Source: Acidobacteriaceae bacterium (GTDB lineage Bacteria > Acidobacteriota > Terriglobia > Terriglobales > Acidobacteriaceae). Taken from it: DNA of 64,000 nucleotides. The notes beneath the pieces are model-generated. The model was not told where the DNA came from, made no database searches, and saw only the letters and a list, made by a program, of their open reading frames with translations. The DNA is taken from the NCBI GenBank assembly GCA_003151335.1, contig PLXE01000071.1, forward strand, positions 1 to 64,000, read 5' to 3'. Below, piece after piece: positions 1-64,000 of the stretch. Both the position numbers and the translations under genes were made by a program. Every line of letters starts with the position of its first letter. Within the stretch, counting starts at the first letter, position 1.

Positions 1-2
1 TC

Positions 3-413
3 GTTCCTTACAAACAACTCAGCCAAACCTACTGGGGCGAGTCGGCCTATACCATCAAGCAGCGTTTGGGGCTGACCCTCAAAGTTACCTATAACTCGGC
101 GCACAGCGGAATGCGGCCCGACGTGAATCCGAACGATGCCGGACTGCTCGGTAACCAGGCCCTGATTCAGCAAGGCGCCTTCGATCCGATGGGCCTGTTC
201 ACCGGGGCTTTGGGCAACGTGCAATTTGCTTCGACTCAGATCTCGCAGGTGGTGGTTCCGCAGTGGATCGGTGAGTCCAAGGTGAACTATCTGTTCCCGC
301 ACAAATTCGAAGGAGGCCTGATTTTCTATTACGGCAGTTACCGCGACTACTGGAACCCTAACCTGAACGGCGTCCTGCGAAACTTTAACGTTTACGTGGG
401 ACGCAGTTGGTGA
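3..413 (+). CDS. C-terminal part of a predicted outer-membrane beta-barrel protein (5' end outside window)
   Basis: The frame is open from the first bases of the window to the stop at 411-413, so only the last 136 residues are present. The sequence alternates polar and hydrophobic residues, is rich in Tyr, Asn and Gly, and ends in GRSW. A terminal aromatic residue is typical of beta-barrels handled by the BAM machinery. A TTG at 66 could be called a start, but the frame stays open upstream and barrel-like sequence continues there, so it is probably internal. I cannot name the family. The next gene follows after about 85 bases with no visible operon link. Confidence 0.6.
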   Translation, partial: VPYKQLSQTYWGESAYTIKQRLGLTLKVTYNSAHSGMRPDVNPNDAGLLGNQALIQQGAFDPMGLFTGALGNVQFASTQISQVVVPQWIGESKVNYLFPHKFEGGLIFYYGSYRDYWNPNLNGVLRNFNVYVGRSW

Positions 414-498
414 TGAGTATGCGAATGTCCAATACCGCCAACTCGTCATTAAGGCCGATAGTAGTTCCGGTACGGCGGCCTGGAATTGCGCGGTAGCC

Positions 499-914
499 AT
501 GGACGCTCTCGATTTGTTGAGCGCGTGGTCGAAGCACCTGGAATGGATGAGGAAACTCACTTCTTTTCTCGACGGCGGCTGCGAAAAGTGGACCACTCTT
601 ACAGAAGCACAGGCAACTTCGCAATTCGAGTGCGAACTGGGGAGTGGCTGTACTCGTATGGGCTGGCGAAGTACGCGGCCTTCCCCGCTATCAGGGAACT
701 TGAGAGGATGCATGGGGAATTGCATTCCACCATAAGACGTACTCTGGAGTTCAAGAAGAGTGGGAACGTAGCTGCTGGCAAGCAAGAGTGCCACAAAGTG
801 AAGCCACTTAGCGACAAACTGATTGCTTTACTGAACGGGCTGGAAAAGGAAGTCGCCTCCAAAGGCAGACCGGAATCACCTGGCGGCGGCAACCCGCAGC
901 GAGAGCGCTGCTAG
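499..914 (+). pseudogene. CZB-domain (chemoreceptor zinc-binding) protein gene, split by a one-base frameshift
   Basis: Two overlapping frames together give one CZB-like domain. The first, from ATG 499, supplies an AWSKHLEWMRKL segment and then FECELG. The second frame continues with EWLYSYGLAKY and then ERMHGELH. Joined, they give the family pattern H..W, C.LG.WlY..G and H..LH, whose His and Cys residues bind zinc in CZB domains. Inserting one G in the run GGGG near 640-643 restores a single frame of about 139 residues. There is no transmembrane segment and no methyl-accepting domain, so this would be a free-standing soluble CZB protein. No strong ribosome site precedes ATG 499. It is either a true frameshift or a homopolymer sequencing error. 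Confidence 0.6.
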
Positions 915-1075
915 CGAACACCGCCCAAGTGTTCTTGAGCTGGCGGCCTGCAATTATCATCGTCCATCAGCGCCGTTTCGGCGTCCCAGCTTGTAAGCCC
1001 CATAGTGCGTTGGTCTGCGCGCGGGGTTCCTTTACCATGGAGTTTGCACACCGATACCCAAGGAAAGGCAAACTC

Positions 1076-1462
1076 ATGTCGCTGGACTATCTGCTCAAGA
1101 CGGAACCCTCGGAGTACTCCTTCGCTGATCTGCAGCGGGACAAAGTGACCGTGTGGGACGGGGTAACCAATCCGGCCGCGGTGAAACACCTGCGGGAAAT
1201 GACACCCGGGGCGAGATTGATCATCTACGAGACCGGGGATCGCAAGAGCGCAGTTGGCGCCGCGTCGGTCGTTTCCGTCGATGCGACCAATCCCAAGAAA
1301 CCGATGGTGATGATTAAGGCCGGAAAAACCCTTCCGCAGCCGGTCCCATTGCAACAGATCAAAGCCAACCGGCTGTTTGCCGATTCACCCCTGGTGCGTC
1401 AAGGGAGGCTCTCCGTCGTGCCATTGACGCTGGCACAGTACAAGGCTCTGACGGGCGAATAG
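1076..1462 (+). CDS. EVE domain-containing protein
   Basis: This 128-residue protein begins MSLDYLLKTEPSEYSF and contains TVWDGVTNPAA and GARLIIYETGDRKSAVG, which match the EVE fold (PUA/YTH-like, the Thy28 family). EVE proteins are thought to recognise modified bases in nucleic acids; no catalytic role is implied. The frame extends upstream to 929, but ATG 1076 has a good ribosome site (AAGGAAAGG, ending 7 bases upstream) and gives the expected domain start and length. The gene stands alone, with about 160 bases before it and 210 bases after it. Confidence 0.85.
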   Translation: MSLDYLLKTEPSEYSFADLQRDKVTVWDGVTNPAAVKHLREMTPGARLIIYETGDRKSAVGAASVVSVDATNPKKPMVMIKAGKTLPQPVPLQQIKANRLFADSPLVRQGRLSVVPLTLAQYKALTGE

Positions 1463-1674
1463 TGGCAACCACGACATAAATCGCTTTCGCTTTCTCCCCC
1501 GTGCCGAATTGACATAGGCCTGCCTGGTGAAGCAGAATTCTGGCACTTAGTTTCCCGAGTTTGACCGCTTGTGGGATTCCCAAGAGAAGGTTTCACGTCG
1601 ATATCTCCGCCCCGGTTGGTGCGGGCGCCCCTGATCACGGTCGCTAATTGCGACTCTCTAGAAAGAGGTCTGTC

Positions 1675-3114
1675 TTGACAAAGAAGCTGTTACTTGCCGC
1701 AATCACGCTCTTGCTCACTGCCGGCTGCATCGCACAGGCGCAGACGTTAACGCCACTCACTCATCAGCCCCCGGACGGAGCCGGGATCGGCTTTTTGCTG
1801 ACCGACGGAACGGTGATGTTTCAAGGCGGCAATGGGAACGATTGGTGGAAGCTGACGCCCGACATCAACGGAAGTTACGTCCATGGAACCTGGAGCCAAC
1901 TCGCCAATCTGCCCAGTAATTACGATCCCCTTTACTTCGCTTCGGCAGTCTTATCCGATGGCCGGCTTTTGATTGAGGGCGGCGAGTACAACTTTGGCAG
2001 TTTCACACTCACCAATCTGGGCGCGATATACGATCCCAGGGCCAACACCTGGACCGCAGTGAATCCTCCCACGGGCTGGGACTATATGGGCGAGTGCCCG
2101 TCGGTGGTATTGCCCAATGGGCATTTTCTTATCGGCCGGAAGTTGGATATGCAGATGGCGGAGCTGGATCCGGCCACCATGCAGTGGACGGCAATGGGAT
2201 TCAGCGGCAAGAGCGATTTCAATGCCGAAGAGGGCTGGACCCTTATGCCTGGCGGCACCGTTCTGACCGCGGATGTCTTGACCAATCCCAACTCGGAAAG
2301 ATACATCCCATCCATGCAGCAGTGGATCTCGGATGGCAGCACGGTTGCGAATCTTCAGGGGCCGCCAGCAGAGGGTTGTATCCCGTACCCAGGAGGTCAA
2401 TACTGTCCTCCGGGAGAAATCGGCCCCGCCGTTTTACGGCCAGACGGCACCGTCTTCGCGACCGGAGCGCGGCATCTGGGCGCCTCAACCGGACACACCT
2501 CGGTCTATCATCATGGAGCCGGCCCCACCGATCCGGGTACCTGGATTCCTGGCCCGGACTTCCCCAATAACGATGACGCAGGCGATAATTTTGCCGCGCT
2601 GCTGACCAATGGCAAGGTGCTGGTGGAGGGTAACTCGGGTAGATTTTACGAGTTCGACGGGACCAATCTGACCCCCACCCTGTTCAGTAATGGAGGCAGT
2701 TTACTGGTGCTGCCTACGGGCGAGGTGATCGTCGGGGGCTCGGAGGTCTATACCGCCTCCGGAAGCTACATTCAACCGTGGACACCCGCCATCTCCATTT
2801 TTCCATCCACCGTTGTCCGCGGTCAGAGCTATACGATCTTCGGCCGGCAATTCAACGGACTGTCACAAGCGGCTGGGTACGGTGACGAAAATGAGACCGC
2901 CACAAATTACCCATTGGTGCGGATCAAGAATGTCGCCACCGGACATATCTTCTACGCCAAGACACACGACCACAGCACGATGGCCGTGGCCACCGGCGGT
3001 GTCCCCACGTTCACGCATTTCGATGTACCTGCCGGAATGGAGACTGGACCAAGTACCCTTGTTGTGGTGGCAAACGGTATCCCCTCTCACCCGGTAAATA
3101 TAACGGTAAATTAG
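1675..3114 (+). CDS. Secreted galactose-oxidase-like beta-propeller protein with C-terminal early-set domain
   Basis: The product has 479 residues. I chose TTG 1675 because GAAAGAGG lies 6 bases before it and the protein then opens with a clean export signal, MTKKLLLAAITLLLTAG, with a likely cut after AQA. The body shows kelch-like blades (repeated LSDGRLLIEGG, LPNGHFLIG, RPDGTVFATG, LTNGKVLVEG and LPTGEVIVGG). The last ~100 residues resemble the early-set Ig-like domain that closes galactose oxidase and glyoxal oxidase proteins. Copper ligands cannot be assigned by eye, so oxidase activity is uncertain. An upstream TTG at 1648 in the same frame is less likely. The gene is followed by a GC-rich hairpin. 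Confidence 0.7.
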   Translation: MTKKLLLAAITLLLTAGCIAQAQTLTPLTHQPPDGAGIGFLLTDGTVMFQGGNGNDWWKLTPDINGSYVHGTWSQLANLPSNYDPLYFASAVLSDGRLLIEGGEYNFGSFTLTNLGAIYDPRANTWTAVNPPTGWDYMGECPSVVLPNGHFLIGRKLDMQMAELDPATMQWTAMGFSGKSDFNAEEGWTLMPGGTVLTADVLTNPNSERYIPSMQQWISDGSTVANLQGPPAEGCIPYPGGQYCPPGEIGPAVLRPDGTVFATGARHLGASTGHTSVYHHGAGPTDPGTWIPGPDFPNNDDAGDNFAALLTNGKVLVEGNSGRFYEFDGTNLTPTLFSNGGSLLVLPTGEVIVGGSEVYTASGSYIQPWTPAISIFPSTVVRGQSYTIFGRQFNGLSQAAGYGDENETATNYPLVRIKNVATGHIFYAKTHDHSTMAVATGGVPTFTHFDVPAGMETGPSTLVVVANGIPSHPVNITVN

Positions 3115-3145
3115 CGCCACAACTCAAGGGGTGAATGTCAGTGTC

Positions 3146-3181
3146 CCTCCTGTGCCGCAGAGTTTCCGGTGGCACAGGAGG
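3146..3181. repeat. 11-bp inverted repeat after the propeller gene
   Basis: CCTCCTGTGCC and GGCACAGGAGG form a perfect 11-bp stem around a 14-base loop. It lies 30 bases past the stop of the propeller gene, where a terminator would be expected, but no T-run follows on either strand. It may reduce read-through or protect the 3' end. Confidence 0.5.
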
Positions 3182-3314
3182 AGCAATGACTTTCCAGAGC
3201 CAGATCTTAACCGATTGGCCGATTCGATATCACTGCCCGCCTGCTCTGCCTCTGCTACACTCGAATGTTTTGCGGCGCGCCTGGACGCGCCAAATGCTTT
3301 AATTTGAGGCAATC

Positions 3315-4163
3315 ATGGACATCAAAACAGTGGGAGTTATCGGGGCGGGCACGATGGGCAATGGCATCGCTCACGTTTTCGCTAAGAGTGGATACAACGT
3401 GGTGCTGGTCGAGGTGGAGCAGCGCTTCCTCGACCGCGGCCTGCAAACCATCAACAAGAACCTGGAACGCGAGGTTGCCAAGAACAAGTTGACGGCCGAG
3501 CAGCGCGACCTGGCCCTGGGCCGCATCGCGGGCACCACCGATCGCAAACGACTGGCTGACTGCGATTTCGTTGTGGAAGCCGCCAGCGAGCGTCTGGAGA
3601 TCAAGATCGAGCTCTTCCGCGATCTCGATGCCATGTGCCGCCCCGAGGTCCTTCTCTCCTCAAACACCTCGTCTATTTCGATAACCAAGCTGGCAACGGT
3701 GACCAAGCGGCCCGACAAGGTCATCGGGATGCACTTCTTTAATCCCGTACCGGTGATGAAATTGGTCGAGCTGATCCGCGGATTGGCCACCTCAAACGAG
3801 ACCTTCGCGACGGTCAAAGCACTCGCCGAAAAATTGGAGAAAACTCCCGTTGAGGTGAACGATGCGCCCGGCTTTGTCGCGAACCGCGTCCTGATGCCGC
3901 TGCTGAATGAAGCCATGTACGCCGTGATGGAAGGCGTGGCCACAACCGAAGCCGTGGACGAAGTCTTCAAGCTGGGTATGGCGCACCCCATGGGTCCGCT
4001 GACCCTGGCGGACTTCATCGGGCTCGACGTCTGTCTCGACATCATGCGCGTGATGCACTCCGGGCTCGGCGATCCCAAATACCGGCCGTGCCCGCTGCTG
4101 ATCAAGATGGTCGATGCCGGATGGTTGGGCCGCAAGTCCGGGCGCGGTTTTTATCAGTACTAG
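3315..4163 (+). CDS. 3-hydroxybutyryl-CoA / 3-hydroxyacyl-CoA dehydrogenase
   Basis: The enzyme (282 residues, normal length) oxidises 3-hydroxyacyl-CoA to 3-oxoacyl-CoA with NAD(P), or works in the reverse direction. The N-terminal Rossmann motif [12 protein letters not shown] is clear at residues 8-19. The family landmarks [23 protein letters not shown] and [19 protein letters not shown] follow, and the C-terminal helical domain has [20 protein letters not shown] ribosome site precedes ATG 3315. There are no beta-oxidation genes beside it, so it could serve butyrate-type metabolism, fatty-acid degradation or aromatic degradation. Candidate names are hbd, paaH and fadB2. Confidence 0.9.
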
Positions 4164-4172
4164 CCCCCGGCG

Positions 4173-4964
4173 TCATCGAGCGTGCTGCAGTAACTCAGTC
4201 AAGCTCGCGATCGCCGCTGCATTGGCGTCGCCTAGGATGACGTATCGCAGCCCTTGTTGGGTCCACGTCCGCAACGTGAAGGAAGAAGTGTTGTCGGCGA
4301 AGAAAGACGCCGGCATTGCGAGTTGAGGCGTATCCCGGAAGATGAAAACCGAAATGAAGTGGCGCTGATAGCCAAATACGAGGTGCGCGCCGGGTTCCTG
4401 GTGAAAGTAGGCGACCCGCCCACCCACCAGTGTGAACGGGGTGGCCTGAAGATCGGGTAGATCGAAGGTGAACGGAATTCGGCCCTGAAACCAAGGTTTC
4501 ACTGTGTGCCGGTCCGTGGAAACCACTTCGACTGGATTGGCGCTGGCCAACGCCGTCACATGAAGATCGGCAAACTCGGCAACCGCCTTCGCACTCTGCC
4601 GGCGATTGGCCGCAACGAACAGTCCGGCCGCGAGTAGCAGAAGCGCTGCCGTGGCGAGTGCCCAACCAGTCCAATGCCGCGCGGTAAAGTTCCTGTATCC
4701 CTCTCGATCGCGGCCGGCCGCGTTATGCGCCACTGCCGGTTCGCCTTTGGCGAAATGCAACATATTGGCCCGCAACTCCGGCGGCGCGGCGTAGCGATTT
4801 CCAGCGCGGCGGACGGCCATCTTGCTCTCCATCAGGGCCAAGGCGGTCGAGGCGCAATCGGGGCACGTTGCCAGGTGCTCGCGAAAGGCTTCCATCTCAG
4901 GCAACGGCAACTCAGCATCCACGTAACTTGCGACTCGGCCCTGCCATGTTGAACAATTCGTCAT
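4173..4964 (-). CDS. Anti-sigma factor with zinc-finger (zf-HC2-like) domain
   Basis: This 263-residue membrane protein has a short cytoplasmic zinc-binding domain with the H-x3-C-x2-C motif (H30, C34, C37) and an extra Cys at position 4. One transmembrane helix lies near residues 99-119 (WALATAALLLLAAGLFVAA), followed by a periplasmic domain of about 140 residues. Proteins of this kind hold an ECF sigma factor inactive until a signal arrives. It starts 4 bases after the stop of the sigma gene on the same strand, the usual order for a sigma/anti-sigma pair. The signal it senses is not evident. Confidence 0.88.
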   Translation of the reverse strand: MTNCSTWQGRVASYVDAELPLPEMEAFREHLATCPDCASTALALMESKMAVRRAGNRYAAPPELRANMLHFAKGEPAVAHNAAGRDREGYRNFTARHWTGWALATAALLLLAAGLFVAANRRQSAKAVAEFADLHVTALASANPVEVVSTDRHTVKPWFQGRIPFTFDLPDLQATPFTLVGGRVAYFHQEPGAHLVFGYQRHFISVFIFRDTPQLAMPASFFADNTSSFTLRTWTQQGLRYVILGDANAAAIASLTELLQHAR

Positions 4965-4968
4965 GGGA

Positions 4969-5517
4969 TTATTTCCTGGCTGAACCAGACCTCACGCTGC
5001 GTTCTCCGGCGAGCATCTGCCGCAGCAGCTTGCGCTCGCGTGCAATCCGCGACATCACGGTGCCGACCGGAACCGAGAGCACCTGCGCGATCTCCTGGTA
5101 CTTCATCTCCTCAACATCACACAGCAGGACCGCTTCGCGGTACATGACGGGAAGGCCATCAAGCGCGGCTTGCAGCGCCTCGCGGGTAGCCGAAGCGAGC
5201 GCAAGCGACTCCGGCGTCTCCCATGTCACCGGAGTTGTCTCTTCATCCGCGGGATCCAGTTCTACCGTCAGCTTGGCGCGTAATCCGGTACGCGACGTCA
5301 GGAATGTGTTGCGCAAAATTCGAAACATCCAGGCACGGAAATCGGTGTCCGGCACAAATGACGAAAACCCATGCAGCGCCTTCTTGAATGTTTCCTGGAC
5401 CAGATCTTCCGCTTCCGTGGCGTCCTGGGCGAGCCAGCGCGCGAAGTTGTACAGCGAATCGAAGAGCGGCATTGCCAGCCGCTCGAACTCTCCGTAACTG
5501 CCGGTCTGTGCTTTCAA
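4969..5517 (-). CDS. ECF-type RNA polymerase sigma factor
   Basis: The protein (182 residues) has both ECF sigma regions. Region 2 includes ATEAEDLVQETFKKAL and DFRAWMFRILRNTFL; region 4 includes LDGLPVMYREAVLLCDVEEMKYQEIAQVLSVPVGTVMSRIARER. The called start is TTG 5517, only a few bases from a promoter-like motif, which would make the message nearly leaderless. An internal ATG at 5472 is a plausible alternative start. It is co-oriented with the anti-sigma gene and divergent from the phosphoesterase operon. Both directions carry the same GGAAT and AGTTAGCGA elements, so this sigma factor probably controls itself and that operon. Confidence 0.92.
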   Translation of the reverse strand: MKAQTGSYGEFERLAMPLFDSLYNFARWLAQDATEAEDLVQETFKKALHGFSSFVPDTDFRAWMFRILRNTFLTSRTGLRAKLTVELDPADEETTPVTWETPESLALASATREALQAALDGLPVMYREAVLLCDVEEMKYQEIAQVLSVPVGTVMSRIARERKLLRQMLAGERSVRSGSARK

Positions 5518-5527
5518 TTCCCTAATC

Positions 5528-5558
5528 TCGCTAACTCTCGGACGGGCGGTTTTATTCC
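5528..5558 (-). promoter_or_regulatory. Putative ECF promoter of the sigma/anti-sigma operon
   Basis: On the minus strand GGAAT (5558-5554) is followed after 17 bases by AGTTAGCGA (5536-5528). The divergent operon carries the same two blocks with a 16-base gap. The arrangement resembles ECF promoters, with a GGAA-type -35 and a GT-rich -10. Transcription would start about 4-6 bases before TTG 5517. Confidence 0.55.
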
Positions 5559-5602
5559 CACGACTCTAAAACTTTTATTTTTGCTGCTGCGGACGTTTTG
5601 CT

Positions 5603-5632
5603 GGAATTAACGCGGCGCCTGGCAGTTAGCGA
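5603..5632 (+). promoter_or_regulatory. Putative ECF promoter of the phosphoesterase-cupredoxin-DUF2231 operon
   Basis: GGAAT (5603-5607) and AGTTAGCGA (5624-5632) are separated by 16 bases. They match the divergent copy upstream of the sigma gene almost exactly at both ends and differ in the spacer. The start of transcription would lie near 5638, giving a leader of about 45 bases before ATG 5685. Confidence 0.55.
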
Positions 5633-5684
5633 TAACGACAGGCATTCGATGCGCGCCGCTAAGGATACGAAGGAGGAAAAGCTA

Positions 5685-6653
5685 ATGAAGGTGGAAACGA
5701 AGGAACAACGATTTGGCGAACCTGACAGTGACGGCATCGACCGCCGAGGCTTCTTGAAATGTATGGCATGGGCAGGCACGGGTGCCTTGTGCGTGATCAA
5801 AGGCGGAGTGCTGAACTCCTATGGCCTGGGGCGGGTCGCCGGAATGCGCAGTCATGAACTCCAGGGAGAACTCAGTTTCGTTCAAATCAGCGATAGCCAT
5901 ATGGGTTTCGACAAAGCAGCGAACCCCGACGTCATTGGCACGCTGAAGGCCGCGGTCAACAAAATCAACGCTCTGCCAGTAGCGCCCGCTTTCATCCTGC
6001 ACACCGGAGACATCAGTCATCTTTCGAAACCGGAGGAGTTCGACACCGTGGACCAACTGCTGAAGAGCGCCAGCACCCAAGATGTCTTCTTTGTGCCCGG
6101 CGAGCACGACGTGCTGAACGATGAGGGCAAACAGTATCTGGAGCGGTATGGGAAGGGATCCCAGGGATCGGGCTGGTACAGCTTTGACAAGAGCGGGGTG
6201 CATTTCGTCGGGCTGGTAAACGTCTTGAACCTGAAGGCCGGGGGTTTAGGCAGCTTGGGCGGGGAACAGCTGGATTGGCTGGCGAAAGACGTTCAGCATC
6301 TTTCGAAAAGCACGCCCATCGTGATTTTCGCGCACATCCCGCTGTGGAGCGTGTATCCCGAGTGGGGTTGGGGAACCGATGACAGCGCACAGGCCCTCTC
6401 CTATCTGAAGCGCTTCGGTTCGGTCACGGTCTTGAACGGACACATCCATCAGACCATGCAGAAAGTGGAGGGCAATATCACATTCCACACCGCGGCATCC
6501 ACGGCCTTCCCTCAACCGAAACCGGGTGAGGCGCCCTCCCCGGGGCCCATGAAAGTTCCGGCGGACAAACTGCGTACTTTGCTGGGCGTAACCGACGTCA
6601 ACTACGTTCGCGGGAAACATTCACTGGCCGTGGTGGACGCGAACCTGGTGTGA
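5685..6653 (+). CDS. Tat-exported calcineurin-like metallophosphoesterase
   Basis: ATG 5685 has an excellent ribosome site (AAGGAGGAAA). The 322-residue product carries a twin-arginine motif DRRGFLK at residues 19-25, so it is predicted to be exported folded. Metal-binding landmarks of the calcineurin-like superfamily are present: QISDSHMGF, HTGDISH, VPGEHD (usually GNHD), FAHIPLW and NGHIHQ. The substrate is unknown. It is the first gene of a three-gene operon with a cupredoxin and a DUF2231 protein, under a promoter shared with the divergent ECF sigma gene. This suggests a periplasmic stress or redox response, which is inference. Confidence 0.85.
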   Translation: MKVETKEQRFGEPDSDGIDRRGFLKCMAWAGTGALCVIKGGVLNSYGLGRVAGMRSHELQGELSFVQISDSHMGFDKAANPDVIGTLKAAVNKINALPVAPAFILHTGDISHLSKPEEFDTVDQLLKSASTQDVFFVPGEHDVLNDEGKQYLERYGKGSQGSGWYSFDKSGVHFVGLVNVLNLKAGGLGSLGGEQLDWLAKDVQHLSKSTPIVIFAHIPLWSVYPEWGWGTDDSAQALSYLKRFGSVTVLNGHIHQTMQKVEGNITFHTAASTAFPQPKPGEAPSPGPMKVPADKLRTLLGVTDVNYVRGKHSLAVVDANLV

Positions 6654-6710
6654 ATCGCGCAAACAATGCGCGGAAATCACACGCAGAACATAACGATAAA
6701 AGGAGCGGTC

Positions 6711-7082
6711 ATGATGAAAACCAGAACTTGGATGTTCGGCGTCGCAATATTGCTGGCGGCAATCGCTGCCGGCCCCAGCCAGAGTATTCTTGCCGCTACT
6801 CCGCCGGCGAACTCCTCACCGGAGGTAGCGGTCAAGGAAGTCGCAGTCAAGATCGACAACTTCAGTTTTTCGCCGGCCACCATCACGGTCCCCCTAGGCA
6901 CGACCGTTCGCTGGACGAACCGCGATGATATCCCGCACACGGTGGTCAGCGACGACAAGACTTTCAAGTCGAAGGCGCTTGATACAGACGAAGACTTTAC
7001 TTACACGTTCACCAAACCGGGCACCTACGGCTACTTTTGTTCCATTCATCCCAAGATGACTGCCAAAGTTGTGGTGCAGTGA
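6711..7082 (+). CDS. Periplasmic cupredoxin (plastocyanin-like type I copper protein)
   Basis: ATG 6711 follows AAAGGAG at good spacing. The 123-residue product has an export signal and then one cupredoxin domain. Copper ligands are visible: the His in DIPHTV and the Cys, His and Met in YFCSIHPKM, the plastocyanin/amicyanin arrangement. It should act as a small electron carrier or copper-binding protein outside the cytoplasmic membrane. It lies 57 bases after the phosphoesterase gene and 12 bases before the DUF2231 gene, so the three are likely co-transcribed. Confidence 0.88.
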   Translation: MMKTRTWMFGVAILLAAIAAGPSQSILAATPPANSSPEVAVKEVAVKIDNFSFSPATITVPLGTTVRWTNRDDIPHTVVSDDKTFKSKALDTDEDFTYTFTKPGTYGYFCSIHPKMTAKVVVQ

Positions 7083-7094
7083 CGGGAGGGCAGC

Positions 7095-7544
7095 TTGCAC
7101 CCATTTGATCTCAAGTCGGCGCTGTTCGCCAGGCACGCTCAACACGTGGTGCTGGTCCACTTTCCCATTGCGTTATTTCTCTTCGGTGTGGGCTTTGATC
7201 TCTTCGGCCAGTGGAGGAAGAAGCGCATGCTCGCCGCCGTGGCCTATTACGATCTGCTGGTAGCGGCGGTTTCGTCTCTTCCAGTCGTCGCGACGGGCGT
7301 CCTGGCCTGGCGGTGGCAGCTGGAAGGCCAGCGGCTCAAAGGGATATTGCTCCGGCATTTGGTGATGGGATTGGTCTCAGGCGCATTGATCTGGTTGGTC
7401 TGGAGTATCCATTTTCGCGCCCGGCGAAATCCTGAGAGCGAACTACCGGTCTATCGCCTGCCCATTGAGATTGTGGCTGCTGTCGTGATCGCCTTGACTG
7501 CCCACCTCGGAGGATTCCTCAGCGGTGTCAACGGCCCGCGCTAA
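7095..7544 (+). CDS. DUF2231 family membrane protein
   Basis: The 149-residue protein opens MHPFDLKSALFARHAQHVVLVHFPIALFLFGVGFD; the HxxxVHFPIAL pattern and the conserved Asp are typical of DUF2231. About four transmembrane helices are visible. The start is TTG 7095 with GGGAGG 4 bases upstream; no ATG fits. DUF2231 proteins are often found beside haem or copper redox proteins, but their role is not known. It is the last gene of the operon that begins at 5685. Confidence 0.8.
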   Translation: MHPFDLKSALFARHAQHVVLVHFPIALFLFGVGFDLFGQWRKKRMLAAVAYYDLLVAAVSSLPVVATGVLAWRWQLEGQRLKGILLRHLVMGLVSGALIWLVWSIHFRARRNPESELPVYRLPIEIVAAVVIALTAHLGGFLSGVNGPR

Positions 7545-7570
7545 ACGATCTCCCGAGCCGCCAGGTTTCA

Positions 7571-7600
7571 TTGACATGCAGCGACCCCGCACGATAAAGT
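7571..7600 (+). promoter_or_regulatory. Putative sigma-70 promoter for the BNR-repeat protein
   Basis: TTGACA (7571-7576) and TAAAGT (7595-7600) are separated by 18 bases. The leader to ATG 7714 would be about 107 bases. Confidence 0.45.
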
Positions 7601-7713
7601 TTGAAAGCTACGACCGGTGGTTTTGCCCGTCCTCCTGTCCGGTGCAATCAACGTTCCTCGTGCCTACACGACACACTAATCTGAATTAGCCACAAAGAAA
7701 GAAGAGAGCTCTA

Positions 7714-9204
7714 ATGAAACCCTTGTATTCGCTTTCCTCGCCTGGCATCCGCCGGGCAGTGTTTATCTCTGCTCTGGGACTAGCCATCAGCTTTGCCGGT
7801 GCCCTGCCGGCTTCCGCTCAGGGCGTTTTTCGACAGCTCAGTCAAGACAGCTTTACCGATCCGAGCGCTCAGCACATGACCGAAGTGGAACCGGGCGCTT
7901 TTACTTACGGACCCGTGATTGTCACCGCATTTCAGGTCGCCCGCATCTACAGCGGCGGCGGCGACGATATCGGTTGGGCGACCACTCTGAATGGGGGGAT
8001 CACCTGGACCAATGGGGTCTTGCCCGGCCTTACCGTTTACGGTGGTGGCGGCGGAACCAATAGCGCGGCCAGTGACGCGTCGGTCGCTTACGATAAGAAA
8101 CATGGCGTGTGGCTAATCTGCACCCTGCCGATTGCAAGTGGTATAGATGTCGCGGTGAGCCGCTCGACCGACGGCATCCATTGGGGTAACCCGATCTACA
8201 TTTCACGCGACGGCGGTGACGACAAGAACTGGATCATGTGCGATGACACGTCCACCAGCCCCTATTACGGAAATTGCTACGCGGGATGGGACACCCCCCT
8301 GATACAGATGAGCACTTCCAGCGACGGCGGACTGACTTGGGGATCAGCAAAAGCTACGGCGGCGTTCGACTACGGTATCGGGGTGAATCCTGTAGTGCAG
8401 CCCAATGGCACTGTCGTCGTAGGATTTGGTGACTACAACGGCGGCATGTCGGCGTTTACCTCGACCAACGGTGGGCAGAACTGGAACGCCGCAGTAAGCA
8501 TTGCCAACGCTCCCAGCCACGGCGAGGCGGGCGGCCTGCGCAGCGCCGGCCTTCCTTCCACGGCCATCGATGGCGCGGGCAAAGTGTATGTATCGTGGCC
8601 GGACTGCCGCTTCGAAAGCGGTTGCGCTGCCAACGACATCGTGTACAGCAGTTCCACCGACGGGATCCACTGGAGTTCGGTTGTCCGGGTCCCCATCGAT
8701 CCCATCAACAGCGGCGTGGACCATTTCATTCACGGCATGGGGATTGACATCAGGACCTCGGGAACTTCGGCCCATATGGCAATCACCTACTACTACTATC
8801 CGGTTTCGGCTTGTGGGAGCAACTGTCGGCTGTTTGCAGGCTTCACTTTGTCGAATGACGGAGGACAGACGTGGACCGCCGGCCGGCAGCTTTCGGGCCC
8901 CATGCAGTTAAGCTGGCTGCCGGACACCTTCTCCGGCAAAATGGTGGCCGATTACGTGGCGACGGTGTATCCGGCGGGTGGCAGGGCTTTCCCGATCTAT
9001 GCCATCGCCCGCCAGCCGGCGGGTGGCCTTTACCAGCAGGCGATCTACACTGAAGGCTACGGCTTCACCTCGGATGAGATGACGGAGCCGCGGATGAGTT
9101 CGCAAAACGACAAGCCCATACCGGGCGCCAAGTCTGACCATCCGGCGAGAAGGCCGGAGGATCGTGACAACGAAATTCCCGGCAAGACGCCTCCTGTTAG
9201 ATAA
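7714..9204 (+). CDS. Secreted BNR-repeat (sialidase-like fold) protein
   Basis: The 496-residue product has an export signal ending near ASAQG. It contains at least six Asp-box motifs (S/T-x-D/N-x-G-x-x-W): TLNGGITW, STDGIHW, SSDGGLTW, STNGGQNW, a second STDGIHW and SNDGGQTW. These mark a six-bladed sialidase-type beta-propeller. The catalytic Arg triad of true sialidases cannot be confirmed by eye, so exo-alpha-sialidase activity should not be assumed. AAAGAAAGAAGAGAG precedes ATG 7714. The C-terminal ~50 residues are hydrophilic and probably disordered. A strong terminator follows. Confidence 0.75.
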   Translation: MKPLYSLSSPGIRRAVFISALGLAISFAGALPASAQGVFRQLSQDSFTDPSAQHMTEVEPGAFTYGPVIVTAFQVARIYSGGGDDIGWATTLNGGITWTNGVLPGLTVYGGGGGTNSAASDASVAYDKKHGVWLICTLPIASGIDVAVSRSTDGIHWGNPIYISRDGGDDKNWIMCDDTSTSPYYGNCYAGWDTPLIQMSTSSDGGLTWGSAKATAAFDYGIGVNPVVQPNGTVVVGFGDYNGGMSAFTSTNGGQNWNAAVSIANAPSHGEAGGLRSAGLPSTAIDGAGKVYVSWPDCRFESGCAANDIVYSSSTDGIHWSSVVRVPIDPINSGVDHFIHGMGIDIRTSGTSAHMAITYYYYPVSACGSNCRLFAGFTLSNDGGQTWTAGRQLSGPMQLSWLPDTFSGKMVADYVATVYPAGGRAFPIYAIARQPAGGLYQQAIYTEGYGFTSDEMTEPRMSSQNDKPIPGAKSDHPARRPEDRDNEIPGKTPPVR

Positions 9205-9227
9205 CGGTTAAGATGACTTAACTTCAG

Positions 9228-9260
9228 GGCCGCTAGCGCATTCGAGCTGGCGGCCTTTTT
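9228..9260 (+). terminator. Rho-independent terminator after the BNR gene
   Basis: GGCCGCTAGC pairs with GCTGGCGGCC (10 bp, one G-T pair) around an 8-base loop, followed directly by TTTTT. Confidence 0.85.
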
Positions 9261-9542
9261 CGTTGCACCGGACGCGCACCTCGATTTGATGCTTACGGCT
9301 GAATCGGCTAGAATGCCTTTCACCGATCCATCGTCCGTATCAGGTCAGGCTTGCTGTTATCGAAGTTCTGGCGCTGGGCCCCAAGAACAGGGAGACAAGT
9401 CGATGTTCGACCCGCAGTAGTACGCCATCCTTGCGAATCCGCTGACCCTAATCTGCTGACGCGGAGTCCTGTTTCACGCACGAATAACAACGCGCTGTCG
9501 CCGGTCTGACTGCATGGCGTGGCGCCAAGATAGTAGGTCGTC

Positions 9543-10961
9543 ATGGATGTTGTTTCCCCAGCCACGCCCAGTTCGCAGCCCAGCCTGTGGAGCTTGTTGC
9601 GCGAGTCCATTCGCGGTTCGCATCAGGATTTCACCGCGGGCAATCTAAACCGCGCGATTCTTTTGCTCGCCGTGCCCATGGTGCTGGAGATGGCGCTGGA
9701 ATCGCTGTTCGCCGTGGTTGACGTTTTCTGGGTGGCGCACCTGGGAGCCAACGCCGTGGCCACGGTGGGGCTGACAGAATCGCTCCTCAGCCTGGTAATC
9801 GCCGTTGGCCTGGGACTAAGCTTGTCAACCACGGCGATGGTGGCGCGGCGCATCGGGGAGAAGGACCCTGCTGGAGCCGCCGTGGCAGGAGTGCAGGCGA
9901 TCGCGCTGGGGCTGGCGATTTCGCTCGCCATCGGCGCGCCTTGCCTGATTTTTGCGCCTGATCTGCTGCGGCTGATGGGAGCCTCACCCGCGATCGTCGC
10001 CGTGGGCAGCGACTACGCCAGAATTGCGTTGGGCGGAAGCGGGGTCCTGCTGCTGCTGTTTCTGAACAACGCCATCTTTCGCGGCACCGGTGACGCGGCG
10101 ATCGCTATGCGGATCTTGTGGGTGTCCAACATCATCAACCTGGTCCTCGATCCCTGTTTCATCTTCGGCTTGGGACCGTTTCCGCGGTTGGGTGTCACGG
10201 GCGCGGCAGTCGCAACCCTTACCGGCCGAAGCATCGGACTGGGGTACCAGTTCTATCGCCTGCTGCGCGGCACCGAGCGCATCCGTATTCTTCGCCGCCA
10301 GCTTCGCATCAACGTCCACGTTCTTCTGCGTCTGGCCCGCGTGTCGGTTACCGGCGTGCTGCAATTTGCCATTGCACACACCAGTTGGATTGGGCTGGTG
10401 CGTATCGTGAGCATGTTTGGCGCGGCCGCGCTGGCCGGATACACGATAGCCATCCGCATCGTGATCTTTGCCATTCTGCCGGCCTGGGGATTGAGCAATG
10501 CCGCCGCCACTCTGGTGGGTCAGAACCTGGGAGCCGGGCAGCCGGAGCGCGCCGAGCAATCGGTGTGGCGGACCGGAATCTACAACATGGTGTTCCTGGG
10601 CAGCGTGGGAGTGCTGTTCATCCTCTTCGCGGAGCCGTTGATACGGTTGTTCAGCCATGATCCCGCCGTGGTGCCGCTGGGCGCGGCCTGCTTGCGCATC
10701 GTCAGCTACGGCAACATCGGTTATGCCTATGGCATGGTGATGCTGCAAGCCTTCAACGGGGCCGGTGACACGGTGACTCCAACGTATGTGTATTTGTTCG
10801 GCTTCTGGCTGCTGGAAATTCCGCTGGCTTATTGGCTGGCAATTCCGGCGCACCTGCGTTCGAATGGGGTGTTCGTCGCCATCGTGATCGCGGAGACGGC
10901 CATCGCAGCTGCCAGCGCCGTTTTGTTCAAGCGCGGTCGCTGGAAGCGGCAGCAGATTTGA
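9543..10961 (+). CDS. MATE family efflux transporter
   Basis: The product has 472 residues and about 12 transmembrane helices in two similar halves. MATE signatures include LAVPMVLEMALESLFAVVDVFWVAHLG in the first helices, NNAIFRGTGDA in the middle and MLQAFNGAGDTVTPT near the end. MATE proteins export drugs or metabolites in exchange for Na+ or H+. ATG 9543 was chosen because it gives the usual cytoplasmic N-terminus before the first helix. The TolC-family gene 270 bases downstream is a separate system and has its own leader, although both act in efflux. Confidence 0.92.
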   Translation: MDVVSPATPSSQPSLWSLLRESIRGSHQDFTAGNLNRAILLLAVPMVLEMALESLFAVVDVFWVAHLGANAVATVGLTESLLSLVIAVGLGLSLSTTAMVARRIGEKDPAGAAVAGVQAIALGLAISLAIGAPCLIFAPDLLRLMGASPAIVAVGSDYARIALGGSGVLLLLFLNNAIFRGTGDAAIAMRILWVSNIINLVLDPCFIFGLGPFPRLGVTGAAVATLTGRSIGLGYQFYRLLRGTERIRILRRQLRINVHVLLRLARVSVTGVLQFAIAHTSWIGLVRIVSMFGAAALAGYTIAIRIVIFAILPAWGLSNAAATLVGQNLGAGQPERAEQSVWRTGIYNMVFLGSVGVLFILFAEPLIRLFSHDPAVVPLGAACLRIVSYGNIGYAYGMVMLQAFNGAGDTVTPTYVYLFGFWLLEIPLAYWLAIPAHLRSNGVFVAIVIAETAIAAASAVLFKRGRWKRQQI

Positions 10962-11192
10962 GTGCCGCGGCGCCGCTTTCGAAGCAGCGGGCGTCTATGC
11001 CCATAAGCAAACGCGTTTCATCATTCTTTTGCGGTTGACATTCGTGACATGAATGAGTCCATGTACGTCGGGCTTGCCCGCCGGTTGCGTCTTCCTGTCG
11101 AAACGGGCGGCTTGTTCGCCTCAACCTGAACCTTTGGGCACTTTGGTGCGTATTACACTGAGGCCACAGCAATTCATAACCGCGGGAGACAC

Positions 11193-11214
11193 AAACCGGC
11201 GCGAATGCCGGTTT
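11193..11214 (+). promoter_or_regulatory. Perfect 8-bp hairpin in the leader of the TolC-family gene
   Basis: AAACCGGC and GCCGGTTT flank a 6-base loop just upstream of the ribosome site AGGAGATAAGGA. There is no T-run, so it is not a terminator. It could influence translation initiation or be a repressor-binding palindrome. Confidence 0.4.
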
Positions 11215-11228
11215 CAGGAGATAAGGAA

Positions 11229-13439
11229 ATGTTGGTTGCCAGATTGGTTGAAGGCGCGGTCCGAAGGACGGTCGCGCTGGGGATCGTGGGTCTGCTTGTA
11301 ACAGCGAGTTATGCCCAAAATGCAACTCCACAAAGCGCCCATACCAGCATGCCACCGCTAACGCCGCTGGCGCAGGCTCCGGCGCCGCAGCACAATGCTC
11401 ATTTGTATTCTGACCAGGACTACTCGAAGCCAAAATCTCCATTCCCAGGTGTGCTCGCACCCTACACCTCGCGCAGCGTACCGGCGGCGAACCTGAGCAA
11501 CTCCGCGCGGACCGATCAGCTGTTCCGCGACGGCAAAATGTACTTGTCCATCAACGATGCGGTGGCGATGGCGCTGGAAAATAACCTTGATATCGTCCTA
11601 CAGCGCTACAACCTCTCCATTGCCGACACCGATCTGCTGCGCACCAAATCGGGCGCAGTTGCCCTGGGGGTTAACGCCAACGTGGTGCAGGGCACCCCGG
11701 GAGGGGCCACCGGCGCTACCTCGGTTGGAGGAACCGGCACCTCCGCAACCGGGGCAACGGGCACCGGCGCGGGCGGCACGCAATTGGGTACTGGCGGGGC
11801 CGGGGCCGGCGCTCTTGGCATCGTGACCTCCACCCTCGGGGCTGGCCCTCCGATTGACAGCTTCGACCCGACCCTCACGGGAAATATTCAAGGCGAGCGC
11901 GCCACCACGCCGCAGTCCAACATTGTCTTCACGGGAACGCCCACCCTGGTGCAAAACACCAACCTCTACGACTTCGGTTACACCCAGGGGTTTTCGACAG
12001 GTACCTTGATGACAGTTGGGTTCAACAACAACCGCATCACCACCAACTCGCTCTTCAGCCTGCTTTCGCCGGCGTTGAACCCAAGCTTCCGTTTCCAATT
12101 GCGACAGCACCTGCTGCAAGGCTTCGGGTTCGATCCCAACTTGCGCTACATCCGCATCGCCCGCAACAATCGCGAGATCGAGGACGTGGTGTTTCGCCAG
12201 CAGATTATGCAAACCGTTTCGCAGGTTGAAAATATCTACTGGGACCTGGTGACCGCCTATGAAGCGGTGAAGGTGAACGAGCGCGCGCTGCAACTGGCGG
12301 AGAAAACGCTCTCCGACGATCAGGAGCAGATCAGGATTGGCACGCTGGCACCCATTACCTTGCTTCAGGCCCAAAGCGGGGTTGCCACGGCGAGGCAAAA
12401 CCTGATCGGTTCGCAATCCAATCTTCAGCTTGAGCAACTCCTGATGAAGAACGCCATTACCAAGAACATGGGAGATCCCATCCTGGCGGTGGCGCCGGTC
12501 ATTCCCACCGACACCCTGCGATTCAACGAGCAGTACGAGGTCCGTCCGGTCGAAGACCTGATTCAGGAAGCCTTGCAGGCGCGTCCCGAAATCGCGGTGG
12601 CGCGCATCAACCTGACCAATCTCGAGATCTCGCGTAAGTCGCTGCAAAACGCGCTGCGGCCGACGCTGGACGTGTACGCGTTCTATGGCGCCTCGGGCCT
12701 GGCGGGCGACCAGAATCCCGCCTTTCCAGACTGTAGCTCGGGGGGAATTCCAGGGCAAAATTGCCTGCCTCCCGGGACGATTCCCAGAAGCGGCTACCCC
12801 AACGCTTTTCACGATCTCTTTAACAGTTCAGCACCCGACAAAGGAGTCGGAGTGAACCTCAACATTCCTCTGCGCAACCGCGCCGCGCAGTCCGAACAGG
12901 TGCGGTCGCAGTTGGAATACCGTCAGTCGCAGGTTGCCCTGCAGCAAACCGAGAACCAGATATCGTTGCAGGTGCGCAATGCGCAATTTACCATGCAGCA
13001 GAACTATGCCGCCCTGCAGGCGGCGATCGCAGCCCGCGACTATGCCAATGAGAGCCTGGCGGCGGAGCAGAAGAAGTTCGGCTATGGGGCTTCCACCCCT
13101 ACTCTCGTATTGCAGGCCTCCAGCAGCCTGACCCAGTCCGAATCCAATGTTCTCAACGCTGCTGCCAATTACGAGAAGTCGAAAGTACAGCTGGATCTGT
13201 ACACGGCGGAAACCCTGTCTAAGCTGGGTATTGATATGTCGGATGCGGAAGCGGGCCAGGTGAAGCATGCGCCGGCGGTGAAGGGTGTTGTTCCGGCCAA
13301 TGTGCAAGAGTTGACTTCGCCGACGCCGCCCTACGTGGCGCCTCCGGGAACGGGCGCGACCCCGGCTCCGCCTGGCGCGCCGCCGCAGGGAACCACGCCA
13401 CCTCCGCCCAGCCCGGGGGAGGCCGAGCCTCATCGTTAA
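11229..13439 (+). CDS. TolC-family outer-membrane efflux protein
   Basis: I chose ATG 11229 because AGGAGATAAGGA precedes it and an export signal follows at once; an in-frame ATG at 11205 is weaker. The product (736 residues) is longer than E. coli TolC (about 490). It has two long alpha-helical/barrel repeats of the OEP family, for example VFRQQIMQTVSQVENIYWDLV and GVGVNLNIPLRNRAAQSEQVRSQLEYRQSQ. The extra length comes from a Gly/Thr/Ala-rich low-complexity insert near residues 155-200 and a Pro-rich C-terminal tail. No inner-membrane pump gene is adjacent, so the partner is unknown. Confidence 0.88.
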   Translation: MLVARLVEGAVRRTVALGIVGLLVTASYAQNATPQSAHTSMPPLTPLAQAPAPQHNAHLYSDQDYSKPKSPFPGVLAPYTSRSVPAANLSNSARTDQLFRDGKMYLSINDAVAMALENNLDIVLQRYNLSIADTDLLRTKSGAVALGVNANVVQGTPGGATGATSVGGTGTSATGATGTGAGGTQLGTGGAGAGALGIVTSTLGAGPPIDSFDPTLTGNIQGERATTPQSNIVFTGTPTLVQNTNLYDFGYTQGFSTGTLMTVGFNNNRITTNSLFSLLSPALNPSFRFQLRQHLLQGFGFDPNLRYIRIARNNREIEDVVFRQQIMQTVSQVENIYWDLVTAYEAVKVNERALQLAEKTLSDDQEQIRIGTLAPITLLQAQSGVATARQNLIGSQSNLQLEQLLMKNAITKNMGDPILAVAPVIPTDTLRFNEQYEVRPVEDLIQEALQARPEIAVARINLTNLEISRKSLQNALRPTLDVYAFYGASGLAGDQNPAFPDCSSGGIPGQNCLPPGTIPRSGYPNAFHDLFNSSAPDKGVGVNLNIPLRNRAAQSEQVRSQLEYRQSQVALQQTENQISLQVRNAQFTMQQNYAALQAAIAARDYANESLAAEQKKFGYGASTPTLVLQASSSLTQSESNVLNAAANYEKSKVQLDLYTAETLSKLGIDMSDAEAGQVKHAPAVKGVVPANVQELTSPTPPYVAPPGTGATPAPPGAPPQGTTPPPPSPGEAEPHR

Positions 13440-13446
13440 CCTCTGC

Positions 13447-13498
13447 GGTGGAAGCCCCCTGCTTCTTCTTCCCCCGCATAAATGCGGGGGCTTCCACC
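13447..13498. repeat. Overlapping inverted repeats downstream of the TolC-family gene
   Basis: GGTGGAAGCCCCC (13447-13459) and GGGGGCTTCCACC (13486-13498) are a perfect 13-bp inverted pair. The GGGGG block also pairs with the nearer CCCCCGCAT (13471-13479) to form a 9-bp hairpin. The two structures exclude each other. No T-run follows, so terminator function is uncertain. Confidence 0.5.
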
Positions 13499-13515
13499 AC
13501 TGCTCCAGAAAGCCG

Positions 13516-13544
13516 AAAGCCGGAGCTGGTTGGCTCCGGCTTTT
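13516..13544 (-). terminator. Terminator of the first PEP-CTERM gene
   Basis: AAAGCCGGAGC and GCTCCGGCTTTT pair with a 6-base loop. Read on the minus strand the loop is CAACCA, identical to the loop of the terminator after the second PEP-CTERM gene. It lies 22 bases past the stop and could work in both directions. Confidence 0.65.
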
Positions 13545-13565
13545 CGATGTGAACTGCAAGGAGGA

Positions 13566-14273
13566 TTAACGGTTCAGTTTGCGGCGAATCACTCCGAATG
13601 CCCCAACTACCCCAGTGCCGAGCAGCAACAGGGAGCTGGGCTCGGGAGTGCCGGGGCCCGCTGTGCCTTGGATATCGAAGGCCCCAAGCGGGTTCCCCGT
13701 GCCATTGCTGTTCCAGACGCAACCGGTCCCGCCACCGTCCTGGCATCCGCTGGTGGCATATAGATCCAGACCGTTTACGCCCTGGCTGTTCCAGTTCCAT
13801 GCTTCCCAAGTGGTACTGGAGCCACTCATCGGACCGAGGAGCATGAAATACGACTGTCCGCCGGTCAGCGTGACTCCACTAATGCCAGTGACGGTAACCA
13901 GGCCGCAGCAGCCTCCGAAAGTTTGGCTGCTCGACAGGTTACCCCAATAGGCGCCACCCACCTCGGTTCCCGGGAGACCAGCGTTGTCGGTCCAAATGCT
14001 GGCGAAGAACGAGTTGGTGCCCGTCACGTATCCTACGCCGAGGTCAAAGGACGTGACGCTGAAGTTGCCACTGCCACCAACCGTAAAAAGGTTGGCACCG
14101 GTAAAGCTAGTGCCAACGAATCCGCTTCCGGAGATCGTCCACCCGGTCCCGCCTTGGTAGACGTTCCCCGGGGGGCCGAGATCGCTGAAGAGTGTATCCG
14201 CCATCGCTGGAAGACTGCTCACGCAGAGGGCGAGAGTCAACAAGCATAACGACCATCCAAGTTTTTTGTTCAA
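13566..14273 (-). CDS. PEP-CTERM sorting domain protein (copy 1)
   Basis: The 235-residue secreted protein starts at TTG 14273, with GGAGGA 6 bases upstream. The paralogue at 55154 has the same start arrangement. The export signal MNKKLGWSLCLLTLALCVSSLPAMA is followed by a Gly/Ser/Thr-rich beta-type region. It ends with TPEPSSLLLLGTGVVGAFGVIRRKLNR, a canonical PEP-CTERM tail (PEP, hydrophobic helix, Arg cluster) that exosortase systems process. The tail, the signal and much of the body match the second copy. Surface or exopolysaccharide-linked localisation is expected; the function is unknown. No exosortase gene is in this window. Confidence 0.85.
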   Translation of the reverse strand: MNKKLGWSLCLLTLALCVSSLPAMADTLFSDLGPPGNVYQGGTGWTISGSGFVGTSFTGANLFTVGGSGNFSVTSFDLGVGYVTGTNSFFASIWTDNAGLPGTEVGGAYWGNLSSSQTFGGCCGLVTVTGISGVTLTGGQSYFMLLGPMSGSSTTWEAWNWNSQGVNGLDLYATSGCQDGGGTGCVWNSNGTGNPLGAFDIQGTAGPGTPEPSSLLLLGTGVVGAFGVIRRKLNR

Positions 14274-14280
14274 GTTTGTT

Positions 14281-14445
14281 CCTCCGTTCAGAGTCATGAC
14301 TCGCGAGGTTGAAGCTTTAACTCAAACGCTTACGGTGTTTACGGGTCCCGTGGCCGCGCCTAAAGCAGTTGAAGACGCACCCACCTTTGCAAAGGTGGGT
14401 CTGTTCAGGGCCTTTAGCCGGATGGACAAACCCAACCAACTAAAG
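14281..14445 (-). promoter_or_regulatory. Conserved 5' leader of PEP-CTERM copy 1
   Basis: The block just before the gene aligns with the leader of copy 2: both have AACACCG(T/C)AAG, then GAGT, AAAG.TTCAA, CTCGCGA.TCA and GACTCT before GGAGG. A perfect CCCACCTTT/AAAGGTGGG hairpin (14381-14400) lies further upstream. A GCGTCTT word is also shared. The conservation outside the coding region suggests an RNA control element. Confidence 0.55.
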
Positions 14446-14466
14446 TGTTGCAATTTTGCTTCCGCT
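14446..14466 (-). promoter_or_regulatory. Putative sigma-54-type promoter of PEP-CTERM copy 1
   Basis: On the minus strand the site reads AGCGGAAGCAAAATTGCAAC then A. It has GG, a 10-base gap and GC, with TTGCA around the -12 position. Copy 2 has the same site with 4 differences in 21 bases. PEP-CTERM genes in other bacteria are known to be sigma-54 dependent through PrsR, which supports the reading. Confidence 0.5.
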
Positions 14467-14836
14467 GCAAACTATTGAAAAAATAAGAGATTGGCTAGCG
14501 GCAGGTGCAACAGATTGCACCAGAGTGCCGGATTACTTCCCACTCCAGGGAGCAGGTACACCGTCGGTCAGAATTCTTCACGTCCCCAAGCCTGCGCGCG
14601 AGCAACACAAGAACCGGGATGGCGGAAAACTACCGCACGGGGTTCATCTGGGAGCATTTCATGAAGAACCACGAAGCGCGGCAGGCTATGAAGTTGGTGG
14701 GATTCCGCCCGTCAGCCCCAGCCGCGACAGGCAAATAGAGCAGTGGCGGCGCACCAAGGATGTGCCAGCAGGAAACGAAACCGCTTCAGTTCCCGCTGGC
14801 ATACTGGTGATGCTTTGTCGCCCCCGACGCCAATAG
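14467..14836. other. Gene-free stretch between the PEP-CTERM promoter and the Ig-repeat lipoprotein gene
   Basis: I see no convincing gene. Short open frames have no family resemblance or ribosome site. The region could hold an activator site for the promoter at 14446-14466, but no clear palindrome was found. Confidence 0.4.
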
Positions 14837-17710
14837 CTAATTCGCTGCCTTCCCAATACTGAAAGTGGACAAGACCGGATTCGTGTCGGTCGAAAGAATG
14901 ACGATCCGGGTCGGCGAAATGACAAACAGGATGCCCTGCAGCGTCCCGCCCGGGTTCGATTCGACGAGGGCCCGGCCAGTAGCGTCAACCTGGTAGGTGA
15001 CAGCAAACTGATGAGTCTGCGGACCACCGGGGCCGCTGCTATCTTGCGAGACGTTGATGTTGCCATTCCCGTCGGAGAACAGCCAGTCAACCTGATTGGT
15101 TACCGCCGGCAGGGCTGGCAGAACCGAGCCTCCCACATAAGCGCCCAGGACCGAAACGTTGTTGAGGGGCACGCCCGACGTACCTGCCACTTGCGGCGCC
15201 AGCACTCCGGATGTGACATTCCCATCGCTGCCAACCAGGAACGCCTGGTTCTGGCTCACCAGGTACAGGACAAGCGGGGTACCGCCGAAGCCGTTCAAGA
15301 TTACTCGTCCATTCAGCGGGTTAACTTTGTATTGGCCGCCAGCGATCTGCTGCTGGGCCAGCGTCCCACCCGTGTTCTGGTCAAACAATAGGGTGGCGTT
15401 GCCGAAACCATTTCCGTCGGTAGTGCCGTCGCCGGTGAAAGACCCGGCAACCCCAATCGCTTCCGGGCTCCCGCCATTGGGATTGACCGCGTTGGTTTGG
15501 ACAACGCTTACCCCTCTCAAGGCTACGTTGGTGAAGCCCGCGCCTTGCGAAGTCCCTTTGAGTACCGACGCCAGCGTCAGAGGAGAGGTATCCGATATCT
15601 GGTCGATGCTGACCTGAATCATCTCCCCGGAAGACACCAGGTAGTAGCTGAAGTTTTGCGCTTGGCCGCTATTAATGCGCAGGCTGGCCGTGCCCCGGCC
15701 GGTGCTGGGATCGGGCGCAGCGTACGCGCCGCCCAAGATAGCGGCTGGAACCACTATGCCCCCGTCATTGGTGTCGGTTACGCCCTTCGTCAAAGTTCCG
15801 GAGGCATTGGTCTGGAACGTTCCAGCGCTGGCAAACCGATTGCCTGCCATGTCAACTCCGCTCGAGCCGAAGGTAAAATTACCGCCAGTCAGCGAAACAA
15901 TCGTTTGCCGCTTAAGCGCACCGGAAGCATACTCCTGCGGATTATTAGGGTCGCTCTGAATGAGCGTGCCCGCGCCAGTGCTGTCCACCGCTACCGCCAG
16001 AACGAGGACCGGACCTTGGGTGTCGTTGAAGGTCATCGTGCCCAAGCCATCCGCTGTGATCGAGTAGGTCCCGGTGAAGGACAGGCCGATCACCGGAGGG
16101 GCGCCGGCCCTATTCGCGTCGAGCAAGCCATTACTGATTGACCCAGTTCCGTCAGCCGTGAATCGGCCGGCCGCGACCGCTGGCGTTCCGTTGTTGTAGC
16201 CGCTGAACGAGAAGGCGTAATCGCCAGTCAGGACCGCATTGGTGAGGGCAGGGTTGATGTTGAGTGCAAAAGGCGGCGAGAAGACGATGGCCGGTGGTGA
16301 AGCCGAATCCTGCACCTGAAATTCGACGGAGTCACCGCCGCTCGTAGTCGGCGTTCCCGAGATCACCCCGGTGCTGGGGTTGAGAGTTAAACCGTTGGGC
16401 AAGGTCCCAAACCGCAGCGACCAAGTGTAGGGTGGAGTTCCGCCGGCAGCACTCATCGCGACGCTGTAGGGCACCGACTGTGTGCCCGTGGGCACCGCGG
16501 CGGTCGTAATCACCAAGGGGCCGGAATTGATGGCCAGCGTCAAGCCGGAAGAAGAGGCCGTATTCCCCAGGGTGTCGGTCACCTGTGCGGTGATGGGGAA
16601 GGTACCACTGCGGCCGGTGGGCGTTCCCGAAATTATGCCGGTGCCGCTCAGCGTCAAGCCCGCGGGCAACGGTCCCGAGGTAAGACTCCAGGAGTATGGC
16701 GGAACTCCGCCGGTGGCGGCCAACGAATTTGAGTAGCGGACGCCTTGCGTGCCCGCCGGCAACGAACTTGTCGTGACCTGGAGCTGCGGTGTCGGGTTGA
16801 TGGTGATGGTGAAGTCCCCGGTCGCCGTCTGGGGAGTACTTTCCGAGTCGGTCACTTGCACCCTGATCGGATAGCTGCCGGTTGTTGTAGGCGTTCCCGA
16901 TATCACTCCGGTGGTAGTAGTCAGAGACAATCCGGGCGGCAAGGGCCCAGAGTCAGAGGTCAGGCTCCAGGTGTAGGGCGCCAGTCCGCCCGTGGCAATT
17001 AGCTGCGTGTCGTAGAAGATGGCCACATTGCCATCAGGTAGGGAAGTGTTGGTGATGGTGACAAACCCAAGGATGGAGATACTCAACGTGCCAGAGGATC
17101 CGGTGGCAGGGGGGATCTCCGCATCAGCCACCTGGAGGGTGAACGTCGAGGTCCCCAGCAGAGTAGGCGTACCGGAAATCGTGGCGGTGCTGTCGGCGTT
17201 CGTAGTGAGGGTGAGTCCAGGCGGCAGAGAACCGCTGCTGACGCTCCACGTATAAGGCAATACTCCGCCGGTCGCCGATAAGTTTGCGCTGTAGGGTAAC
17301 GTTACCTGGCCTCCCGGCAGCGTGGGGGGCGTGATCGATACCGCACCGCGGATGTTGATGCTCAGGGCCTTGCTCCCGGTGAGGGACTTGGCGTCCGTTA
17401 CCTGCACGGTGAAGCTGGCATTCACAATCGTGGTCGGGGTTCCAGTGATTGCCCCGGTATCGGCGTTCAAGCTCAATCCGGTGGGCAAATTCCCCGACGT
17501 GATGCTCCACGTGAAAGGTGACGTTCCGGTTCCCCGGGTCACATGCACGGTGGCGTTGTAGGGAACATTGACCGCGCCACTGGGCAAACTCGATTCAAAG
17601 ATCACCGGCGAACCCGCTGGGGCGGGCTTGGAGTGGCCACCGCAAGCCGCTAGGAACACGCAAAGAATAAGTGCCAACCCTAATGCTGCAACTGCCTTAC
17701 CTGATGCCAT
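14837..17710 (-). CDS. Large secreted lipoprotein with putative Ig (He_PIG-like) repeats
   Basis: ATG 17710 follows AAGGAG at 5 bases, and the product (957 residues) opens with a lipoprotein signal ending LAAC. The N-terminal half has five tandem Ig-like repeats of about 90 residues, each with LPxGxxxxxYxxxL, GGxxPYTWSL and GTPT signatures. The C-terminal half carries repeats of the type GxYAFxFSG..AGRFTADGTGSI..GxxDxN, with about 120-130 residues each. Such proteins are common and numerous in Acidobacteriota and are thought to be surface adhesion or binding proteins. No enzyme domain is visible. The frame continues upstream to 17914, but that part lacks a signal peptide. Confidence 0.82.
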   Translation of the reverse strand: MASGKAVAALGLALILCVFLAACGGHSKPAPAGSPVIFESSLPSGAVNVPYNATVHVTRGTGTSPFTWSITSGNLPTGLSLNADTGAITGTPTTIVNASFTVQVTDAKSLTGSKALSINIRGAVSITPPTLPGGQVTLPYSANLSATGGVLPYTWSVSSGSLPPGLTLTTNADSTATISGTPTLLGTSTFTLQVADAEIPPATGSSGTLSISILGFVTITNTSLPDGNVAIFYDTQLIATGGLAPYTWSLTSDSGPLPPGLSLTTTTGVISGTPTTTGSYPIRVQVTDSESTPQTATGDFTITINPTPQLQVTTSSLPAGTQGVRYSNSLAATGGVPPYSWSLTSGPLPAGLTLSGTGIISGTPTGRSGTFPITAQVTDTLGNTASSSGLTLAINSGPLVITTAAVPTGTQSVPYSVAMSAAGGTPPYTWSLRFGTLPNGLTLNPSTGVISGTPTTSGGDSVEFQVQDSASPPAIVFSPPFALNINPALTNAVLTGDYAFSFSGYNNGTPAVAAGRFTADGTGSISNGLLDANRAGAPPVIGLSFTGTYSITADGLGTMTFNDTQGPVLVLAVAVDSTGAGTLIQSDPNNPQEYASGALKRQTIVSLTGGNFTFGSSGVDMAGNRFASAGTFQTNASGTLTKGVTDTNDGGIVVPAAILGGAYAAPDPSTGRGTASLRINSGQAQNFSYYLVSSGEMIQVSIDQISDTSPLTLASVLKGTSQGAGFTNVALRGVSVVQTNAVNPNGGSPEAIGVAGSFTGDGTTDGNGFGNATLLFDQNTGGTLAQQQIAGGQYKVNPLNGRVILNGFGGTPLVLYLVSQNQAFLVGSDGNVTSGVLAPQVAGTSGVPLNNVSVLGAYVGGSVLPALPAVTNQVDWLFSDGNGNINVSQDSSGPGGPQTHQFAVTYQVDATGRALVESNPGGTLQGILFVISPTRIVILSTDTNPVLSTFSIGKAAN

Positions 17711-17971
17711 CGGATCTCCTTGTGGGCCTGCTATTGCGTGCTCCGGCCAACTCCCATCACAGAAGCCGGCTGGCATTCTACACGTTGGATCGGGAAAAGC
17801 CGGAAGTGTAGTGTCAGAGACCTGCTTGCGTACACCACTCTTCGCCCAACCCAGTTGCAGCCCCGCCGGGCGACGCTTCAGTGAAAAGAGTTGTGGCCCA
17901 TGGTAACTCCGCAAGGCCTATGTGCGCGAGGGGAAAGTTTGAAGCTTGGTTGGACTAAGCAAAGGCGTAGG

Positions 17972-18181
17972 TTATCCGACCAATTCGACTAACCGGACGA
18001 TTCCGAACAGGGCACAGAAAACTCCTGCTACTACGCTTACAAAAGCCAAAAGCCCGGCCAGGTCTCCTAGAAAGTCGCGCAGGATGAACTTTGCCGCCGC
18101 GGCCGCACTCCAGCATCCGGCGGCCCAAAGCAGCCATTCCCACCACAGAAGATCGCCAGGACTTGCTGGAAAGGAGTGCAT
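17972..18181 (-). CDS. Small membrane protein, two to three predicted helices
   Basis: From ATG 18181 the frame encodes 69 residues. WWEWLLWAAGCWSAAAAAKFI and DLAGLLAFVSVVAGVFCALFGIVRLVELV look like two transmembrane segments. It lies 43 bases downstream of aceE on the same strand, so it may be at the end of that transcript. The ribosome site is weak. I do not recognise a family, but composition and placement argue for a real gene. Confidence 0.5.
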   Translation of the reverse strand: MHSFPASPGDLLWWEWLLWAAGCWSAAAAAKFILRDFLGDLAGLLAFVSVVAGVFCALFGIVRLVELVG

Positions 18182-18224
18182 AAAGCCGCGATTTGAAGTT
18201 GCGAAGTTTCGACGGCGAGGGACT

Positions 18225-20918
18225 TTACGCAATCGCCGGGTCGATCTTCTCGTTGTCCACGCCCAGTTCCGCAAACGCTTTTTGGGCGCCCTGCACATCG
18301 AAGTTTCCGTCGCGCGCCAGCCGCGACAGTGCCGCCGCGACCATCGACTCGGCATTCACTTCGAAGTGCCGCCGCAAGTGCTCGCGGTTATCGCTGCGTC
18401 CAAAGCCATCGGTGCCCAGGGTTACCAGCCGCCGGCCCAGCCACGGCGATAGCTGGTCGGGCACCGCCTTCATGAAGTCGGTGGCGGCGACGATCGGCCC
18501 TTCCGCTCCCGCGAGGACGGTCAGAATATGCGGGCGTTTTTCCGGCTCGGCGGGATGCAGGCGGTTCCAGCGCTCGATGGCCAGGGCGTTGCGCCGCAGC
18601 TCGTTGTAGCTGGTTACGCTCCAGACGTCGGCCTGCACGCCATATTTTTCCGCCAGAAGGTTTTGCGCGCGCACGGCCTCATTCAGAATGGACCCGCTGC
18701 CAAACAATTGCATCGCAGCTTTGCCGCCGGACGCCGATCTGTATTTGTAGATGCCCCGCAGGATTCCTTCCTCGCAGCCCTGCGGCATTTCCGGCATGGG
18801 ATAGTCTTCGTTGTACAAGGTGATGTAGTAAAAGCGGTCCTCCAGCTCCTGGTACATGCGGCGTATGCCGTCCTGAATGATCACAGCAATCTCGTACACG
18901 TAAGCGGGATCGTAGCTGTGGCAGGTGGGGACGGTACTGGAGAGCACCAGGCTGTGGCCGTCCTGATGCTGCAAGCCTTCACCGGCAAGCGTGGTCCTTC
19001 CCGCCGTGCCGCCCATCATGAATCCCTTGCCGCGGGAGTCGGCAAACGCCCACACCAGATCGCCGATGCGCTGGAACCCGAACATTGAGTAATAGGTGAA
19101 GAACGGAATGGTCGGCACTTTGTAGTTCGCGTACGCCGTTCCGGCGGCGGTGAACGAAGCCATGGAACCGGCCTCGGTGATTCCCTCTTCCAGTATCTGC
19201 CCGTCCTTGTTTTCCCGGTAATAGAGCAGCATGTCCTGATCGTGCGGCTTATAAAGCTGTCCCTGGCTGGCGTAGATACCCACCTGGCGAATGATGGACT
19301 CCATGCCGAAGGTGCGCGCCTCGTCGGGAATGATGGGCACAATCAGCTTGCCGATTTCCTTATCTTTCATGAGTTGCCGCAACATGCTGACGAAGCCCAT
19401 GGTGGTGGAGACGGCGCGTCCCTTGGATCCGGCCAGCGCGTCGGCGAATTCCGCGAGCGGCGGAGGCTGGAAGCTCGGTGGAGGGACTTCCCGGGTCAGC
19501 ACGAATCCACCGAGTTCCTCGCGGCGCTGGCGCGCGTAAACAATCTCCGGACTGTCATCGGGCGGCCGATATAAGCGTCCTTCTCGTGCCGCCTCCTCAG
19601 GTATCGGGATGGCAAAGCGTGAGCGAAATGCAGTCAGCGCGTGGTCGGCAAGCTTCTTCTCTTGATGGGTGGCGTTGCGCGCCTCCGCCGATCCCAGGCC
19701 ATAGCCCTTCACGGTGTGCGCCAGAATCACGGTGGGCGCGCCCTCATGTTCAACCGCCCGCTTGTAAGCGTTGTAAACCTTCTGCGGATCGTGGCCGCCG
19801 CGGGTAAGGTGGTGCAACTCCTCGTCGCTCATGTCCGAGACCATCTCCAGCAGCTCAGGATGTTTGCCGAAGAATTCGCGGCGAATATACTCGCCGCCTT
19901 TCACCTTGTAGGTCTGGTACTCACCATCCACCACCTCGCCCAGGCGCTTCACCAGCAACCCGGACTTGTCGCGCGCGAACAGGCGGTCCCAATCGCAGCC
20001 CCAGATCACCTTGATGACGTTCCAGCCTGCGCCGCGGAAGGCCGCTTCCAGCTCCTGGATGATTTTGCCGTTGCCGCGCACCGGCCCGTCCAGACGTTGC
20101 AGGTTGCAGTTGATGACGAAGATCAAGTTGTCGAGCTTTTCGCGCGAAGCCAAAGTCAGCGAGCCCATCGACTCCGGCTCATCGGTCTCGCCATCGCCGA
20201 CGAACGCCCAGACCTTGCGCGGAGTCTTGGGAATGAGGTTGCGATGTTCCAGGTAACGCATGAAACGCGCCTGATAAATGGAATTGAGCGGCCCCAGCCC
20301 CATCGAAACCGTGGGGAACCTCCAGAAGTCTGGCATCAACCAGGGATGCGGGTATGACGATAGCGCTGGGAGTCCGCGCAACTCATGGCGGAAATTCTGC
20401 ACGTGCTCCTCGCTGATTCGTCCCAGCAGGTAGGCGCGCGCGTACACTCCCGGCGAGGCGTGACCCTGGAAATACAGGAAGTCGCCCGGTTGATCTCCGT
20501 AGCGGGCGTGAAAGAAGTGATTGAACCCGACTTCCAGCAACGTCGCCAGAGAAGAGTAGGTCGAGATATGGCCGCCGATCCCCGGGTCTTTCTTGTTTTG
20601 CCGATGCACCATCGCCATCGCGTTCCAGCGGGTCAAGCTCTTCAGCCGCCGCTCCAACATGCGATCGCCGGGATAGGGAACTTCCTCGCTCACCGGAATG
20701 GTGTTGACGTAGGGCGTGTTTAACTGCACGGGAATCTCGACTCCCGACTCGCGCGCCCGCTCAATCAGCGCTTGCAGAAGTTCGCATCCGCGGCTGGTGC
20801 CTTGGTTTTCGACCACCTGATCGAAAGCCTCCAACCATTCCGCGACTTCCTCTTCCTCATCCGCTTCCGGTTGCAACGGAAACTCCAGTATTCGATTGTT
20901 GACTTCCTGCGTTGCCAC
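18225..20918 (-). CDS. aceE: Pyruvate dehydrogenase E1 component, homodimeric type
   Basis: The enzyme decarboxylates pyruvate with thiamine diphosphate and passes the acetyl group to E2 of the pyruvate dehydrogenase complex. It has the E1 landmarks GHASPGVYARAYLLGR, FVGDGETDEPES with downstream NLIFVINCNLQRLDGPVRGN (diphosphate/Mg site), HTVKGYGLG and GRTTLAGEGLQHQDGHS. GTG 20918 is preceded by AGAGG at 5 bases and gives 897 residues, close to E. coli AceE (887). The frame also allows a TTG start at 20996, which would add 26 residues. E2 and E3 genes are not in the window. Confidence 0.93.
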   Translation of the reverse strand: MATQEVNNRILEFPLQPEADEEEEVAEWLEAFDQVVENQGTSRGCELLQALIERARESGVEIPVQLNTPYVNTIPVSEEVPYPGDRMLERRLKSLTRWNAMAMVHRQNKKDPGIGGHISTYSSLATLLEVGFNHFFHARYGDQPGDFLYFQGHASPGVYARAYLLGRISEEHVQNFRHELRGLPALSSYPHPWLMPDFWRFPTVSMGLGPLNSIYQARFMRYLEHRNLIPKTPRKVWAFVGDGETDEPESMGSLTLASREKLDNLIFVINCNLQRLDGPVRGNGKIIQELEAAFRGAGWNVIKVIWGCDWDRLFARDKSGLLVKRLGEVVDGEYQTYKVKGGEYIRREFFGKHPELLEMVSDMSDEELHHLTRGGHDPQKVYNAYKRAVEHEGAPTVILAHTVKGYGLGSAEARNATHQEKKLADHALTAFRSRFAIPIPEEAAREGRLYRPPDDSPEIVYARQRREELGGFVLTREVPPPSFQPPPLAEFADALAGSKGRAVSTTMGFVSMLRQLMKDKEIGKLIVPIIPDEARTFGMESIIRQVGIYASQGQLYKPHDQDMLLYYRENKDGQILEEGITEAGSMASFTAAGTAYANYKVPTIPFFTYYSMFGFQRIGDLVWAFADSRGKGFMMGGTAGRTTLAGEGLQHQDGHSLVLSSTVPTCHSYDPAYVYEIAVIIQDGIRRMYQELEDRFYYITLYNEDYPMPEMPQGCEEGILRGIYKYRSASGGKAAMQLFGSGSILNEAVRAQNLLAEKYGVQADVWSVTSYNELRRNALAIERWNRLHPAEPEKRPHILTVLAGAEGPIVAATDFMKAVPDQLSPWLGRRLVTLGTDGFGRSDNREHLRRHFEVNAESMVAAALSRLARDGNFDVQGAQKAFAELGVDNEKIDPAIA

Positions 20919-21271
20919 ATTGACCTCTGCGATCTGCGAGCTGATGGCTGCGCCTCCGGGGTGAAGGCGTTCGACTTCGATGTTGCGAAGAATCAATCTC
21001 CGACTCTCTCTCCGACTACTTTAGAGATGCGCGCCAGGACCAATCGCTTCATCTTTCAGAACATGGGCGCTGAGTTCTGACCGCCTGAGGGCGTGCGAGA
21101 ACTGTGCCGTCCCTCAACCACCCCACAACGGCAAACGCGCAACTGGGACGCTGCGCGTTATTGGATTCATGTTTTTCAGGCCCCAGCACATTCGCGTCCC
21201 CGGAGACTTACTCGTGGGAACGAATTGCCGGCCAATTTCGCCGGGGTACGGCGGCGCTCAGCACCAAGGAC

Positions 21272-21544
21272 TCAGTACACCTTGTTCATCTGCTGCCACA
21301 CGGCCATGCCGGCGATGAACAAGATCAACAGCCCCGACGCCGCCCACAGTATGCGCACGTACGGGGTCACTCTCTTCATCCGAAGCTGCAGCTCCTCCTG
21401 TTCCCTCCGCAGGTTGGCACTGGCATCGTCCAAGAAGAGTTGATCGTCCTCGTGCAGGGTCAGAGTGCTACGGTAGATCAGGAGCAGAACCAGCATCCCC
21501 GTCAGAACGCCCCACGCGATCAGCAACATCATCATCATTGACAT
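21272..21544 (-). CDS. Small hypothetical membrane protein with two transmembrane helices
   Basis: From ATG 21544 (GAGG 7-10 bases upstream) the frame encodes 90 residues. One helix is at the N-terminus (MMMMLLIAWGVLTGMLVLLLIY), then a charged linker with LHEDDQLFLDDASANLRREQEEL that could form a short coiled coil, then a second helix (ILWAASGLLILFIAGMAVW). Both ends would lie on the same side of the membrane. The frame extends to 21619, but the extra part is unlike a protein start. I do not recognise a family. Confidence 0.6.
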   Translation of the reverse strand: MSMMMMLLIAWGVLTGMLVLLLIYRSTLTLHEDDQLFLDDASANLRREQEELQLRMKRVTPYVRILWAASGLLILFIAGMAVWQQMNKVY

Positions 21545-22114
21545 CGGCCACCTCGGCTCACAACCAACCGGTCCCGCGTCCCAGGCGGTTGTGCCGCCAG
21601 ACCGGACGGGGGCCCTCACTTGTGTACATTATATCTCCGGCTCGCGACGGGCAAGCGCAATTATTTGCGTTCGGCAACCGGGCCCCGAATAGGCTCCCAG
21701 CCGCCCTCGTGCGGGTTACGGGGCCGGAGCTCCGCCGGCAAACAAGGCCTGCCAGGCACAGGGCTTAGTCATCGTTTTTCCCGCGAAACCGGGAAGAAAA
21801 TATGTGCCCGCCACGACTCAATGCGCGGAAAGTGGCGTGAGCGGGCACCCCATCAGCGGTCTTGACTCTGTTAAGAATTGGTGACAAGGTCACAGTCTCG
21901 AAATTACTCTCCTTTGGGGTGCTGGGCGAAGCACGGTATCTGGGCTGCTATCCTGGCGGGGCAGCCCTTTTCATTGGGCCCTTTGAGGCTCGCGGCAGGG
22001 GATGGCTTGTATAACTCCTGCGACGGAGGGCCGTTCCGCTGCATCCAAAATACAGGCACCCTTGCGGCAGCGCCTGGCTTGCGGGCTGCTGACCACAAAG
22101 CTGCAGCAGTTTGC
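21545..22114. other. Gene-free stretch upstream of the IscA/ErpA gene
   Basis: Open frames here lack ribosome sites and protein-like composition. The right end holds the promoter for the IscA/ErpA gene; I see nothing else that I can support. Confidence 0.4.
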
Positions 22115-22120
22115 TATAAT
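22115..22120 (+). promoter_or_regulatory. Putative -10 box of the IscA/ErpA gene
   Basis: A perfect TATAAT lies 24 bases before ATG 22145. No good -35 is found at 16-18 bases, so an activator or extended contacts may be needed. Confidence 0.4.
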
Positions 22121-22144
22121 CGCGCTAGTTTCAGAGGAGAGAGA

Positions 22145-22525
22145 ATGGCTACCACAACCACCGCACCGAACACCACCACCGCACCCAATGTCGCAACCAC
22201 GCCCCTCAATCTCACCCCGACGGCGATCGCCAAGGTGAAAGAGATCATGGCGCAACAGAACCCAGTTCCGGCGGGACTGCGCGTGGGAGTGGTCGGCGGG
22301 GGATGCTCCGGCTTCTCGTACTCGATGTCATTCGAGAACGGCGCCGGCATGATGGACAAGACCTTCGACTTCGAAGGCCTGAAGGTTTACGTTGACGCGA
22401 CCTCGCTGATGTATCTGAAGGGCGTCAACGTTGATTACATCGAGACCCTCGAAGGCGCCGGCTTCAAGTTCGACAATCCCAACGTCAAGAGTACCTGCGG
22501 CTGCGGATCTTCCTTCAGCGTCTAA
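22145..22525 (+). CDS. Iron-sulfur cluster assembly protein, IscA/ErpA (HesB) family
   Basis: The protein has 126 residues. After a Thr-rich N-terminal extension of about 20 residues comes a full A-type carrier domain. The three conserved Cys are in GGGCSGFSYSM and STCGCGSSF. A-type carriers bind Fe-S clusters or iron and pass clusters to target enzymes. AGAGGAGAGAG precedes ATG 22145. No other isc or suf genes are adjacent. A terminator follows 19 bases after the stop. Confidence 0.92.
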   Translation: MATTTTAPNTTTAPNVATTPLNLTPTAIAKVKEIMAQQNPVPAGLRVGVVGGGCSGFSYSMSFENGAGMMDKTFDFEGLKVYVDATSLMYLKGVNVDYIETLEGAGFKFDNPNVKSTCGCGSSFSV

Positions 22526-22544
22526 TTGCGCGTCGCATTTCACC

Positions 22545-22576
22545 AGCCCTGTCCGCAGCGACAGGGCTTTGCTTTT
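22545..22576 (+). terminator. Terminator after the IscA/ErpA gene
   Basis: AGCCCTGTC and GACAGGGCT pair perfectly (9 bp, 6-base loop), followed by TTGCTTTT. Confidence 0.8.
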
Positions 22577-22774
22577 GCGCGGCAATTTCTAACCCCACGC
22601 TCACGGTCATTTACCTTTTCCGCCGAAAGAATGTCTGACCGCAACCCTTGCAACCCACTCGGGTTCCAGATGGCGAGGGCAGCCGTGCTCTATACCTGGG
22701 CGGGCGCGCCCTATACAATGTATTTTCCTGTTTGGCATTCGGGCAGGAGTGGCAGTTCACCGTCAGGAGTGTGG

Positions 22775-24040
22775 ATGAAGGTTTCGCGCGGAACCATCTT
22801 TTTGCTGTTGGCTGCTCTCATGCTGTTGGCAGAGCTGGGCTGTGGCGATCAATACCGTCCGGTCGCCAATCCCATTGTCGGTCCCGGCGGCCAGCCGCAG
22901 AGCACGCACTTCGCCTACGTAATGAATTACAACCTCAACGGCAACGGCTCAACCACTACGATCGATGTTTCCGGCGACACCGTCAGTTGGCTGCAACCCA
23001 TGGGCGTCGGTTCCATCTATGAGGACCTGCTCTCTTTCAACGCCCTTTTTGTCGCCAACAGCGGCAATGACACGGTGAGTGATTTCCCGGCTTACAGCAG
23101 CGGCGCGGTTACGACCGTCGGGCTGCTGCCGGGATCGCATCCCCTCTTCCTGACGTCCACTAAAAATGGCACCATGTACGTGCTCAATTCAGGCTTCAAT
23201 TCGGCCTGTCCGACAACCGGGTCCGTCAGCTCCATCTCGACGACCACGGGGACGGTTACGAATACCGCGTGCGTGGGACTGAACCCGATCAACATGGTCC
23301 AGGCGGCCAGCGGCGGGCAAGTCTTCGTCCTGAACCAGGGCGACAACCTGGGCCAGGGCTCGGTCTCGGTTTTGGATCCGGCGACGTTGGATTTGGTGAA
23401 GACCTTGAACCCGGTGGACGGGCTGGGGCTGAATCCGGTTTACGCGACTTCCAGTGTCGATGGCAGTTACATCTTCGTCGTGACCCAGGGCGACGGCGTC
23501 CACCCCGGAGCGCTCGACATCCTTACGCCGGGTCTCACCCCGGCGGTGGCGGCATCGGTTCCGCTGGGCGTGAAGCCGACGTATTCCTATCTCGACACGC
23601 ACCTCAACCGGCTCTACGTCATCAACGCGGGCGACAACACCGTCAGTGTCTTCGACGCCTCGAATGTCAATGTTGCCAATATGCCGCCCATCCCGTCGCT
23701 GTCTGCGCCGGTGGCCGTAGGTACGACGCCATCGGGAATTGCCGCGCTGAAGGACGGGACGCGCTTCTACGTGGCTAATTCCGGTTCCAATGATGTGTCG
23801 GTCGTGAGCGCCACCAGCTTCGCTGTGCTGAAGACCGTTGCCGTGGGAGTTGGCCCTTCATTCGTCGCTGCCGATCCCGGATCGACCAAGGTTTACGTGA
23901 CCAACCCGGGCGGCTTCTCCACCAGTATCATCCAGACCGTGAATGATACCGTGTCGGCGACCATAGCCGCGCCTCAGCAAGACCCTACTTGTACCGCTTC
24001 CTGCGCGCTGCAGCAGCCCATGATGGTAGTGACGCAGTGA
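22775..24040 (+). CDS. YVTN-type beta-propeller protein, probable lipoprotein
   Basis: ATG 22775 has CAGGAG upstream. The 421-residue product begins with a hydrophobic signal ending in ELGC, so lipidation at Cys is likely. The rest consists of propeller blades: LFVANSGNDTVSDF, MYVLNSGFN, VFVLNQGDN, LYVINAGDNTVSVFD, FYVANSGSNDVSVV and VYVTNPGG. Such surface propellers are abundant in Acidobacteriota; the ligand is unknown. The frame is open back to 22526, but that part overlaps the previous terminator. It converges on uvrB with an 8-base gap. Confidence 0.72.
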   Translation: MKVSRGTIFLLLAALMLLAELGCGDQYRPVANPIVGPGGQPQSTHFAYVMNYNLNGNGSTTTIDVSGDTVSWLQPMGVGSIYEDLLSFNALFVANSGNDTVSDFPAYSSGAVTTVGLLPGSHPLFLTSTKNGTMYVLNSGFNSACPTTGSVSSISTTTGTVTNTACVGLNPINMVQAASGGQVFVLNQGDNLGQGSVSVLDPATLDLVKTLNPVDGLGLNPVYATSSVDGSYIFVVTQGDGVHPGALDILTPGLTPAVAASVPLGVKPTYSYLDTHLNRLYVINAGDNTVSVFDASNVNVANMPPIPSLSAPVAVGTTPSGIAALKDGTRFYVANSGSNDVSVVSATSFAVLKTVAVGVGPSFVAADPGSTKVYVTNPGGFSTSIIQTVNDTVSATIAAPQQDPTCTASCALQQPMMVVTQ

Positions 24041-24048
24041 TATCTTCA

Positions 24049-26037
<1,989 letters not shown>

Positions 26038-26198
26038 GACTATGCCTGATTCCCCAGCGAATTGCTTCTGTGGCTGCACAGAAGCCAATTTCGGCGAGTG
26101 GGTATCTCTTCATTATACGATGGGGCAAAATGGGGTCTGGGACGCGAATCGGGTGATTCTGAAGAATAGCGGGATTTCGGGTAGTGTCCTAAAAGTAA

Positions 26199-26357
26199 GT
26201 TGCTGACGACCTGCACTCCGCGTATTACAATTTCTGCCGGATACACAAAAGCCTGCGGGTAACGCCAGCAATGGAGGCGGGCTTGGCCGATCATGCCTGG
26301 AAGATCAGGGAGTTGCTTTCGCGACCTTCCCCGGATTTTCGTAGTAGGGTGCTTTGA
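26199..26357 (+). pseudogene. C-terminal fragment of an IS1-type transposase
   Basis: The open frame encodes LHSAYYNFCRIHKSLRVTPA and then MEAGLADHAWKIRELL. The pattern YYNF.RIH.SLR.TPAM.AG..DH.W.. is the usual end of IS1-like DDE transposases. Only about 52 residues remain; the catalytic part is missing and a stop (TAA 26196) lies just upstream. The stop TGA overlaps the ATG of the next small ORF by one base. Confidence 0.65.
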
Positions 26358-26563
26358 TGGCCGCGAAACCAAGATTTATGCAGCGAATCATGCGCACGGT
26401 GCACGAATATCCCCTGGTACATTGCTATCTGAAGTGCGGGCACATGATCACGGTTCATCCGGAAGACATTAATAAATCGCCGTCCCTCTCGTCGATGGAA
26501 TGCTGGGCGTGTGAAGAAGAAAGCAAGAAAGCGAACGAAAAGGGATTCCCGCCAAGAAGATAG
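26357..26563 (+). CDS. Small hypothetical protein within the IS remnant
   Basis: The 68-residue frame starts at ATG 26357, overlapping the transposase stop. It contains HCYLKCGHMI and ECWACEEE, two Cys pairs that could bind zinc, and is rich in Lys and Glu at the C-terminus. It lies fully inside the terminal inverted repeats, so it may be a passenger gene or a chance frame. I do not recognise it. Confidence 0.4.
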   Translation: MAAKPRFMQRIMRTVHEYPLVHCYLKCGHMITVHPEDINKSPSLSSMECWACEEESKKANEKGFPPRR

Positions 26564-26721
26564 CCAAAAGTTCATCAACGCAACTTTAGGACACTACCGA
26601 ATTTCTTGTCGAGCTTTGTCAAATCCGCTTACTGATTTATCCTGTTGGTACTGGCCGAAATTCATAAAGCAAGTGCTCGCGTTTCTGCAAGATCCTCATA
26701 TTCTGTTTCATAAGGGACTTC

Positions 26722-27915
26722 ATGAAAATTCTAGTAATGGGTGCAGGCATGATGGGGTGGGCTGCGGCGTTTGACATGGTCCGGACCTCACGAGTCGAGA
26801 CCGTCACGCTCGCCGATTCCAACTCGCAGCGCTTAGATGACGCCGTCGCTCGAATCAACAAACTCACCGGGAATCACAAAGTAACGCCCATGCAAGTGGA
26901 CGCTGCTGACACCGCGGCGGTGCTGCAGCTCATGCGCGGTCACGATGGCGTGCTCTCCGCGGTTCCGTACTTCTTCAACCTGGAACTGGCCAAGGCCGCG
27001 ATTGAAGCGGGGTGCCACTTCGCCGATCTCGGCGGCAACAACACGGTGGTGAAGCAGGAATTTGCGTTGCACGACCAAGCGCAGGCCGCAGGCGTGGCGA
27101 TTGCTCCCGATTGCGGCCTGTCGCCGGGCATGGCCTCCATCCTCGGAGGCGAGCTGCTGCGTCGCATTGGCGGCAAGGCCGACGCGTTGAAGATTTATGT
27201 TGGCGGCCTGCCGCAAAAGCCGCTCCCGCCGTTCAATTACCAGCTCGTCTTCTCCGTCGAAGGGCTGATCAATGAGTACAGCGAGCCTGCCAAGATCTTG
27301 CGCGACGGAAAGCTGCTCACGGTCGAGCCGCTGACCGAAGTCGAATCGTTCCGCATGAATGGCTTCCCTGAGCTGGAGGCGTTCCACACCTCGGGTGGCA
27401 CATCTACTTTGCCCGAAACCTTCCAGGGCCAGGTTGGCGAGTGCTTCGAGAAGACACTGCGCTATCCGGGACACGTTCGCATGTTGCGTTCGCTCTACGA
27501 TCTGGGCTTGTTCTCCAGCGTGAAACGCGTGGTGAACGGGACCCAGGTGGCGCCGCGCCAGATGATGTCGCGCTTGTTCGAGGAAAAATTTGCCAGCGCA
27601 GAGCCCGAGGTCACGCTGCTGCGCGTCGAAGCTCACCACGATGGCGTTGTCGCCTCTTTCAGCATGGTGGATTACACTGACCCGGTGACCGGTATAACCT
27701 CAATGATGCGGACCACGGCTTGGCCGGCATCGATTGTGCTGCAAATGCTGATTGGCGGCGAGATTTCCCAGCGCGGAGCTGTGCGCCAGGAGATCGACGT
27801 TCCGGCGCAGCTCTTTCTCAATGAAATGGCTTCGCGCGGCGTGGTGATCAGCTACCGTATCGAGTCCGTGCCGGAGCTTCGCGAGGAAGTTCTGGCCGCA
27901 GCACAGGAGAACTGA
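26722..27915 (+). CDS. Saccharopine dehydrogenase-like (Lys9/LYS1 type) oxidoreductase
   Basis: The protein has 397 residues. MKILVMGAGMMGWAAAFDMV is an N-terminal Rossmann nucleotide-binding motif. CHFADLGGNN and IAPDCGLSPGMASILGGELL match saccharopine dehydrogenase-family enzymes. It could act in lysine turnover or on another amino-acid imine; the substrate cannot be told from the sequence. The start has AGGGAC close upstream. The next gene, doxX-like, starts right after the stop codon, so the two are probably translated from one message. Confidence 0.82.
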   Translation: MKILVMGAGMMGWAAAFDMVRTSRVETVTLADSNSQRLDDAVARINKLTGNHKVTPMQVDAADTAAVLQLMRGHDGVLSAVPYFFNLELAKAAIEAGCHFADLGGNNTVVKQEFALHDQAQAAGVAIAPDCGLSPGMASILGGELLRRIGGKADALKIYVGGLPQKPLPPFNYQLVFSVEGLINEYSEPAKILRDGKLLTVEPLTEVESFRMNGFPELEAFHTSGGTSTLPETFQGQVGECFEKTLRYPGHVRMLRSLYDLGLFSSVKRVVNGTQVAPRQMMSRLFEEKFASAEPEVTLLRVEAHHDGVVASFSMVDYTDPVTGITSMMRTTAWPASIVLQMLIGGEISQRGAVRQEIDVPAQLFLNEMASRGVVISYRIESVPELREEVLAAAQEN

Positions 27916-28326
27916 TTGAACTTCGCAAATCGCCTGCAACCTTTGGGACTGCTGGTCCTGCGCCTGGCGCTGGGCACGGTCATGATCGCGCACGGCTATC
28001 AGAAGGTGTTTGGGGGCATGCCTGGGTTCATGCAAATGCTGTCGCACATGGGAATTCCTCCGTGGATGGGCTACCTAACGGCTGCGGCGGAGTTTGGCGG
28101 CGGCATCTTGCTGGTGGCTGGATTTTTGACGCGAATAGCGGCCATCGCCATTTTCCTCGACATGGCGGTCGCGATTTCCAAGGTGCATCTGCAGCACGGG
28201 TTGTTCTCCAAAAACGGGGGCTTCGAATTTCCCATGGTGTGTGCGGCGGCGGCGTTTTCGTTGATCTGGAGCGGCGCCGGACCAATCGCCATTGATTGGC
28301 TGTGGGGAAGTAAAGGCGGGCGCTGA
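27916..28326 (+). CDS. DoxX family membrane protein
   Basis: The 136-residue protein has four predicted helices and the DoxX signature LRLALGTVMIAHGYQKVFGG near the N-terminus, followed by GGGILLVAGFLTRIAA. The start is TTG 27916, immediately after the stop of the upstream gene, with AGGAGA 6 bases before it. DoxX proteins are small quinone- or redox-linked membrane proteins with several proposed roles. The link with the saccharopine-dehydrogenase-like gene is positional only. Confidence 0.85.
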   Translation: MNFANRLQPLGLLVLRLALGTVMIAHGYQKVFGGMPGFMQMLSHMGIPPWMGYLTAAAEFGGGILLVAGFLTRIAAIAIFLDMAVAISKVHLQHGLFSKNGGFEFPMVCAAAAFSLIWSGAGPIAIDWLWGSKGGR

Positions 28327-28368
28327 CCCCTAACCCCTAGCCCCTGGCCCCTAGCCCCTAGCCCCTGC
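28327..28368. repeat. Six tandem heptamers CCCCTAR-type
   Basis: Units are CCCCTAA, CCCCTAG, CCCCTGG, CCCCTAG, CCCCTAG and CCCCTGC, without gaps. The array fills the space between the stop codons of doxX and the convergent fused E1 gene. Confidence 0.85.
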
Positions 28369-28370
28369 TT

Positions 28371-30578
28371 TTAATACCCCGCCAGATCCAACATCGCCTG
28401 GTACACATCCTCCGCCTGCGGCAGAATCTCATCCTCCAGAATCGGCTGATAGGCGACGAACGTGTCTTTTGCCGCGATGCGCTTCACCGGAGCATCGAGC
28501 TTGTAGAAGAGTTCGTCGGCGATACGGGCGGCGATTTCAGCGCCGTAGCCCCAGCTCAGCATGTCCTCGTGCGCGACCAGCACGCGGCTGGTCTTGGCCA
28601 CGGAGGTCGCAATCGTCTCCCAGTCATAGGGGCTGAGGGTGCGCAGGTCAATCAGTTCCACGCTGACGCCATGCTCGCGTTCCACGCGTTGCGCCGCTTG
28701 CAGCGCGCGCGGGACCAGGGCCCCGTAGGTCACCACCGTCAGGTCATGACCGGGACGAACGATCTTCGCCTTGCCGAAGGGGACCATGTAATCCGGCCCG
28801 GGATACGGCGCGCGTCCAAAGGTTTCGCGATACAGCCGTTTGTGCTCCAGGAACAGCACCGGATCGTCGCAACGAATCGCAGTGCGCAGCAAGCCGTTGG
28901 CGTCGAGCGCATTTGAAGGGAACACCACGCGCATACCCGGCGTGTGGGTGAAAATGCTTTCGCCGGATTGCGAGTGATAGATCGATCCGCCGGTGAGATA
29001 GCCGCCGATCGCGACCCGCACCACCGCCGGGGACGAGAAAGCGTTGTTGGAGCGCCAGCGTATCAGCGGCAGCTCATTGCGAAGCTGATGCATGGCGGGC
29101 CAGATGTAGTCGAAGAACTGGATCTCCACCACCGGCTTCAGGCCGCGGGTCGCCATGCCCACGGCGCGGCCCACGATATTGGCCTCCGCCAGCGGCGAAT
29201 TGAAAACCCGGTCGCTGCCGAACTCGGCTTGCAGTCCTCCCGTCAGCTTGAAGACGCCGCCCTTGCCTTTCACCTGCTTGTCTTTCAGATATTCCTCGCG
29301 GCTGCAATCGGCCACATCCTCGCCAAACATCACGATGCGTGGATCGCGCTTCATCTCGTCACGCAGACAAGCGTTGACAAGATCGGCCATCGTCCTTTCA
29401 GGAGCAGCGAGCGCCCCCTTTTCGGCGGGCCGGGGATGGACCGCCTCGGTCTGAAACACCGCCGCAGTGGGATCGAGGTCGGGCGAGTACACGAACTGCT
29501 TGTACGAGTCGGGCGCGGGCAGAGCCGCGGCGACGGCCCGGTCCGCCGCTTCCTGGATCTCCGCGTCCGTGTCCTTCTCGAGGTTGTCGATGCCCTGCTC
29601 GTCGAGAATGCCTTCGCGTATCAGGAAAAGCTGGAAGCGCGTGATGGGGTCGCGTTCCACTTCCTGCTTGCGCTCCGATTCCGGCCGGTAGAGTTTTTCG
29701 TCGTCGGACAACGAATGCGAGTAGGGACGGATCACGTGGCCGTGCACGAACGCCGGGCCGTGGCCGGCGCGAATGTAATCGACCGCGGTCTTGAGCGCGG
29801 CATAGCTGACCAGCGGATCGGTGCCGTCGAATTCCGCAAAGTGGAAGTTGGGAAAGCCCTGGACCAACTTGCTGATGTTGCCGCCGGCCGTGCCCACTTC
29901 CACCGGCACCGAAATGGCGTACTCGTTGTCTTCGATCAGGTACAACATCGGCAACTTCAGGTTCGACGCGGTGTTTAGCGACTCCCAGAATTCACCCTCG
30001 CTGGTGGTTCCATCGCCGCCGGAAACATAAACCACCTCGTCGCCGTGGAACTGTACGTCCTTGAACTGGCGATAATCGCCGCCGGCATTATCCGCGGCCT
30101 GGGGATGGCGATTGAAATAGCGTCCCGCCTCGGCGCAACCCACGGCTTGCAGGAACTGCGTTCCTGTCGGCGAAGACTGGGTCACGATGTTCAGCTTCTT
30201 GTGCCCCCAGTGCGAGGGCATCTGCCGCCCGCCGGAGTTGGGATCGTCGGCCGCGCCCACGGCTTCCAGCAATTGCTCGTAAGGCGTCATGCCCAGGGTC
30301 AGGCAGAGCGCGCGGTCGCGATAGTAGGGATAGAACCAGTCGTAGCCCGGGCGCAGCGCCAATCCGGCGGCCACCAGCAGCGCTTCGTGTCCCGCGCCGG
30401 AGATCTGGAAGAAAATCTTTTGCTGGCGCTTGAGCAGGATTTCGCGATCGTCGATCCGGCGCGACAGGTACATCAACCGGTAGATGTCGATCATCTGCTG
30501 GTTGCTGAGCCCTTCATACTTGTTGCCGGGAGCGGCCTGCGCTACCGCAGGTTTAGGCTCTGTTCTTGTGGTGGCCAT
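28371..30578 (-). CDS. 2-oxoacid dehydrogenase E1, alpha and beta subunits fused (branched-chain type)
   Basis: One 735-residue chain contains an E1-alpha domain (about 20-370) and an E1-beta domain (about 400-735), normally separate proteins. The alpha part has the thiamine diphosphate motif [15 protein letters not shown] and [15 protein letters not shown]. The beta part has [37 protein letters not shown] and [17 protein letters not shown]. It resembles branched-chain 2-oxoacid dehydrogenase E1, which feeds branched acyl-CoA for iso-fatty acids or degradation; pyruvate or acetoin cannot be excluded. GAGGTAATGG precedes ATG 30578. E2 and E3 are not adjacent. Confidence 0.88.
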
Positions 30579-30695
30579 CCATTACCTCAGGTGTAAGATG
30601 CAAACCCGCGCGACGAACGTCCCATCATTGTAAATGTTCTGCCGGGTTTCTTGAATTCTTGGTTGTGGGCTAAAGCTTTGGCCGAATACCGAATT

Positions 30696-30783
30696 GTCAT
30701 CACGAGCGCAGCGAGGGATCTGCTTCTAAGCCTTTCTTCGAGCCAAGAGAGAAAAGCAGATGCCTCGCTGCGCTCGTCATGAC
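30696..30783. repeat. 30-bp inverted repeat (REP-like)
   Basis: The left arm (30696-30725) and right arm (30754-30783) match at 28 of 30 positions as inverted copies, around a 28-base loop. Each arm contains ACGAGCGCAGCGAGG and ATCTGCTT. Shorter relatives with TGTCATCC and CCTGCTTT words occur near 55992, 56665 and 62327. Confidence 0.75.
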
Positions 30784-30821
30784 AAGCTCAAAAGAATGTC
30801 GCATGGCTATACTGGACAAGC

Positions 30822-31535
30822 ATGATACGCACGCTTCGCCCGCTTCCGGTCAAAACCATCAAGCTCATCCTCTTTGATCTGGATGGCACCCTGATCGATT
30901 CCGAACTCGACCTGGTGGCCGCGGTCAACGCCATGTTGCTTCACTACGGCCGCAAGGAGCTGCCCCTCGAGGTCATTGGCACCTACATCGGCGATGGCGC
31001 GCCCATGCTGATTCGCCGCGCGCTCGGCGATCCCGCCCATAGCGAGTTTCTGCAGGAAGCGCTCAACTATTTTCTGCTCTACTACCGCGAACACAAGCTC
31101 GACAGCACGCGCCCCTACGACGGCATCAACAAGATGCTCCACCAGGCCAGCCAGGGCGACGGAGTACCGCGGAAACTGGCCGTGCTTACCAATAAGCCGG
31201 TGCGGGTGTCGCGCGACATTCTGGCCGGGCTGGGACTGGCCGATTTCTTCACCCAGGTTTACGGAGGCAACAGTTTCGAGACCAAGAAGCCCGATCCCCT
31301 CGGCGCCAACACCCTGATGCGCGAAGCGGGCGCGGCCCCCAGCGAAACCGTGATGGTCGGCGACTCCGGAGTGGACGTGCTCACCGCCCGCAATGCGGGG
31401 CTATGGAGCGTCGGGGTGAACTACGGATTTGCGCCGCAGACGTTGCAGCAGGTCCCTCCCGACGTGCTGGTGGATACGCCGGTCGAGTTGGCCCGTGTGT
31501 TAACCGTGAGCGCGACGGCGAAACCGAAGGCGTGA
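30822..31535 (+). CDS. gph: Phosphoglycolate phosphatase-like HAD hydrolase
   Basis: The protein (237 residues) has the four HAD motifs: ILFDLDGTLIDS with the nucleophile Asp, LAVLTNKP, KKPDP and VMVGDSGVDVLTARNAG. The cap domain and length fit Gph, which removes phosphate from 2-phosphoglycolate formed by DNA repair or oxygenase activity. Other HAD phosphatases of this clade (for example PpaX) are possible. It stands between a REP-like repeat and a convergent RDD-family gene. Confidence 0.82.
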   Translation: MIRTLRPLPVKTIKLILFDLDGTLIDSELDLVAAVNAMLLHYGRKELPLEVIGTYIGDGAPMLIRRALGDPAHSEFLQEALNYFLLYYREHKLDSTRPYDGINKMLHQASQGDGVPRKLAVLTNKPVRVSRDILAGLGLADFFTQVYGGNSFETKKPDPLGANTLMREAGAAPSETVMVGDSGVDVLTARNAGLWSVGVNYGFAPQTLQQVPPDVLVDTPVELARVLTVSATAKPKA

Positions 31536-31549
31536 AGACTCGCCCCCCG

Positions 31550-32605
31550 CTACTCTCGATCAGTCAAGTAGGTTCGGCTGATGCGATCGTGCCAGCAGAG
31601 AGAATCCACATCAACCAAGGCCCAGAGCAAGCCCATAACGAAGGAAGCCATGGAGAAATAGAGAGCCATCACGCGCTGGCGACGCTTACGCCGGCACGGC
31701 GATTTTCCGTTAAAAGTGCTGAGGCGAATTTTGGCAATTCGCATACCGGCAGTGGCTCCGCCGTAAACCAGCAGCAGGTACTGATAGACGGCCCATAGCA
31801 GTAACGGCAGCGTGGCCGCGGTCACTAGCACGGGCTTGCTGAAGGTTAGCTTGGGCAGCATCTTGTAACCCACGGCTGCGAAGACGGCCGTGCCTGCAGC
31901 GACGAGCAGACAATCCAGCAAGGCCGCGTACAGGCGGTGCGCCCTGCCGGCGGCCCGAAAAGGTAGCTCCACGTTGTCGGCGTGGACCGCGATGACGGGC
32001 TGCGTAGTCGGTCCGAATTGCAATCCGTCGAGGAAAGGCGTGGTGGGCAACGCTTCCAGTTCCTCCGGCACATCCAGGATGCGCGGCTGTTCCAGCAGGA
32101 CCGGATCGGCCAGACGGTGCATCTCCGGGGCCCCCGTCGCCTGGCGGGGGAAGGCGATAACTTTGCGCTGGGCTCTGGGCCGCGGCAGAGGAGGCGGAAT
32201 GGGCTCACGATCAATGTCAACCAGCACCTCCGGCGCTGGGGATTCCGTGGGCGATTCTTCTGATTCCGCAGCGACGGCGTCCGGTGCAAGATCGCAGGTC
32301 TCGGAACTGGCAACTTCGGCAGCGGACATTTGCTCAGCGCTGGTTTGCTCAGCGCTCGCAATGCCGGCAGCAACGAACTGTTCCACCTGCTCCGAGTCCG
32401 CCGGCGGGTTGCTTACTGAGCCGGACACATCGTGCTCAAGAGGAGGGAAGGGAAAGCGCATGCTAAACGCTCCCTCGATACGGCGTCCGCGGCGCGTGCG
32501 ATAGCCGGCCACGCGAGCGTGAATCTCCTTCCTCCAGATGTCAGGGGCGGCGGTCCGCGATAAATCTCCGGACGCTTCAGAATGCAAGGCTTGCTGGTCG
32601 GTCAT
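31550..32605 (-). CDS. RDD family membrane protein with long N-terminal disordered region
   Basis: The 351-residue protein has about 215 N-terminal residues that are rich in Pro, Glu and Ala and look disordered. The C-terminal third is an RDD domain: AGRAHRLYAALLDCLLVAAG, two more helices with YGGATAGMRIAKI and a last helix with ALVDVDSLCWHDRISRTYL. The family name motif is R..D; here the pattern is R-x-Y-A-A-L-L-D. Function is unknown; some RDD proteins are ion antiporters. No clear ribosome site precedes ATG 32605. Confidence 0.75.
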   Translation of the reverse strand: MTDQQALHSEASGDLSRTAAPDIWRKEIHARVAGYRTRRGRRIEGAFSMRFPFPPLEHDVSGSVSNPPADSEQVEQFVAAGIASAEQTSAEQMSAAEVASSETCDLAPDAVAAESEESPTESPAPEVLVDIDREPIPPPLPRPRAQRKVIAFPRQATGAPEMHRLADPVLLEQPRILDVPEELEALPTTPFLDGLQFGPTTQPVIAVHADNVELPFRAAGRAHRLYAALLDCLLVAAGTAVFAAVGYKMLPKLTFSKPVLVTAATLPLLLWAVYQYLLLVYGGATAGMRIAKIRLSTFNGKSPCRRKRRQRVMALYFSMASFVMGLLWALVDVDSLCWHDRISRTYLTDRE

Positions 32606-32925
32606 GTCGTGGCGCGACTATTCTTTCTTCCCGCTTCCTGGGCAATGCACACAACGTGTTTTGCATTCAAGAGCGCGGATGAATCAAAGCATGAATGAAA
32701 ATGAGAAAAAGAGGCCGTCGGCTCGCGTCCAGGAGACGTGGCAAGCTGAACACCGGATCGCCAGAATCGCGCAACCAGTGGACATCGAGCGGGTTTCGGA
32801 GAAAATCCAGAGCAGCGAGGAACCAGCGCACAGCGGATTGCGTTTTACCTCTCCGTAGGCAACGTGCTAAGTTGCAAGGTTCTGCTGAATTCAACCAAAC
32901 CCGGTGAGGGGACGCCCGCTTCTCG
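32606..32925. other. Divergent intergenic region between the RDD gene and lptD
   Basis: It must hold promoters for both genes, but I found no convincing pair of boxes. A 59-codon frame from ATG 32680 lacks a ribosome site and family likeness and is not called. Confidence 0.35.
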
Positions 32926-35622
32926 ATGATTGCCCGCACTCGAATGATTATCACGGCGCTGGTGGCATGTCATCTGTTTCTGCAGCCTGGCATGTTAACC
33001 AGCCAGTTGCGTCCGCCCGAGCAGCCTAGTAGTTCGGCGCAAGCCGCACCACCGTCAGGTGCGTCCGATGGGGCTTCGGCCCCTCAAACCCCCGCCCAAC
33101 CGCAATTGCCCAACGACTCGACCTCGGATGTTGGGCCTGCGCAGCAACTTCCGCCGGGCAAGCCCGGAGTCACGGTGAAAACCGATACCGGCCAGGAAGA
33201 CAAGCAAACCGAAGAAATCATCCAGCAGGAAATTCAGGCGGGCGGCAACGAGCAGGAGTTGGGACCTCCGCGTCCGTCGATGAACGTGGCCCTGGGCCGG
33301 GATGAAGTGCTGATCCGCGGCGACCAACAGGAGAAGAACCAGGACATCTATAAGGCGACCGGCCATGTCGTGGTGCGCTTCCGCACCTACACGCTGCACG
33401 CCGACCAGGTGACTTACGATTCCACCACGGGGCAGGTCACGGCCAACGGACACGTGGTCTTCGATGGGGGCGCCCACAACGAACACCTGGTGGGCACCCA
33501 CGCCACCTACGACGTCAGCCGTGACACGGGAACGTTTTATGACGTAGTCGGATCGACCGGGGTCAAGGTCAAGACCAAAGACATGTTCCTTACTTCCTCG
33601 ACTCCTTTCTTCTTCACCGGAAAAGTTGTGGACAAGCTCGGGCCCGACCATTACCGGGTCAACCACGGCTATGTCACTTCCTGCCAGTTACCGAAGCCCA
33701 AGTGGCAGTTCGACTCCCAGACCGCATTCGTGGAAGTGGGCGCCGAAGCCACTATGCATCACGCCATTTTGCGCATCCAGGGCATTCCTGTCTTCTATTT
33801 TCCGTGGGTGGAACACCCCGTCGATAACCTGGGGCGCCAGAGCGGCTTTCTGATGCCCCTGTTTGGACAGTCGAGCACCCGGGGCACCATCCTGGGAGAC
33901 GCGTTCTACTGGGCAATCAATCGGAGCAATGACGCCACCATTGGCGCCTCCCTTTACTCCGCGCGGGGATGGGCGCAACACGGGGTCTTTCGCTCGGTCG
34001 GCTATAAGTACCAGTTCAAGGCCGAATATTTCGGAGTCATTGACCAGCAAGGTGCCCCCAAGGGGCAACCCAACCCGGGGCAGAACCAGGGTGGCCAGGA
34101 AATGAGAGCCAACGGATCGATCCAGCTGCCGGAGGGTTTTCGCGGGGTGCTCTCGGTTGACTATCTCAGCTCGTATTTGTTTCGTGCGGTGTTCGCCGAA
34201 GGTTTTGCCCTGCAATCCATCGACTCGGAGGTCCGCTCCTACGGATTTCTCAGCAAGAATTGGAACGGATACGCTCTGGGCTTCCTGGCTGGGTTGTATC
34301 AGTCCTACCAGAGCACGACTCTGGGAGAGGTGATCGATATCGCCCACACTCCCACGCTCGAGTTTTCCTCGGTGGAACGCCCTTTCAGCCGCTCCCATCT
34401 GGTATATGCCTACGCTATAGCTGCGGATGGCATTTCCCGGTCCGAGGTGGGATTTGAAACCGCCCCGGTGGTCGGCCGCATCGACGCCCATCCCTATGTT
34501 TCCCTGCCTACATTTCTTCATGGCTGGACTTTTCGACCGGAAGCCGGGGTGCGCGAGACCTATTACACGCAGAGGCTGCAGAGCGGAGGCGAGGCGGTGG
34601 GGAGGGCGATCAGCGATCCGATCAACCGCAATGTTCTCGCCGCGGCGATGGAGATCAGGCCACCGACGCTATCGAAGATCTTCGATCGCAAACTCTTTGG
34701 CTACGCGATAAAGCACACCATCGAACCGCAGATTGTCTATCGCTACCAGACGGGCATCGACAACTTCAGCCAGATCCTGCGCCTCGACCAGCGCGATATT
34801 CTGGCCGATACCAATGAAGTGGAATACGGCGTGGTCAACCGGCTCTTCGCCAAGAAAACGAAGTCGCCAGCCGAATGTTTTCACCATCCCAAATACGCCC
34901 TGCTGTCCGAACAGAAAGAAATCGCGGCCACAAAGACGACCAAAGCGCAGCCCGGTACCTGCGATGACAAGCAAGGTCCGGCGCGTGAAGTCGTCACCTG
35001 GGAACTCGCGCAGAAGTATTTCTTCGATCCGACTTTCGGCGGAGCGTTAGTAGCCGGTCAGCGTAATGTGTTCGACAGCAGCGTAGATTTTACCGGCATT
35101 GCGTTTCTCACCGGACCGCGCCGCTTTTCCCCCGTCATCTCCCGTCTCCGGGTGCAAGATGCAAGAACTGACGTCTCCTGGGCCGTGGATTATGACCCGC
35201 TGCTGCATCAGCTGAATGCCAGTACCCTCTTTGTGGGCCGAAGGATTGGCGAGAGTGGCAAGTGGTACGTCGCGGGTGGACAAACCTATATGCGCGAGCC
35301 CGCGGAAACCGTCCCGATTGCCGGTCAACCAACGCTCGGCCTCAGCATCTACAACCAGTACCGCGTCATGGCGCAGTACGGGAACGTCGCCATGAGGGGG
35401 TTGAGTGGCGCGGTAGGTATCGCCGTGGATGACCGTCTCAATTACGTGCAGGCGGCCACCGTACAGAGCAACTACAACTGGGACTGCTGTGGCGTGGCCT
35501 TCGAATATTCGCACTGGGCCTATGCCCCCACCATCAGCCGGGAGAACAGCTATCGCTTCTCGTTCAGCCTTTCCAACATTGGGACCTTCGGCACCATCCG
35601 GCGGCTGCAAAGACTGTATTAG
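32926..35622 (+). CDS. lptD: LPS-assembly protein LptD
   Basis: LptD, with LptE, inserts lipopolysaccharide into the outer leaflet of the outer membrane. The 898-residue product has an N-terminal export signal, a Pro/Gln-rich linker and then the periplasmic OstA/LptA-like jellyroll (ATGHVVVRF, LHADQVTYD, VTANGHVVFDGG). A large beta-barrel follows, with FYFPWVEHPVDNLGRQSGFLMP, a well-conserved LptD segment. The chain is longer than E. coli LptD (784). A second ATG at 32944 is an alternative start. This is good evidence for a lipopolysaccharide-bearing cell. Confidence 0.9.
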   Translation: MIARTRMIITALVACHLFLQPGMLTSQLRPPEQPSSSAQAAPPSGASDGASAPQTPAQPQLPNDSTSDVGPAQQLPPGKPGVTVKTDTGQEDKQTEEIIQQEIQAGGNEQELGPPRPSMNVALGRDEVLIRGDQQEKNQDIYKATGHVVVRFRTYTLHADQVTYDSTTGQVTANGHVVFDGGAHNEHLVGTHATYDVSRDTGTFYDVVGSTGVKVKTKDMFLTSSTPFFFTGKVVDKLGPDHYRVNHGYVTSCQLPKPKWQFDSQTAFVEVGAEATMHHAILRIQGIPVFYFPWVEHPVDNLGRQSGFLMPLFGQSSTRGTILGDAFYWAINRSNDATIGASLYSARGWAQHGVFRSVGYKYQFKAEYFGVIDQQGAPKGQPNPGQNQGGQEMRANGSIQLPEGFRGVLSVDYLSSYLFRAVFAEGFALQSIDSEVRSYGFLSKNWNGYALGFLAGLYQSYQSTTLGEVIDIAHTPTLEFSSVERPFSRSHLVYAYAIAADGISRSEVGFETAPVVGRIDAHPYVSLPTFLHGWTFRPEAGVRETYYTQRLQSGGEAVGRAISDPINRNVLAAAMEIRPPTLSKIFDRKLFGYAIKHTIEPQIVYRYQTGIDNFSQILRLDQRDILADTNEVEYGVVNRLFAKKTKSPAECFHHPKYALLSEQKEIAATKTTKAQPGTCDDKQGPAREVVTWELAQKYFFDPTFGGALVAGQRNVFDSSVDFTGIAFLTGPRRFSPVISRLRVQDARTDVSWAVDYDPLLHQLNASTLFVGRRIGESGKWYVAGGQTYMREPAETVPIAGQPTLGLSIYNQYRVMAQYGNVAMRGLSGAVGIAVDDRLNYVQAATVQSNYNWDCCGVAFEYSHWAYAPTISRENSYRFSFSLSNIGTFGTIRRLQRLY

Positions 35623-35665
35623 CTCGCAACCTTCTGTTTCCCGCCCAGTGTCTTACAATTGAGCG

Positions 35666-36541
35666 ATGTCGGTGGTGAATTCCAACCTTCCAGTCGAGGC
35701 CGGAGATCTTGCAGCCAAGTCCCGAGCTTTGGTGAAAAACTTGCATTCCCTCGGGCGACTGCTGGTGGCCTATTCCGGTGGAGTGGATTCCGGATTTCTG
35801 GCGTGGACGGCGCACCGCGAACTGGGCGCCGATATGTTGGCGATACTGGCCGACTCTCCCAGCCTGGCGCGCTCGCAAATGCGCGATGCCGTTGCCTTCG
35901 CCGACGAGCACAACATACCGCTGAGCGTGGTTACCACCGGAGAGATGGAGCGCCCCGAGTATCTGCGCAATGATGCTGCGCGTTGCTATCACTGCAAAGA
36001 TGAACTGTTCACCGTCATGGAAGAGCGGCGGCAAGGCTTGGGGTTCGATGCCATTGCCTACGGCGTGAACCTCGACGACCAGGGCGACTTCCGGCCCGGC
36101 CAGCAGGCGGCCCGCCAGCACCATGTGGCCGCGCCTTTGCTTGCTGCCGGATTGACCAAGGCGGACATCCGGCAACTGGCCTCGCAAGCCGGGTTGCGCA
36201 TCTGGGACAAACCTGCATCGGCGTGCCTGTCATCCCGCATCGAGTACGGGCGCGCGGTTACAAGGGAGGCGCTGGCGGCGGTCGAGCAGGGCGAAGATGC
36301 GCTGCGGGAACTTGGTTTCCGCCAGGTGCGGGTGCGCCATCACGGCGAAATCGCGCGGATCGAGATCGCGCGGGAAGAATTGCCGCGGGCTATGACCATG
36401 GAAATGGCCGCCGAGTTCACGCGGATCTTCAAGGCGCTGGGGTTTACCTACGTGACGCTCGATCTCGAAGGCTTTCGCTCGGGCTCGATGAATGCTGTGT
36501 TGCCGGTGGGTACGCTGCTGAAAGTTGCGGGGAAGGATTGA
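35666..36541 (+). CDS. larE: ATP-dependent sacrificial sulfur transferase LarE
   Basis: LarE donates sulfur to build the nickel-pincer cofactor of lactate racemase and related racemases/epimerases. The 291-residue protein has the PP-loop SGGVDS at residues 37-42 and RCYHCKDELF. It also has KPASACLSSR with Cys187 at the position of the sacrificial Cys of Lactiplantibacillus LarE. The family also includes variants that use an Fe-S cluster with extra Cys; I see only the single-Cys pattern at this site. LarA, LarB and LarC are not in the window. Confidence 0.9.
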   Translation: MSVVNSNLPVEAGDLAAKSRALVKNLHSLGRLLVAYSGGVDSGFLAWTAHRELGADMLAILADSPSLARSQMRDAVAFADEHNIPLSVVTTGEMERPEYLRNDAARCYHCKDELFTVMEERRQGLGFDAIAYGVNLDDQGDFRPGQQAARQHHVAAPLLAAGLTKADIRQLASQAGLRIWDKPASACLSSRIEYGRAVTREALAAVEQGEDALRELGFRQVRVRHHGEIARIEIAREELPRAMTMEMAAEFTRIFKALGFTYVTLDLEGFRSGSMNAVLPVGTLLKVAGKD

Positions 36542-36767
36542 AATCGGAGAACGAGCACATGGAACGGCAACGTTTCGGACTTAAGGAACATGGAATGTAT
36601 TGTTAGTATCAGTTTTGTTATCTGCTCCCCGTTCGACTTGCCGCAAGGCCTCGGGCGGGGTTATTTATCTGAGGGGTTTCCCCATCTCCCGTTCTCGCCG
36701 CGGATGCTGATAATGCGCTCGCCATGAGATAATCAAGTCTTAGGTTACCTCGAAGGTGGTTTATATT

Positions 36768-37703
36768 TTGCCCTTGCGACGACTGGCTGTCTTGTTGCTG
36801 TTGTTCTGCGCCGGGTGTTCGGCGCAGTCGAAATCCCCCGTTCCTGCGGACGTGGCCCAAAAGGTGCAGCGCCAGGTCCGGTCCTATTTCAATATTCCTC
36901 CTGACGTGGACGTCAAGCTGGGACCGCTGACCCCAAGCGAGTTTCCCAACTATGACAATCTCACCGTCACCTTGAGTCATGCTGGAAAGTCGCAAGCCGT
37001 TGACTTCATTCTTTCGAAAGACGGCAACAGCCTGATTCGCATAACCAAGATGGACCTGACCAAGGACCCCTATGCCGACACCATGAAGAAGATCGACGTA
37101 GCCGGCCGTCCGGTGCGGGGAAATCCGGACGCCAAGGTCACCATCGTGAACTACGACGACTTCGAGTGTCCGTTCTGTTCTCGCATGCACAGCACGCTCA
37201 TGAGCGAGATCCTGCCGCAATATGGCGACAAGATAAGGATCATCTACAAAGACTATCCGCTGTCCATGCATCCCTGGGCGGTACACGCCGCCAACGATGC
37301 CAACTGCCTGGCCAAAGAGAGCGGCAAGGGCTATTGGGAGTTCGCCGATTACGTGCACGCCAATCAGCACGCCATCAGCGGCGCGCAGAAGGACGTGCAG
37401 CGGGCTTTCGGCGAATTGGACCGCATCACGTTGGATGTCGGCAAAAAGAATGGGGTCGATGCGAACCGGCTGCAGGTGTGCGTGAAGGCCCAAGCGGACG
37501 GCGCGGTGAAGTCCTCGATGGCCGAGGGTGACTCGGTGGGAGTGAATGCGACCCCAACCATGTTTGTCAACGGCGAACGGCTGGAAGGGGCATTGGACAC
37601 TGACCAGGTGAAAGTGGCCTTGGACCAGCAGTTGCTGGCGGCTGGAGTAAAGCCCCCGGCCCCAGCCCCTCCCCCAGCGTCGCCGCCGGCCACCAGTAAA
37701 TAG
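36768..37703 (+). CDS. DsbA-like thioredoxin-fold protein, secreted or lipid-anchored
   Basis: TTG 36768 has AGGTGG 8 bases upstream and leads directly into a signal (MPLRRLAVLLLLFCAGC) with a possible lipobox; GTG 36756 is an alternative. After about 100 residues of unassigned sequence comes a DsbA/DsbG-type thioredoxin fold: KVTIVNYDDFECPFCSRMH with CPFC active site, RIIYKDYPLSMHPWAVHAA and GVNATPTMFVNG with the cis-Pro. It should form or isomerise disulfides in the periplasm. The Pro-rich C-terminal tail is unusual. It lies 140 bases upstream of a SurA-like chaperone, also a periplasmic folding factor. Confidence 0.82.
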   Translation: MPLRRLAVLLLLFCAGCSAQSKSPVPADVAQKVQRQVRSYFNIPPDVDVKLGPLTPSEFPNYDNLTVTLSHAGKSQAVDFILSKDGNSLIRITKMDLTKDPYADTMKKIDVAGRPVRGNPDAKVTIVNYDDFECPFCSRMHSTLMSEILPQYGDKIRIIYKDYPLSMHPWAVHAANDANCLAKESGKGYWEFADYVHANQHAISGAQKDVQRAFGELDRITLDVGKKNGVDANRLQVCVKAQADGAVKSSMAEGDSVGVNATPTMFVNGERLEGALDTDQVKVALDQQLLAAGVKPPAPAPPPASPPATSK

Positions 37704-37738
37704 GATGCGAGGCAGCACATGAAGATGCGGTGTTGCGC

Positions 37739-37825
37739 AAAATCAAGCCTGTAGGGCGGAATTGCTTTTAACCCCAGGCGTACCGGGGTCCCCAGTTCGC
37801 GCCGCTTTTGCGCGAAATGGGGTGG
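37739..37825 (+). repeat. Composite palindromic repeat, truncated, ending in the 43-bp unit (copy 1)
   Basis: 37739-37782 matches the left half of the host repeat up to CCCAGGCGTA, where the hairpin loop would be. The 43-bp unit (37783-37825, CCGGGGTCCCC ... GGGGTGG) follows directly. The right half of the host repeat is missing; the ribosome site of the SurA-like gene begins 6 bases later. Confidence 0.7.
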
Positions 37826-37841
37826 TCAGAAGGAGCGGAGT

Positions 37842-38903
37842 TTGAAATTGAAACCCAAGACTGTGGCGATGGTAGCCACTCTGTCGATGGCTGTTATGGC
37901 GCTGCTGTCGAGCGTGGGCTGTTCCGGAAAACAGGCAGGCGCAGACGAAATGGCGCGGGTGAACGGCCACAAGATTACCCGCACCGAAGTGGAGAAGTAT
38001 TTCGACAACCAGACTGCCGAGTCGCCGCAAAAGCCCAGCCAGGAACAGGCGGATAGTTTGCGGCTGAGCATTCTGCGTGAGCTCATCGATAACGAAATCC
38101 TGATGCAGCGCGCGGAGAAGCTGGGTCTGCTGGCAACCGATGAGGAAGTCAACAGCAAGCTGGCGGAAATCAAAGCGCCCTATACGCAGGAGGAATTCGA
38201 CAAACGGTTGAAGGAGCGCAATCTCACGCTCGACGACTTCAAGCACGACCTGCGCCGCTCCATCACCGTGGACAAGGTGCTCAACAAGGAAGTCACCTCG
38301 AAGATCAACATTACCGACGATGACATTACCAGCTACTACACGCAGCACAAGGCCGAGTTCAACCTGATCGAGCCCCAGTACCGCCTGGCGCAGGTCCTGG
38401 TGACGACCCAGCCCAACCCGCAAGTGAAAAGCATGAAGGCGCAGAACGAGGGCGACGCGCGCAAGAAGATCCAAATGATCGCCAATCGCCTGGACAGCGG
38501 CGAGGACTTCGCCACCGCAGCCATGAACTACTCGGAGCAGCCAGAGACCTCGCAGAACGGTGGTGACCTGGGTTTCGTTCCGGAATCGTCGCTGAAGGCG
38601 GACCGGATAGCCTATGAAACGATCAACAAGCTGAAGCCCGGACAATACACGGCGGTGCTGCCGGTGGCCGATCCCAACAGCCATCAGATTTACGGCTTCC
38701 GCATCGTCAAGCTCATCAGCAAGGAAGGCGCCGGTCAGCGCGAGCTCAAGGACCCGCGCGTGCAACAAGCCATACGAGAGCAGCTCCGCGACCGCCGCGA
38801 GCAGTTGCTGAAGGCGGCGTACTACGAATCCATCCGCGACAAGGCCTCGGTGGAGAATTACTTTGCCGATGAAATTCTGAAGAAGGCGGCAACGATGAAG
38901 TAG
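37842..38903 (+). CDS. SurA/PrsA-like periplasmic peptidyl-prolyl isomerase
   Basis: The start is TTG 37842 with AAGGAGCGGAG upstream. The 353-residue product has an export signal with a possible lipobox (SVGC). Its N-terminal helical chaperone region (VNGHKITRTEVEKYFD ... LRLSILRELIDNEILMQRAEKLGL) matches SurA. One parvulin domain (YRLAQVLVTTQ, SGEDFATAAMNYSEQ, NGGDLGFVPESSL) lies in the C-terminal half. It should assist folding of outer-membrane proteins such as the LptD encoded nearby. A terminator follows. Confidence 0.87.
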   Translation: MKLKPKTVAMVATLSMAVMALLSSVGCSGKQAGADEMARVNGHKITRTEVEKYFDNQTAESPQKPSQEQADSLRLSILRELIDNEILMQRAEKLGLLATDEEVNSKLAEIKAPYTQEEFDKRLKERNLTLDDFKHDLRRSITVDKVLNKEVTSKINITDDDITSYYTQHKAEFNLIEPQYRLAQVLVTTQPNPQVKSMKAQNEGDARKKIQMIANRLDSGEDFATAAMNYSEQPETSQNGGDLGFVPESSLKADRIAYETINKLKPGQYTAVLPVADPNSHQIYGFRIVKLISKEGAGQRELKDPRVQQAIREQLRDRREQLLKAAYYESIRDKASVENYFADEILKKAATMK

Positions 38904-38929
38904 TTGCGCGCAATATCGACCAAAAATAG

Positions 38930-38956
38930 CGGGAGCGAGGAGCTTCCGTTTTTTTT
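38930..38956 (+). terminator. Terminator after the SurA-like gene
   Basis: CGGGAGC and GCTTCCG pair (7 bp, one G-T) around a 5-base loop, followed by TTTTTTTT. Confidence 0.85.
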
Positions 38957-38975
38957 GTTACTGAAATCCCCTGCG

Positions 38976-39476
38976 CTATTCGATGATGGCCAACGTGTCG
39001 CCCGCGTTCACGATGGAGCCTTCCGCGGTCAGGATCTTCTGTACCCGGCCATCCTTGGGCGACTTCATCTCGTTCTGCATCTTCATGGCTTCCATCACGA
39101 CGATGCCCTGGCCGGCCTTCACTTCATCGTTCTCGTTGACTAGGATGCGGACGATCTTACCCGGCATGGGCGCCTTGAGCTTCTGCGGCCCGGTCTCGGC
39201 GCCGCCGACGGCGCGGCGAGTCCGCAAAGAGCGCGGGTCCTGGACATCCACGGCATAGCGGGCGCTGCCGATCACCATGTGCAGTTCGCCTTGCAGCGAG
39301 CGCTCGCGTTTGATCTCGTAGGCTTTGGCGCCGACCAGCACCGAGAGCACGTCGCGGGCGGTGAGCGCGGCGTCCACTTCAATTTCCTGGCCGTCCACCT
39401 TGCACAGCCAGGTCTTGTCGCCGCGCGTCAGCTCCACTTGCTGCGTTTTTCCGTCTACCACTACGTCGTAGGTCAT
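38976..39476 (-). CDS. Biotin carboxyl carrier subunit of an acyl-CoA carboxylase
   Basis: The 166-residue protein carries a biotinyl domain at its C-terminus, with KAPMPGKIVRILVNENDEVKAGQ and the attachment motif EAMKMQNE (biotin on the middle Lys). The N-terminal ~90 residues are a linker/assembly domain found in the carrier part of propionyl- or acetyl-CoA carboxylases. The biotin carboxylase gene lies upstream on the same strand with a small HicB-like gene in between. A carboxyltransferase gene is not in the window. Confidence 0.88.
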   Translation of the reverse strand: MTYDVVVDGKTQQVELTRGDKTWLCKVDGQEIEVDAALTARDVLSVLVGAKAYEIKRERSLQGELHMVIGSARYAVDVQDPRSLRTRRAVGGAETGPQKLKAPMPGKIVRILVNENDEVKAGQGIVVMEAMKMQNEMKSPKDGRVQKILTAEGSIVNAGDTLAIIE

Positions 39477-39501
39477 GTTTTAGCAGTTAGCGATTAGCTT
39501 G

Positions 39502-39693
39502 TTATAGCAAGTGTCGTGCCAGCTCACGATTTGCTTCTAACAACAGGGAGATCGCGTCCCGCAGGTTTTCGCGCGCTTCGCCCAGGGTATCGCCTTCCGA
39601 GATTGCGCCCGGCAATTCCTCAACGTAGGCGACGTAACCACCGCCCTCGGATTCGGATACTTCCTCAAAAACAGCGGTCAGCACCATTTCCAT
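39502..39693 (-). CDS. HicB-like antitoxin-family protein, solitary
   Basis: From ATG 39693 (GGAGA upstream) the 63-residue protein has the HicB core: VFEEVSESEGGGYVAYVEELPGAISEGDTLGEARENLRDAISLLLE. This RNase-H-like fold normally neutralises the HicA mRNA interferase. No HicA gene lies beside it, and there is no DNA-binding C-terminal domain. It lies between the biotin carboxylase and biotin carrier genes, on the same strand. It may be a free antitoxin or a UPF0150-type protein with another role. The frame upstream to 39795 overlaps the end of accC and is unlikely to be translated. Confidence 0.75.
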   Translation of the reverse strand: MEMVLTAVFEEVSESEGGGYVAYVEELPGAISEGDTLGEARENLRDAISLLLEANRELARHLL

Positions 39694-39727
39694 AAATTTC
39701 TCCGCGTTGATTATAGGTGAATGACAA

Positions 39728-41254
39728 TCATCCTTCCCGCACTGCTTCGACGCGGGCGGCGCGCCGCCAATTCGAGGCGGGCGGCGGAGCGGCATTGCCG
39801 TTCACCTGAGCGGCGCCGTTGGCTCCCGGCAATGTCGCCTTGGGTTCCAGGCTGGCAAAAATCGCCGCGCCAATGGCCGCCACAATCGGACGCCGCGGGT
39901 CCGTCTCATTGCTGGGTTTGGCCAGCAGCCGATCCAGAAAGCCCGTGTCCAGGTTGCCGGCGCGGAAGTCGGGATCCATGAGAATGCGGCGAAACAGCGA
40001 GATGTTGGTCTTGATGCCGCCCACGAAATATTCGTACAGAGCGCGCAGCAGGCGGTTGATCGCCTGCTCGCGGTCCTCGCCGTAACCGACCAGCTTGGCC
40101 AGCAGCGGATCGTATTCGATGGGTACGTTCCAGCCCTCATACATGCCGCTGTCACGGCGAATGCCCGGACCGGATGGCGAAATCAATCGCGTGATCTGCC
40201 CCGGCGACGGAAAGAAATTGTTGTCAGGATCTTCGGCGTAAACGCGGCACTCGATGGCGTGTCCGCGCAGCCGGATGTCTTCCTGCTTGAACGGCAGCTT
40301 TTCGCTCGCGGCAACCCGCATCTGCAGATGGACCAGATCCAGCCCGGTCACGAACTCGGTGACGGGATGCTCGACCTGCAAGCGGGTGTTCATCTCGAGG
40401 AAATAGAAGTTGCGCTGCGCATCCACCAGGAACTCGATGGTGCCGGCGTTGTAATAGTTGGCGGCCTGGGCCACGCGCACCGCCATCTCGCCCATGCGCC
40501 GGCGCATGTCTTGGTCCACGATCGGACAGGGCGACTCTTCCATCACCTTCTGATGGCGGCGCTGCACCGAACATTCGCGCTCGCCCAGGTAAACAACGTT
40601 GCCGTGCTCGTCGCCGAAGATCTGCATCTCGACGTGGCGCGGATTGATGATGTACTTCTCCAGATACACCTCGTTATCGCCGAAGGAGCGCTGGGCCTCG
40701 CTGCGCGCGTTCTCGTAGGCGGAGCGCAGTTCCCCGGCCGACTGCACCAGGCGCATGCCTTTGCCGCCGCCTCCGGCCGCCGCCTTCAGCATGACGGGAT
40801 AGCCGATCTGCTCCGCCAGCCGTTCGGCGGCGTCGATGTCCAACCCGTGCTCCGAGCCGGGAACGAAGGGCACGCCAGCGCGCTTCATGTTCTGGCGAGC
40901 GCGCGTTTTGGAGCCCATCATCTCCATCGACTCCGGGCTGGGACCGATGAACTTGAAACCATGGTCGGCGCAGGCCTTGGCGAAGCGGGCATTCTCGGAG
41001 AGGAAACCGTAGCCGGGATGGATGGCCTCGGCCTGGCTGCGGCGCGCCACGTCGAGGATCTTGTCCACGTTGAGATAGGACTCGCTGGCCGTGGCGGGGC
41101 CGACATGGTAGGCGTAATCGGCTTTGAGGACGTGCAGCGCCTTGCGGTCCACGTCGGAGAAGACCACGACCGACTCGATGCCCATCTCGCGGCAGGCGCG
41201 AATGATGCGCACCGCAATTTCACCGCGATTGGCGATCAGGACTCGTTTGAACAT
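39728..41254 (-). CDS. accC: Biotin carboxylase subunit of acetyl-/propionyl-CoA carboxylase
   Basis: The enzyme carboxylates biotin with ATP and bicarbonate. The 508-residue chain has the full ATP-grasp set: MFKRVLIANRGEIAVRIIRA, HPGYGFLSEN, MLKAAAGGGGKGMRLV, ERECSVQRRHQKVMEE and FLEMNTRLQVEHPVTE. It exceeds the usual ~450 residues by a C-terminal tail rich in Ala, Asn and Pro. With the carrier gene downstream it forms a split alpha subunit. The acyl-CoA substrate depends on a carboxyltransferase encoded elsewhere. Confidence 0.93.
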   Translation of the reverse strand: MFKRVLIANRGEIAVRIIRACREMGIESVVVFSDVDRKALHVLKADYAYHVGPATASESYLNVDKILDVARRSQAEAIHPGYGFLSENARFAKACADHGFKFIGPSPESMEMMGSKTRARQNMKRAGVPFVPGSEHGLDIDAAERLAEQIGYPVMLKAAAGGGGKGMRLVQSAGELRSAYENARSEAQRSFGDNEVYLEKYIINPRHVEMQIFGDEHGNVVYLGERECSVQRRHQKVMEESPCPIVDQDMRRRMGEMAVRVAQAANYYNAGTIEFLVDAQRNFYFLEMNTRLQVEHPVTEFVTGLDLVHLQMRVAASEKLPFKQEDIRLRGHAIECRVYAEDPDNNFFPSPGQITRLISPSGPGIRRDSGMYEGWNVPIEYDPLLAKLVGYGEDREQAINRLLRALYEYFVGGIKTNISLFRRILMDPDFRAGNLDTGFLDRLLAKPSNETDPRRPIVAAIGAAIFASLEPKATLPGANGAAQVNGNAAPPPASNWRRAARVEAVREG

Positions 41255-41443
41255 GACTGGCGCTAGGCCGCAACTTCATGGAATAGTGCCGGGACCGAGG
41301 CGTAAAAAGGGCACCCCACCCGCACACTGCACAGAAGAATGGATTGTACTGCATGGGCGGGCGGCAGGGAGGAGCGGCGTCACCGGAGTGTGTGATGGAG
41401 GGCCGCCAATTCAGGTTGACAGCGAGCAAGAGCCGATCTGCGG

Positions 41444-41623
41444 TCAGGACCGGGCGGGCCTGTGGTGTGGGATGTTGGCGGGATCGATCCCGAGCTTGCG
41501 CACTTCCTCGACTGCGACGTCATAGTCCTTCGCATCGACCGCGTTCGAGAGTAAGAACTCAGCCCGGCGCTCGGGAGTGTAGATTTCGACGGGGGCGGAT
41601 GCGAGGTCTTTTGAAGAAGTCAT
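41444..41623 (-). CDS. Short hypothetical protein, 59 residues
   Basis: The frame from ATG 41623 to TGA 41446-41444 encodes MTSSKDLASAPVEIYTPERR followed by AEFLLSNAVDAKDYDVAVEE and VRKLGIDPANIPHHRPARS. It is soluble, acidic in the middle and predicted helical. The composition (balanced charged residues, LGIDP turn) looks like a real protein. A weak GAGAA ribosome site precedes it. I do not recognise a characterised family. No partner gene is adjacent. Confidence 0.5.
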   Translation of the reverse strand: MTSSKDLASAPVEIYTPERRAEFLLSNAVDAKDYDVAVEEVRKLGIDPANIPHHRPARS

Positions 41624-41639
41624 TTCAAGTTCTCAGGGA

Positions 41640-41851
41640 CTAAGGAGCGCGCGTAAGAGCTTGTTTTGAGTTGACACGGTGGCACGATTACGCAAAGTCC
41701 AGCCCCGCAGCCGGGGTCCCCAATTCGCGCCGCTTTTGCGCGAAATGGGGTGGAGGAGGGGCGGAATTGATTTTAGCCCAGGGCGTAAGCCCTGGGTAGA
41801 GTGGGGAGAAATTAGCGAGTCCCTTTAGGGACGGCACAGTTTCTCACACCC
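41640..41851 (+). repeat. Composite palindromic repeat with the 43-bp unit nested in a loop (copy 2)
   Basis: Left part TTGTTTTGAGTTGACACGGT and ACGCAAAGTCCAG, then CCCCGCAG. The 43-bp unit (41711-41753) follows, then GGAGGGGCGGAATTG, the hairpin GCCCAGGGCGTAAGCCCTGG and GAGTCCCTTTAGGGAC. The unit sits exactly in the loop of the CCCC/GGGG palindrome that is uninterrupted in the copy at 49205. Confidence 0.75.
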
Positions 41852-41883
41852 CCTACGAGCCCCCCGATCATTTTGTTATGAAA

Positions 41884-41955
41884 CAGCTTCACCCAGTACT
41901 CCGCCTGCGGCTGCGTGCTGGGCTAAACTATTCTGCGCCTATGGCGCTGGATTTT
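41884..41955 (-). repeat. Host palindromic repeat, minus-strand copy
   Basis: On the minus strand it reads AATCCAGCGCC, GTTTAGCCCAGCACGCAGCC, GCAGGCGGAGTACTGGGT. This matches the copy at 62139, including the CCGCAGGCGGAGT loop insert. Confidence 0.6.
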
Positions 41956-42041
41956 CCGCCAGCACATTCCACTGGCGAATACCACGGTCCTTTCCCTTAC
42001 TCACTCTGAACCCCCGCACACCCGGACGTGTAGCCTTCTTA

Positions 42042-42083
42042 GCAGCAGAAACGCCCCTCCCTGCGGAGGGGCGTTTCTGCTGC
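42042..42083 (-). terminator. Long hairpin after the TPR lipoprotein gene
   Basis: A perfect 19-bp stem with a 4-base loop (arms GCAGCAGAAACGCCCCTCC and its complement) lies 13 bases past the stop. No strong T-run follows on the minus strand, but the stem is strong enough to act as a terminator or mRNA end protector. Confidence 0.6.
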
Positions 42084-42095
42084 AACTGTGCCATC

Positions 42096-42917
42096 CTACT
42101 GCGGGTTTTCGGTGGTCACGATGCCGGAGGGACCGGCTTTCTCGGCCTTGGCCTTCTTGGTGGCCATGGTCTTGTCAACCCAGTCGTCGGCGGTCTTCAG
42201 ATCGGCCTTGCGGGCCTCAGGATTGTCGCACTCGTACTCGGCGCGCTGGCGGTACAGCAGGTTCAGATAAGCCATGGCGTCGTCGTAGTCGGGCCGAAGC
42301 TGCAACGACTTCTGCAGGTTCTGGATACCGTTTTCGACCCGCTGCTCGTTCTTCGCCTGAAGCTCAGCGCAGGCTTTCTTGTCCTTGAGTTCGTCCGTCG
42401 GCTTCATACCGAGACTGGCGCGTACGGTCTGGTCGGGCTGGTAGGCCTGCATCCAGTCGATGACCGCCAGCGAATAGTAGCTCTCCGGATCCTTGGGATC
42501 GAGGTCAGCGACCTTCTGGTAATACTCCATGGCCTGATCGAACTTCTTCATGCCGAAGTACAGCGAGGCGATGCCTTTCAGGCTATTGACCTGCTGTTCT
42601 TTGGGTGGATTCTGCGCCAGGACCTGCTTAAAGACCTCGATGGCCTGCTCGGCGAAGCGATTGTTGTCGGGGGAGTCGGCGCCGGGAATGTATTGCTGGG
42701 CGTAGGCGGTGGCTAAATAAAGACGGGCCGTCACCAGGTTGGAATCCAGATCCACCGCGTTTTTGAAATGTTCGATCGCCGCTTCATATTTCGCATTCTT
42801 GTAGGACTGAACGCCTTTGTTGAGCTGATCGCGCGCTCTCAGCTTGCTGCAGCCAAGGATTGAGAACAACGCAAGCAGAACCATAAGTAGCGTCAGTACT
42901 CGTCCGCTTTTGTTCAT
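42096..42917 (-). CDS. TPR-repeat lipoprotein
   Basis: From ATG 42917 the product has 273 residues and a lipoprotein signal ending ILGC. It then shows tetratricopeptide repeats: AKYEAAIEHFKNAVDLDSNLVTARLYLATAYA, FAEQAIEVFKQVLAQNP, KFDQAMEYYQKVADLDPKDPESYYSLAV and NGIQNLQKSLQLRPDYDDAMAYLNLLY. GTG 42929 is an alternative start. It is the last gene of the tonB-exbB-exbD-exbD set on the same strand (223 bases after exbD), so it may be a scaffold for the energy-coupling complex. Confidence 0.82.
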   Translation of the reverse strand: MNKSGRVLTLLMVLLALFSILGCSKLRARDQLNKGVQSYKNAKYEAAIEHFKNAVDLDSNLVTARLYLATAYAQQYIPGADSPDNNRFAEQAIEVFKQVLAQNPPKEQQVNSLKGIASLYFGMKKFDQAMEYYQKVADLDPKDPESYYSLAVIDWMQAYQPDQTVRASLGMKPTDELKDKKACAELQAKNEQRVENGIQNLQKSLQLRPDYDDAMAYLNLLYRQRAEYECDNPEARKADLKTADDWVDKTMATKKAKAEKAGPSGIVTTENPQ

Positions 42918-43140
42918 GTTTGGTATCACTCTCCGTTGCCGTAATTCGGGTTTCGAGGATGCACGGGGCTGTCGCTCAGCGACGCCCCGCTTCTCGAGCA
43001 GGAAGATGGCAGCCCGAATCAGGTTCCTAGTTCTTTACCCCTCAGGCGACCGCGGTGGCGGGGCGCGCAAAGGGCCGCCGGTTTCCCCCCTCGGTGACGC
43101 GCAACCTCGGCGCGCCCGGAGGGCCCCGGCTCGCAAGTGG

Positions 43141-43581
43141 CTAACCGCCGGCTTCGATCTTGGCCGTGATCAGCCCGACTTTATCGACACCCGCTGCGTG
43201 GGCGATGTCGATGACTTGGGCCACATCATTGAAGGTCAGCTCCGGATCGGCTTTAACGAACATGACCTTTTCCGCGCGGGTCTTGAAGATGTCGTTGAGA
43301 CGGCCTTCCAGATTCTCCCACGTGACGTCGTCCTGGTTGATCTTCAGCGCCGGCTTATCGCCGCCGCCTCTCAGTACCTGCACCACAATGGTGCGGTCGT
43401 TGCTGGGCGGTTGCGCCTTCTGGTCCTTGGGCGGCTGGGGAACCAGCGCGTCCAGACCTTTCGGAGTCAGCGGCGTGATCACCATGAAGATGATGAGCAG
43501 CACCAGCAAGACGTCAATCATTGGCGTTACGTTGATGTCGGCTCTGGGACCCTCGCCGGGCCCCCCCATTGCCATACTCAT
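43141..43581 (-). CDS. exbD: ExbD/TolR family biopolymer transport protein (second copy in operon)
   Basis: The 146-residue protein has one N-terminal transmembrane helix (NVTPMIDVLLVLLIIFMVITPL) with the conserved Asp of the proton path, then a periplasmic domain (VFVKADPELTFNDVAQVIDIAHAAGVDKVGLIT). GGGAG precedes ATG 43581. Together with ExbB it uses proton flow to energise TonB. Two different exbD genes in one operon suggest a hetero-dimer or separate targets. Confidence 0.9.
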   Translation of the reverse strand: MSMAMGGPGEGPRADINVTPMIDVLLVLLIIFMVITPLTPKGLDALVPQPPKDQKAQPPSNDRTIVVQVLRGGGDKPALKINQDDVTWENLEGRLNDIFKTRAEKVMFVKADPELTFNDVAQVIDIAHAAGVDKVGLITAKIEAGG

Positions 43582-43593
43582 AAGGAACTCCCG

Positions 43594-44073
43594 TTACTGG
43601 GCGCCAGCGCCCGTGCTGGTACCGGTTGTGGGCGGCTTCTTCCCGGCGGCTCCAGTTTGTGTTTGTTCGGTCAACAGACCAACATCATCCACGCCGGCGG
43701 AGCGCACGTTGTCCACCACGTCCACCACGGCGCCGTATTTGGCGCGAGCGTCGGCTTTGATAAAGACCCGCTTGTCCACTTTATTGGCCAGGCGGTCCTT
43801 CACTTTGGCGGTGAGCTGGTCGGCGGAAACCTTATCGGTGCCAAAGAAGATCTGCCCGTCACGCATGATGGCCACCAGCAAGGAATCTTCCTTGTCCGCG
43901 TCGGGCATGGGCGTTGGGCTATTCACCCTGGCCATGTCCACGCTCACGCCCTTCTGCAACATGGGCGTGATGACCATGAAAATGATGAGCAACACCAGCA
44001 TCACGTCCACCATGGGGGTGACGTTGATGTTGGAGTTGACCTTCTTGCCTTCTTCGCGCACTGCGATTGCCAT
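43594..44073 (-). CDS. exbD: ExbD/TolR family biopolymer transport protein (first copy in operon)
   Basis: GGAGG lies about 9 bases before ATG 44073. The 159-residue protein has the same layout as its neighbour: NVTPMVDVMLVLLIIFMVITPM with the proton-path Asp, then a periplasmic domain with RVFIKADARAKYGAVVDVVDNVRSAGVDDVGLLT. A Thr/Gly-rich tail of about 20 residues is an addition. It lies 56 bases after exbB and 12 bases before the second exbD. Confidence 0.9.
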   Translation of the reverse strand: MAIAVREEGKKVNSNINVTPMVDVMLVLLIIFMVITPMLQKGVSVDMARVNSPTPMPDADKEDSLLVAIMRDGQIFFGTDKVSADQLTAKVKDRLANKVDKRVFIKADARAKYGAVVDVVDNVRSAGVDDVGLLTEQTQTGAAGKKPPTTGTSTGAGAQ

Positions 44074-44129
44074 AATCTTCAACCTCCTTCAGACCGGCCC
44101 CAGCGCCAACCGATGACGCTGAGTTCCAG

Positions 44130-44882
44130 TTACCGGCGGACCGTGCGACGCTTGAGGAAATAGTCGATCAGCTCGCTGGAGCTGTTGTCCATTTCCACGT
44201 CGAAGGCTTCCACCTTGTTGGTGAAGTAGTTGAACATCATGACGGCCGGAATGGCGACGAATAGTCCGATAGCGGTGGTCACCAGAGCTTCCGAGATGCC
44301 GCCGGCGACGGCGCCCAAGCCGGTCGCTTTCTGGGTGGAAATCTCCTTGAAGGCGTTGAGAATGCCCACCACCGTGCCCAGCAAGCCAATGAAGGGAGCG
44401 GTGGAACCGATGGTGGCAAGGCCCCCCAGGCCGCGCTTCAACTCGGCATGAACGATGGCTTCGGCACGCTCCAGAGCGCGCTGGGAAGCTTCGATCTGCT
44501 CGCCGGGGATGTCGTTGGAATCGCCGTGGGCCTTGAACTCCTGCAGGCCGGCGACCACGACCTTGGCCAGATGACTCTTCTTGTTGCGTTCGGCGACCCG
44601 GATGGCTTCCTCGATCTTGCCCTCACGCAGGGCGCCGGCCACGGCGGGAGCAAAGGCGCGCGACTGTTTGCGGGCCGCGCTGTATGCCATGGCGCGGTCG
44701 ATCATAACCCCAATCGACCAGCCAGACATAACGAACAGAATGAAGACAACAATCTTGGCCAAAATTCCCATCTGCTTCCAGAGGGAAATGGGATCCCAGC
44801 CCACGGCGGCTTCCTGGAAAATCCAGGCGGCAGCCGTCGGTACGTGGCTGAGAGTGTAGGTGGCAAGGTTAGCTAGGAACAT
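44130..44882 (-). CDS. exbB: ExbB/TolQ family proton channel protein
   Basis: The 250-residue membrane protein has three helices and the MotA/TolQ/ExbB core: LKRGLGGLATIGSTAPFIGLLGTVVGILNAF and GGISEALVTTAIGLFVAIPAVMMFNYF. It forms the channel part of the ExbB-ExbD motor that drives TonB, or TolA. It follows the tonB gene by 227 bases and precedes two exbD genes. Confidence 0.92.
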   Translation of the reverse strand: MFLANLATYTLSHVPTAAAWIFQEAAVGWDPISLWKQMGILAKIVVFILFVMSGWSIGVMIDRAMAYSAARKQSRAFAPAVAGALREGKIEEAIRVAERNKKSHLAKVVVAGLQEFKAHGDSNDIPGEQIEASQRALERAEAIVHAELKRGLGGLATIGSTAPFIGLLGTVVGILNAFKEISTQKATGLGAVAGGISEALVTTAIGLFVAIPAVMMFNYFTNKVEAFDVEMDNSSSELIDYFLKRRTVRR

Positions 44883-45109
44883 GGGTGGACTTTTCCTCCT
44901 CAGAACTTTTGGTTACAGCCGACCAGCCTGCTGGCTATTGGTCGTGCAAGTGGTTCGAATATCCGGAGCCTAGTACTCTCGAAAACGATTTACGAGCTTT
45001 TGACCAGTTTACGATCTACAAAACCAAAAAAACCATGCCTGGACTGCATTCCGCCAATGCGCGGGTCCGGCAGCGAGTTAGATGCGCGGAAGGCTCATCC
45101 GCACATCGT

Positions 45110-45844
45110 CTAACCACCCGACAGCGAGAAAATTACGTTGATCGTGGTGTCGACTTCCACGGGCTCGTTGTTGAGGTAGTAAGGCTTGTACCGCCATTGC
45201 TTTACCGCATCTAGCGCTGCGCCCGTGAGCATGGGGTGGCCGCTGACTACGCGCAGGTTCTGAATGGCGCCATCTTTGCCGATCAGGGCCTGCAGCACGA
45301 CCGTCCCTTGAATACGGGCCTGGCGGGCCAGCGCCGGATAGGTGGGCGTCACCTTGCGGATCAACAATCCCTGCTGGACGCCCGCCGAGACTCGCACGCG
45401 TTGCGGAGCGGCCTTGGGAATGGCCACCGGCGTGGAACTGAGCATTCCGCCCAGAACACCCCCCATCGTGCCCCCGGGCACGCCGCCCGGCACGCCGCCC
45501 ACTACGCCCGCGACTCCCGTGGCCGGCGGTTGCTCGTCCTCTTTTATCATCTGAATCTTTTTCGGAATGGCGGTGGGTGTCCGCAACTGGCCGTTGTCCA
45601 GCTCGCTTTGGATCCTCTTCACAATATGTACTTCAGCGGCCGGTGGCGGCGGCGGCGGGGGTGGCGGCGGCGGCGCAACCAGGAAGGTCATCAGTTGCTG
45701 CCGGGGCAAGGCCTCGGTGAAAATTAAGGGCAACAACACCAGAACGCCAATCAGCAGGAGTTGGAGCACAAACGAGAATAAGGTAGTTGTTCCGCGCTTG
45801 CTCCTGAACCTGCCGCCCGATTCTATAAGGCTGTCTTCAAACAT
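45110..45844 (-). CDS. TonB family energy-transducing protein
   Basis: From ATG 45844 the 244-residue protein has one N-terminal transmembrane helix, a run of 11 Pro residues, a Gly-rich linker (GVPGGVPGGTMGGVLGG) and a C-terminal TonB domain (PTYPALARQARIQGTVVLQALI ... LDAVKQWRYKPYYLNNEPVEV). It carries energy from ExbBD to TonB-dependent receptors in the outer membrane. A frame to 45862 adds six residues; ATG 45844 has GGAGAG at a better distance. It is the first gene of the operon. Confidence 0.9.
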   Translation of the reverse strand: MFEDSLIESGGRFRSKRGTTTLFSFVLQLLLIGVLVLLPLIFTEALPRQQLMTFLVAPPPPPPPPPPPAAEVHIVKRIQSELDNGQLRTPTAIPKKIQMIKEDEQPPATGVAGVVGGVPGGVPGGTMGGVLGGMLSSTPVAIPKAAPQRVRVSAGVQQGLLIRKVTPTYPALARQARIQGTVVLQALIGKDGAIQNLRVVSGHPMLTGAALDAVKQWRYKPYYLNNEPVEVDTTINVIFSLSGG

Positions 45845-46001
45845 AGACCGCTCTCCGTCCAACGCTTCGATTACTTAGACACCGGGTATCCGCTTTTTGC
45901 TCCCAGGTGGGCCGCCAGCCGTTCCTAACTTGGTAGCCGGCGGAGCTTAGCTGGGACTTGGGGCCGGCTGCCTCAGCAGGGCGAACCGAAGTATACACCC
46001 C

Positions 46002-47219
46002 CTAGGCTTTGACCTTCACCTTTTCCCGCGACTTGTCCCGGGCCGAGGACAAGCGCTCCACCGCCGACCGGCCGGCCCGCTTGGCCCGCCAGTCCTGATA
46101 GGCGACCAGCATCGGCGCCGCCACCGCGATCGACGAGTAGGTCCCGATCAGGATTCCAATCACCAGGGCCAGAGAAAATCCCCGCAGCACCTCGCCGCCG
46201 AAAATGTACAACGAAAGCACCGTCAGAAAGGTGAGGCCGGAGGTAAGAATGGTCCGGCTCAGGGTCTGGTTGATGCTCTTGTTGACGATGTCGGCCAGGG
46301 GCTCGCGGCGCAGCAATTTGATATTCTCGCGGATGCGATCGAAGACGACGATAGTGTCGTTCATCGAATAGCCGATCAGCGTGAGGATGGCGGCAATCAC
46401 CGTCAAGCTGATTTCCTTGTTCAGCAGCGAGAAGAAGCCCACAGTGATAATGGTGTCGTGGAGGCAGGCCACCACCGCGCCCACGCCATAAATCATCTCG
46501 AAACGGAACCACAGGTAAACCAGCATTCCAGCCAACGAATAAAGCGTGGCCAAGATGGCCTGCTTGCGAAGCTGCGAGCCCACCTGCGGGCCGACAATCT
46601 CCACGTTGCGCACCACGAAGTTGGAGGCGTAGAAGTCCTGCTGCAGCGCGCTGAGCACCTCGGGAGGAACGATGCCGCGCAGCTCATCGACGGAAGTCAG
46701 AATTCCGCCGCGCTCCTTGTTGCGGAAATCTTCAATCTGTTGGGCGATGGTCTCGTACTTGGGGGCGGCGTCCACGCCCAAGTGCAGCGGATCTTTTTGC
46801 AGCAGCGACTGCTGCAAGCTGGGCGCGCCGGTGTTATTCAGATCCTGCTTGCCTTCGGCGACCGGGTTACGCGCCTGCAAGGCATGAATGATGGTGTTCT
46901 TGCCCTGGTCGAGCGCGGCCTCGCTGGTTTCCTGGATGCCCAGGTCCACCAGCACTTCGTTGTCGGAAGTGGGGCCGAAGCGCTGGATGCGGGGATCGTG
47001 CAGCCCGGCGCGGTTCATGTCGTTACGAATCTGGTCCAGATCGGGCGTCTGCGCGAACTTGACGTAAACCAGCGTGCCGCCGCGGAACTCCACCCCTAGC
47101 GGGATGTGGTGCCAGAACAACATGGAGCAGATTCCGGCGACGCTGAACACCAGCGAGAAGGCAAGGAAATACCACTTCTTGCCGAGAAAGTCGATATTGG
47201 TATTGCGAAATAACTCCAC
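46002..47219 (-). CDS. secF: Protein translocase subunit SecF
   Basis: SecF, with SecD, helps pull exported proteins through SecYEG using the proton motive force. Six transmembrane helices and the SecF motifs FRGGTLVYVKF, LIGYSMNDTIVVFDRIREN and NQTLSRTILTSGLTFLTVLSLYIFGG are present. At 405 residues it is about 90 longer than usual; the extra length lies in the first periplasmic loop (around residues 100-200). The gene lies 10 bases after secD. Confidence 0.94.
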   Translation of the reverse strand: MELFRNTNIDFLGKKWYFLAFSLVFSVAGICSMLFWHHIPLGVEFRGGTLVYVKFAQTPDLDQIRNDMNRAGLHDPRIQRFGPTSDNEVLVDLGIQETSEAALDQGKNTIIHALQARNPVAEGKQDLNNTGAPSLQQSLLQKDPLHLGVDAAPKYETIAQQIEDFRNKERGGILTSVDELRGIVPPEVLSALQQDFYASNFVVRNVEIVGPQVGSQLRKQAILATLYSLAGMLVYLWFRFEMIYGVGAVVACLHDTIITVGFFSLLNKEISLTVIAAILTLIGYSMNDTIVVFDRIRENIKLLRREPLADIVNKSINQTLSRTILTSGLTFLTVLSLYIFGGEVLRGFSLALVIGILIGTYSSIAVAAPMLVAYQDWRAKRAGRSAVERLSSARDKSREKVKVKA

Positions 47220-47229
47220 CGCTAGCCCC

Positions 47230-48849
47230 TTAAATGCTCAATGGCTCGCCACGCTGATGGCGGCTGAGAATGAACTCGAAAATCACGCGCGATACGAACA
47301 CCGCGGTGAACAGGTTGGCCGCCAGACCGAAGCTGAGGGTCACCGCAAATCCCTTCACCGGACCGGTTCCGAACAGGAACAGGATAACGGCGGACACGAT
47401 GGTGGTCACGTGGGTATCGATAATGGTCGTCCAGGCGTGAGCGAAACCCTGTTCCACCGCCGAGGAAGGCGTCTTGCCATGCCGCAACTCCTCGCGAATA
47501 CGCTCGAAGATCAGGACGTTGGAGTCCACGCCCATGCCGACGGTCAGGATCACACCCGCAATTCCCGGCAAGGTCAAAGTGGCTCCGCTGTAGCCGAGGA
47601 ACCCCAACAGGATCACCAGGTTCAGGACCAGGCCTAGGTCGGCGTTGATGCCGGCCGCGTGGTAATAGAAGAGCATGAAGATCAGCACCGCGACCATGCC
47701 GATGACCGCTGCCCGCACACCTTCGCGGATGGAATCGGCGCCCAGCGATGGCCCCACCGTGACCTCTTGCAGATACTTGATTCCCGCCGGCAGCGCGCCG
47801 GAGCGCAGCGTCAGCGCCAGGTCCTGGGTTTCCTCCGGACTGAAGGAGCCGGTAATACGCCCCTGATCGTGGATTTGTTCCTGGATGGTGGCCACCGACT
47901 TCACTTTGTTGTCGAGCACCACCGCCAGCTTGTCACCTACGTGGGCCGCGGTAAACGCGGCGAAGCGCCGTCCGCCGTCTCCGGTCAGGGTGAAATTGAC
48001 ATCGGGACGGCCATTCTCATCGCGGCCGCCATCGGCGGAACGCAGATCGGCGCCGCTCACCGCCGACGAGCGGCTGATGAGCCAGTACACCTCAGCAGCT
48101 TCCTCAGGATTCTGCGCGTGTGGAGTGGTGCCTTTCATCAGGAGGGTGTCGGGCGGAAGCACGCCGCCGTTGTCCTGCATGGCCGCCTGCTCGTTGGGAT
48201 AGGGCCCCTTGACCGCCTGCCGGATCTCCAGCATGGCGGTGGACTGCATGATCTCTTTCACGCGGGCCGGATCGTCCACCCCTGGCAACTGCACCAGGAT
48301 CTGATAGTCGCCCAGTCCGTGCTCCTGGATCACCGGCTCGGAGACGCCGAGCTGGTCGATTCGGTTGCGGATGGTTTCGATGGCCTGCTGCACCGCTTTT
48401 TTCCTGGTGTCATTGGCCACCGAGTTCTTCATGGTCAGGGTGTAGCCGTTCTCGGCGCCCGAGGCGAGATCGTAGTCGCCCAGTTTCTCGTTGACGATGC
48501 GCCGCAGCTCCGAGGACGACTCCGGCGGCACGCCCTTGATCTGGACCAGCTCAGGATGGTTCTGCGGATCGGGCTTGGAGATTTCTCCGAAGGCGACGTT
48601 GGCGCTCTTGAGGGTGTCCTTCAGGCGCTCGACCGCACGGTCGCTGTCGGCGTTGATGGCGTCGTTCACCTGCACCTGCAGAATCAGGTGGGTGCCGCCC
48701 TTCAGGTCAAGGCCCAGGTGGATGCGCTTCTGCACCGCACTCCGCAGCCCTTCACCCGTGAAACTGCCGGGGATGCCGATGATGCCGATGAGAAAGAAGA
48801 TCAGCACCGCAACGATCAAGACTGTCTTGAGGAGGAGATTCTTATTCAT
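47230..48849 (-). CDS. secD: Protein translocase subunit SecD
   Basis: The 539-residue protein has the SecD pattern: LGLDLKGGTHLILQV in the first periplasmic domain, a P1 head (LRSGALPAGIKYLQEVTVGPSLGADSI) and GMGVDSNVLIFERIREELRHG in the membrane core. It forms the SecDF complex with the next gene. ATG 48849 is chosen because the in-frame TTG 48861 is too close to the AGGG ribosome site. The yajC gene lies 15 bases upstream. Confidence 0.94.
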   Translation of the reverse strand: MNKNLLLKTVLIVAVLIFFLIGIIGIPGSFTGEGLRSAVQKRIHLGLDLKGGTHLILQVQVNDAINADSDRAVERLKDTLKSANVAFGEISKPDPQNHPELVQIKGVPPESSSELRRIVNEKLGDYDLASGAENGYTLTMKNSVANDTRKKAVQQAIETIRNRIDQLGVSEPVIQEHGLGDYQILVQLPGVDDPARVKEIMQSTAMLEIRQAVKGPYPNEQAAMQDNGGVLPPDTLLMKGTTPHAQNPEEAAEVYWLISRSSAVSGADLRSADGGRDENGRPDVNFTLTGDGGRRFAAFTAAHVGDKLAVVLDNKVKSVATIQEQIHDQGRITGSFSPEETQDLALTLRSGALPAGIKYLQEVTVGPSLGADSIREGVRAAVIGMVAVLIFMLFYYHAAGINADLGLVLNLVILLGFLGYSGATLTLPGIAGVILTVGMGVDSNVLIFERIREELRHGKTPSSAVEQGFAHAWTTIIDTHVTTIVSAVILFLFGTGPVKGFAVTLSFGLAANLFTAVFVSRVIFEFILSRHQRGEPLSI

Positions 48850-48864
48850 GAGAGACTGCAACCC

Positions 48865-49179
48865 TTAGGACTTTGCATGGTCCTCCGCGGTCGTCAAGGT
48901 GACGATGGAGGAACGGGCGACTTCGACCTTAATGTTGTCCGGGGGAACCCGGAGGACGACCGCATCATCCTTAACGGACATGATAACCCCAATGAGGCCG
49001 CCGCTGGTGACTACCCGGTCGCCGGACTTGATTTGCTGCAGCATCGCCTGCCATTTTTTCTGCTTGCGCTGCTGCGGCATGATCAAAAGAACATAGAAGA
49101 TGGCGAAGATGGCAACCATCATCAGGATCGGGGCCGAGCCGCCGATGCCTTGCGCGAACATACCTGCCAGTGTGGCCAT
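48865..49179 (-). CDS. yajC: Preprotein translocase subunit YajC
   Basis: The 104-residue protein has one N-terminal helix (APILMMVAIFAIFYVLLIMPQQRKQKKWQ) and the YajC domain (GDRVVTSGGLIGVIMSVKDDAVVLRV). It associates with SecDF. The order tgt-yajC-secD-secF is the common bacterial arrangement. Confidence 0.93.
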   Translation of the reverse strand: MATLAGMFAQGIGGSAPILMMVAIFAIFYVLLIMPQQRKQKKWQAMLQQIKSGDRVVTSGGLIGVIMSVKDDAVVLRVPPDNIKVEVARSSIVTLTTAEDHAKS

Positions 49180-49204
49180 TTTGCTTTCGACTTTCCAGAA
49201 ACCT

Positions 49205-49368
49205 TAGGGGCTAAAGAGCCTGTGTGCGGACTCGTTTTGAGTTGGCGCGGTCGAACGATTGCGCAAAATCCAGCCCCGCAGGGGCGGAATTGCTTTTAGC
49301 CCAGGGCGTAAGCCCTGGGTAACGTGCAAAAAATCGGCGAGTCCCTTCAGGGACGGCACAAATTCCAG
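49205..49368 (+). repeat. Host palindromic repeat, uninterrupted copy
   Basis: CTCGTTTTGAGTTGGCGCGG and GCGCAAAATCCAG are followed by CCCCGCAGGGGCGGAATTG, the hairpin GCCCAGGGCGTAAGCCCTGG and GAGTCCCTTCAGGGACGGCA. It shows the host repeat without the 43-bp unit in its loops. It fills the space between yajC and tgt. Confidence 0.75.
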
Positions 49369-49485
49369 CGGAACTCCGGGATGTCACCTGCCAGCGTACC
49401 GACGCGACGTCAGGGACGCAGCCCTGATTTTTCTATTATCGCGCTTTTGCCGGGGACCTGAACAGCGAAGGCTGCTAAGGAACAC

Positions 49486-50739
49486 TCAGCTTTCCGGGGT
49501 CCCCAAGCCGCGCCGCTTTTGCACGGATTGGGGTGGTAAATGCGGTGGCCGGACGCCAGAAAGAAAATTCGCGACTTCCCCAAGTATTATAGCTTGCCGC
49601 ACCTTACGCATGGTGTCAAGGTAATATGCCAGATTGTGGACGGTGTTCAGCACCTGAGCAAGCAGCTCATTAGAGGCATATAGGTGCCGCAGGTAGGCCC
49701 GTGAATAGCGCGCGCAGACCCGGCAAGCGCAGTTAGGGTCGAGCGGACCATCGTCTGCGGCGTAGCGCGCATTCTTAATGGCGACACGGCCCTCCGAGGT
49801 GAAGAGCAGCCCGTGACGCGCCGCCCGCGTGGGCAGCACGCAGTCCATCATGTCCACACCCATGCCGACGTAGTGCACAATCTCTTCCGGAGTGCCCACC
49901 CCCATCAGGTAGCGCGGCTTGTCTTCCGGCAGAAACCGCATGGCTGCGTCCACCATTTCGTAGGTCATGGAGCGCGGTTCGCCCACGCTCAAGCCGCCAA
50001 TCGCGTAGCCGGGAAAATCAAGCTCCACGGTCCGCTTCGCTGACTCGCGACGCAGATCGGGAAACATCCCACCCTGCACAATGCCGAACAACGTCTGGGT
50101 CTCACCTCCGCTTTGAAGGGGCACGGCTTCAGCCGTGCCGTTTAGCTCCCCATTAAATTCTCCCGCGGACTTCAGTCCGCGCGAAAACCAAGGCACCTCG
50201 TGTTTGTGATCTTCGAAATACTTTTTGCTGCGCGCCGCCCAGCGCAGCGTCATCTCCATCGACGCCTGGGTGCGCGCGTACTCCGCCGGATGTTCGGTGC
50301 ACTCGTCGAACGCCATGATGATGTCGGCGCCCAGGCCGATCTCGGCGGCGATTGCACTCTCCGGACTGAAGAAATGCGACGAGCCGTCGAGGTGCGAGCG
50401 GAACGCCACGCCCTCTTCGGTGACCTTGCGCAGATCGCTGAGGCTGAACACCTGAAAGCCGCCGGAGTCGGTGAGGATGGGATGGTCCCACGCCATGAAC
50501 TTCTGCACCCCGCCGAGCTGGCGCACCATCTCCACGCCAGGCCGCAGGTACAGATGGTAGGTATTGTTCAGCAGGATTTGCACGCCGAGCTCTTCCAGCG
50601 TGTCCTGGGGTACGCCCTTGACCGTAGCCAGCGTTCCCACCGGCATAAAGACTGGGGTCTGGACTTCACCGTGCGGCGTGAAGAAGCGCCCGGCGCGGGC
50701 GGCGCCATCGCGGGCTTCGACCTGGAAGCGAAAAGACAT
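49486..50739 (-). CDS. tgt: Queuine tRNA-ribosyltransferase with an in-frame repeat insertion and repeat-derived C-terminus
   Basis: Tgt exchanges guanine-34 of tRNAs with GUN anticodons for preQ1. The 417-residue chain (about 375 is usual) has DSGGFQVFSL with catalytic Asp, MAFDECTEHPA, LFGIVQGG, GGLSVGEP, MDCVLPTRAARHG and the zinc site CACRVC..Y..AYLRHL. Two additions explain its extra length. Residues 187-210 (VPWFSRGLKSAGEFNGELNG and on) are encoded by two palindromic repeats with TTCAG loops. The last ~15 residues (from HLPPQSVQKRRGLGTPES) come from the 43-bp palindromic unit at 49494-49536. The core motifs are intact, so it is probably active. ATG 50739 gives the conserved MSFRFQVEARDGAARAG start. 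Confidence 0.93.
   Translation of the reverse strand: MSFRFQVEARDGAARAGRFFTPHGEVQTPVFMPVGTLATVKGVPQDTLEELGVQILLNNTYHLYLRPGVEMVRQLGGVQKFMAWDHPILTDSGGFQVFSLSDLRKVTEEGVAFRSHLDGSSHFFSPESAIAAEIGLGADIIMAFDECTEHPAEYARTQASMEMTLRWAARSKKYFEDHKHEVPWFSRGLKSAGEFNGELNGTAEAVPLQSGGETQTLFGIVQGGMFPDLRRESAKRTVELDFPGYAIGGLSVGEPRSMTYEMVDAAMRFLPEDKPRYLMGVGTPEEIVHYVGMGVDMMDCVLPTRAARHGLLFTSEGRVAIKNARYAADDGPLDPNCACRVCARYSRAYLRHLYASNELLAQVLNTVHNLAYYLDTMRKVRQAIILGEVANFLSGVRPPHLPPQSVQKRRGLGTPES
49494..49536 (+). repeat. 43-bp palindromic unit (copy 3), overlapping the 3' end of tgt
   Basis: CCGGGGTCCCCAAGCCGCGC, CGCTTTTG, CACGGATTGGGGTGG. It begins 8 bases inside the tgt coding end and covers its last codons. Confidence 0.8.
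50112..50181. repeat. Two palindromes with TTCAG loops inserted within tgt
   Basis: The first is TTTGAAGGGGC, then GCACGGC TTCA GCCGTGC and TTTAGCTC. Relatives are at 55947-55983 and 62277-62311. The second is GCGGAC TTCA GTCCGC. Both stay in the tgt reading frame. Confidence 0.75.
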
Positions 50740-50993
50740 CGCAGACGATTGTAATCGGATCACCCTAGAGGCACAGAAACACAGAGAAATCGGAAACGAT
50801 TCTTAGGCTTGCCGGAAAGGGTTCGGCCTTCGGATTATTTCTGATTATCACCGTGCGCTCCGTGTCCTCCGTTGTGCGCTTTCATCCCGCCGCGCCGGTG
50901 CGGCATAATTGCAATGGCATCTTCGATAGTGGGGCTGCTCGGGCCGATTGGCGGTCTGCTTTGGGGCTGCAGCCCGAGCCTGGATGAATTCGC

Positions 50994-51653
50994 ATGGCCA
51001 CACAAAAGACCTTCGACGGAGTTACGCTGCACGGCATGCCGGTGCGCATCGAGCTGCAATGGCCGTTTCATTCCTCTGGCGGGGGCAGCGACTGGTACGT
51101 GCTGCATGGCACGTTGCGCCTGGCCGACGGCGGTCCGCTGTACGCCGACATTGCGCTCAATCTGGCGCAGACCATCCGCGAGGTGCTGCCCTCGCTCGAC
51201 AGCGACCTGGCGTTCTGGCTCGCCATCAACACCGCGCGCAAGGCGCTCGACGATAAGCAACTGGAGTTACTGAAGTCGAGCAAGCGGCAACCGGTGCCGG
51301 TGTCGAGCCGCTGCTACAGCCTTCGCGACAAGCATTTCCGCTTCTGGCAGGCCACGCCGCAACAGGTGGAAGAGTTTGTGACGCGCAAAGTTTTCTGGTT
51401 GAGCGGTACCCAGCGCGCGGCGGTGATGATCGCCGATCCCTGCGACGCGCAGTATCTGGGCGCCGCCGATCCCAACCTGGTGGACAAACTGCTGGCCGCG
51501 GCCAACGATCTGGCGGCGCGCGGCATGGTCGAGCTGGCTGGCGATTACGCTCGCGCGACCGATGGTTTGCGGGCGCAAGCGCAGGCGTTTCATGCAGCCA
51601 AAGATCGCACTCTGGAAGAGCTGCACGCCAAGCACGCCTTCGAGCGGGCCTAG
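50994..51653 (+). CDS. Conserved-looking hypothetical protein
   Basis: The 219-residue soluble protein has a well-mixed composition with no signal peptide, membrane segment or known motif I can name. It begins MATQKTFDGVTLHGMPVRIELQWPFHSSGG, and has RQPVPVSSRCYSLRDKHFRFWQAT and GTQRAAVMIADPCDAQYLG in the middle. The C-terminal 60 residues look helical. The ribosome site is not obvious before ATG 50994. It is divergent from tgt and convergent with the CADD-family gene. Codon use is like its neighbours, so it is probably real. Confidence 0.65.
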   Translation: MATQKTFDGVTLHGMPVRIELQWPFHSSGGGSDWYVLHGTLRLADGGPLYADIALNLAQTIREVLPSLDSDLAFWLAINTARKALDDKQLELLKSSKRQPVPVSSRCYSLRDKHFRFWQATPQQVEEFVTRKVFWLSGTQRAAVMIADPCDAQYLGAADPNLVDKLLAAANDLAARGMVELAGDYARATDGLRAQAQAFHAAKDRTLEELHAKHAFERA

Positions 51654-51682
51654 GGAACCCGCATTAGAGATAGGTAAGCGCT

Positions 51683-52366
51683 CTACGCCGCTACTGCCGT
51701 CCTCCGCGCCTCCATGCCGTCCAACGCGTGCCACAGTGACTTCGCAGCGGTCTCGGCAGCATCCAGTGCAGCCTCGGCCTCTCCAGGATGAGCAGCGATC
51801 TCCGCGCTCAGCAACTCATGCCAAACATGGGAGTGCTCCACGTCGGCGAACTGATGCAGCTTGAAGTAGCCGCAGGTCTTGGCATCGGCGCCGTAGCGTT
51901 GAGCCAGGCCATCCGCCTTCTCCTTGGCCACGCGCGGCACCTGCGACTCATACGCATAGAACGCAGCCAGCGCCTCCGCTGTCGAGCCCTCGCGCGCGAC
52001 GAGACGAAATTCGGCGATCAGCTCGCGCACTTCCGGCAGCGGCTCGCGCTGCCGCACTTGATCGCGATCGGCGCCTATGCCTTCGGCAAAGTCGAGCCAC
52101 AGCTCGCTGTGCGGACGGCCTTCGATCTCCTCGTCGCACAGGTTGCGCAGCACGGCACGGCGGAGCTCGCCGTCTTCCAGACGCGAATGCAGCGCGCTCA
52201 AGTACGCCGGGAACGACGCGACATGATGGTAGTAGTCGGAGGCGTACTCCCGCAGGTCCTCGCGCGTCAGTTGGCCCGCGGTCCACGCCTTGTAATACGG
52301 ATGGCAGAGGAGATCGTAACCAGCGATGCGCTCCTCGAGCGCGCTCAGAAAAGCCTGCAATTCCAT
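51683..52366 (-). CDS. CADD-family protein (putative folate/p-aminobenzoate metabolism)
   Basis: The 227-residue protein has the haem-oxygenase-like helical fold of the CADD/TenA group: HPYYKAWTAGQLTREDLREYASDYYHHVASFPAYLSALH, LCDEEIEGRPHSELWLDFAEG, YAYESQVPRVAKEKADGL and YFKLHQFADVEHSHVW. The Glu and His residues in these stretches match the di-metal ligands of CADD. In chlamydiae CADD replaces the normal p-aminobenzoate route by a self-sacrificing Tyr-dependent reaction; extension to this protein is inference. The gene is convergent with the hypothetical gene and divergent from mnmG. Confidence 0.8.
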   Translation of the reverse strand: MELQAFLSALEERIAGYDLLCHPYYKAWTAGQLTREDLREYASDYYHHVASFPAYLSALHSRLEDGELRRAVLRNLCDEEIEGRPHSELWLDFAEGIGADRDQVRQREPLPEVRELIAEFRLVAREGSTAEALAAFYAYESQVPRVAKEKADGLAQRYGADAKTCGYFKLHQFADVEHSHVWHELLSAEIAAHPGEAEAALDAAETAAKSLWHALDGMEARRTAVAA

Positions 52367-52511
52367 GGTTCACCCCGCATAAGAATTCGGTTTAGGAAGT
52401 GAGAACACTATACGGGACGGACGGCAGCAGGCACAAGCGCGTAGAAGCAGCCAGGGCGACTGATAAAATTGGCCTACGGGTTACGTCTGTCCCAACCTGG
52501 GGAGCTTTTCT

Positions 52512-54770
52512 TTGCCGTTGCAATTCACCGAAACTTACGATGTGGTTGTGGTGGGCGCCGGTCATGCCGGTTGCGAAGCCGCTATGGCCGCCGCGCGCAT
52601 GGGCCTGAAGACCGCGCTCTATACCCTGAATCTCGACCTCATCGCGCAGATGTCGTGCAACCCTGCAGTCGGCGGCATCGCCAAGGGACATCTGGTGCGC
52701 GAGGTGGACGCCCTGGGCGGCATCATGGGCGAGGTGACGGACGCGGTCGGCATCCAGTTTCGTCTGTTGAACACCTCGCGCGGGCCGGCAGTGTGGTCTC
52801 CGCGGGCGCAGTGCGACAAGCAGCAGTACCGGCTGAAGATGCGCGAGCTGCTGGAGTCGGAGCCCAACCTCCACATCAAGCAGGCGGAAGTGGCGGAGCT
52901 GATCGTCGAGGGAGTTTCAAGTTTCCAGTTTCAAATTTCAAGCCAAACTGCGGAGCAGGTAGCAGCTGGCGGCGAGCAACTCGAAACTCGAAACTCGAAA
53001 CTCGAAACTTCTCGCATCGTTCGCGGCATAAAGCTTCGCGATGGACGCACCGTCTCCGCGCAAGCGGTCATCATCACCACCGGGACATTTCTCAACGGGC
53101 TCATCCACTGCGGCGAGCAACAATATCCGGCGGGGCGCAGCGGCGAGCCCAACGCCGTTCTGCTGGGCGAATCGCTGAAGGCGCTCGGCCTGCGCGGCTG
53201 CCGCCTGAAGACCGGCACTCCACCGCGTCTCGACGGCCGCAGCATCGACTGGTCGAAGTTCAAAGTGCAGCCGGGCGACGACGATCCTACGCCGTTCAGC
53301 TTCCGCACCCGGCGGGTGGCGCACCACGACAAGCAGGTGCCGTGCTATATCGCCTTCACCACCCCGGAGACGCACCGCATCATCCGCGAGAACGTGCACC
53401 GCTCGCCCATGTACAGCGGGCAGATCCAAAGTATCGGCCCACGATATTGTCCTTCGATTGAGGACAAGATCGTCAAGTTTCCCGACAAGGAAACCCACCA
53501 GCTCTTCCTCGAGCCCGAGGGCCTGAAGACCCACGAGATTTACGTCAACGGCATGAGCACCTCGCTGCCCATCGACGTGCAGCTGGCCATCATCAAGTCC
53601 ATTCCCGGCCTGGAGAACGCCGAGATGCTGCGCCCGGGTTATGCCATCGAGTACGACTCCATCGACCCGACCGAGCTGCAGCGCACGCTGGAGACCAAGA
53701 AGATTGCGCGCCTGTTTCTGGCCGGCCAGATCAACGGCACCAGCGGCTACGAAGAAGCGGCGTGCCAGGGCATCATGGCGGGCATCAACGCGGCGCTGCA
53801 GGTGAAGGGCGAGCCGCCACTCATCCTCGATCGCACCGAGGCCTACACCGCCATCCTCATCGACGATCTCATCAGCAAGGGGACGAACGAGCCTTACCGC
53901 ATGTTCACCTCGCGGGCGGAGTTCCGCCTGCACTTGCGGATTGACAACGCCGACCGCCGGCTTACCCCGCACGGACGCCGCGTCGGCCTGATTAACGATG
54001 CTGCCTGGGCCGATCATCTGGCCAAGCAGGAGCGCATGCGGGCGATGCGCGATCTGCTGGAGCGCACTCGTGTAAGTGGGGAGATGTCGGCGTTTTTGCG
54101 CAGAGAAGTTTCGAGTTTCGAGTTTCAAACTTCGAGTGAAGAGACCCCGAAACCGCAGGCTGGCGCCTCGAAGCTGGAATCAGACTCGTTGCTGGGACTG
54201 ACACTCGCCCAACTGCTCAAGCGTCCCGAGGTCCGGATCGAAGCGCTCGCGCCGCTGCTGGCGCGGCTGATGCCGGACTTCTTCCGTCGTGGCGGGGAGA
54301 CGGAAGTTTCAAGTTTCGAGTTCCCAGTTTCAAGGAATTCCTCCGTGGTCGTGCCGCAATCCCTCCGACCCGAAGACAGCTCAAACTCGAGTAATGGCGC
54401 TGATACCGCAGAGCCGGTACTCGAAACTCGAAACTTGAAACTCAAAACTGATTTCCGCCTGCCGGCGGAAATCCGCAACGAACTGAAATCCGTCGAGACC
54501 GAGATCAAGTACTCCGGCTACCTTGACCAGCAGAGCAAGGCCATCGAACGCTTGAAGCGCTCCGAGCAGCGCCTCATTCCCGACTGGTTTAACTATGCCA
54601 GAGTGAGCGGCCTGTCGCGCGAGATGAACGAAAAACTGACGCGCGTCCGCCCCCGCACCCTGGGCCAGGCCAGCCGCATCCCGGGGGTCACGCCCGCCGC
54701 CGTATCGCTGATCAACGTGTACATCGAGATCCAGTCGCGCCAGCAAGCGGCCGCATCCTCCCTCGGCTGA
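52512..54770 (+). CDS. mnmG: tRNA U34 carboxymethylaminomethyl-modifying enzyme MnmG, with three in-frame repeat insertions
   Basis: MnmG (GidA) works with MnmE to modify U34 of tRNAs. The FAD site [63 protein letters not shown] and [13 protein letters not shown] are all present. The chain has 752 residues against about 620-640 normally. The excess lies in three insertions (residues 134-167, 532-557 and 598-646). Each has peptide runs such as VSSFEFQ and [10 protein letters not shown] encoded by GTTTCGA-type heptamer arrays. Core motifs are intact. The start is TTG 52512 with GGGGAG 8 bases upstream; no ATG fits. Confidence 0.94.
52912..53010. repeat. Inverted heptamer array inserted in mnmG (1)
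   Basis: The left arm (52912-52942) is built of AGTTTCA-type heptamers; the right arm (52980-53010) has four CTCGAAA units in inverted orientation. A 37-base spacer lies between. The 99-base insert is a multiple of three and contains no stop. Confidence 0.8.
54105..54180. repeat. Inverted heptamer array inserted in mnmG (2)
   Basis: The left arm has GTTTCGA units (54105-54136). The right arm is short and degenerate (CTCGAAGCTGGAA). The reading frame is kept. Confidence 0.65.
54303..54450. repeat. Inverted heptamer array inserted in mnmG (3)
   Basis: The left arm (54303-54334) has AGTTTCA/GTTTCGA units and the right arm (54419-54448) has CTCGAAA/CTTGAAA units. The spacer of about 84 bases differs from the other two inserts. 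The reading frame is kept. Confidence 0.75.
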
Positions 54771-54943
54771 TGGCAATCGTGGACGTCGACCGCAATGAAC
54801 ATTGGTGAAGGTGGCAACCTGACCCTTCCAGGAGGAGAGCAAACCTGGCGCCAATCCCAGGGAACGGAGCATACAGTCTGGCCACTCAAGTGCAAGTGTT
54901 TGCACCCTCGATAGTTTCGGTCCCATATTTTCCAACGAGTTAG

Positions 54944-54964
54944 AGCGGAGACATAATTGCAACA
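54944..54964 (+). promoter_or_regulatory. Putative sigma-54-type promoter of PEP-CTERM copy 2
   Basis: AGCGGAGACATAATTGCAAC then A: GG, ten bases, GC. It matches the site of copy 1 at 17 of 21 positions. Confidence 0.5.
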
Positions 54965-55153
54965 GTACCCCTAAGGTCTGTCTCGGAATGCCGCAGGTTC
55001 TGTGTTGCATGGCATGTTCGGGCGGGCCCGGCAACGAGCGTCTTGCAGGTTCGAACCCGCTCGTTGAGCAATACCGGCCCCTGAACACCGCAAGGTGTTC
55101 GAGTAAAGTTTCAATCTCGCGAATCAAGACTCTCAACCGCGGAGGATACAAAC
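54965..55153 (+). promoter_or_regulatory. Conserved 5' leader of PEP-CTERM copy 2
   Basis: It contains a 9-bp hairpin (CAACGAGCG with CGCTCGTTG, 55032-55066) and a perfect GAACACC-GCAA-GGTGTTC tetraloop hairpin (55083-55100). The last 65 bases align with the leader of copy 1. Confidence 0.55.
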
Positions 55154-55804
55154 TTGAACAAGAAATTTGGATGGATGTTATGTTTGCTGGCTCTGGCTGT
55201 ATGTGCCAGTAGTTTGCCAGCAATGGCTGACACTGCTTACAATAATACGCTTCCCAACCCCTCCAATTGCTGCTCTGGCTGGACCATAGGCGGTTCGGGC
55301 TCCCTTGTCGGACTCGTCGAGGACGCTCAGTTGTTCACGTCATTGGCGACCGGCACGGTCAGCCAGATTTCCATAGATATAGGCTGGGCGGCGGGCGACA
55401 ACGGGGCCTTTGTAGGTATTTACACCGACAATGCTGGAGCGCCGGGAACGCTCATTGGGAGCTTGATGACTCTCCCTCCAGCCCTAACTTTCGGAACATC
55501 CTGTCCAGCTTGTGAGCTGAGTGTGTTCGGTAGTGGAGGTACTATTACCGCCGGACAACAGTATTTTGTTGTAGTCACGGCCGACAGCAGCACTTGGGAC
55601 GCCTGGAATCAGAATGGAAACGGCATCCTTGGACAGCTTGATCAAAACACAGGCAGCGGCTGGAACCAGTTTGGAGGCCAACTCTTGGGCGGCATGGCCG
55701 TATATACCGGTAGCAGCACGACCCCGGAGCCGAGCTCCCTATTGTTGCTGGGCACCGGATTGGTGGGAGCATTCGGCGTTATTCGCCGCAAGTTGAATCG
55801 CTAA
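55154..55804 (+). CDS. PEP-CTERM sorting domain protein (copy 2)
   Basis: The 216-residue secreted protein begins at TTG 55154 after GGAGG, as in copy 1. Its signal MNKKFGWMLCLLALAVCASSLPAMA is nearly that of copy 1, and the tail TPEPSSLLLLGTGLVGAFGVIRRKLNR differs at one position. The body has the same FXGIYTDNAGXPGT and TWDAWNQN-type segments with Gly/Ser-rich stretches. Two CC pairs (NCCSGW, SCPAC) could form disulfides. It is expected at the cell surface after exosortase processing. The function is unknown. The gene is 41 kb from copy 1, with conserved control regions on both sides. Confidence 0.85.
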   Translation: MNKKFGWMLCLLALAVCASSLPAMADTAYNNTLPNPSNCCSGWTIGGSGSLVGLVEDAQLFTSLATGTVSQISIDIGWAAGDNGAFVGIYTDNAGAPGTLIGSLMTLPPALTFGTSCPACELSVFGSGGTITAGQQYFVVVTADSSTWDAWNQNGNGILGQLDQNTGSGWNQFGGQLLGGMAVYTGSSTTPEPSSLLLLGTGLVGAFGVIRRKLNR

Positions 55805-55824
55805 CCCTTCGGTAGTTCACGTTG

Positions 55825-55862
55825 ACAGCCGTAGCCAACCAGCTCCGGCTGTTTTTCTTTTT
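55825..55862 (+). terminator. Terminator of the second PEP-CTERM gene
   Basis: ACAGCCG(T)AGC and GCT(C)CGGCTGT pair around the loop CAACCA and are followed by TTTTTCTTTTT. The loop and inner stem equal those of the terminator of copy 1. Confidence 0.8.
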
Positions 55863-55946
55863 GCAATGGTTTCAGGAATTGACGGCGCCTGGAAGGTTCG
55901 CGCTACGGCGTTAGCGGCGGCGGGAAAAGTCATCCTCAATCGGTGT

Positions 55947-55983
55947 TTTGAAGGGGCGCACCTTTAGGTGCGCCGCTAAGCTC
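55947..55983. repeat. TGAAGGGG palindrome (relative of the tgt insert)
   Basis: TTTGAAGGGGC, GCGCACCTTTAGGTGCGC and CGCTAAGCTC. Same ends as the palindrome inside tgt, with a different but self-complementary stem. Confidence 0.75.
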
Positions 55984-56007
55984 TTTGTTTTTGTCATCCC
56001 GAGGGGG

Positions 56008-56226
56008 CTTCAGAGACTGTGTCGCAACCCATATTGGTTTGCGGGAGTGGAAGGAATCACACAAAATTCAGCCCCGAATGGGGCGGAAGAGCTTAGCCCA
56101 GCGCTTACCGGGGTCCCCAAGCCACGCCGTTTTTGCGTGGATTGGGGTGGTTGAGCGCTGGGTAAAGTGGGAAATGTGACCCGAGTCCCGTAGGGACGAC
56201 AAGAGGTTGCGACACAGACTCTTCAG
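56008..56226. repeat. Composite repeat flanked by 22-bp inverted ends, with nested 43-bp unit (copy 4)
   Basis: The ends (56008-56029 and 56205-56226) are inverted copies containing ACTGTGTCGCAACC and its complement. Inside is the host repeat (CAGCCCCGAATGGGGCGGAA; AGCCCAGCGCTTA). The 43-bp unit at 56108-56150 lies in the loop of AGCCCAGCGCT/AGCGCTGGGT, and GAGTCCCGTAGGGAC follows. Confidence 0.75.
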
Positions 56227-56267
56227 CCCGCGAGCGATCTGCGGTTCGGACTTTTTCCGCAGCCTGG

Positions 56268-56573
56268 TTAGCGGAGCAGCGCACCGGGGTCCTTGCGGAC
56301 GATGTGCAGCAACTTGAGCGTGGCCTGCCGCGGCTGCCGGATACCCTGCTCCCAGCTTTCCACCGCATTGCAGCTGACGTTCAGCAGGCGCGCGAACAGC
56401 GCCTGGCTGGCATTCATGGCCGCCCGCATGGCCCGGATCTCGCCTGCCTTTAGCGGCCGGGGACGAGGTGGTATCTCCACCGCGCGCAGGTCCAGGCTGG
56501 CCGAGGTTTTTCCGGAGGGCCCCTCTTTCCCGCGCTTGTTTTTCTTCCCTTTCTTCTTGCTCTTCTTGCTCAT
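56268..56573 (-). CDS. Helix-turn-helix (XRE/HigA-like) regulator
   Basis: The 101-residue protein has a very basic N-terminus (MSKKSKKKGKKNKRGK) and a C-terminal HTH domain: IRAMRAAMNASQALFARLLNVSCNAVESWEQGIRQPRQATLKLLHIV. This type is common as antitoxin in HigBA/MqsRA-like modules. No toxin gene is adjacent. Two ATGT-N3-ACAT palindromes lie just upstream and may be its own operators. Confidence 0.82.
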   Translation of the reverse strand: MSKKSKKKGKKNKRGKEGPSGKTSASLDLRAVEIPPRPRPLKAGEIRAMRAAMNASQALFARLLNVSCNAVESWEQGIRQPRQATLKLLHIVRKDPGALLR

Positions 56574-56593
56574 TGCTCCCCCTAGCTACGACA

Positions 56594-56621
56594 ATGTGGC
56601 ACATCAGACAATGTAGGACAT
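56594..56621 (-). promoter_or_regulatory. Paired operator-like palindromes upstream of the HTH gene
   Basis: ATGTGGCACAT (56594-56604) and ATGTAGGACAT (56611-56621) share the ATGT-N3-ACAT pattern and are 17 bp apart, 21-48 bases before the start codon. Confidence 0.5.
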
Positions 56622-56822
56622 TAGAGGATGCAATGTAAATAGCGCTTAGGTGTAGGTGCGGGCCGAGGGACCTGCTTTTCTGTCTGTCATCCTGAGCCAG
56701 GTCGCCGCGGCGACCGAGTCGAAGGACCCCTATAGCTGCCAGGAATCATAGCGTAGCCGCGTGGTCCAGCAACCAGTCCAAGCTCGCTGGTGGTCATAGG
56801 CCCCCGTGCCTCCGTGGTGAAC

Positions 56823-57668
56823 TTACATTTCCCCCACCGGCTTGGCCACCGGACGTCCCTTGTCACCGATTTCGAGGTAAGCCCACGGCGTCTCGTGGTC
56901 GTGGGTAAAAACCACCAGCCACTGCTCGGGAATGGCCACGTCATAGAACCGATGTTTGTTGGCAATACTGTCCAGCGGATAAAGGTCGTAACCCAGCGTC
57001 CAAACCGGATCGAGGTGCTTGGCGTCTGACACCAGGTCGCTGGGATAGCAAGCCACCCGGCCGCCGCTGCGCACCATCACCGCCTGCAAGTCGCGGGTGT
57101 GGCCGGGATAAACCTTCACCGCGATGCCGGGGGCAATCTCGGCGTCGCCTTTGAGCAACTGCATCTGTCCGCTGGCGACCAGGGGATCGTAGTTGTCGGT
57201 CATGTAGCTGACGCGGTCGCGCTCGTGCTGTTCGCGGGCGTGCCGCCACTCGCCCTCCTGCACGTAATACCTGGCCCGCGGGAAGGTGGGCACCGGCTTG
57301 CCGTCTTTGTAATAGGTGTTCCAGCCGCAGTGGTCGAAGTGCAGGTGCGTGTTAATGACCACGTCAATCTCATCGGGCGAAACCCCAGCCTCCTCGAAAC
57401 TTTTCAGCAGGCGCGCCTGGTTCTGATAGATGGACTGGCTTTTTTCGCTGAGCTTGCTGCCGATGCCGGTCTCGATCAGGATGTTCTGCTTGCCGGTGCG
57501 AACCAGCAGCGAATTGAGGGCCAGCGGAATGGTGTTGCGCTCGTCCGGCTGGATGCGTTTTTCCCACATAATCTTGGGAATGATGCCGAACATGGCGCCG
57601 CCGTCCATGCGATAGTTGCCGTCGGAAAGGATGGTGAGTTCAAAGTCGCCCAGCGTGATTCGATGCAC
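56823..57668 (-). CDS. MBL-fold metallo-hydrolase, N-acyl homoserine lactonase-like
   Basis: The 281-residue protein has the metallo-beta-lactamase metal motif THLHFDHCG, the later ligands in PGHTRD and CYPSDLVSDAKHL, and TIPLALNSLLVRTGKQNILIETGIG before it. This layout resembles quorum-quenching lactonases (AiiA/AttM group), but many MBL enzymes share it and the substrate is not proven. The gene is divergent from the kinase gene, with 246 bases between them. Confidence 0.85.
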   Translation of the reverse strand: MHRITLGDFELTILSDGNYRMDGGAMFGIIPKIMWEKRIQPDERNTIPLALNSLLVRTGKQNILIETGIGSKLSEKSQSIYQNQARLLKSFEEAGVSPDEIDVVINTHLHFDHCGWNTYYKDGKPVPTFPRARYYVQEGEWRHAREQHERDRVSYMTDNYDPLVASGQMQLLKGDAEIAPGIAVKVYPGHTRDLQAVMVRSGGRVACYPSDLVSDAKHLDPVWTLGYDLYPLDSIANKHRFYDVAIPEQWLVVFTHDHETPWAYLEIGDKGRPVAKPVGEM

Positions 57669-57914
57669 CGATTTGTCTCCACGGGAAAGTTGGTTTTCCG
57701 ATCATACTGAATGAGCACGGCCAGCGACAAAGCGTGCGGTTCGTACCTTGGCTTCGTCGCTGGTTGCAAAACGAACCTCTCTGCCATGGTGAAGGTGGTG
57801 CGAACGATCCAAGGTGACGCTTTACGAATGAGGCTTGACACCCCTCGCTGCACACCCTAAGATTGCCAATCAAAGGGCGTTACTTCACCTTCCAGGATCC
57901 AGAACCAGAAAAAA

Positions 57915-60125
57915 ATGATAGGCAAGACCATTTCCCACTACCGTATCTCGGGCAAGCTTGGCGAAGGCGGCATGGGCGTTGTGTATCGCGCCGAGGACGA
58001 CCGGCTGGGTCGCACCGTTGCTTTGAAGTTCCTCACCGACAGCTATGCTCGAGACAAGCAGGCGGTGGAGCGTTTTAAGCGCGAGGCCCGTGCTGCTTCC
58101 GCGCTCAACCATCCCAATATCTGCACCATCTACGACATTGACGAGTGCGAGGGCCAACCTTTCATGGTCATGGAGCTTCTCGAAGGCGAGACGGTGAAGA
58201 GCCGCCTGGCGCTGGGGTCTCTTCCGGCCGATGAGTTGCTCGACCTTGCAATTCAACTCGCAGATGCGCTCGATGTGGCTCACAAACGCGGCATTGTTCA
58301 TCGCGACATCAAGCCCGCGAACATCTTCGTTACAGCTCGCGGCCAGGCAAAGATCCTCGATTTCGGCTTGGCCAAGCTGATGGAACAACGGACCGGGCGG
58401 GCGGCACTCGCGGTAGGCGCTGGCGACTGGGGGAATACTGCTGTATTTGCCGAGAATCTCACCAATCCCGGCACTGCTCTGGGCACCGTTGCCTACATGT
58501 CTCCCGAGCAGGCACGCGGCGAGGAAGTGGATAGTCGAACCGACATTTTCTCCCTGGGCGTAGTGCTGTACGAGATGGCAACCGGTAAGGAAGCCTTCGC
58601 TGGCAATACCTCGGCCGTGGTCTTCGATGCCATCTTGAACCGCACCCCTCCCGATCCGCTTCGTCTGAACCCGAACTTACCGCCCGGCTTGGACGTCATT
58701 CTCAACAAGATGCTGGAGAAGAGTCCGCAAGATCGCTATGAGAGCGCTTCGCGGCTTAAGGCTGAGTTGCAACGGCTGAAGCGGGACAGCGATTCGGGCC
58801 GCACCGCGCCTAGCGATTCGGGCCGTACTGCAGCTGGAAACCTGCAGGCGGAGTGTTCCGTCGCGGTGCTGTATTTCGAGAATCTCAGTGGCGCCAAGGA
58901 AGACGAGTATTTCCGCGATGGAATGACGGAAGACGTCATTACCGAGTTGTCCCACATCAAGACCTTGAAAGTGTTTCCGCGCGCTGCGGTGCTGGCGTTC
59001 CGCGACCAGCCGGTCACGGGGCCGCAAGTCGGACAGCAGCTCCACGCCACCTACGTGCTCACCGGCAGCTTACGCCGGGCGGGCAACCGGCTGCGCATCA
59101 CCGGCCAACTGGTGGAGACTCGTACCGGCCACGCCTTGTGGGTGGAACGTTTTGACCGCGAGTTGAAGGACGTCTTCGACGTGCAGGACGAGATTGCCCG
59201 CAGCATCACCCAGGCGCTGCGCATTACCCTGTCGCCCCAGGAAGAAACCGCCATCGCCAGCAAGCCGACGGAGAACCTGCAGGCCTATGACTTTTACCTG
59301 CGTGGCCGCAGCCTGGCGCGGCGCGTCACCCGCTCTGACCTGGAATTTGCCATGCAAATGTTCGAGCGGGCCATCGAGTTGGATTCCCGCTTCGCCTTAG
59401 CGCATGCCGGCGTGGCAAACGCTTGTGGCGAGTATTACGAGTGGCACGAACACAGCGATCGCTGGCTTGAAAAGGGCAGCACCGCAGCAGAAAATGCTCT
59501 GTTGCTCGAGCCCAACTTGGCCGAGGCGCTGCTGGCACAAGGTCGCATAGCCTATGCGGTGAAACGCTTTGAAGAAGGTATCCGGTTCGCACAGCAAGCC
59601 ATCAAGCGCAAACCTGATTGCGATGGGGCCTACTTCGTGCTGGCGCGGGCCTATATCGCCTCAGGACATCCTGAGAAGGTTATTGCCATCACCGACGCAG
59701 CCTTGGCGGCCAACGGCGATGATTACAACGTCTATGTTCCATTGATGGTCGCGACCCAGCGCGCTGGGGATACGGAGGCCGCGCGCCGCCTGCGTCAACG
59801 TTGCCTGGAGGCGCTCGAACAGCAGCTCTCGTTGGTGCCGGAAGACGTCCGCGCCCGAATTCTGCTGGCCAGCAACCTTGCGTGGCTTGGAAGGACCGAG
59901 GACGCAGCGGCGGCCTTGCAGATCGCCATCGCATTGCGTCCCAACGACGCCAATATCCTCTACAACGCCGCGTGTACTTACGCGATCCTGCAAAATAAGC
60001 CGGAGGCGTTAAGGCTGCTGAAGAAGCTGGACGAAATGGGCCATTTGAACAAGGGCTACACCCGCCAGGATTCCGACTTCGAATGCCTGCACGGAGATCC
60101 CGAGTTCGAAGCGCTACTTGCCTGA
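57915..60125 (+). CDS. Ser/Thr protein kinase with FlgO-like and TPR domains
   Basis: The 736-residue cytoplasmic protein has three parts. Residues ~10-275 are a Hanks-type kinase: [43 protein letters not shown] and [35 protein letters not shown]. Residues ~310-440 are a FlgO/TolB-like nucleotide-fold domain ([31 protein letters not shown] ... [26 protein letters not shown]). The rest is TPR repeats ([65 protein letters not shown]). There is no transmembrane helix. This architecture is common in Acidobacteriota. Confidence 0.92.
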
Positions 60126-60382
60126 GGAATGGTCATCGAAGCTTGGCTGATAGCGTGAGTTCATACCGACGCCGAATTTTTCCAGCAGGTACTCCTCCGT
60201 CAAACGGGTGTGGCGGTATGGTACGAGATGGAAGTCCTGTGGCACAAAACCGTAATCGCCATGCAACGCTCAGTCGCGCCCGGTTTCAGGTATAGTGTTT
60301 GCAGCGGGTGAGCCCTGGATCGGAAAAATCCCTCCCAAATACTGTTCTCTCCCACCTCCGGCCTGACGGAAAAGGATTGTCT

Positions 60383-61310
60383 GTGAAGACCTGCTGCGCC
60401 TGGAAAGCCGCCATCATTGTGTTCCTGATGTGTGCCGCATTCGCGATCAGCTCGTCAGCACAAACTCTGACGACGATTTACGACTTCTGTCCGCCGACGA
60501 ACTGCCCTGAAGGCGAGGCCCCTTGGGGCGGGCTGGTGCAAGGCGCTGACGGGAATTTCTACGGCACCACGTCCGATATCGGATTTGTTGGCCAGGGCGC
60601 AGTTTACAAACTTACCTCCAGCGGCGCGTTAACGGTCCTGCACAGCTTTACCGGTGGTCAGGACGGAGGTGTGCCCGTGGCCGGGTTGGTCCAAGCCAGC
60701 GACGGAAATTTCTACGGCGTTACAACCCCCGGGCTGCGGCACGGTCTATAAAGTCACTGCAAGTGGCACGCTAACCACCCTTCATGCTTTCGCGGGGCAT
60801 CCGAACGATGGATGCCAGCCATTCCCAGCACTGTTGCAGGCGGCTGATGGCAATTTGTACGGTACGACTTTTATGGGCGGAGCCCCCAATGTTGGAACAG
60901 TCTTCAAAGTCACGACTGGGGGAACCGTAACCATCCTGCACGCCTTTTGCACGCAATCCGGCTGTCCCGACGGAGACGAGCCTCAAGCCGGGCTGGCACA
61001 AGGCAGCGACGGAAACTTGTACGGCGCGACCTTCGCGGGAGGGGCCAACGGGGCCGGCACGGTCTTCAAAATCACCCTTAGCGGCACGCTGACCACACTG
61101 CACAGCTTCAACGGCACGGACGGAAGTCAGCCAAGTGGCGGGCTTGTGCAAGGCAGCGACGGCAACTTCTACGGGGCAACATCTGGGGGCGGCGCCAACG
61201 GTGGCGGGTCAGTTTTCAAGATGACTTCCAGCGGGACGTTGACCACGCTCTACAGCTTCTGCCCGCAGAGCTGCAGGGACGGCGAGCAGCCCAGGGAGCA
61301 GAAGCTGTAG
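60383..61310 (+). pseudogene. GloVer-type tandem-repeat secreted protein gene, frameshifted and truncated
   Basis: GTG 60383 (AAAAGGA upstream) opens a signal peptide ending SSSAQ. Repeats of about 50 residues follow, each with GLVQGxDGNFYGTT and VYK.T.SGTLT.LHSF, the GloVer pattern (TIGR03803-like). After FYGVTTPG the frame is lost near 60730-60737 and continues one frame over as GCGTVYKVTASGT. Adding one G in the GGG run restores it. Five repeats are complete; the sixth ends at an inverted-repeat junction (LYSFCPQSCRDGEQP then REQKL and stop). A sequencing error and an assembly chimera are both possible. Confidence 0.65.
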
Positions 61311-61314
61311 AGCG
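61246..61314. repeat. 16-bp inverted repeat at a GloVer inversion junction
   Basis: CGCTCTACAGCTTCTG and CAGAAGCTGTAGAGCG are perfect inverted copies 37 bases apart. The plus strand enters from the left as GloVer repeats; from the right, the minus strand (61427 down to 61300) also reads as a GloVer repeat (GLLQASDGNFYGTTLGGG). Confidence 0.75.
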
Positions 61315-61429
61315 AGCTGAAAGCTCCGCCGGGAGTGATGGCGAAGATCGTACCAGAGGCGTGAGCGCCGCCTCCCAAAGTTGTCCCGTAGAAATTCCCG
61401 TCGCTGGCTTGCAAAAGCCCGGCCGTTTG

Positions 61430-61999
61430 GTGCCCCACGGCGGGCTGGGGTACATGACGGTCTGGCCCACCGGCCAGACGCGGCCACTGGTTTCCACCTT
61501 GAACGATGTCCCCGGAACCATCATCGCCAATGCGGCCATTGTACCCGCCGGCACCAGCGGCGACGTTTCGGTTTATCCCAGCAACGACACCGACGTGATC
61601 ATTGACATCAACGGCTACTTCGCGCCCGCAGGTCCGGGTGGACTGTCGCTGTACCCGGCGGCGCCTTGCCGGGTCATCGACACCCGCCACGTGGGCAACG
61701 GTCAGCCCTTCAGCGGGACCCTGACTCCTCCGGTGGATGTGGTGCACAGCCCGTGTGAACCGCCAGTCACGGCGCTGGCGTATGTCTTCAACGCGACGGT
61801 GGTGCCGACCGGCGCGCTGGGCTACCTGACATTGTGGCCGGATGGTGAATCGAAACCGCTGGTCTCGACCTTGAACGCATTGGATGGATCGATCACCAAC
61901 AACATGGCCATCGTGCCCAGCACCAACGGAAAGGTCGATGCTTTTGCGGCTGGGATCACGCAACTGATCCTCGACATCTCCAGCTACTTCGCGCCATAG
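61430..61999 (+). pseudogene. C-terminal fragment of a secreted protein with PCR-x-x-DTR / LGYLT.WP domains
   Basis: From VPHGGLGYMTVWPTGQTRP the frame encodes the second half of one domain, then a full domain from PAAPCRVIDTRHVG to LGYLTLWPDGESKPLVSTL and ILDISSYFAP. The YVTN protein at 62680 carries the same domain (TPCRLYDTR, LGYLTMWPTG). There is no start codon in context: the 5' side runs into the inverted GloVer piece, and the frame from GTG 61361 is antisense GloVer. It is thus a chimeric or broken gene end. Confidence 0.6.
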
Positions 62000-62138
62000 T
62001 TGAAAGCGGCGGTTCGGTCGACCGATTCACGAAGGCAGGTGGAAGCATCCAAGGCCTCACCTGCCTTTTCTCGCGGTCTACCTACGTCCCTGATGTGCTG
62101 AAAAACTATAGAGTTGGTGCGATGGAACAATCGCCCGA

Positions 62139-62251
62139 AATCCAGCCCCGCAGGGGCGAAAGAGTTTGGCCCAGCACGGAGCCGCAGGCGGAGTGCTGGG
62201 TAAAGTGGAAAGTAGATCCGAGTCCCTTAGGGACGGCACAGTTCTCACACA
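62139..62251 (+). repeat. Host palindromic repeat copy with a CCGCAGGCGG loop insert
   Basis: GAAATCCAGCCCCGCAGGGG, GGCCCAGCAC-GGAGCCGCAGG, CGGAGTGCTGGGTAAAG, and GAGTCCCTTAGGGACGGCAC. The loop insert differs from the 43-bp unit but occupies the same place. Confidence 0.7.
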
Positions 62252-62276
62252 CCGTAGCTCGCTTGACATCCTTGTC

Positions 62277-62311
62277 TTGAAGGGGCGTGGCTTCAGCCAC
62301 GCCGAAAAAGG
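62277..62311. repeat. TGAAGGGG palindrome (third copy)
   Basis: CTTGAAGGGGC, GCGTGGCTTCAGCCACGC, CG. It is the same family as in tgt and at 55947. Confidence 0.7.
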
Positions 62312-62679
62312 CTTCCTTATCATTTTGTCATCCCGCAGGAGCGCGAGGAGCCTTGCGACTGCGCGCGACTGAGGGACCTGCTTTCTCAAGGGTCTGCAAC
62401 CACCAGTCAAAAGCATGTCAACAGAGCTACACACCGTCACCGTCTGAAGCACACACCGTCACGGCAAAGCAATGACTTTTCCCTTATCTGTACACCGAGC
62501 CGTGACTCTCGTCACTGACGGCTCGCTCGTCGCGGGGGAGAATATCCTCCGTTAGCCACTTCAGCTTCGCCGAGGTCACCAGATACCCGGCTGCATCCCC
62601 AACCTAATGTGGGCCGAGTCATTCGCTTTTGTCGAGCTTCACACCGCCGCAAGAAGCTGATTGAGATCGGGAGGCAATC

Positions 62680-64000
62680 ATGCAAAGCGTTCGTCGTGCT
62701 CTCTATGTATTGATTCTGGTCGTCAGCTTCGCAGTGCTATCGCTGCCTGCCTTCGCGCAGCAAGTGATTGCGACCGTACCCGTTGGAGGAGCATTCCCAT
62801 GGGCTTTGGCGGTTAATCCTGTAACCAATAAGATCTACGTCGCCATCGCGAACAATAATAAGACGACGGTCATTGATGGAATAACTCTATCGACAACCGA
62901 TGTCATCGTCGGATTGAACCCCGCCGCACTAGTCCTCAACCCTGTAACTAATAAAGTCTATGTTTCGAGTGGCGCCGAGGACACTGTTACTGTCATTGAC
63001 GGCCTTACGCTTTCCACCTCTAGCATCCCAGTCGGACGTTATCCGGATGCCATGGTCGTTGACTCGGTGACTAACAAGATCTACGTCACCAGTTCGGCAA
63101 ACAGCGTCACGGTTATCGATGGTGCAACCAACAGCACCATTAGCGTTCCCCTAAGTAACAGCGCCCTCGCTATAGATGTCAACTCTGTGACCAACAAAAT
63201 CTATGTCGCGGTGGGCGACGGTACCGTAGCCATAATAGACGGGGCGACACTTTCGACAACGACCATCCCGGTCGCAACAGGCCCACTCACCGTAAACCCG
63301 ATAACCAACAAGATCTACACCATTAATTTTAACGACAACACGATGACCGTCATAGATGGGACGACTCTCTCCACGATCACGATCCCGGTAGGACTAAATC
63401 CCGATGCTGTGGCCGTCAATCCCATGACCAATATGATCTACGTTGCCAACGTTACCGACAACACCGTTACTGCAATCAACGGCATAACGCTTTCTACAGC
63501 TACGGTCCCCGTCGGCCAAGGCCCGGACGTTATTGCGGTTGATTCTGTGACGGATAAGATTTACGTCGGAAACCTGAACGACAACAGCGTAACCATGATC
63601 GACGGGACGACCGACTCCACTACTACAGTCTCTGTCGGCGATTTGCCGGAGCACATTGCGGTGAATGCGGTTACCAACAGAATATATGTCTCTAACTTTA
63701 CGAGTGGCACAGTCTCCGTCATTGCCGGCGCCAGCTCCAGCCCGGCGCAATTTGTGGCTGTCACACCGTGTCGCCTATATGACACGCGGCCGCAGTACGG
63801 CGGCAGCGGTCCCATTCCCGGAGGGACCTCGCAAACGTTTAACCTTCCCCAGTTGGCGCAATTGAAAGGCTGTGCCGATCTGTCCTCGGCGGTCGCCTAT
63901 TCGCTGAATGTGGCCGTCGTGCCGCACGGATATCTGGGGTATTTGACGATGTGGCCCACGGGCGAAGACCAGCCTGTCGTGGCCACGCTGAATTCTCTGG
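62680..64000 (+). CDS. Secreted YVTN beta-propeller protein (3' end outside window)
   Basis: GGGAGG precedes ATG 62680, and the frame stays open to the last base (440 codons seen). The signal peptide ends AFA. Eight propeller repeats follow, each with a V(T)NKIYV strand and a TVIDG.TLST strand. After about residue 350 comes a second domain (FVAVTPCRLYDTRPQ ... AYSLNVAVVPHGYLGYLTMWPTGEDQPVVATLNSL), the same type as the fragment at 61430-61999. It is likely a surface protein. The codons are less GC-rich than the neighbours in the propeller part, which may reflect expansion of the repeats or transfer. Confidence 0.75.
   Translation, partial: MQSVRRALYVLILVVSFAVLSLPAFAQQVIATVPVGGAFPWALAVNPVTNKIYVAIANNNKTTVIDGITLSTTDVIVGLNPAALVLNPVTNKVYVSSGAEDTVTVIDGLTLSTSSIPVGRYPDAMVVDSVTNKIYVTSSANSVTVIDGATNSTISVPLSNSALAIDVNSVTNKIYVAVGDGTVAIIDGATLSTTTIPVATGPLTVNPITNKIYTINFNDNTMTVIDGTTLSTITIPVGLNPDAVAVNPMTNMIYVANVTDNTVTAINGITLSTATVPVGQGPDVIAVDSVTDKIYVGNLNDNSVTMIDGTTDSTTTVSVGDLPEHIAVNAVTNRIYVSNFTSGTVSVIAGASSSPAQFVAVTPCRLYDTRPQYGGSGPIPGGTSQTFNLPQLAQLKGCADLSSAVAYSLNVAVVPHGYLGYLTMWPTGEDQPVVATLNSL

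Follow-up and report, generated by a model that had tools for sequence, protein, structure and literature searches.

The PEP-CTERM genes of the window

The stretch of DNA analysed here (the window, 64,000 nucleotides) lies on contig C100 of an Acidobacteriaceae genome, G000, assembled in 121 contigs totalling 4.65 Mb, and carries two genes for PEP-CTERM proteins, referred to as copies 1 and 2. Their products score 25.3 and 27.7 bits, respectively, against PF07589 (cut-off 20.7), and TIGR02595 is also over its cut-off in both. Copy 1 shows 89-93% identity to three loci of palsa-labelled Acidobacteriaceae metagenome-assembled genomes. The exosortase of G000 is encoded on contig C91 (PF09721, 246.2 bits; TIGR02602, 191.1 bits against a cut-off of 105.55), with EpsI and PrsT adjoining it. 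The GGAGG sequence and TTG start that the initial annotation assigned to the two genes were found in both, and an in-frame ATG at position 14297 of copy 1 is not kept in copy 2. The features of both loci are as follows, with the predicted transcription starts placed at the usual distance from the -12 element.

13566-14273, minus strand: copy 1 gene, PEP-CTERM protein of 235 amino acids, TTG start
14281-14285, minus strand: copy 1 ribosome-binding site, GGAGG
14324-14340, minus strand: copy 1 hairpin AAACACC-GTAA-GCGTTT, imperfect
14274-14368, minus strand: copy 1 proximal leader, conserved block
14369-14438, minus strand: copy 1 distal leader, no alignment with copy 2
Near 14438, minus strand: copy 1 predicted +1
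14446-14466, minus strand: copy 1 sigma-54-like site, GG at 14463-14462 and GC at 14451-14450
14505-14520, minus strand: copy 1 palindrome GTGCAATCTGTTGCAC, predicted enhancer-binding-protein site
54890-54905, plus strand: copy 2 palindrome GTGCAAGTGTTTGCAC
54944-54964, plus strand: copy 2 sigma-54-like site, GG at 54947-54948 and GC at 54959-54960
Near 54972, plus strand: copy 2 predicted +1
54972-55058, plus strand: copy 2 distal leader
55059-55153, plus strand: copy 2 proximal leader, conserved block
55083-55100, plus strand: copy 2 hairpin GAACACC-GCAA-GGTGTTC
55141-55145, plus strand: copy 2 ribosome-binding site, GGAGG
55154-55804, plus strand: copy 2 gene, PEP-CTERM protein of 216 amino acids, TTG start

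The gene upstream of copy 1 (14837-17914, minus strand) encodes a protein of 1025 residues in which five stretches match the putative Ig domain PF05345. The window also contains two Acido-Lenti-1 RNAs (RF01687), at 49272-49319 and 62144-62200, both on the minus strand, with 47.5 and 41.5 bits against a gathering threshold of 37.

Upstream DNA shared by the two copies

Local alignment of the two upstream regions gave a score of 130; when the mononucleotides of one region were shuffled 200 times, the score never rose above 55. The conservation of about 180 nucleotides described in the initial annotation is largely real, but it is split into two blocks. The first runs from the palindrome to the GG-N10-GC site (52/75 positions identical between copies, 69%) and the second is the proximal leader of 95 nt (71/84 identical, 85%, with 22 gap positions), while the distal leader that separates them could not be aligned (5 aligned columns and 169 gaps). 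The GG-N10-GC site itself, AGCGGA..AATTGCAACA, is present in both copies as had been annotated, at 14446-14466 (minus strand) and 54944-54964 (plus strand). Copy 2 has a perfect AACACC hairpin, whereas its counterpart in copy 1 is one base short and contains an A.C mismatch. The palindrome at 14505-14520 and 54890-54905 fell outside the span covered by that annotation and was absent from it.

A very recent duplication of the whole gene, which had been put forward as an explanation that would undo the significance of this similarity, could be discarded, since the middle parts of the two proteins are identical at just 67 of 160 residues and the copy-1 and copy-2 leader types remain distinct in sister genomes.

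A palindrome and sigma-54-like module across the genus

In copies 1 and 2 the palindrome GTGCAA-N4-TTGCAC is located 41-43 nt before the GG of the sigma-54-like site. Its core, TGCAA-N4-TTGCA, is kept in all nine loci of the genus that bear the proximal leader, 54-55 bp upstream of the CGG in the sigma-54-like site, and in both copies as well as in these nine loci the -24 GG and -12 GC are 10 nt apart. Both copies have CGGA as their -24 half, a weak version that departs from the consensus TGGC.

A search of nine genomes of the genus with GCAA-N4-TTGCA-N30..60-GG-N9-TGC, in which gaps were unrestricted between 30 and 60, returned 56 matches, compared to 6 with the reversed pattern. A same-strand PF07589 gene lay no more than 1.3 kb away in 23 of the 26 matches with a total length of 67-69 bp; for those of 78 bp a PEP-CTERM gene was present in two of four, and for all remaining lengths in none of 26 (Fisher's test of 67-69 bp against other lengths, 1.5e-11, the PEP-CTERM positions considered being those on contigs with a match to the pattern). 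A putative upstream activator site at a preferred and helically phased distance is thus observed, in the form of the 67-69 and 78 bp classes. As for the three exceptions in the 67-69 bp class, one (G090:C51) encodes a protein with the sequence TPEPRSIFLF that scores below the cut-off, another (G200:C379) encodes a PEP-CTERM protein homologue truncated at the contig end, and in the third (G203:C157) the module precedes another kind of gene. Register is also kept: shifting the -12 element by one base left 0, 0 and 1 matches in G000, G124 and G090, against 4, 4 and 3 in register.

Outside the genus, the pattern matched 25 times in 246 genomes of the order and its reverse 15 times, which is near chance, so within the order as sampled this exact module seems restricted to the genus. 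RpoN was over its cut-off in six of the nine genus genomes, including G000 (G000:C23, 363.5 bits in all, cut-off 277.35); G200 had only a fragment, and no RpoN was detected in G201 or G202. Taken together, the comparison among genomes supports well the proposal, already made in the initial annotation, of a common sigma-54-type regulator for both copies.

PEP-CTERM genes preceded by the module in this genome

Seventeen PEP-CTERM genes of G000 are over the cut-off and 16 of them could be tested (L006 was left out). A profile built from 21 sites of sister genomes identified the module before eight of the 16: L002, L004 (copy 2), L005, L007, L008 (copy 1), L012, L013 and L014. The same scan found no module before the other eight. 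In addition, L020, which is below the PEP-CTERM cut-off, bears the module. None of the training sites came from G000, although orthologous sites of sister genomes were included, and the shuffled controls were mononucleotide shuffles within 40-base blocks, 40 per region. The gap between palindrome and GG is 41-43 in seven of these nine module genes, 52 in L013 and 62 in L007. Since gaps in the profile scan were restricted to three ranges, near one, two and three turns, the scan alone is no proof of phasing, and the case for a preferred spacing rests on the unrestricted length analysis described above.

A kinase and response regulator as candidate regulatory pair

We consider it quite likely that the conserved upstream DNA is a sigma-54 module providing common control of around half of the PEP-CTERM genes, with the response regulator encoded on contig C106 as its activator. 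This protein, C106a (L280:11145-12539), is an enhancer-binding protein (EBP) with receiver, AAA+ and Fis-type helix-turn-helix domains, and its gene follows that of a histidine kinase (L280:12536-13693) in one operon, which heads an exopolysaccharide (EPS) locus. Back to back with this operon are genes for a PilZ protein, a second EBP devoid of receiver (C106b), an export protein and a chain-length determinant, beyond which, in G124, there are an ATPase, a tyrosine kinase and a sugar transferase. In NCBIfam the five EPS proteins there are best matched by XrtA/PEP-CTERM families, all below curated cut-offs.

The strongest pointer to the C106 regulator is the presence of the same module before what would be its own operon. 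An exact GCAA-N4-TTGC is followed there, after 51 nt (52 in G201), by GG-N8-TTGC in 7/7 genomes examined, the locus having been placed from profile scores in G201, G202 and G204 and left unplaced in G200. The arrangement is one helical turn longer than the 67-69 bp class of PEP-CTERM genes. As the kinase/EBP operon carries the same module, it is probably autoregulated. When gaps of 36-64 were searched in 60 stretches around EBP genes (145,854 bases, most of the stretches ending some 600 bases beyond the match), the module was located at the C106 locus and at one other place (gap 39).

It is clearly less probable, though worth weighing, that a different EBP, either C106b or one outside the compared set, reads the palindrome and that the C106 kinase and response regulator are merely targets of the regulon. 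C106b, encoded in the divergent operon, has a similar helix-turn-helix at its end, and a PEP-CTERM gene of G205 keeps the module without the C106 pair. Against this stands the fact that the module points at the kinase/response-regulator operon, exactly and in all seven genomes, as does the distribution of orthologues. Eight of the 11 PrsR-like EBPs of G000 have an orthologue in G205 (72-92% identity). Of the remaining three, the C52 EBP was matched only in G124, whereas the C106 pair is present in the other genomes compared (G090, G124 and G203). This comparison covered the 60 stretches, a part of the PrsR-like matches, and set the EBPs of G000 against those of G090, G124, G203 and G205, with the C106b orthologue of G203 coming from a separate look. 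Neither C106 EBP was among the eight PrsR-like matches of G205, an assembly that is 93% complete. However, one of the nine PEP-CTERM loci of G205 has an exact module directly before the gene, with a gap of 62, like L007 of G000. Because of this gene, the orthologue profile counts as support but no longer as proof of the regulator: either the C106 locus is missing from the G205 assembly or another EBP reads the site there. Further points against the main reading are the eight testable G000 genes that have no module, the match at G203:C157, the CGGA of the -24 half, the sub-cut-off scores of the EPS families and the genus genomes in which RpoN was missing or fragmentary.

With C106a as the likely activator, we infer the following sequence of events. 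A signal would act on the C106 kinase, and the activated NtrC-type EBP would bind the GCAA-N4-TTGC palindromes. The -24/-12 site lies 41-43 nt downstream of the palindrome, or one or two helical turns further; the bound EBP would turn on RpoN polymerase, and secreted matrix proteins would be made together with polysaccharide. Since the module precedes both copies, many other PEP-CTERM genes and the likely regulator, the two copies are probably switched on along with the sugar matrix of the cell. Having a site, a set of target genes and a candidate regulator opens the regulation of matrix proteins in uncultured soil bacteria to tests in vitro.

Relation to known systems

The best reading of these data is a sigma-54 regulon run by a two-component system that is PrsR-like yet distinct. 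PrsR itself, whose control of PEP-CTERM genes in other bacteria had been invoked for the two copies, is probably not the regulator: none of the 11 PrsR-like matches in G000 reached the cut-off of TIGR02915 (best, 439.8 against 502.6 bits). The best of them, on contig C31, adjoins the gene of an HmcC-like membrane protein, and the C106 candidate regulator scores 350.1 against the 502.6 bits of the PrsR model. PrsK (TIGR02916) was not among the best 25 families listed for the C106 kinase. PrsR was over its cut-off in one of the nine genus genomes (G203:C267). At that place, L102, there is a second exosortase locus whose best match is XrtC, below cut-off, with PrsK, PrsR and PrsT over theirs.

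The PrsK/PrsR regulon of PEP-CTERM genes in Proteobacteria was outlined by Haft et al. (2006; PMC1569441). In the parts of that account considered here, a 17-nt motif 1, the predicted activator site, is followed at a mean distance of 62.8 nt (32-92) by a -24/-12 sigma-54 motif; the motifs are located upstream of single PEP-CTERM genes (99/167) and are confined to Proteobacteria among the species discussed, and more regulators and motifs were expected. Our system resembles it in having an activator site and then a -24/-12 element, and an NtrC-type response regulator with a kinase near exopolysaccharide genes. It differs from the proteobacterial, TTTACA-based arrangement as far as described in those parts, in that the palindrome is GCAA-N4-TTGC, the distance is 41-43 nt, the host is one of the Acidobacteriaceae and the candidate regulator falls short of the PrsR cut-off. 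The TTTACA of motif 1 was absent before the sigma-54 site in the two copies and the found sites compared, where GCAA-N4-TTGC(A) occurs instead. This Acidobacteriaceae genus would thus follow the sigma-54 logic contained in the 2006 PEP-CTERM account with another palindrome and another candidate two-component system at the EPS locus.

Other systems show partial likeness in the sections of the respective reports taken into account. DVUA0057 of Desulfovibrio vulgaris is also a sigma-54-dependent response regulator encoded in an EPS operon, and DAP-chip showed enrichment of its predicted PEP-CTERM targets (Rajeev et al., 2011; PMC3333781); it belongs, however, to another phylum and its operon is plasmid-borne, and its sites are not comparable with ours because its binding motif was not validated in those sections. 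The PEP-CTERM gene pepA of Aquincola tertiaricarbonis is RpoN-dependent, with a mapped start, a -24/-12 element and an enhancer-like sequence upstream (PMC9850573), although in that proteobacterium the element is a canonical TGGCAC and PrsK-PrsR is present. In strain GP59 RNA leaders flank such genes too, in that case c-di-GMP riboswitches beside PEP-CTERM genes (PMC12530212), whereas in our window there are no Rfam riboswitch matches. Within the portions of the open literature consulted, subscription papers and preprints lying outside this scope, we found no description of this palindrome or regulator.

Conservation and possible role of the proximal leader

The proximal leader is more conserved than the fourfold sites of the genes it precedes. 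Fisher's test of leader identity against identity at fourfold sites was done for three pairs: copies 1 and 2 (71/84, 85%, versus 23/62, 37%; p 3.6e-9), copy 1 of G000 and G124 (85/92 versus 86/124; 3.3e-5), and copy 2 of G000 and G201 (93/95 versus 53/83; 9.0e-10). Leader identity exceeded that of fourfold sites in the 12 pairs compared, the smallest margin being the 4 points between G000 copy 2 and G203a (78/91, 86%, versus 85/104, 82%). The constraint does not simply extend into the gene, since residues of the signal peptide common to both copies use the same codon in only 8 of 19 cases.

The leader was located at nine places in five genomes of the genus, with TTG as the start codon in seven of these homologues and GTG in two; beyond the genus there was one short match, in G009 (33 query bases, E 0.001). 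A third leader copy in G124 precedes a protein with a different mature part. Four more homologous genes (one in G090, three in G204) have the module, and their leaders are similar in short pieces only. Within G000 the leader core appears at only two places, so the regulon as a whole does not share it. Judging by its position, the proximal leader most likely serves the translation of one gene subfamily rather than common control.

The initial annotation had also raised the idea of an RNA switch. In its most explicit form, translation would be gated by a switch or thermometer in which the AACACC hairpin competes on the same strand with an anti-start helix (GUUCGAGU and ACUUGAAC over the UUG). 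The strand GGUGUUCGAGU would either close a GNRA-type hairpin with GAACACC or pair with ACUUGAAC across the UUG, as a translational switch with a second input on top of the sigma-54 module. If this were true, the start-codon region would mimic the 5' arm of the hairpin and the synthesis of matrix proteins would be gated by that second input. We regard such a mechanism as improbable. The conservation above fourfold sites in 12/12 pairs (one by 4 points) is in line with it, as are a hairpin in which 95.5% of cells are paired and one of eight pairs changed on both sides, the pairing of the start region in the consensus fold of nine leaders, and double changes within subtypes at 5/55 and 4/67 predicted pairs, figures that carry no control. 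Yet the covariation score of the hairpin was matched by 84 of 500 shuffles, and in the anti-start helix 0/9 pairs had changed on both sides, with measures not above those of shuffles; the fold and covariation analysis that had been suggested, made on few sequences, gave one compensatory pair for the hairpin and none for the anti-start helix. No common fold emerged either: the two leader subtypes fold differently, and 13 leaders gave no consensus pair. Folding z-scores were ordinary (-1.78 and -1.08), with 12/200 and 30/200 shuffles folding as well, and no Rfam family was over its gathering threshold at either leader, the best for copy 1 being a miRNA family with 20.9 against 90 bits. Furthermore, the two places of the leader core in G000 correspond to two of its nine module-bearing genes. 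The suggestion of an RNA switch is therefore unsupported, though not disproved, in spite of the conservation of the leader.

That the shared upstream DNA is a functionless remnant of gene duplication is scarcely credible, for while the restriction of the leader to one gene subfamily of one genus would be compatible with it, the contrast between leader (71/84) and fourfold sites (23/62) and the occurrence of the module, at fixed spacing, before PEP-CTERM genes of unlike sequence argue against it.

Both distal leaders contain inverted repeats. That of copy 2 includes a long one, CAACGAGCG..CGCTCGTTG (55028-55069, plus strand), which is absent from copy 1 and in which GGTTCGAACCC resembles a tRNA T arm. 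In copy 1 there is a perfect 22-nt inverted repeat, ACCCACCTTTGCAAAGGTGGGT (14381-14406, minus strand), which is not intact in orthologues.

Two loci of sister genomes differ in composition. The copy 1 orthologue L163 (G201:C124:8798-9403) has no palindrome, promoter, leader or signal peptide, and the flank joins the mature part directly. In L041 (G124:C3) the module, the leader, the start of the signal peptide and the PEP-CTERM end are alike and the middle part is different, a pattern that is one of swapping of mature domains between shared ends.
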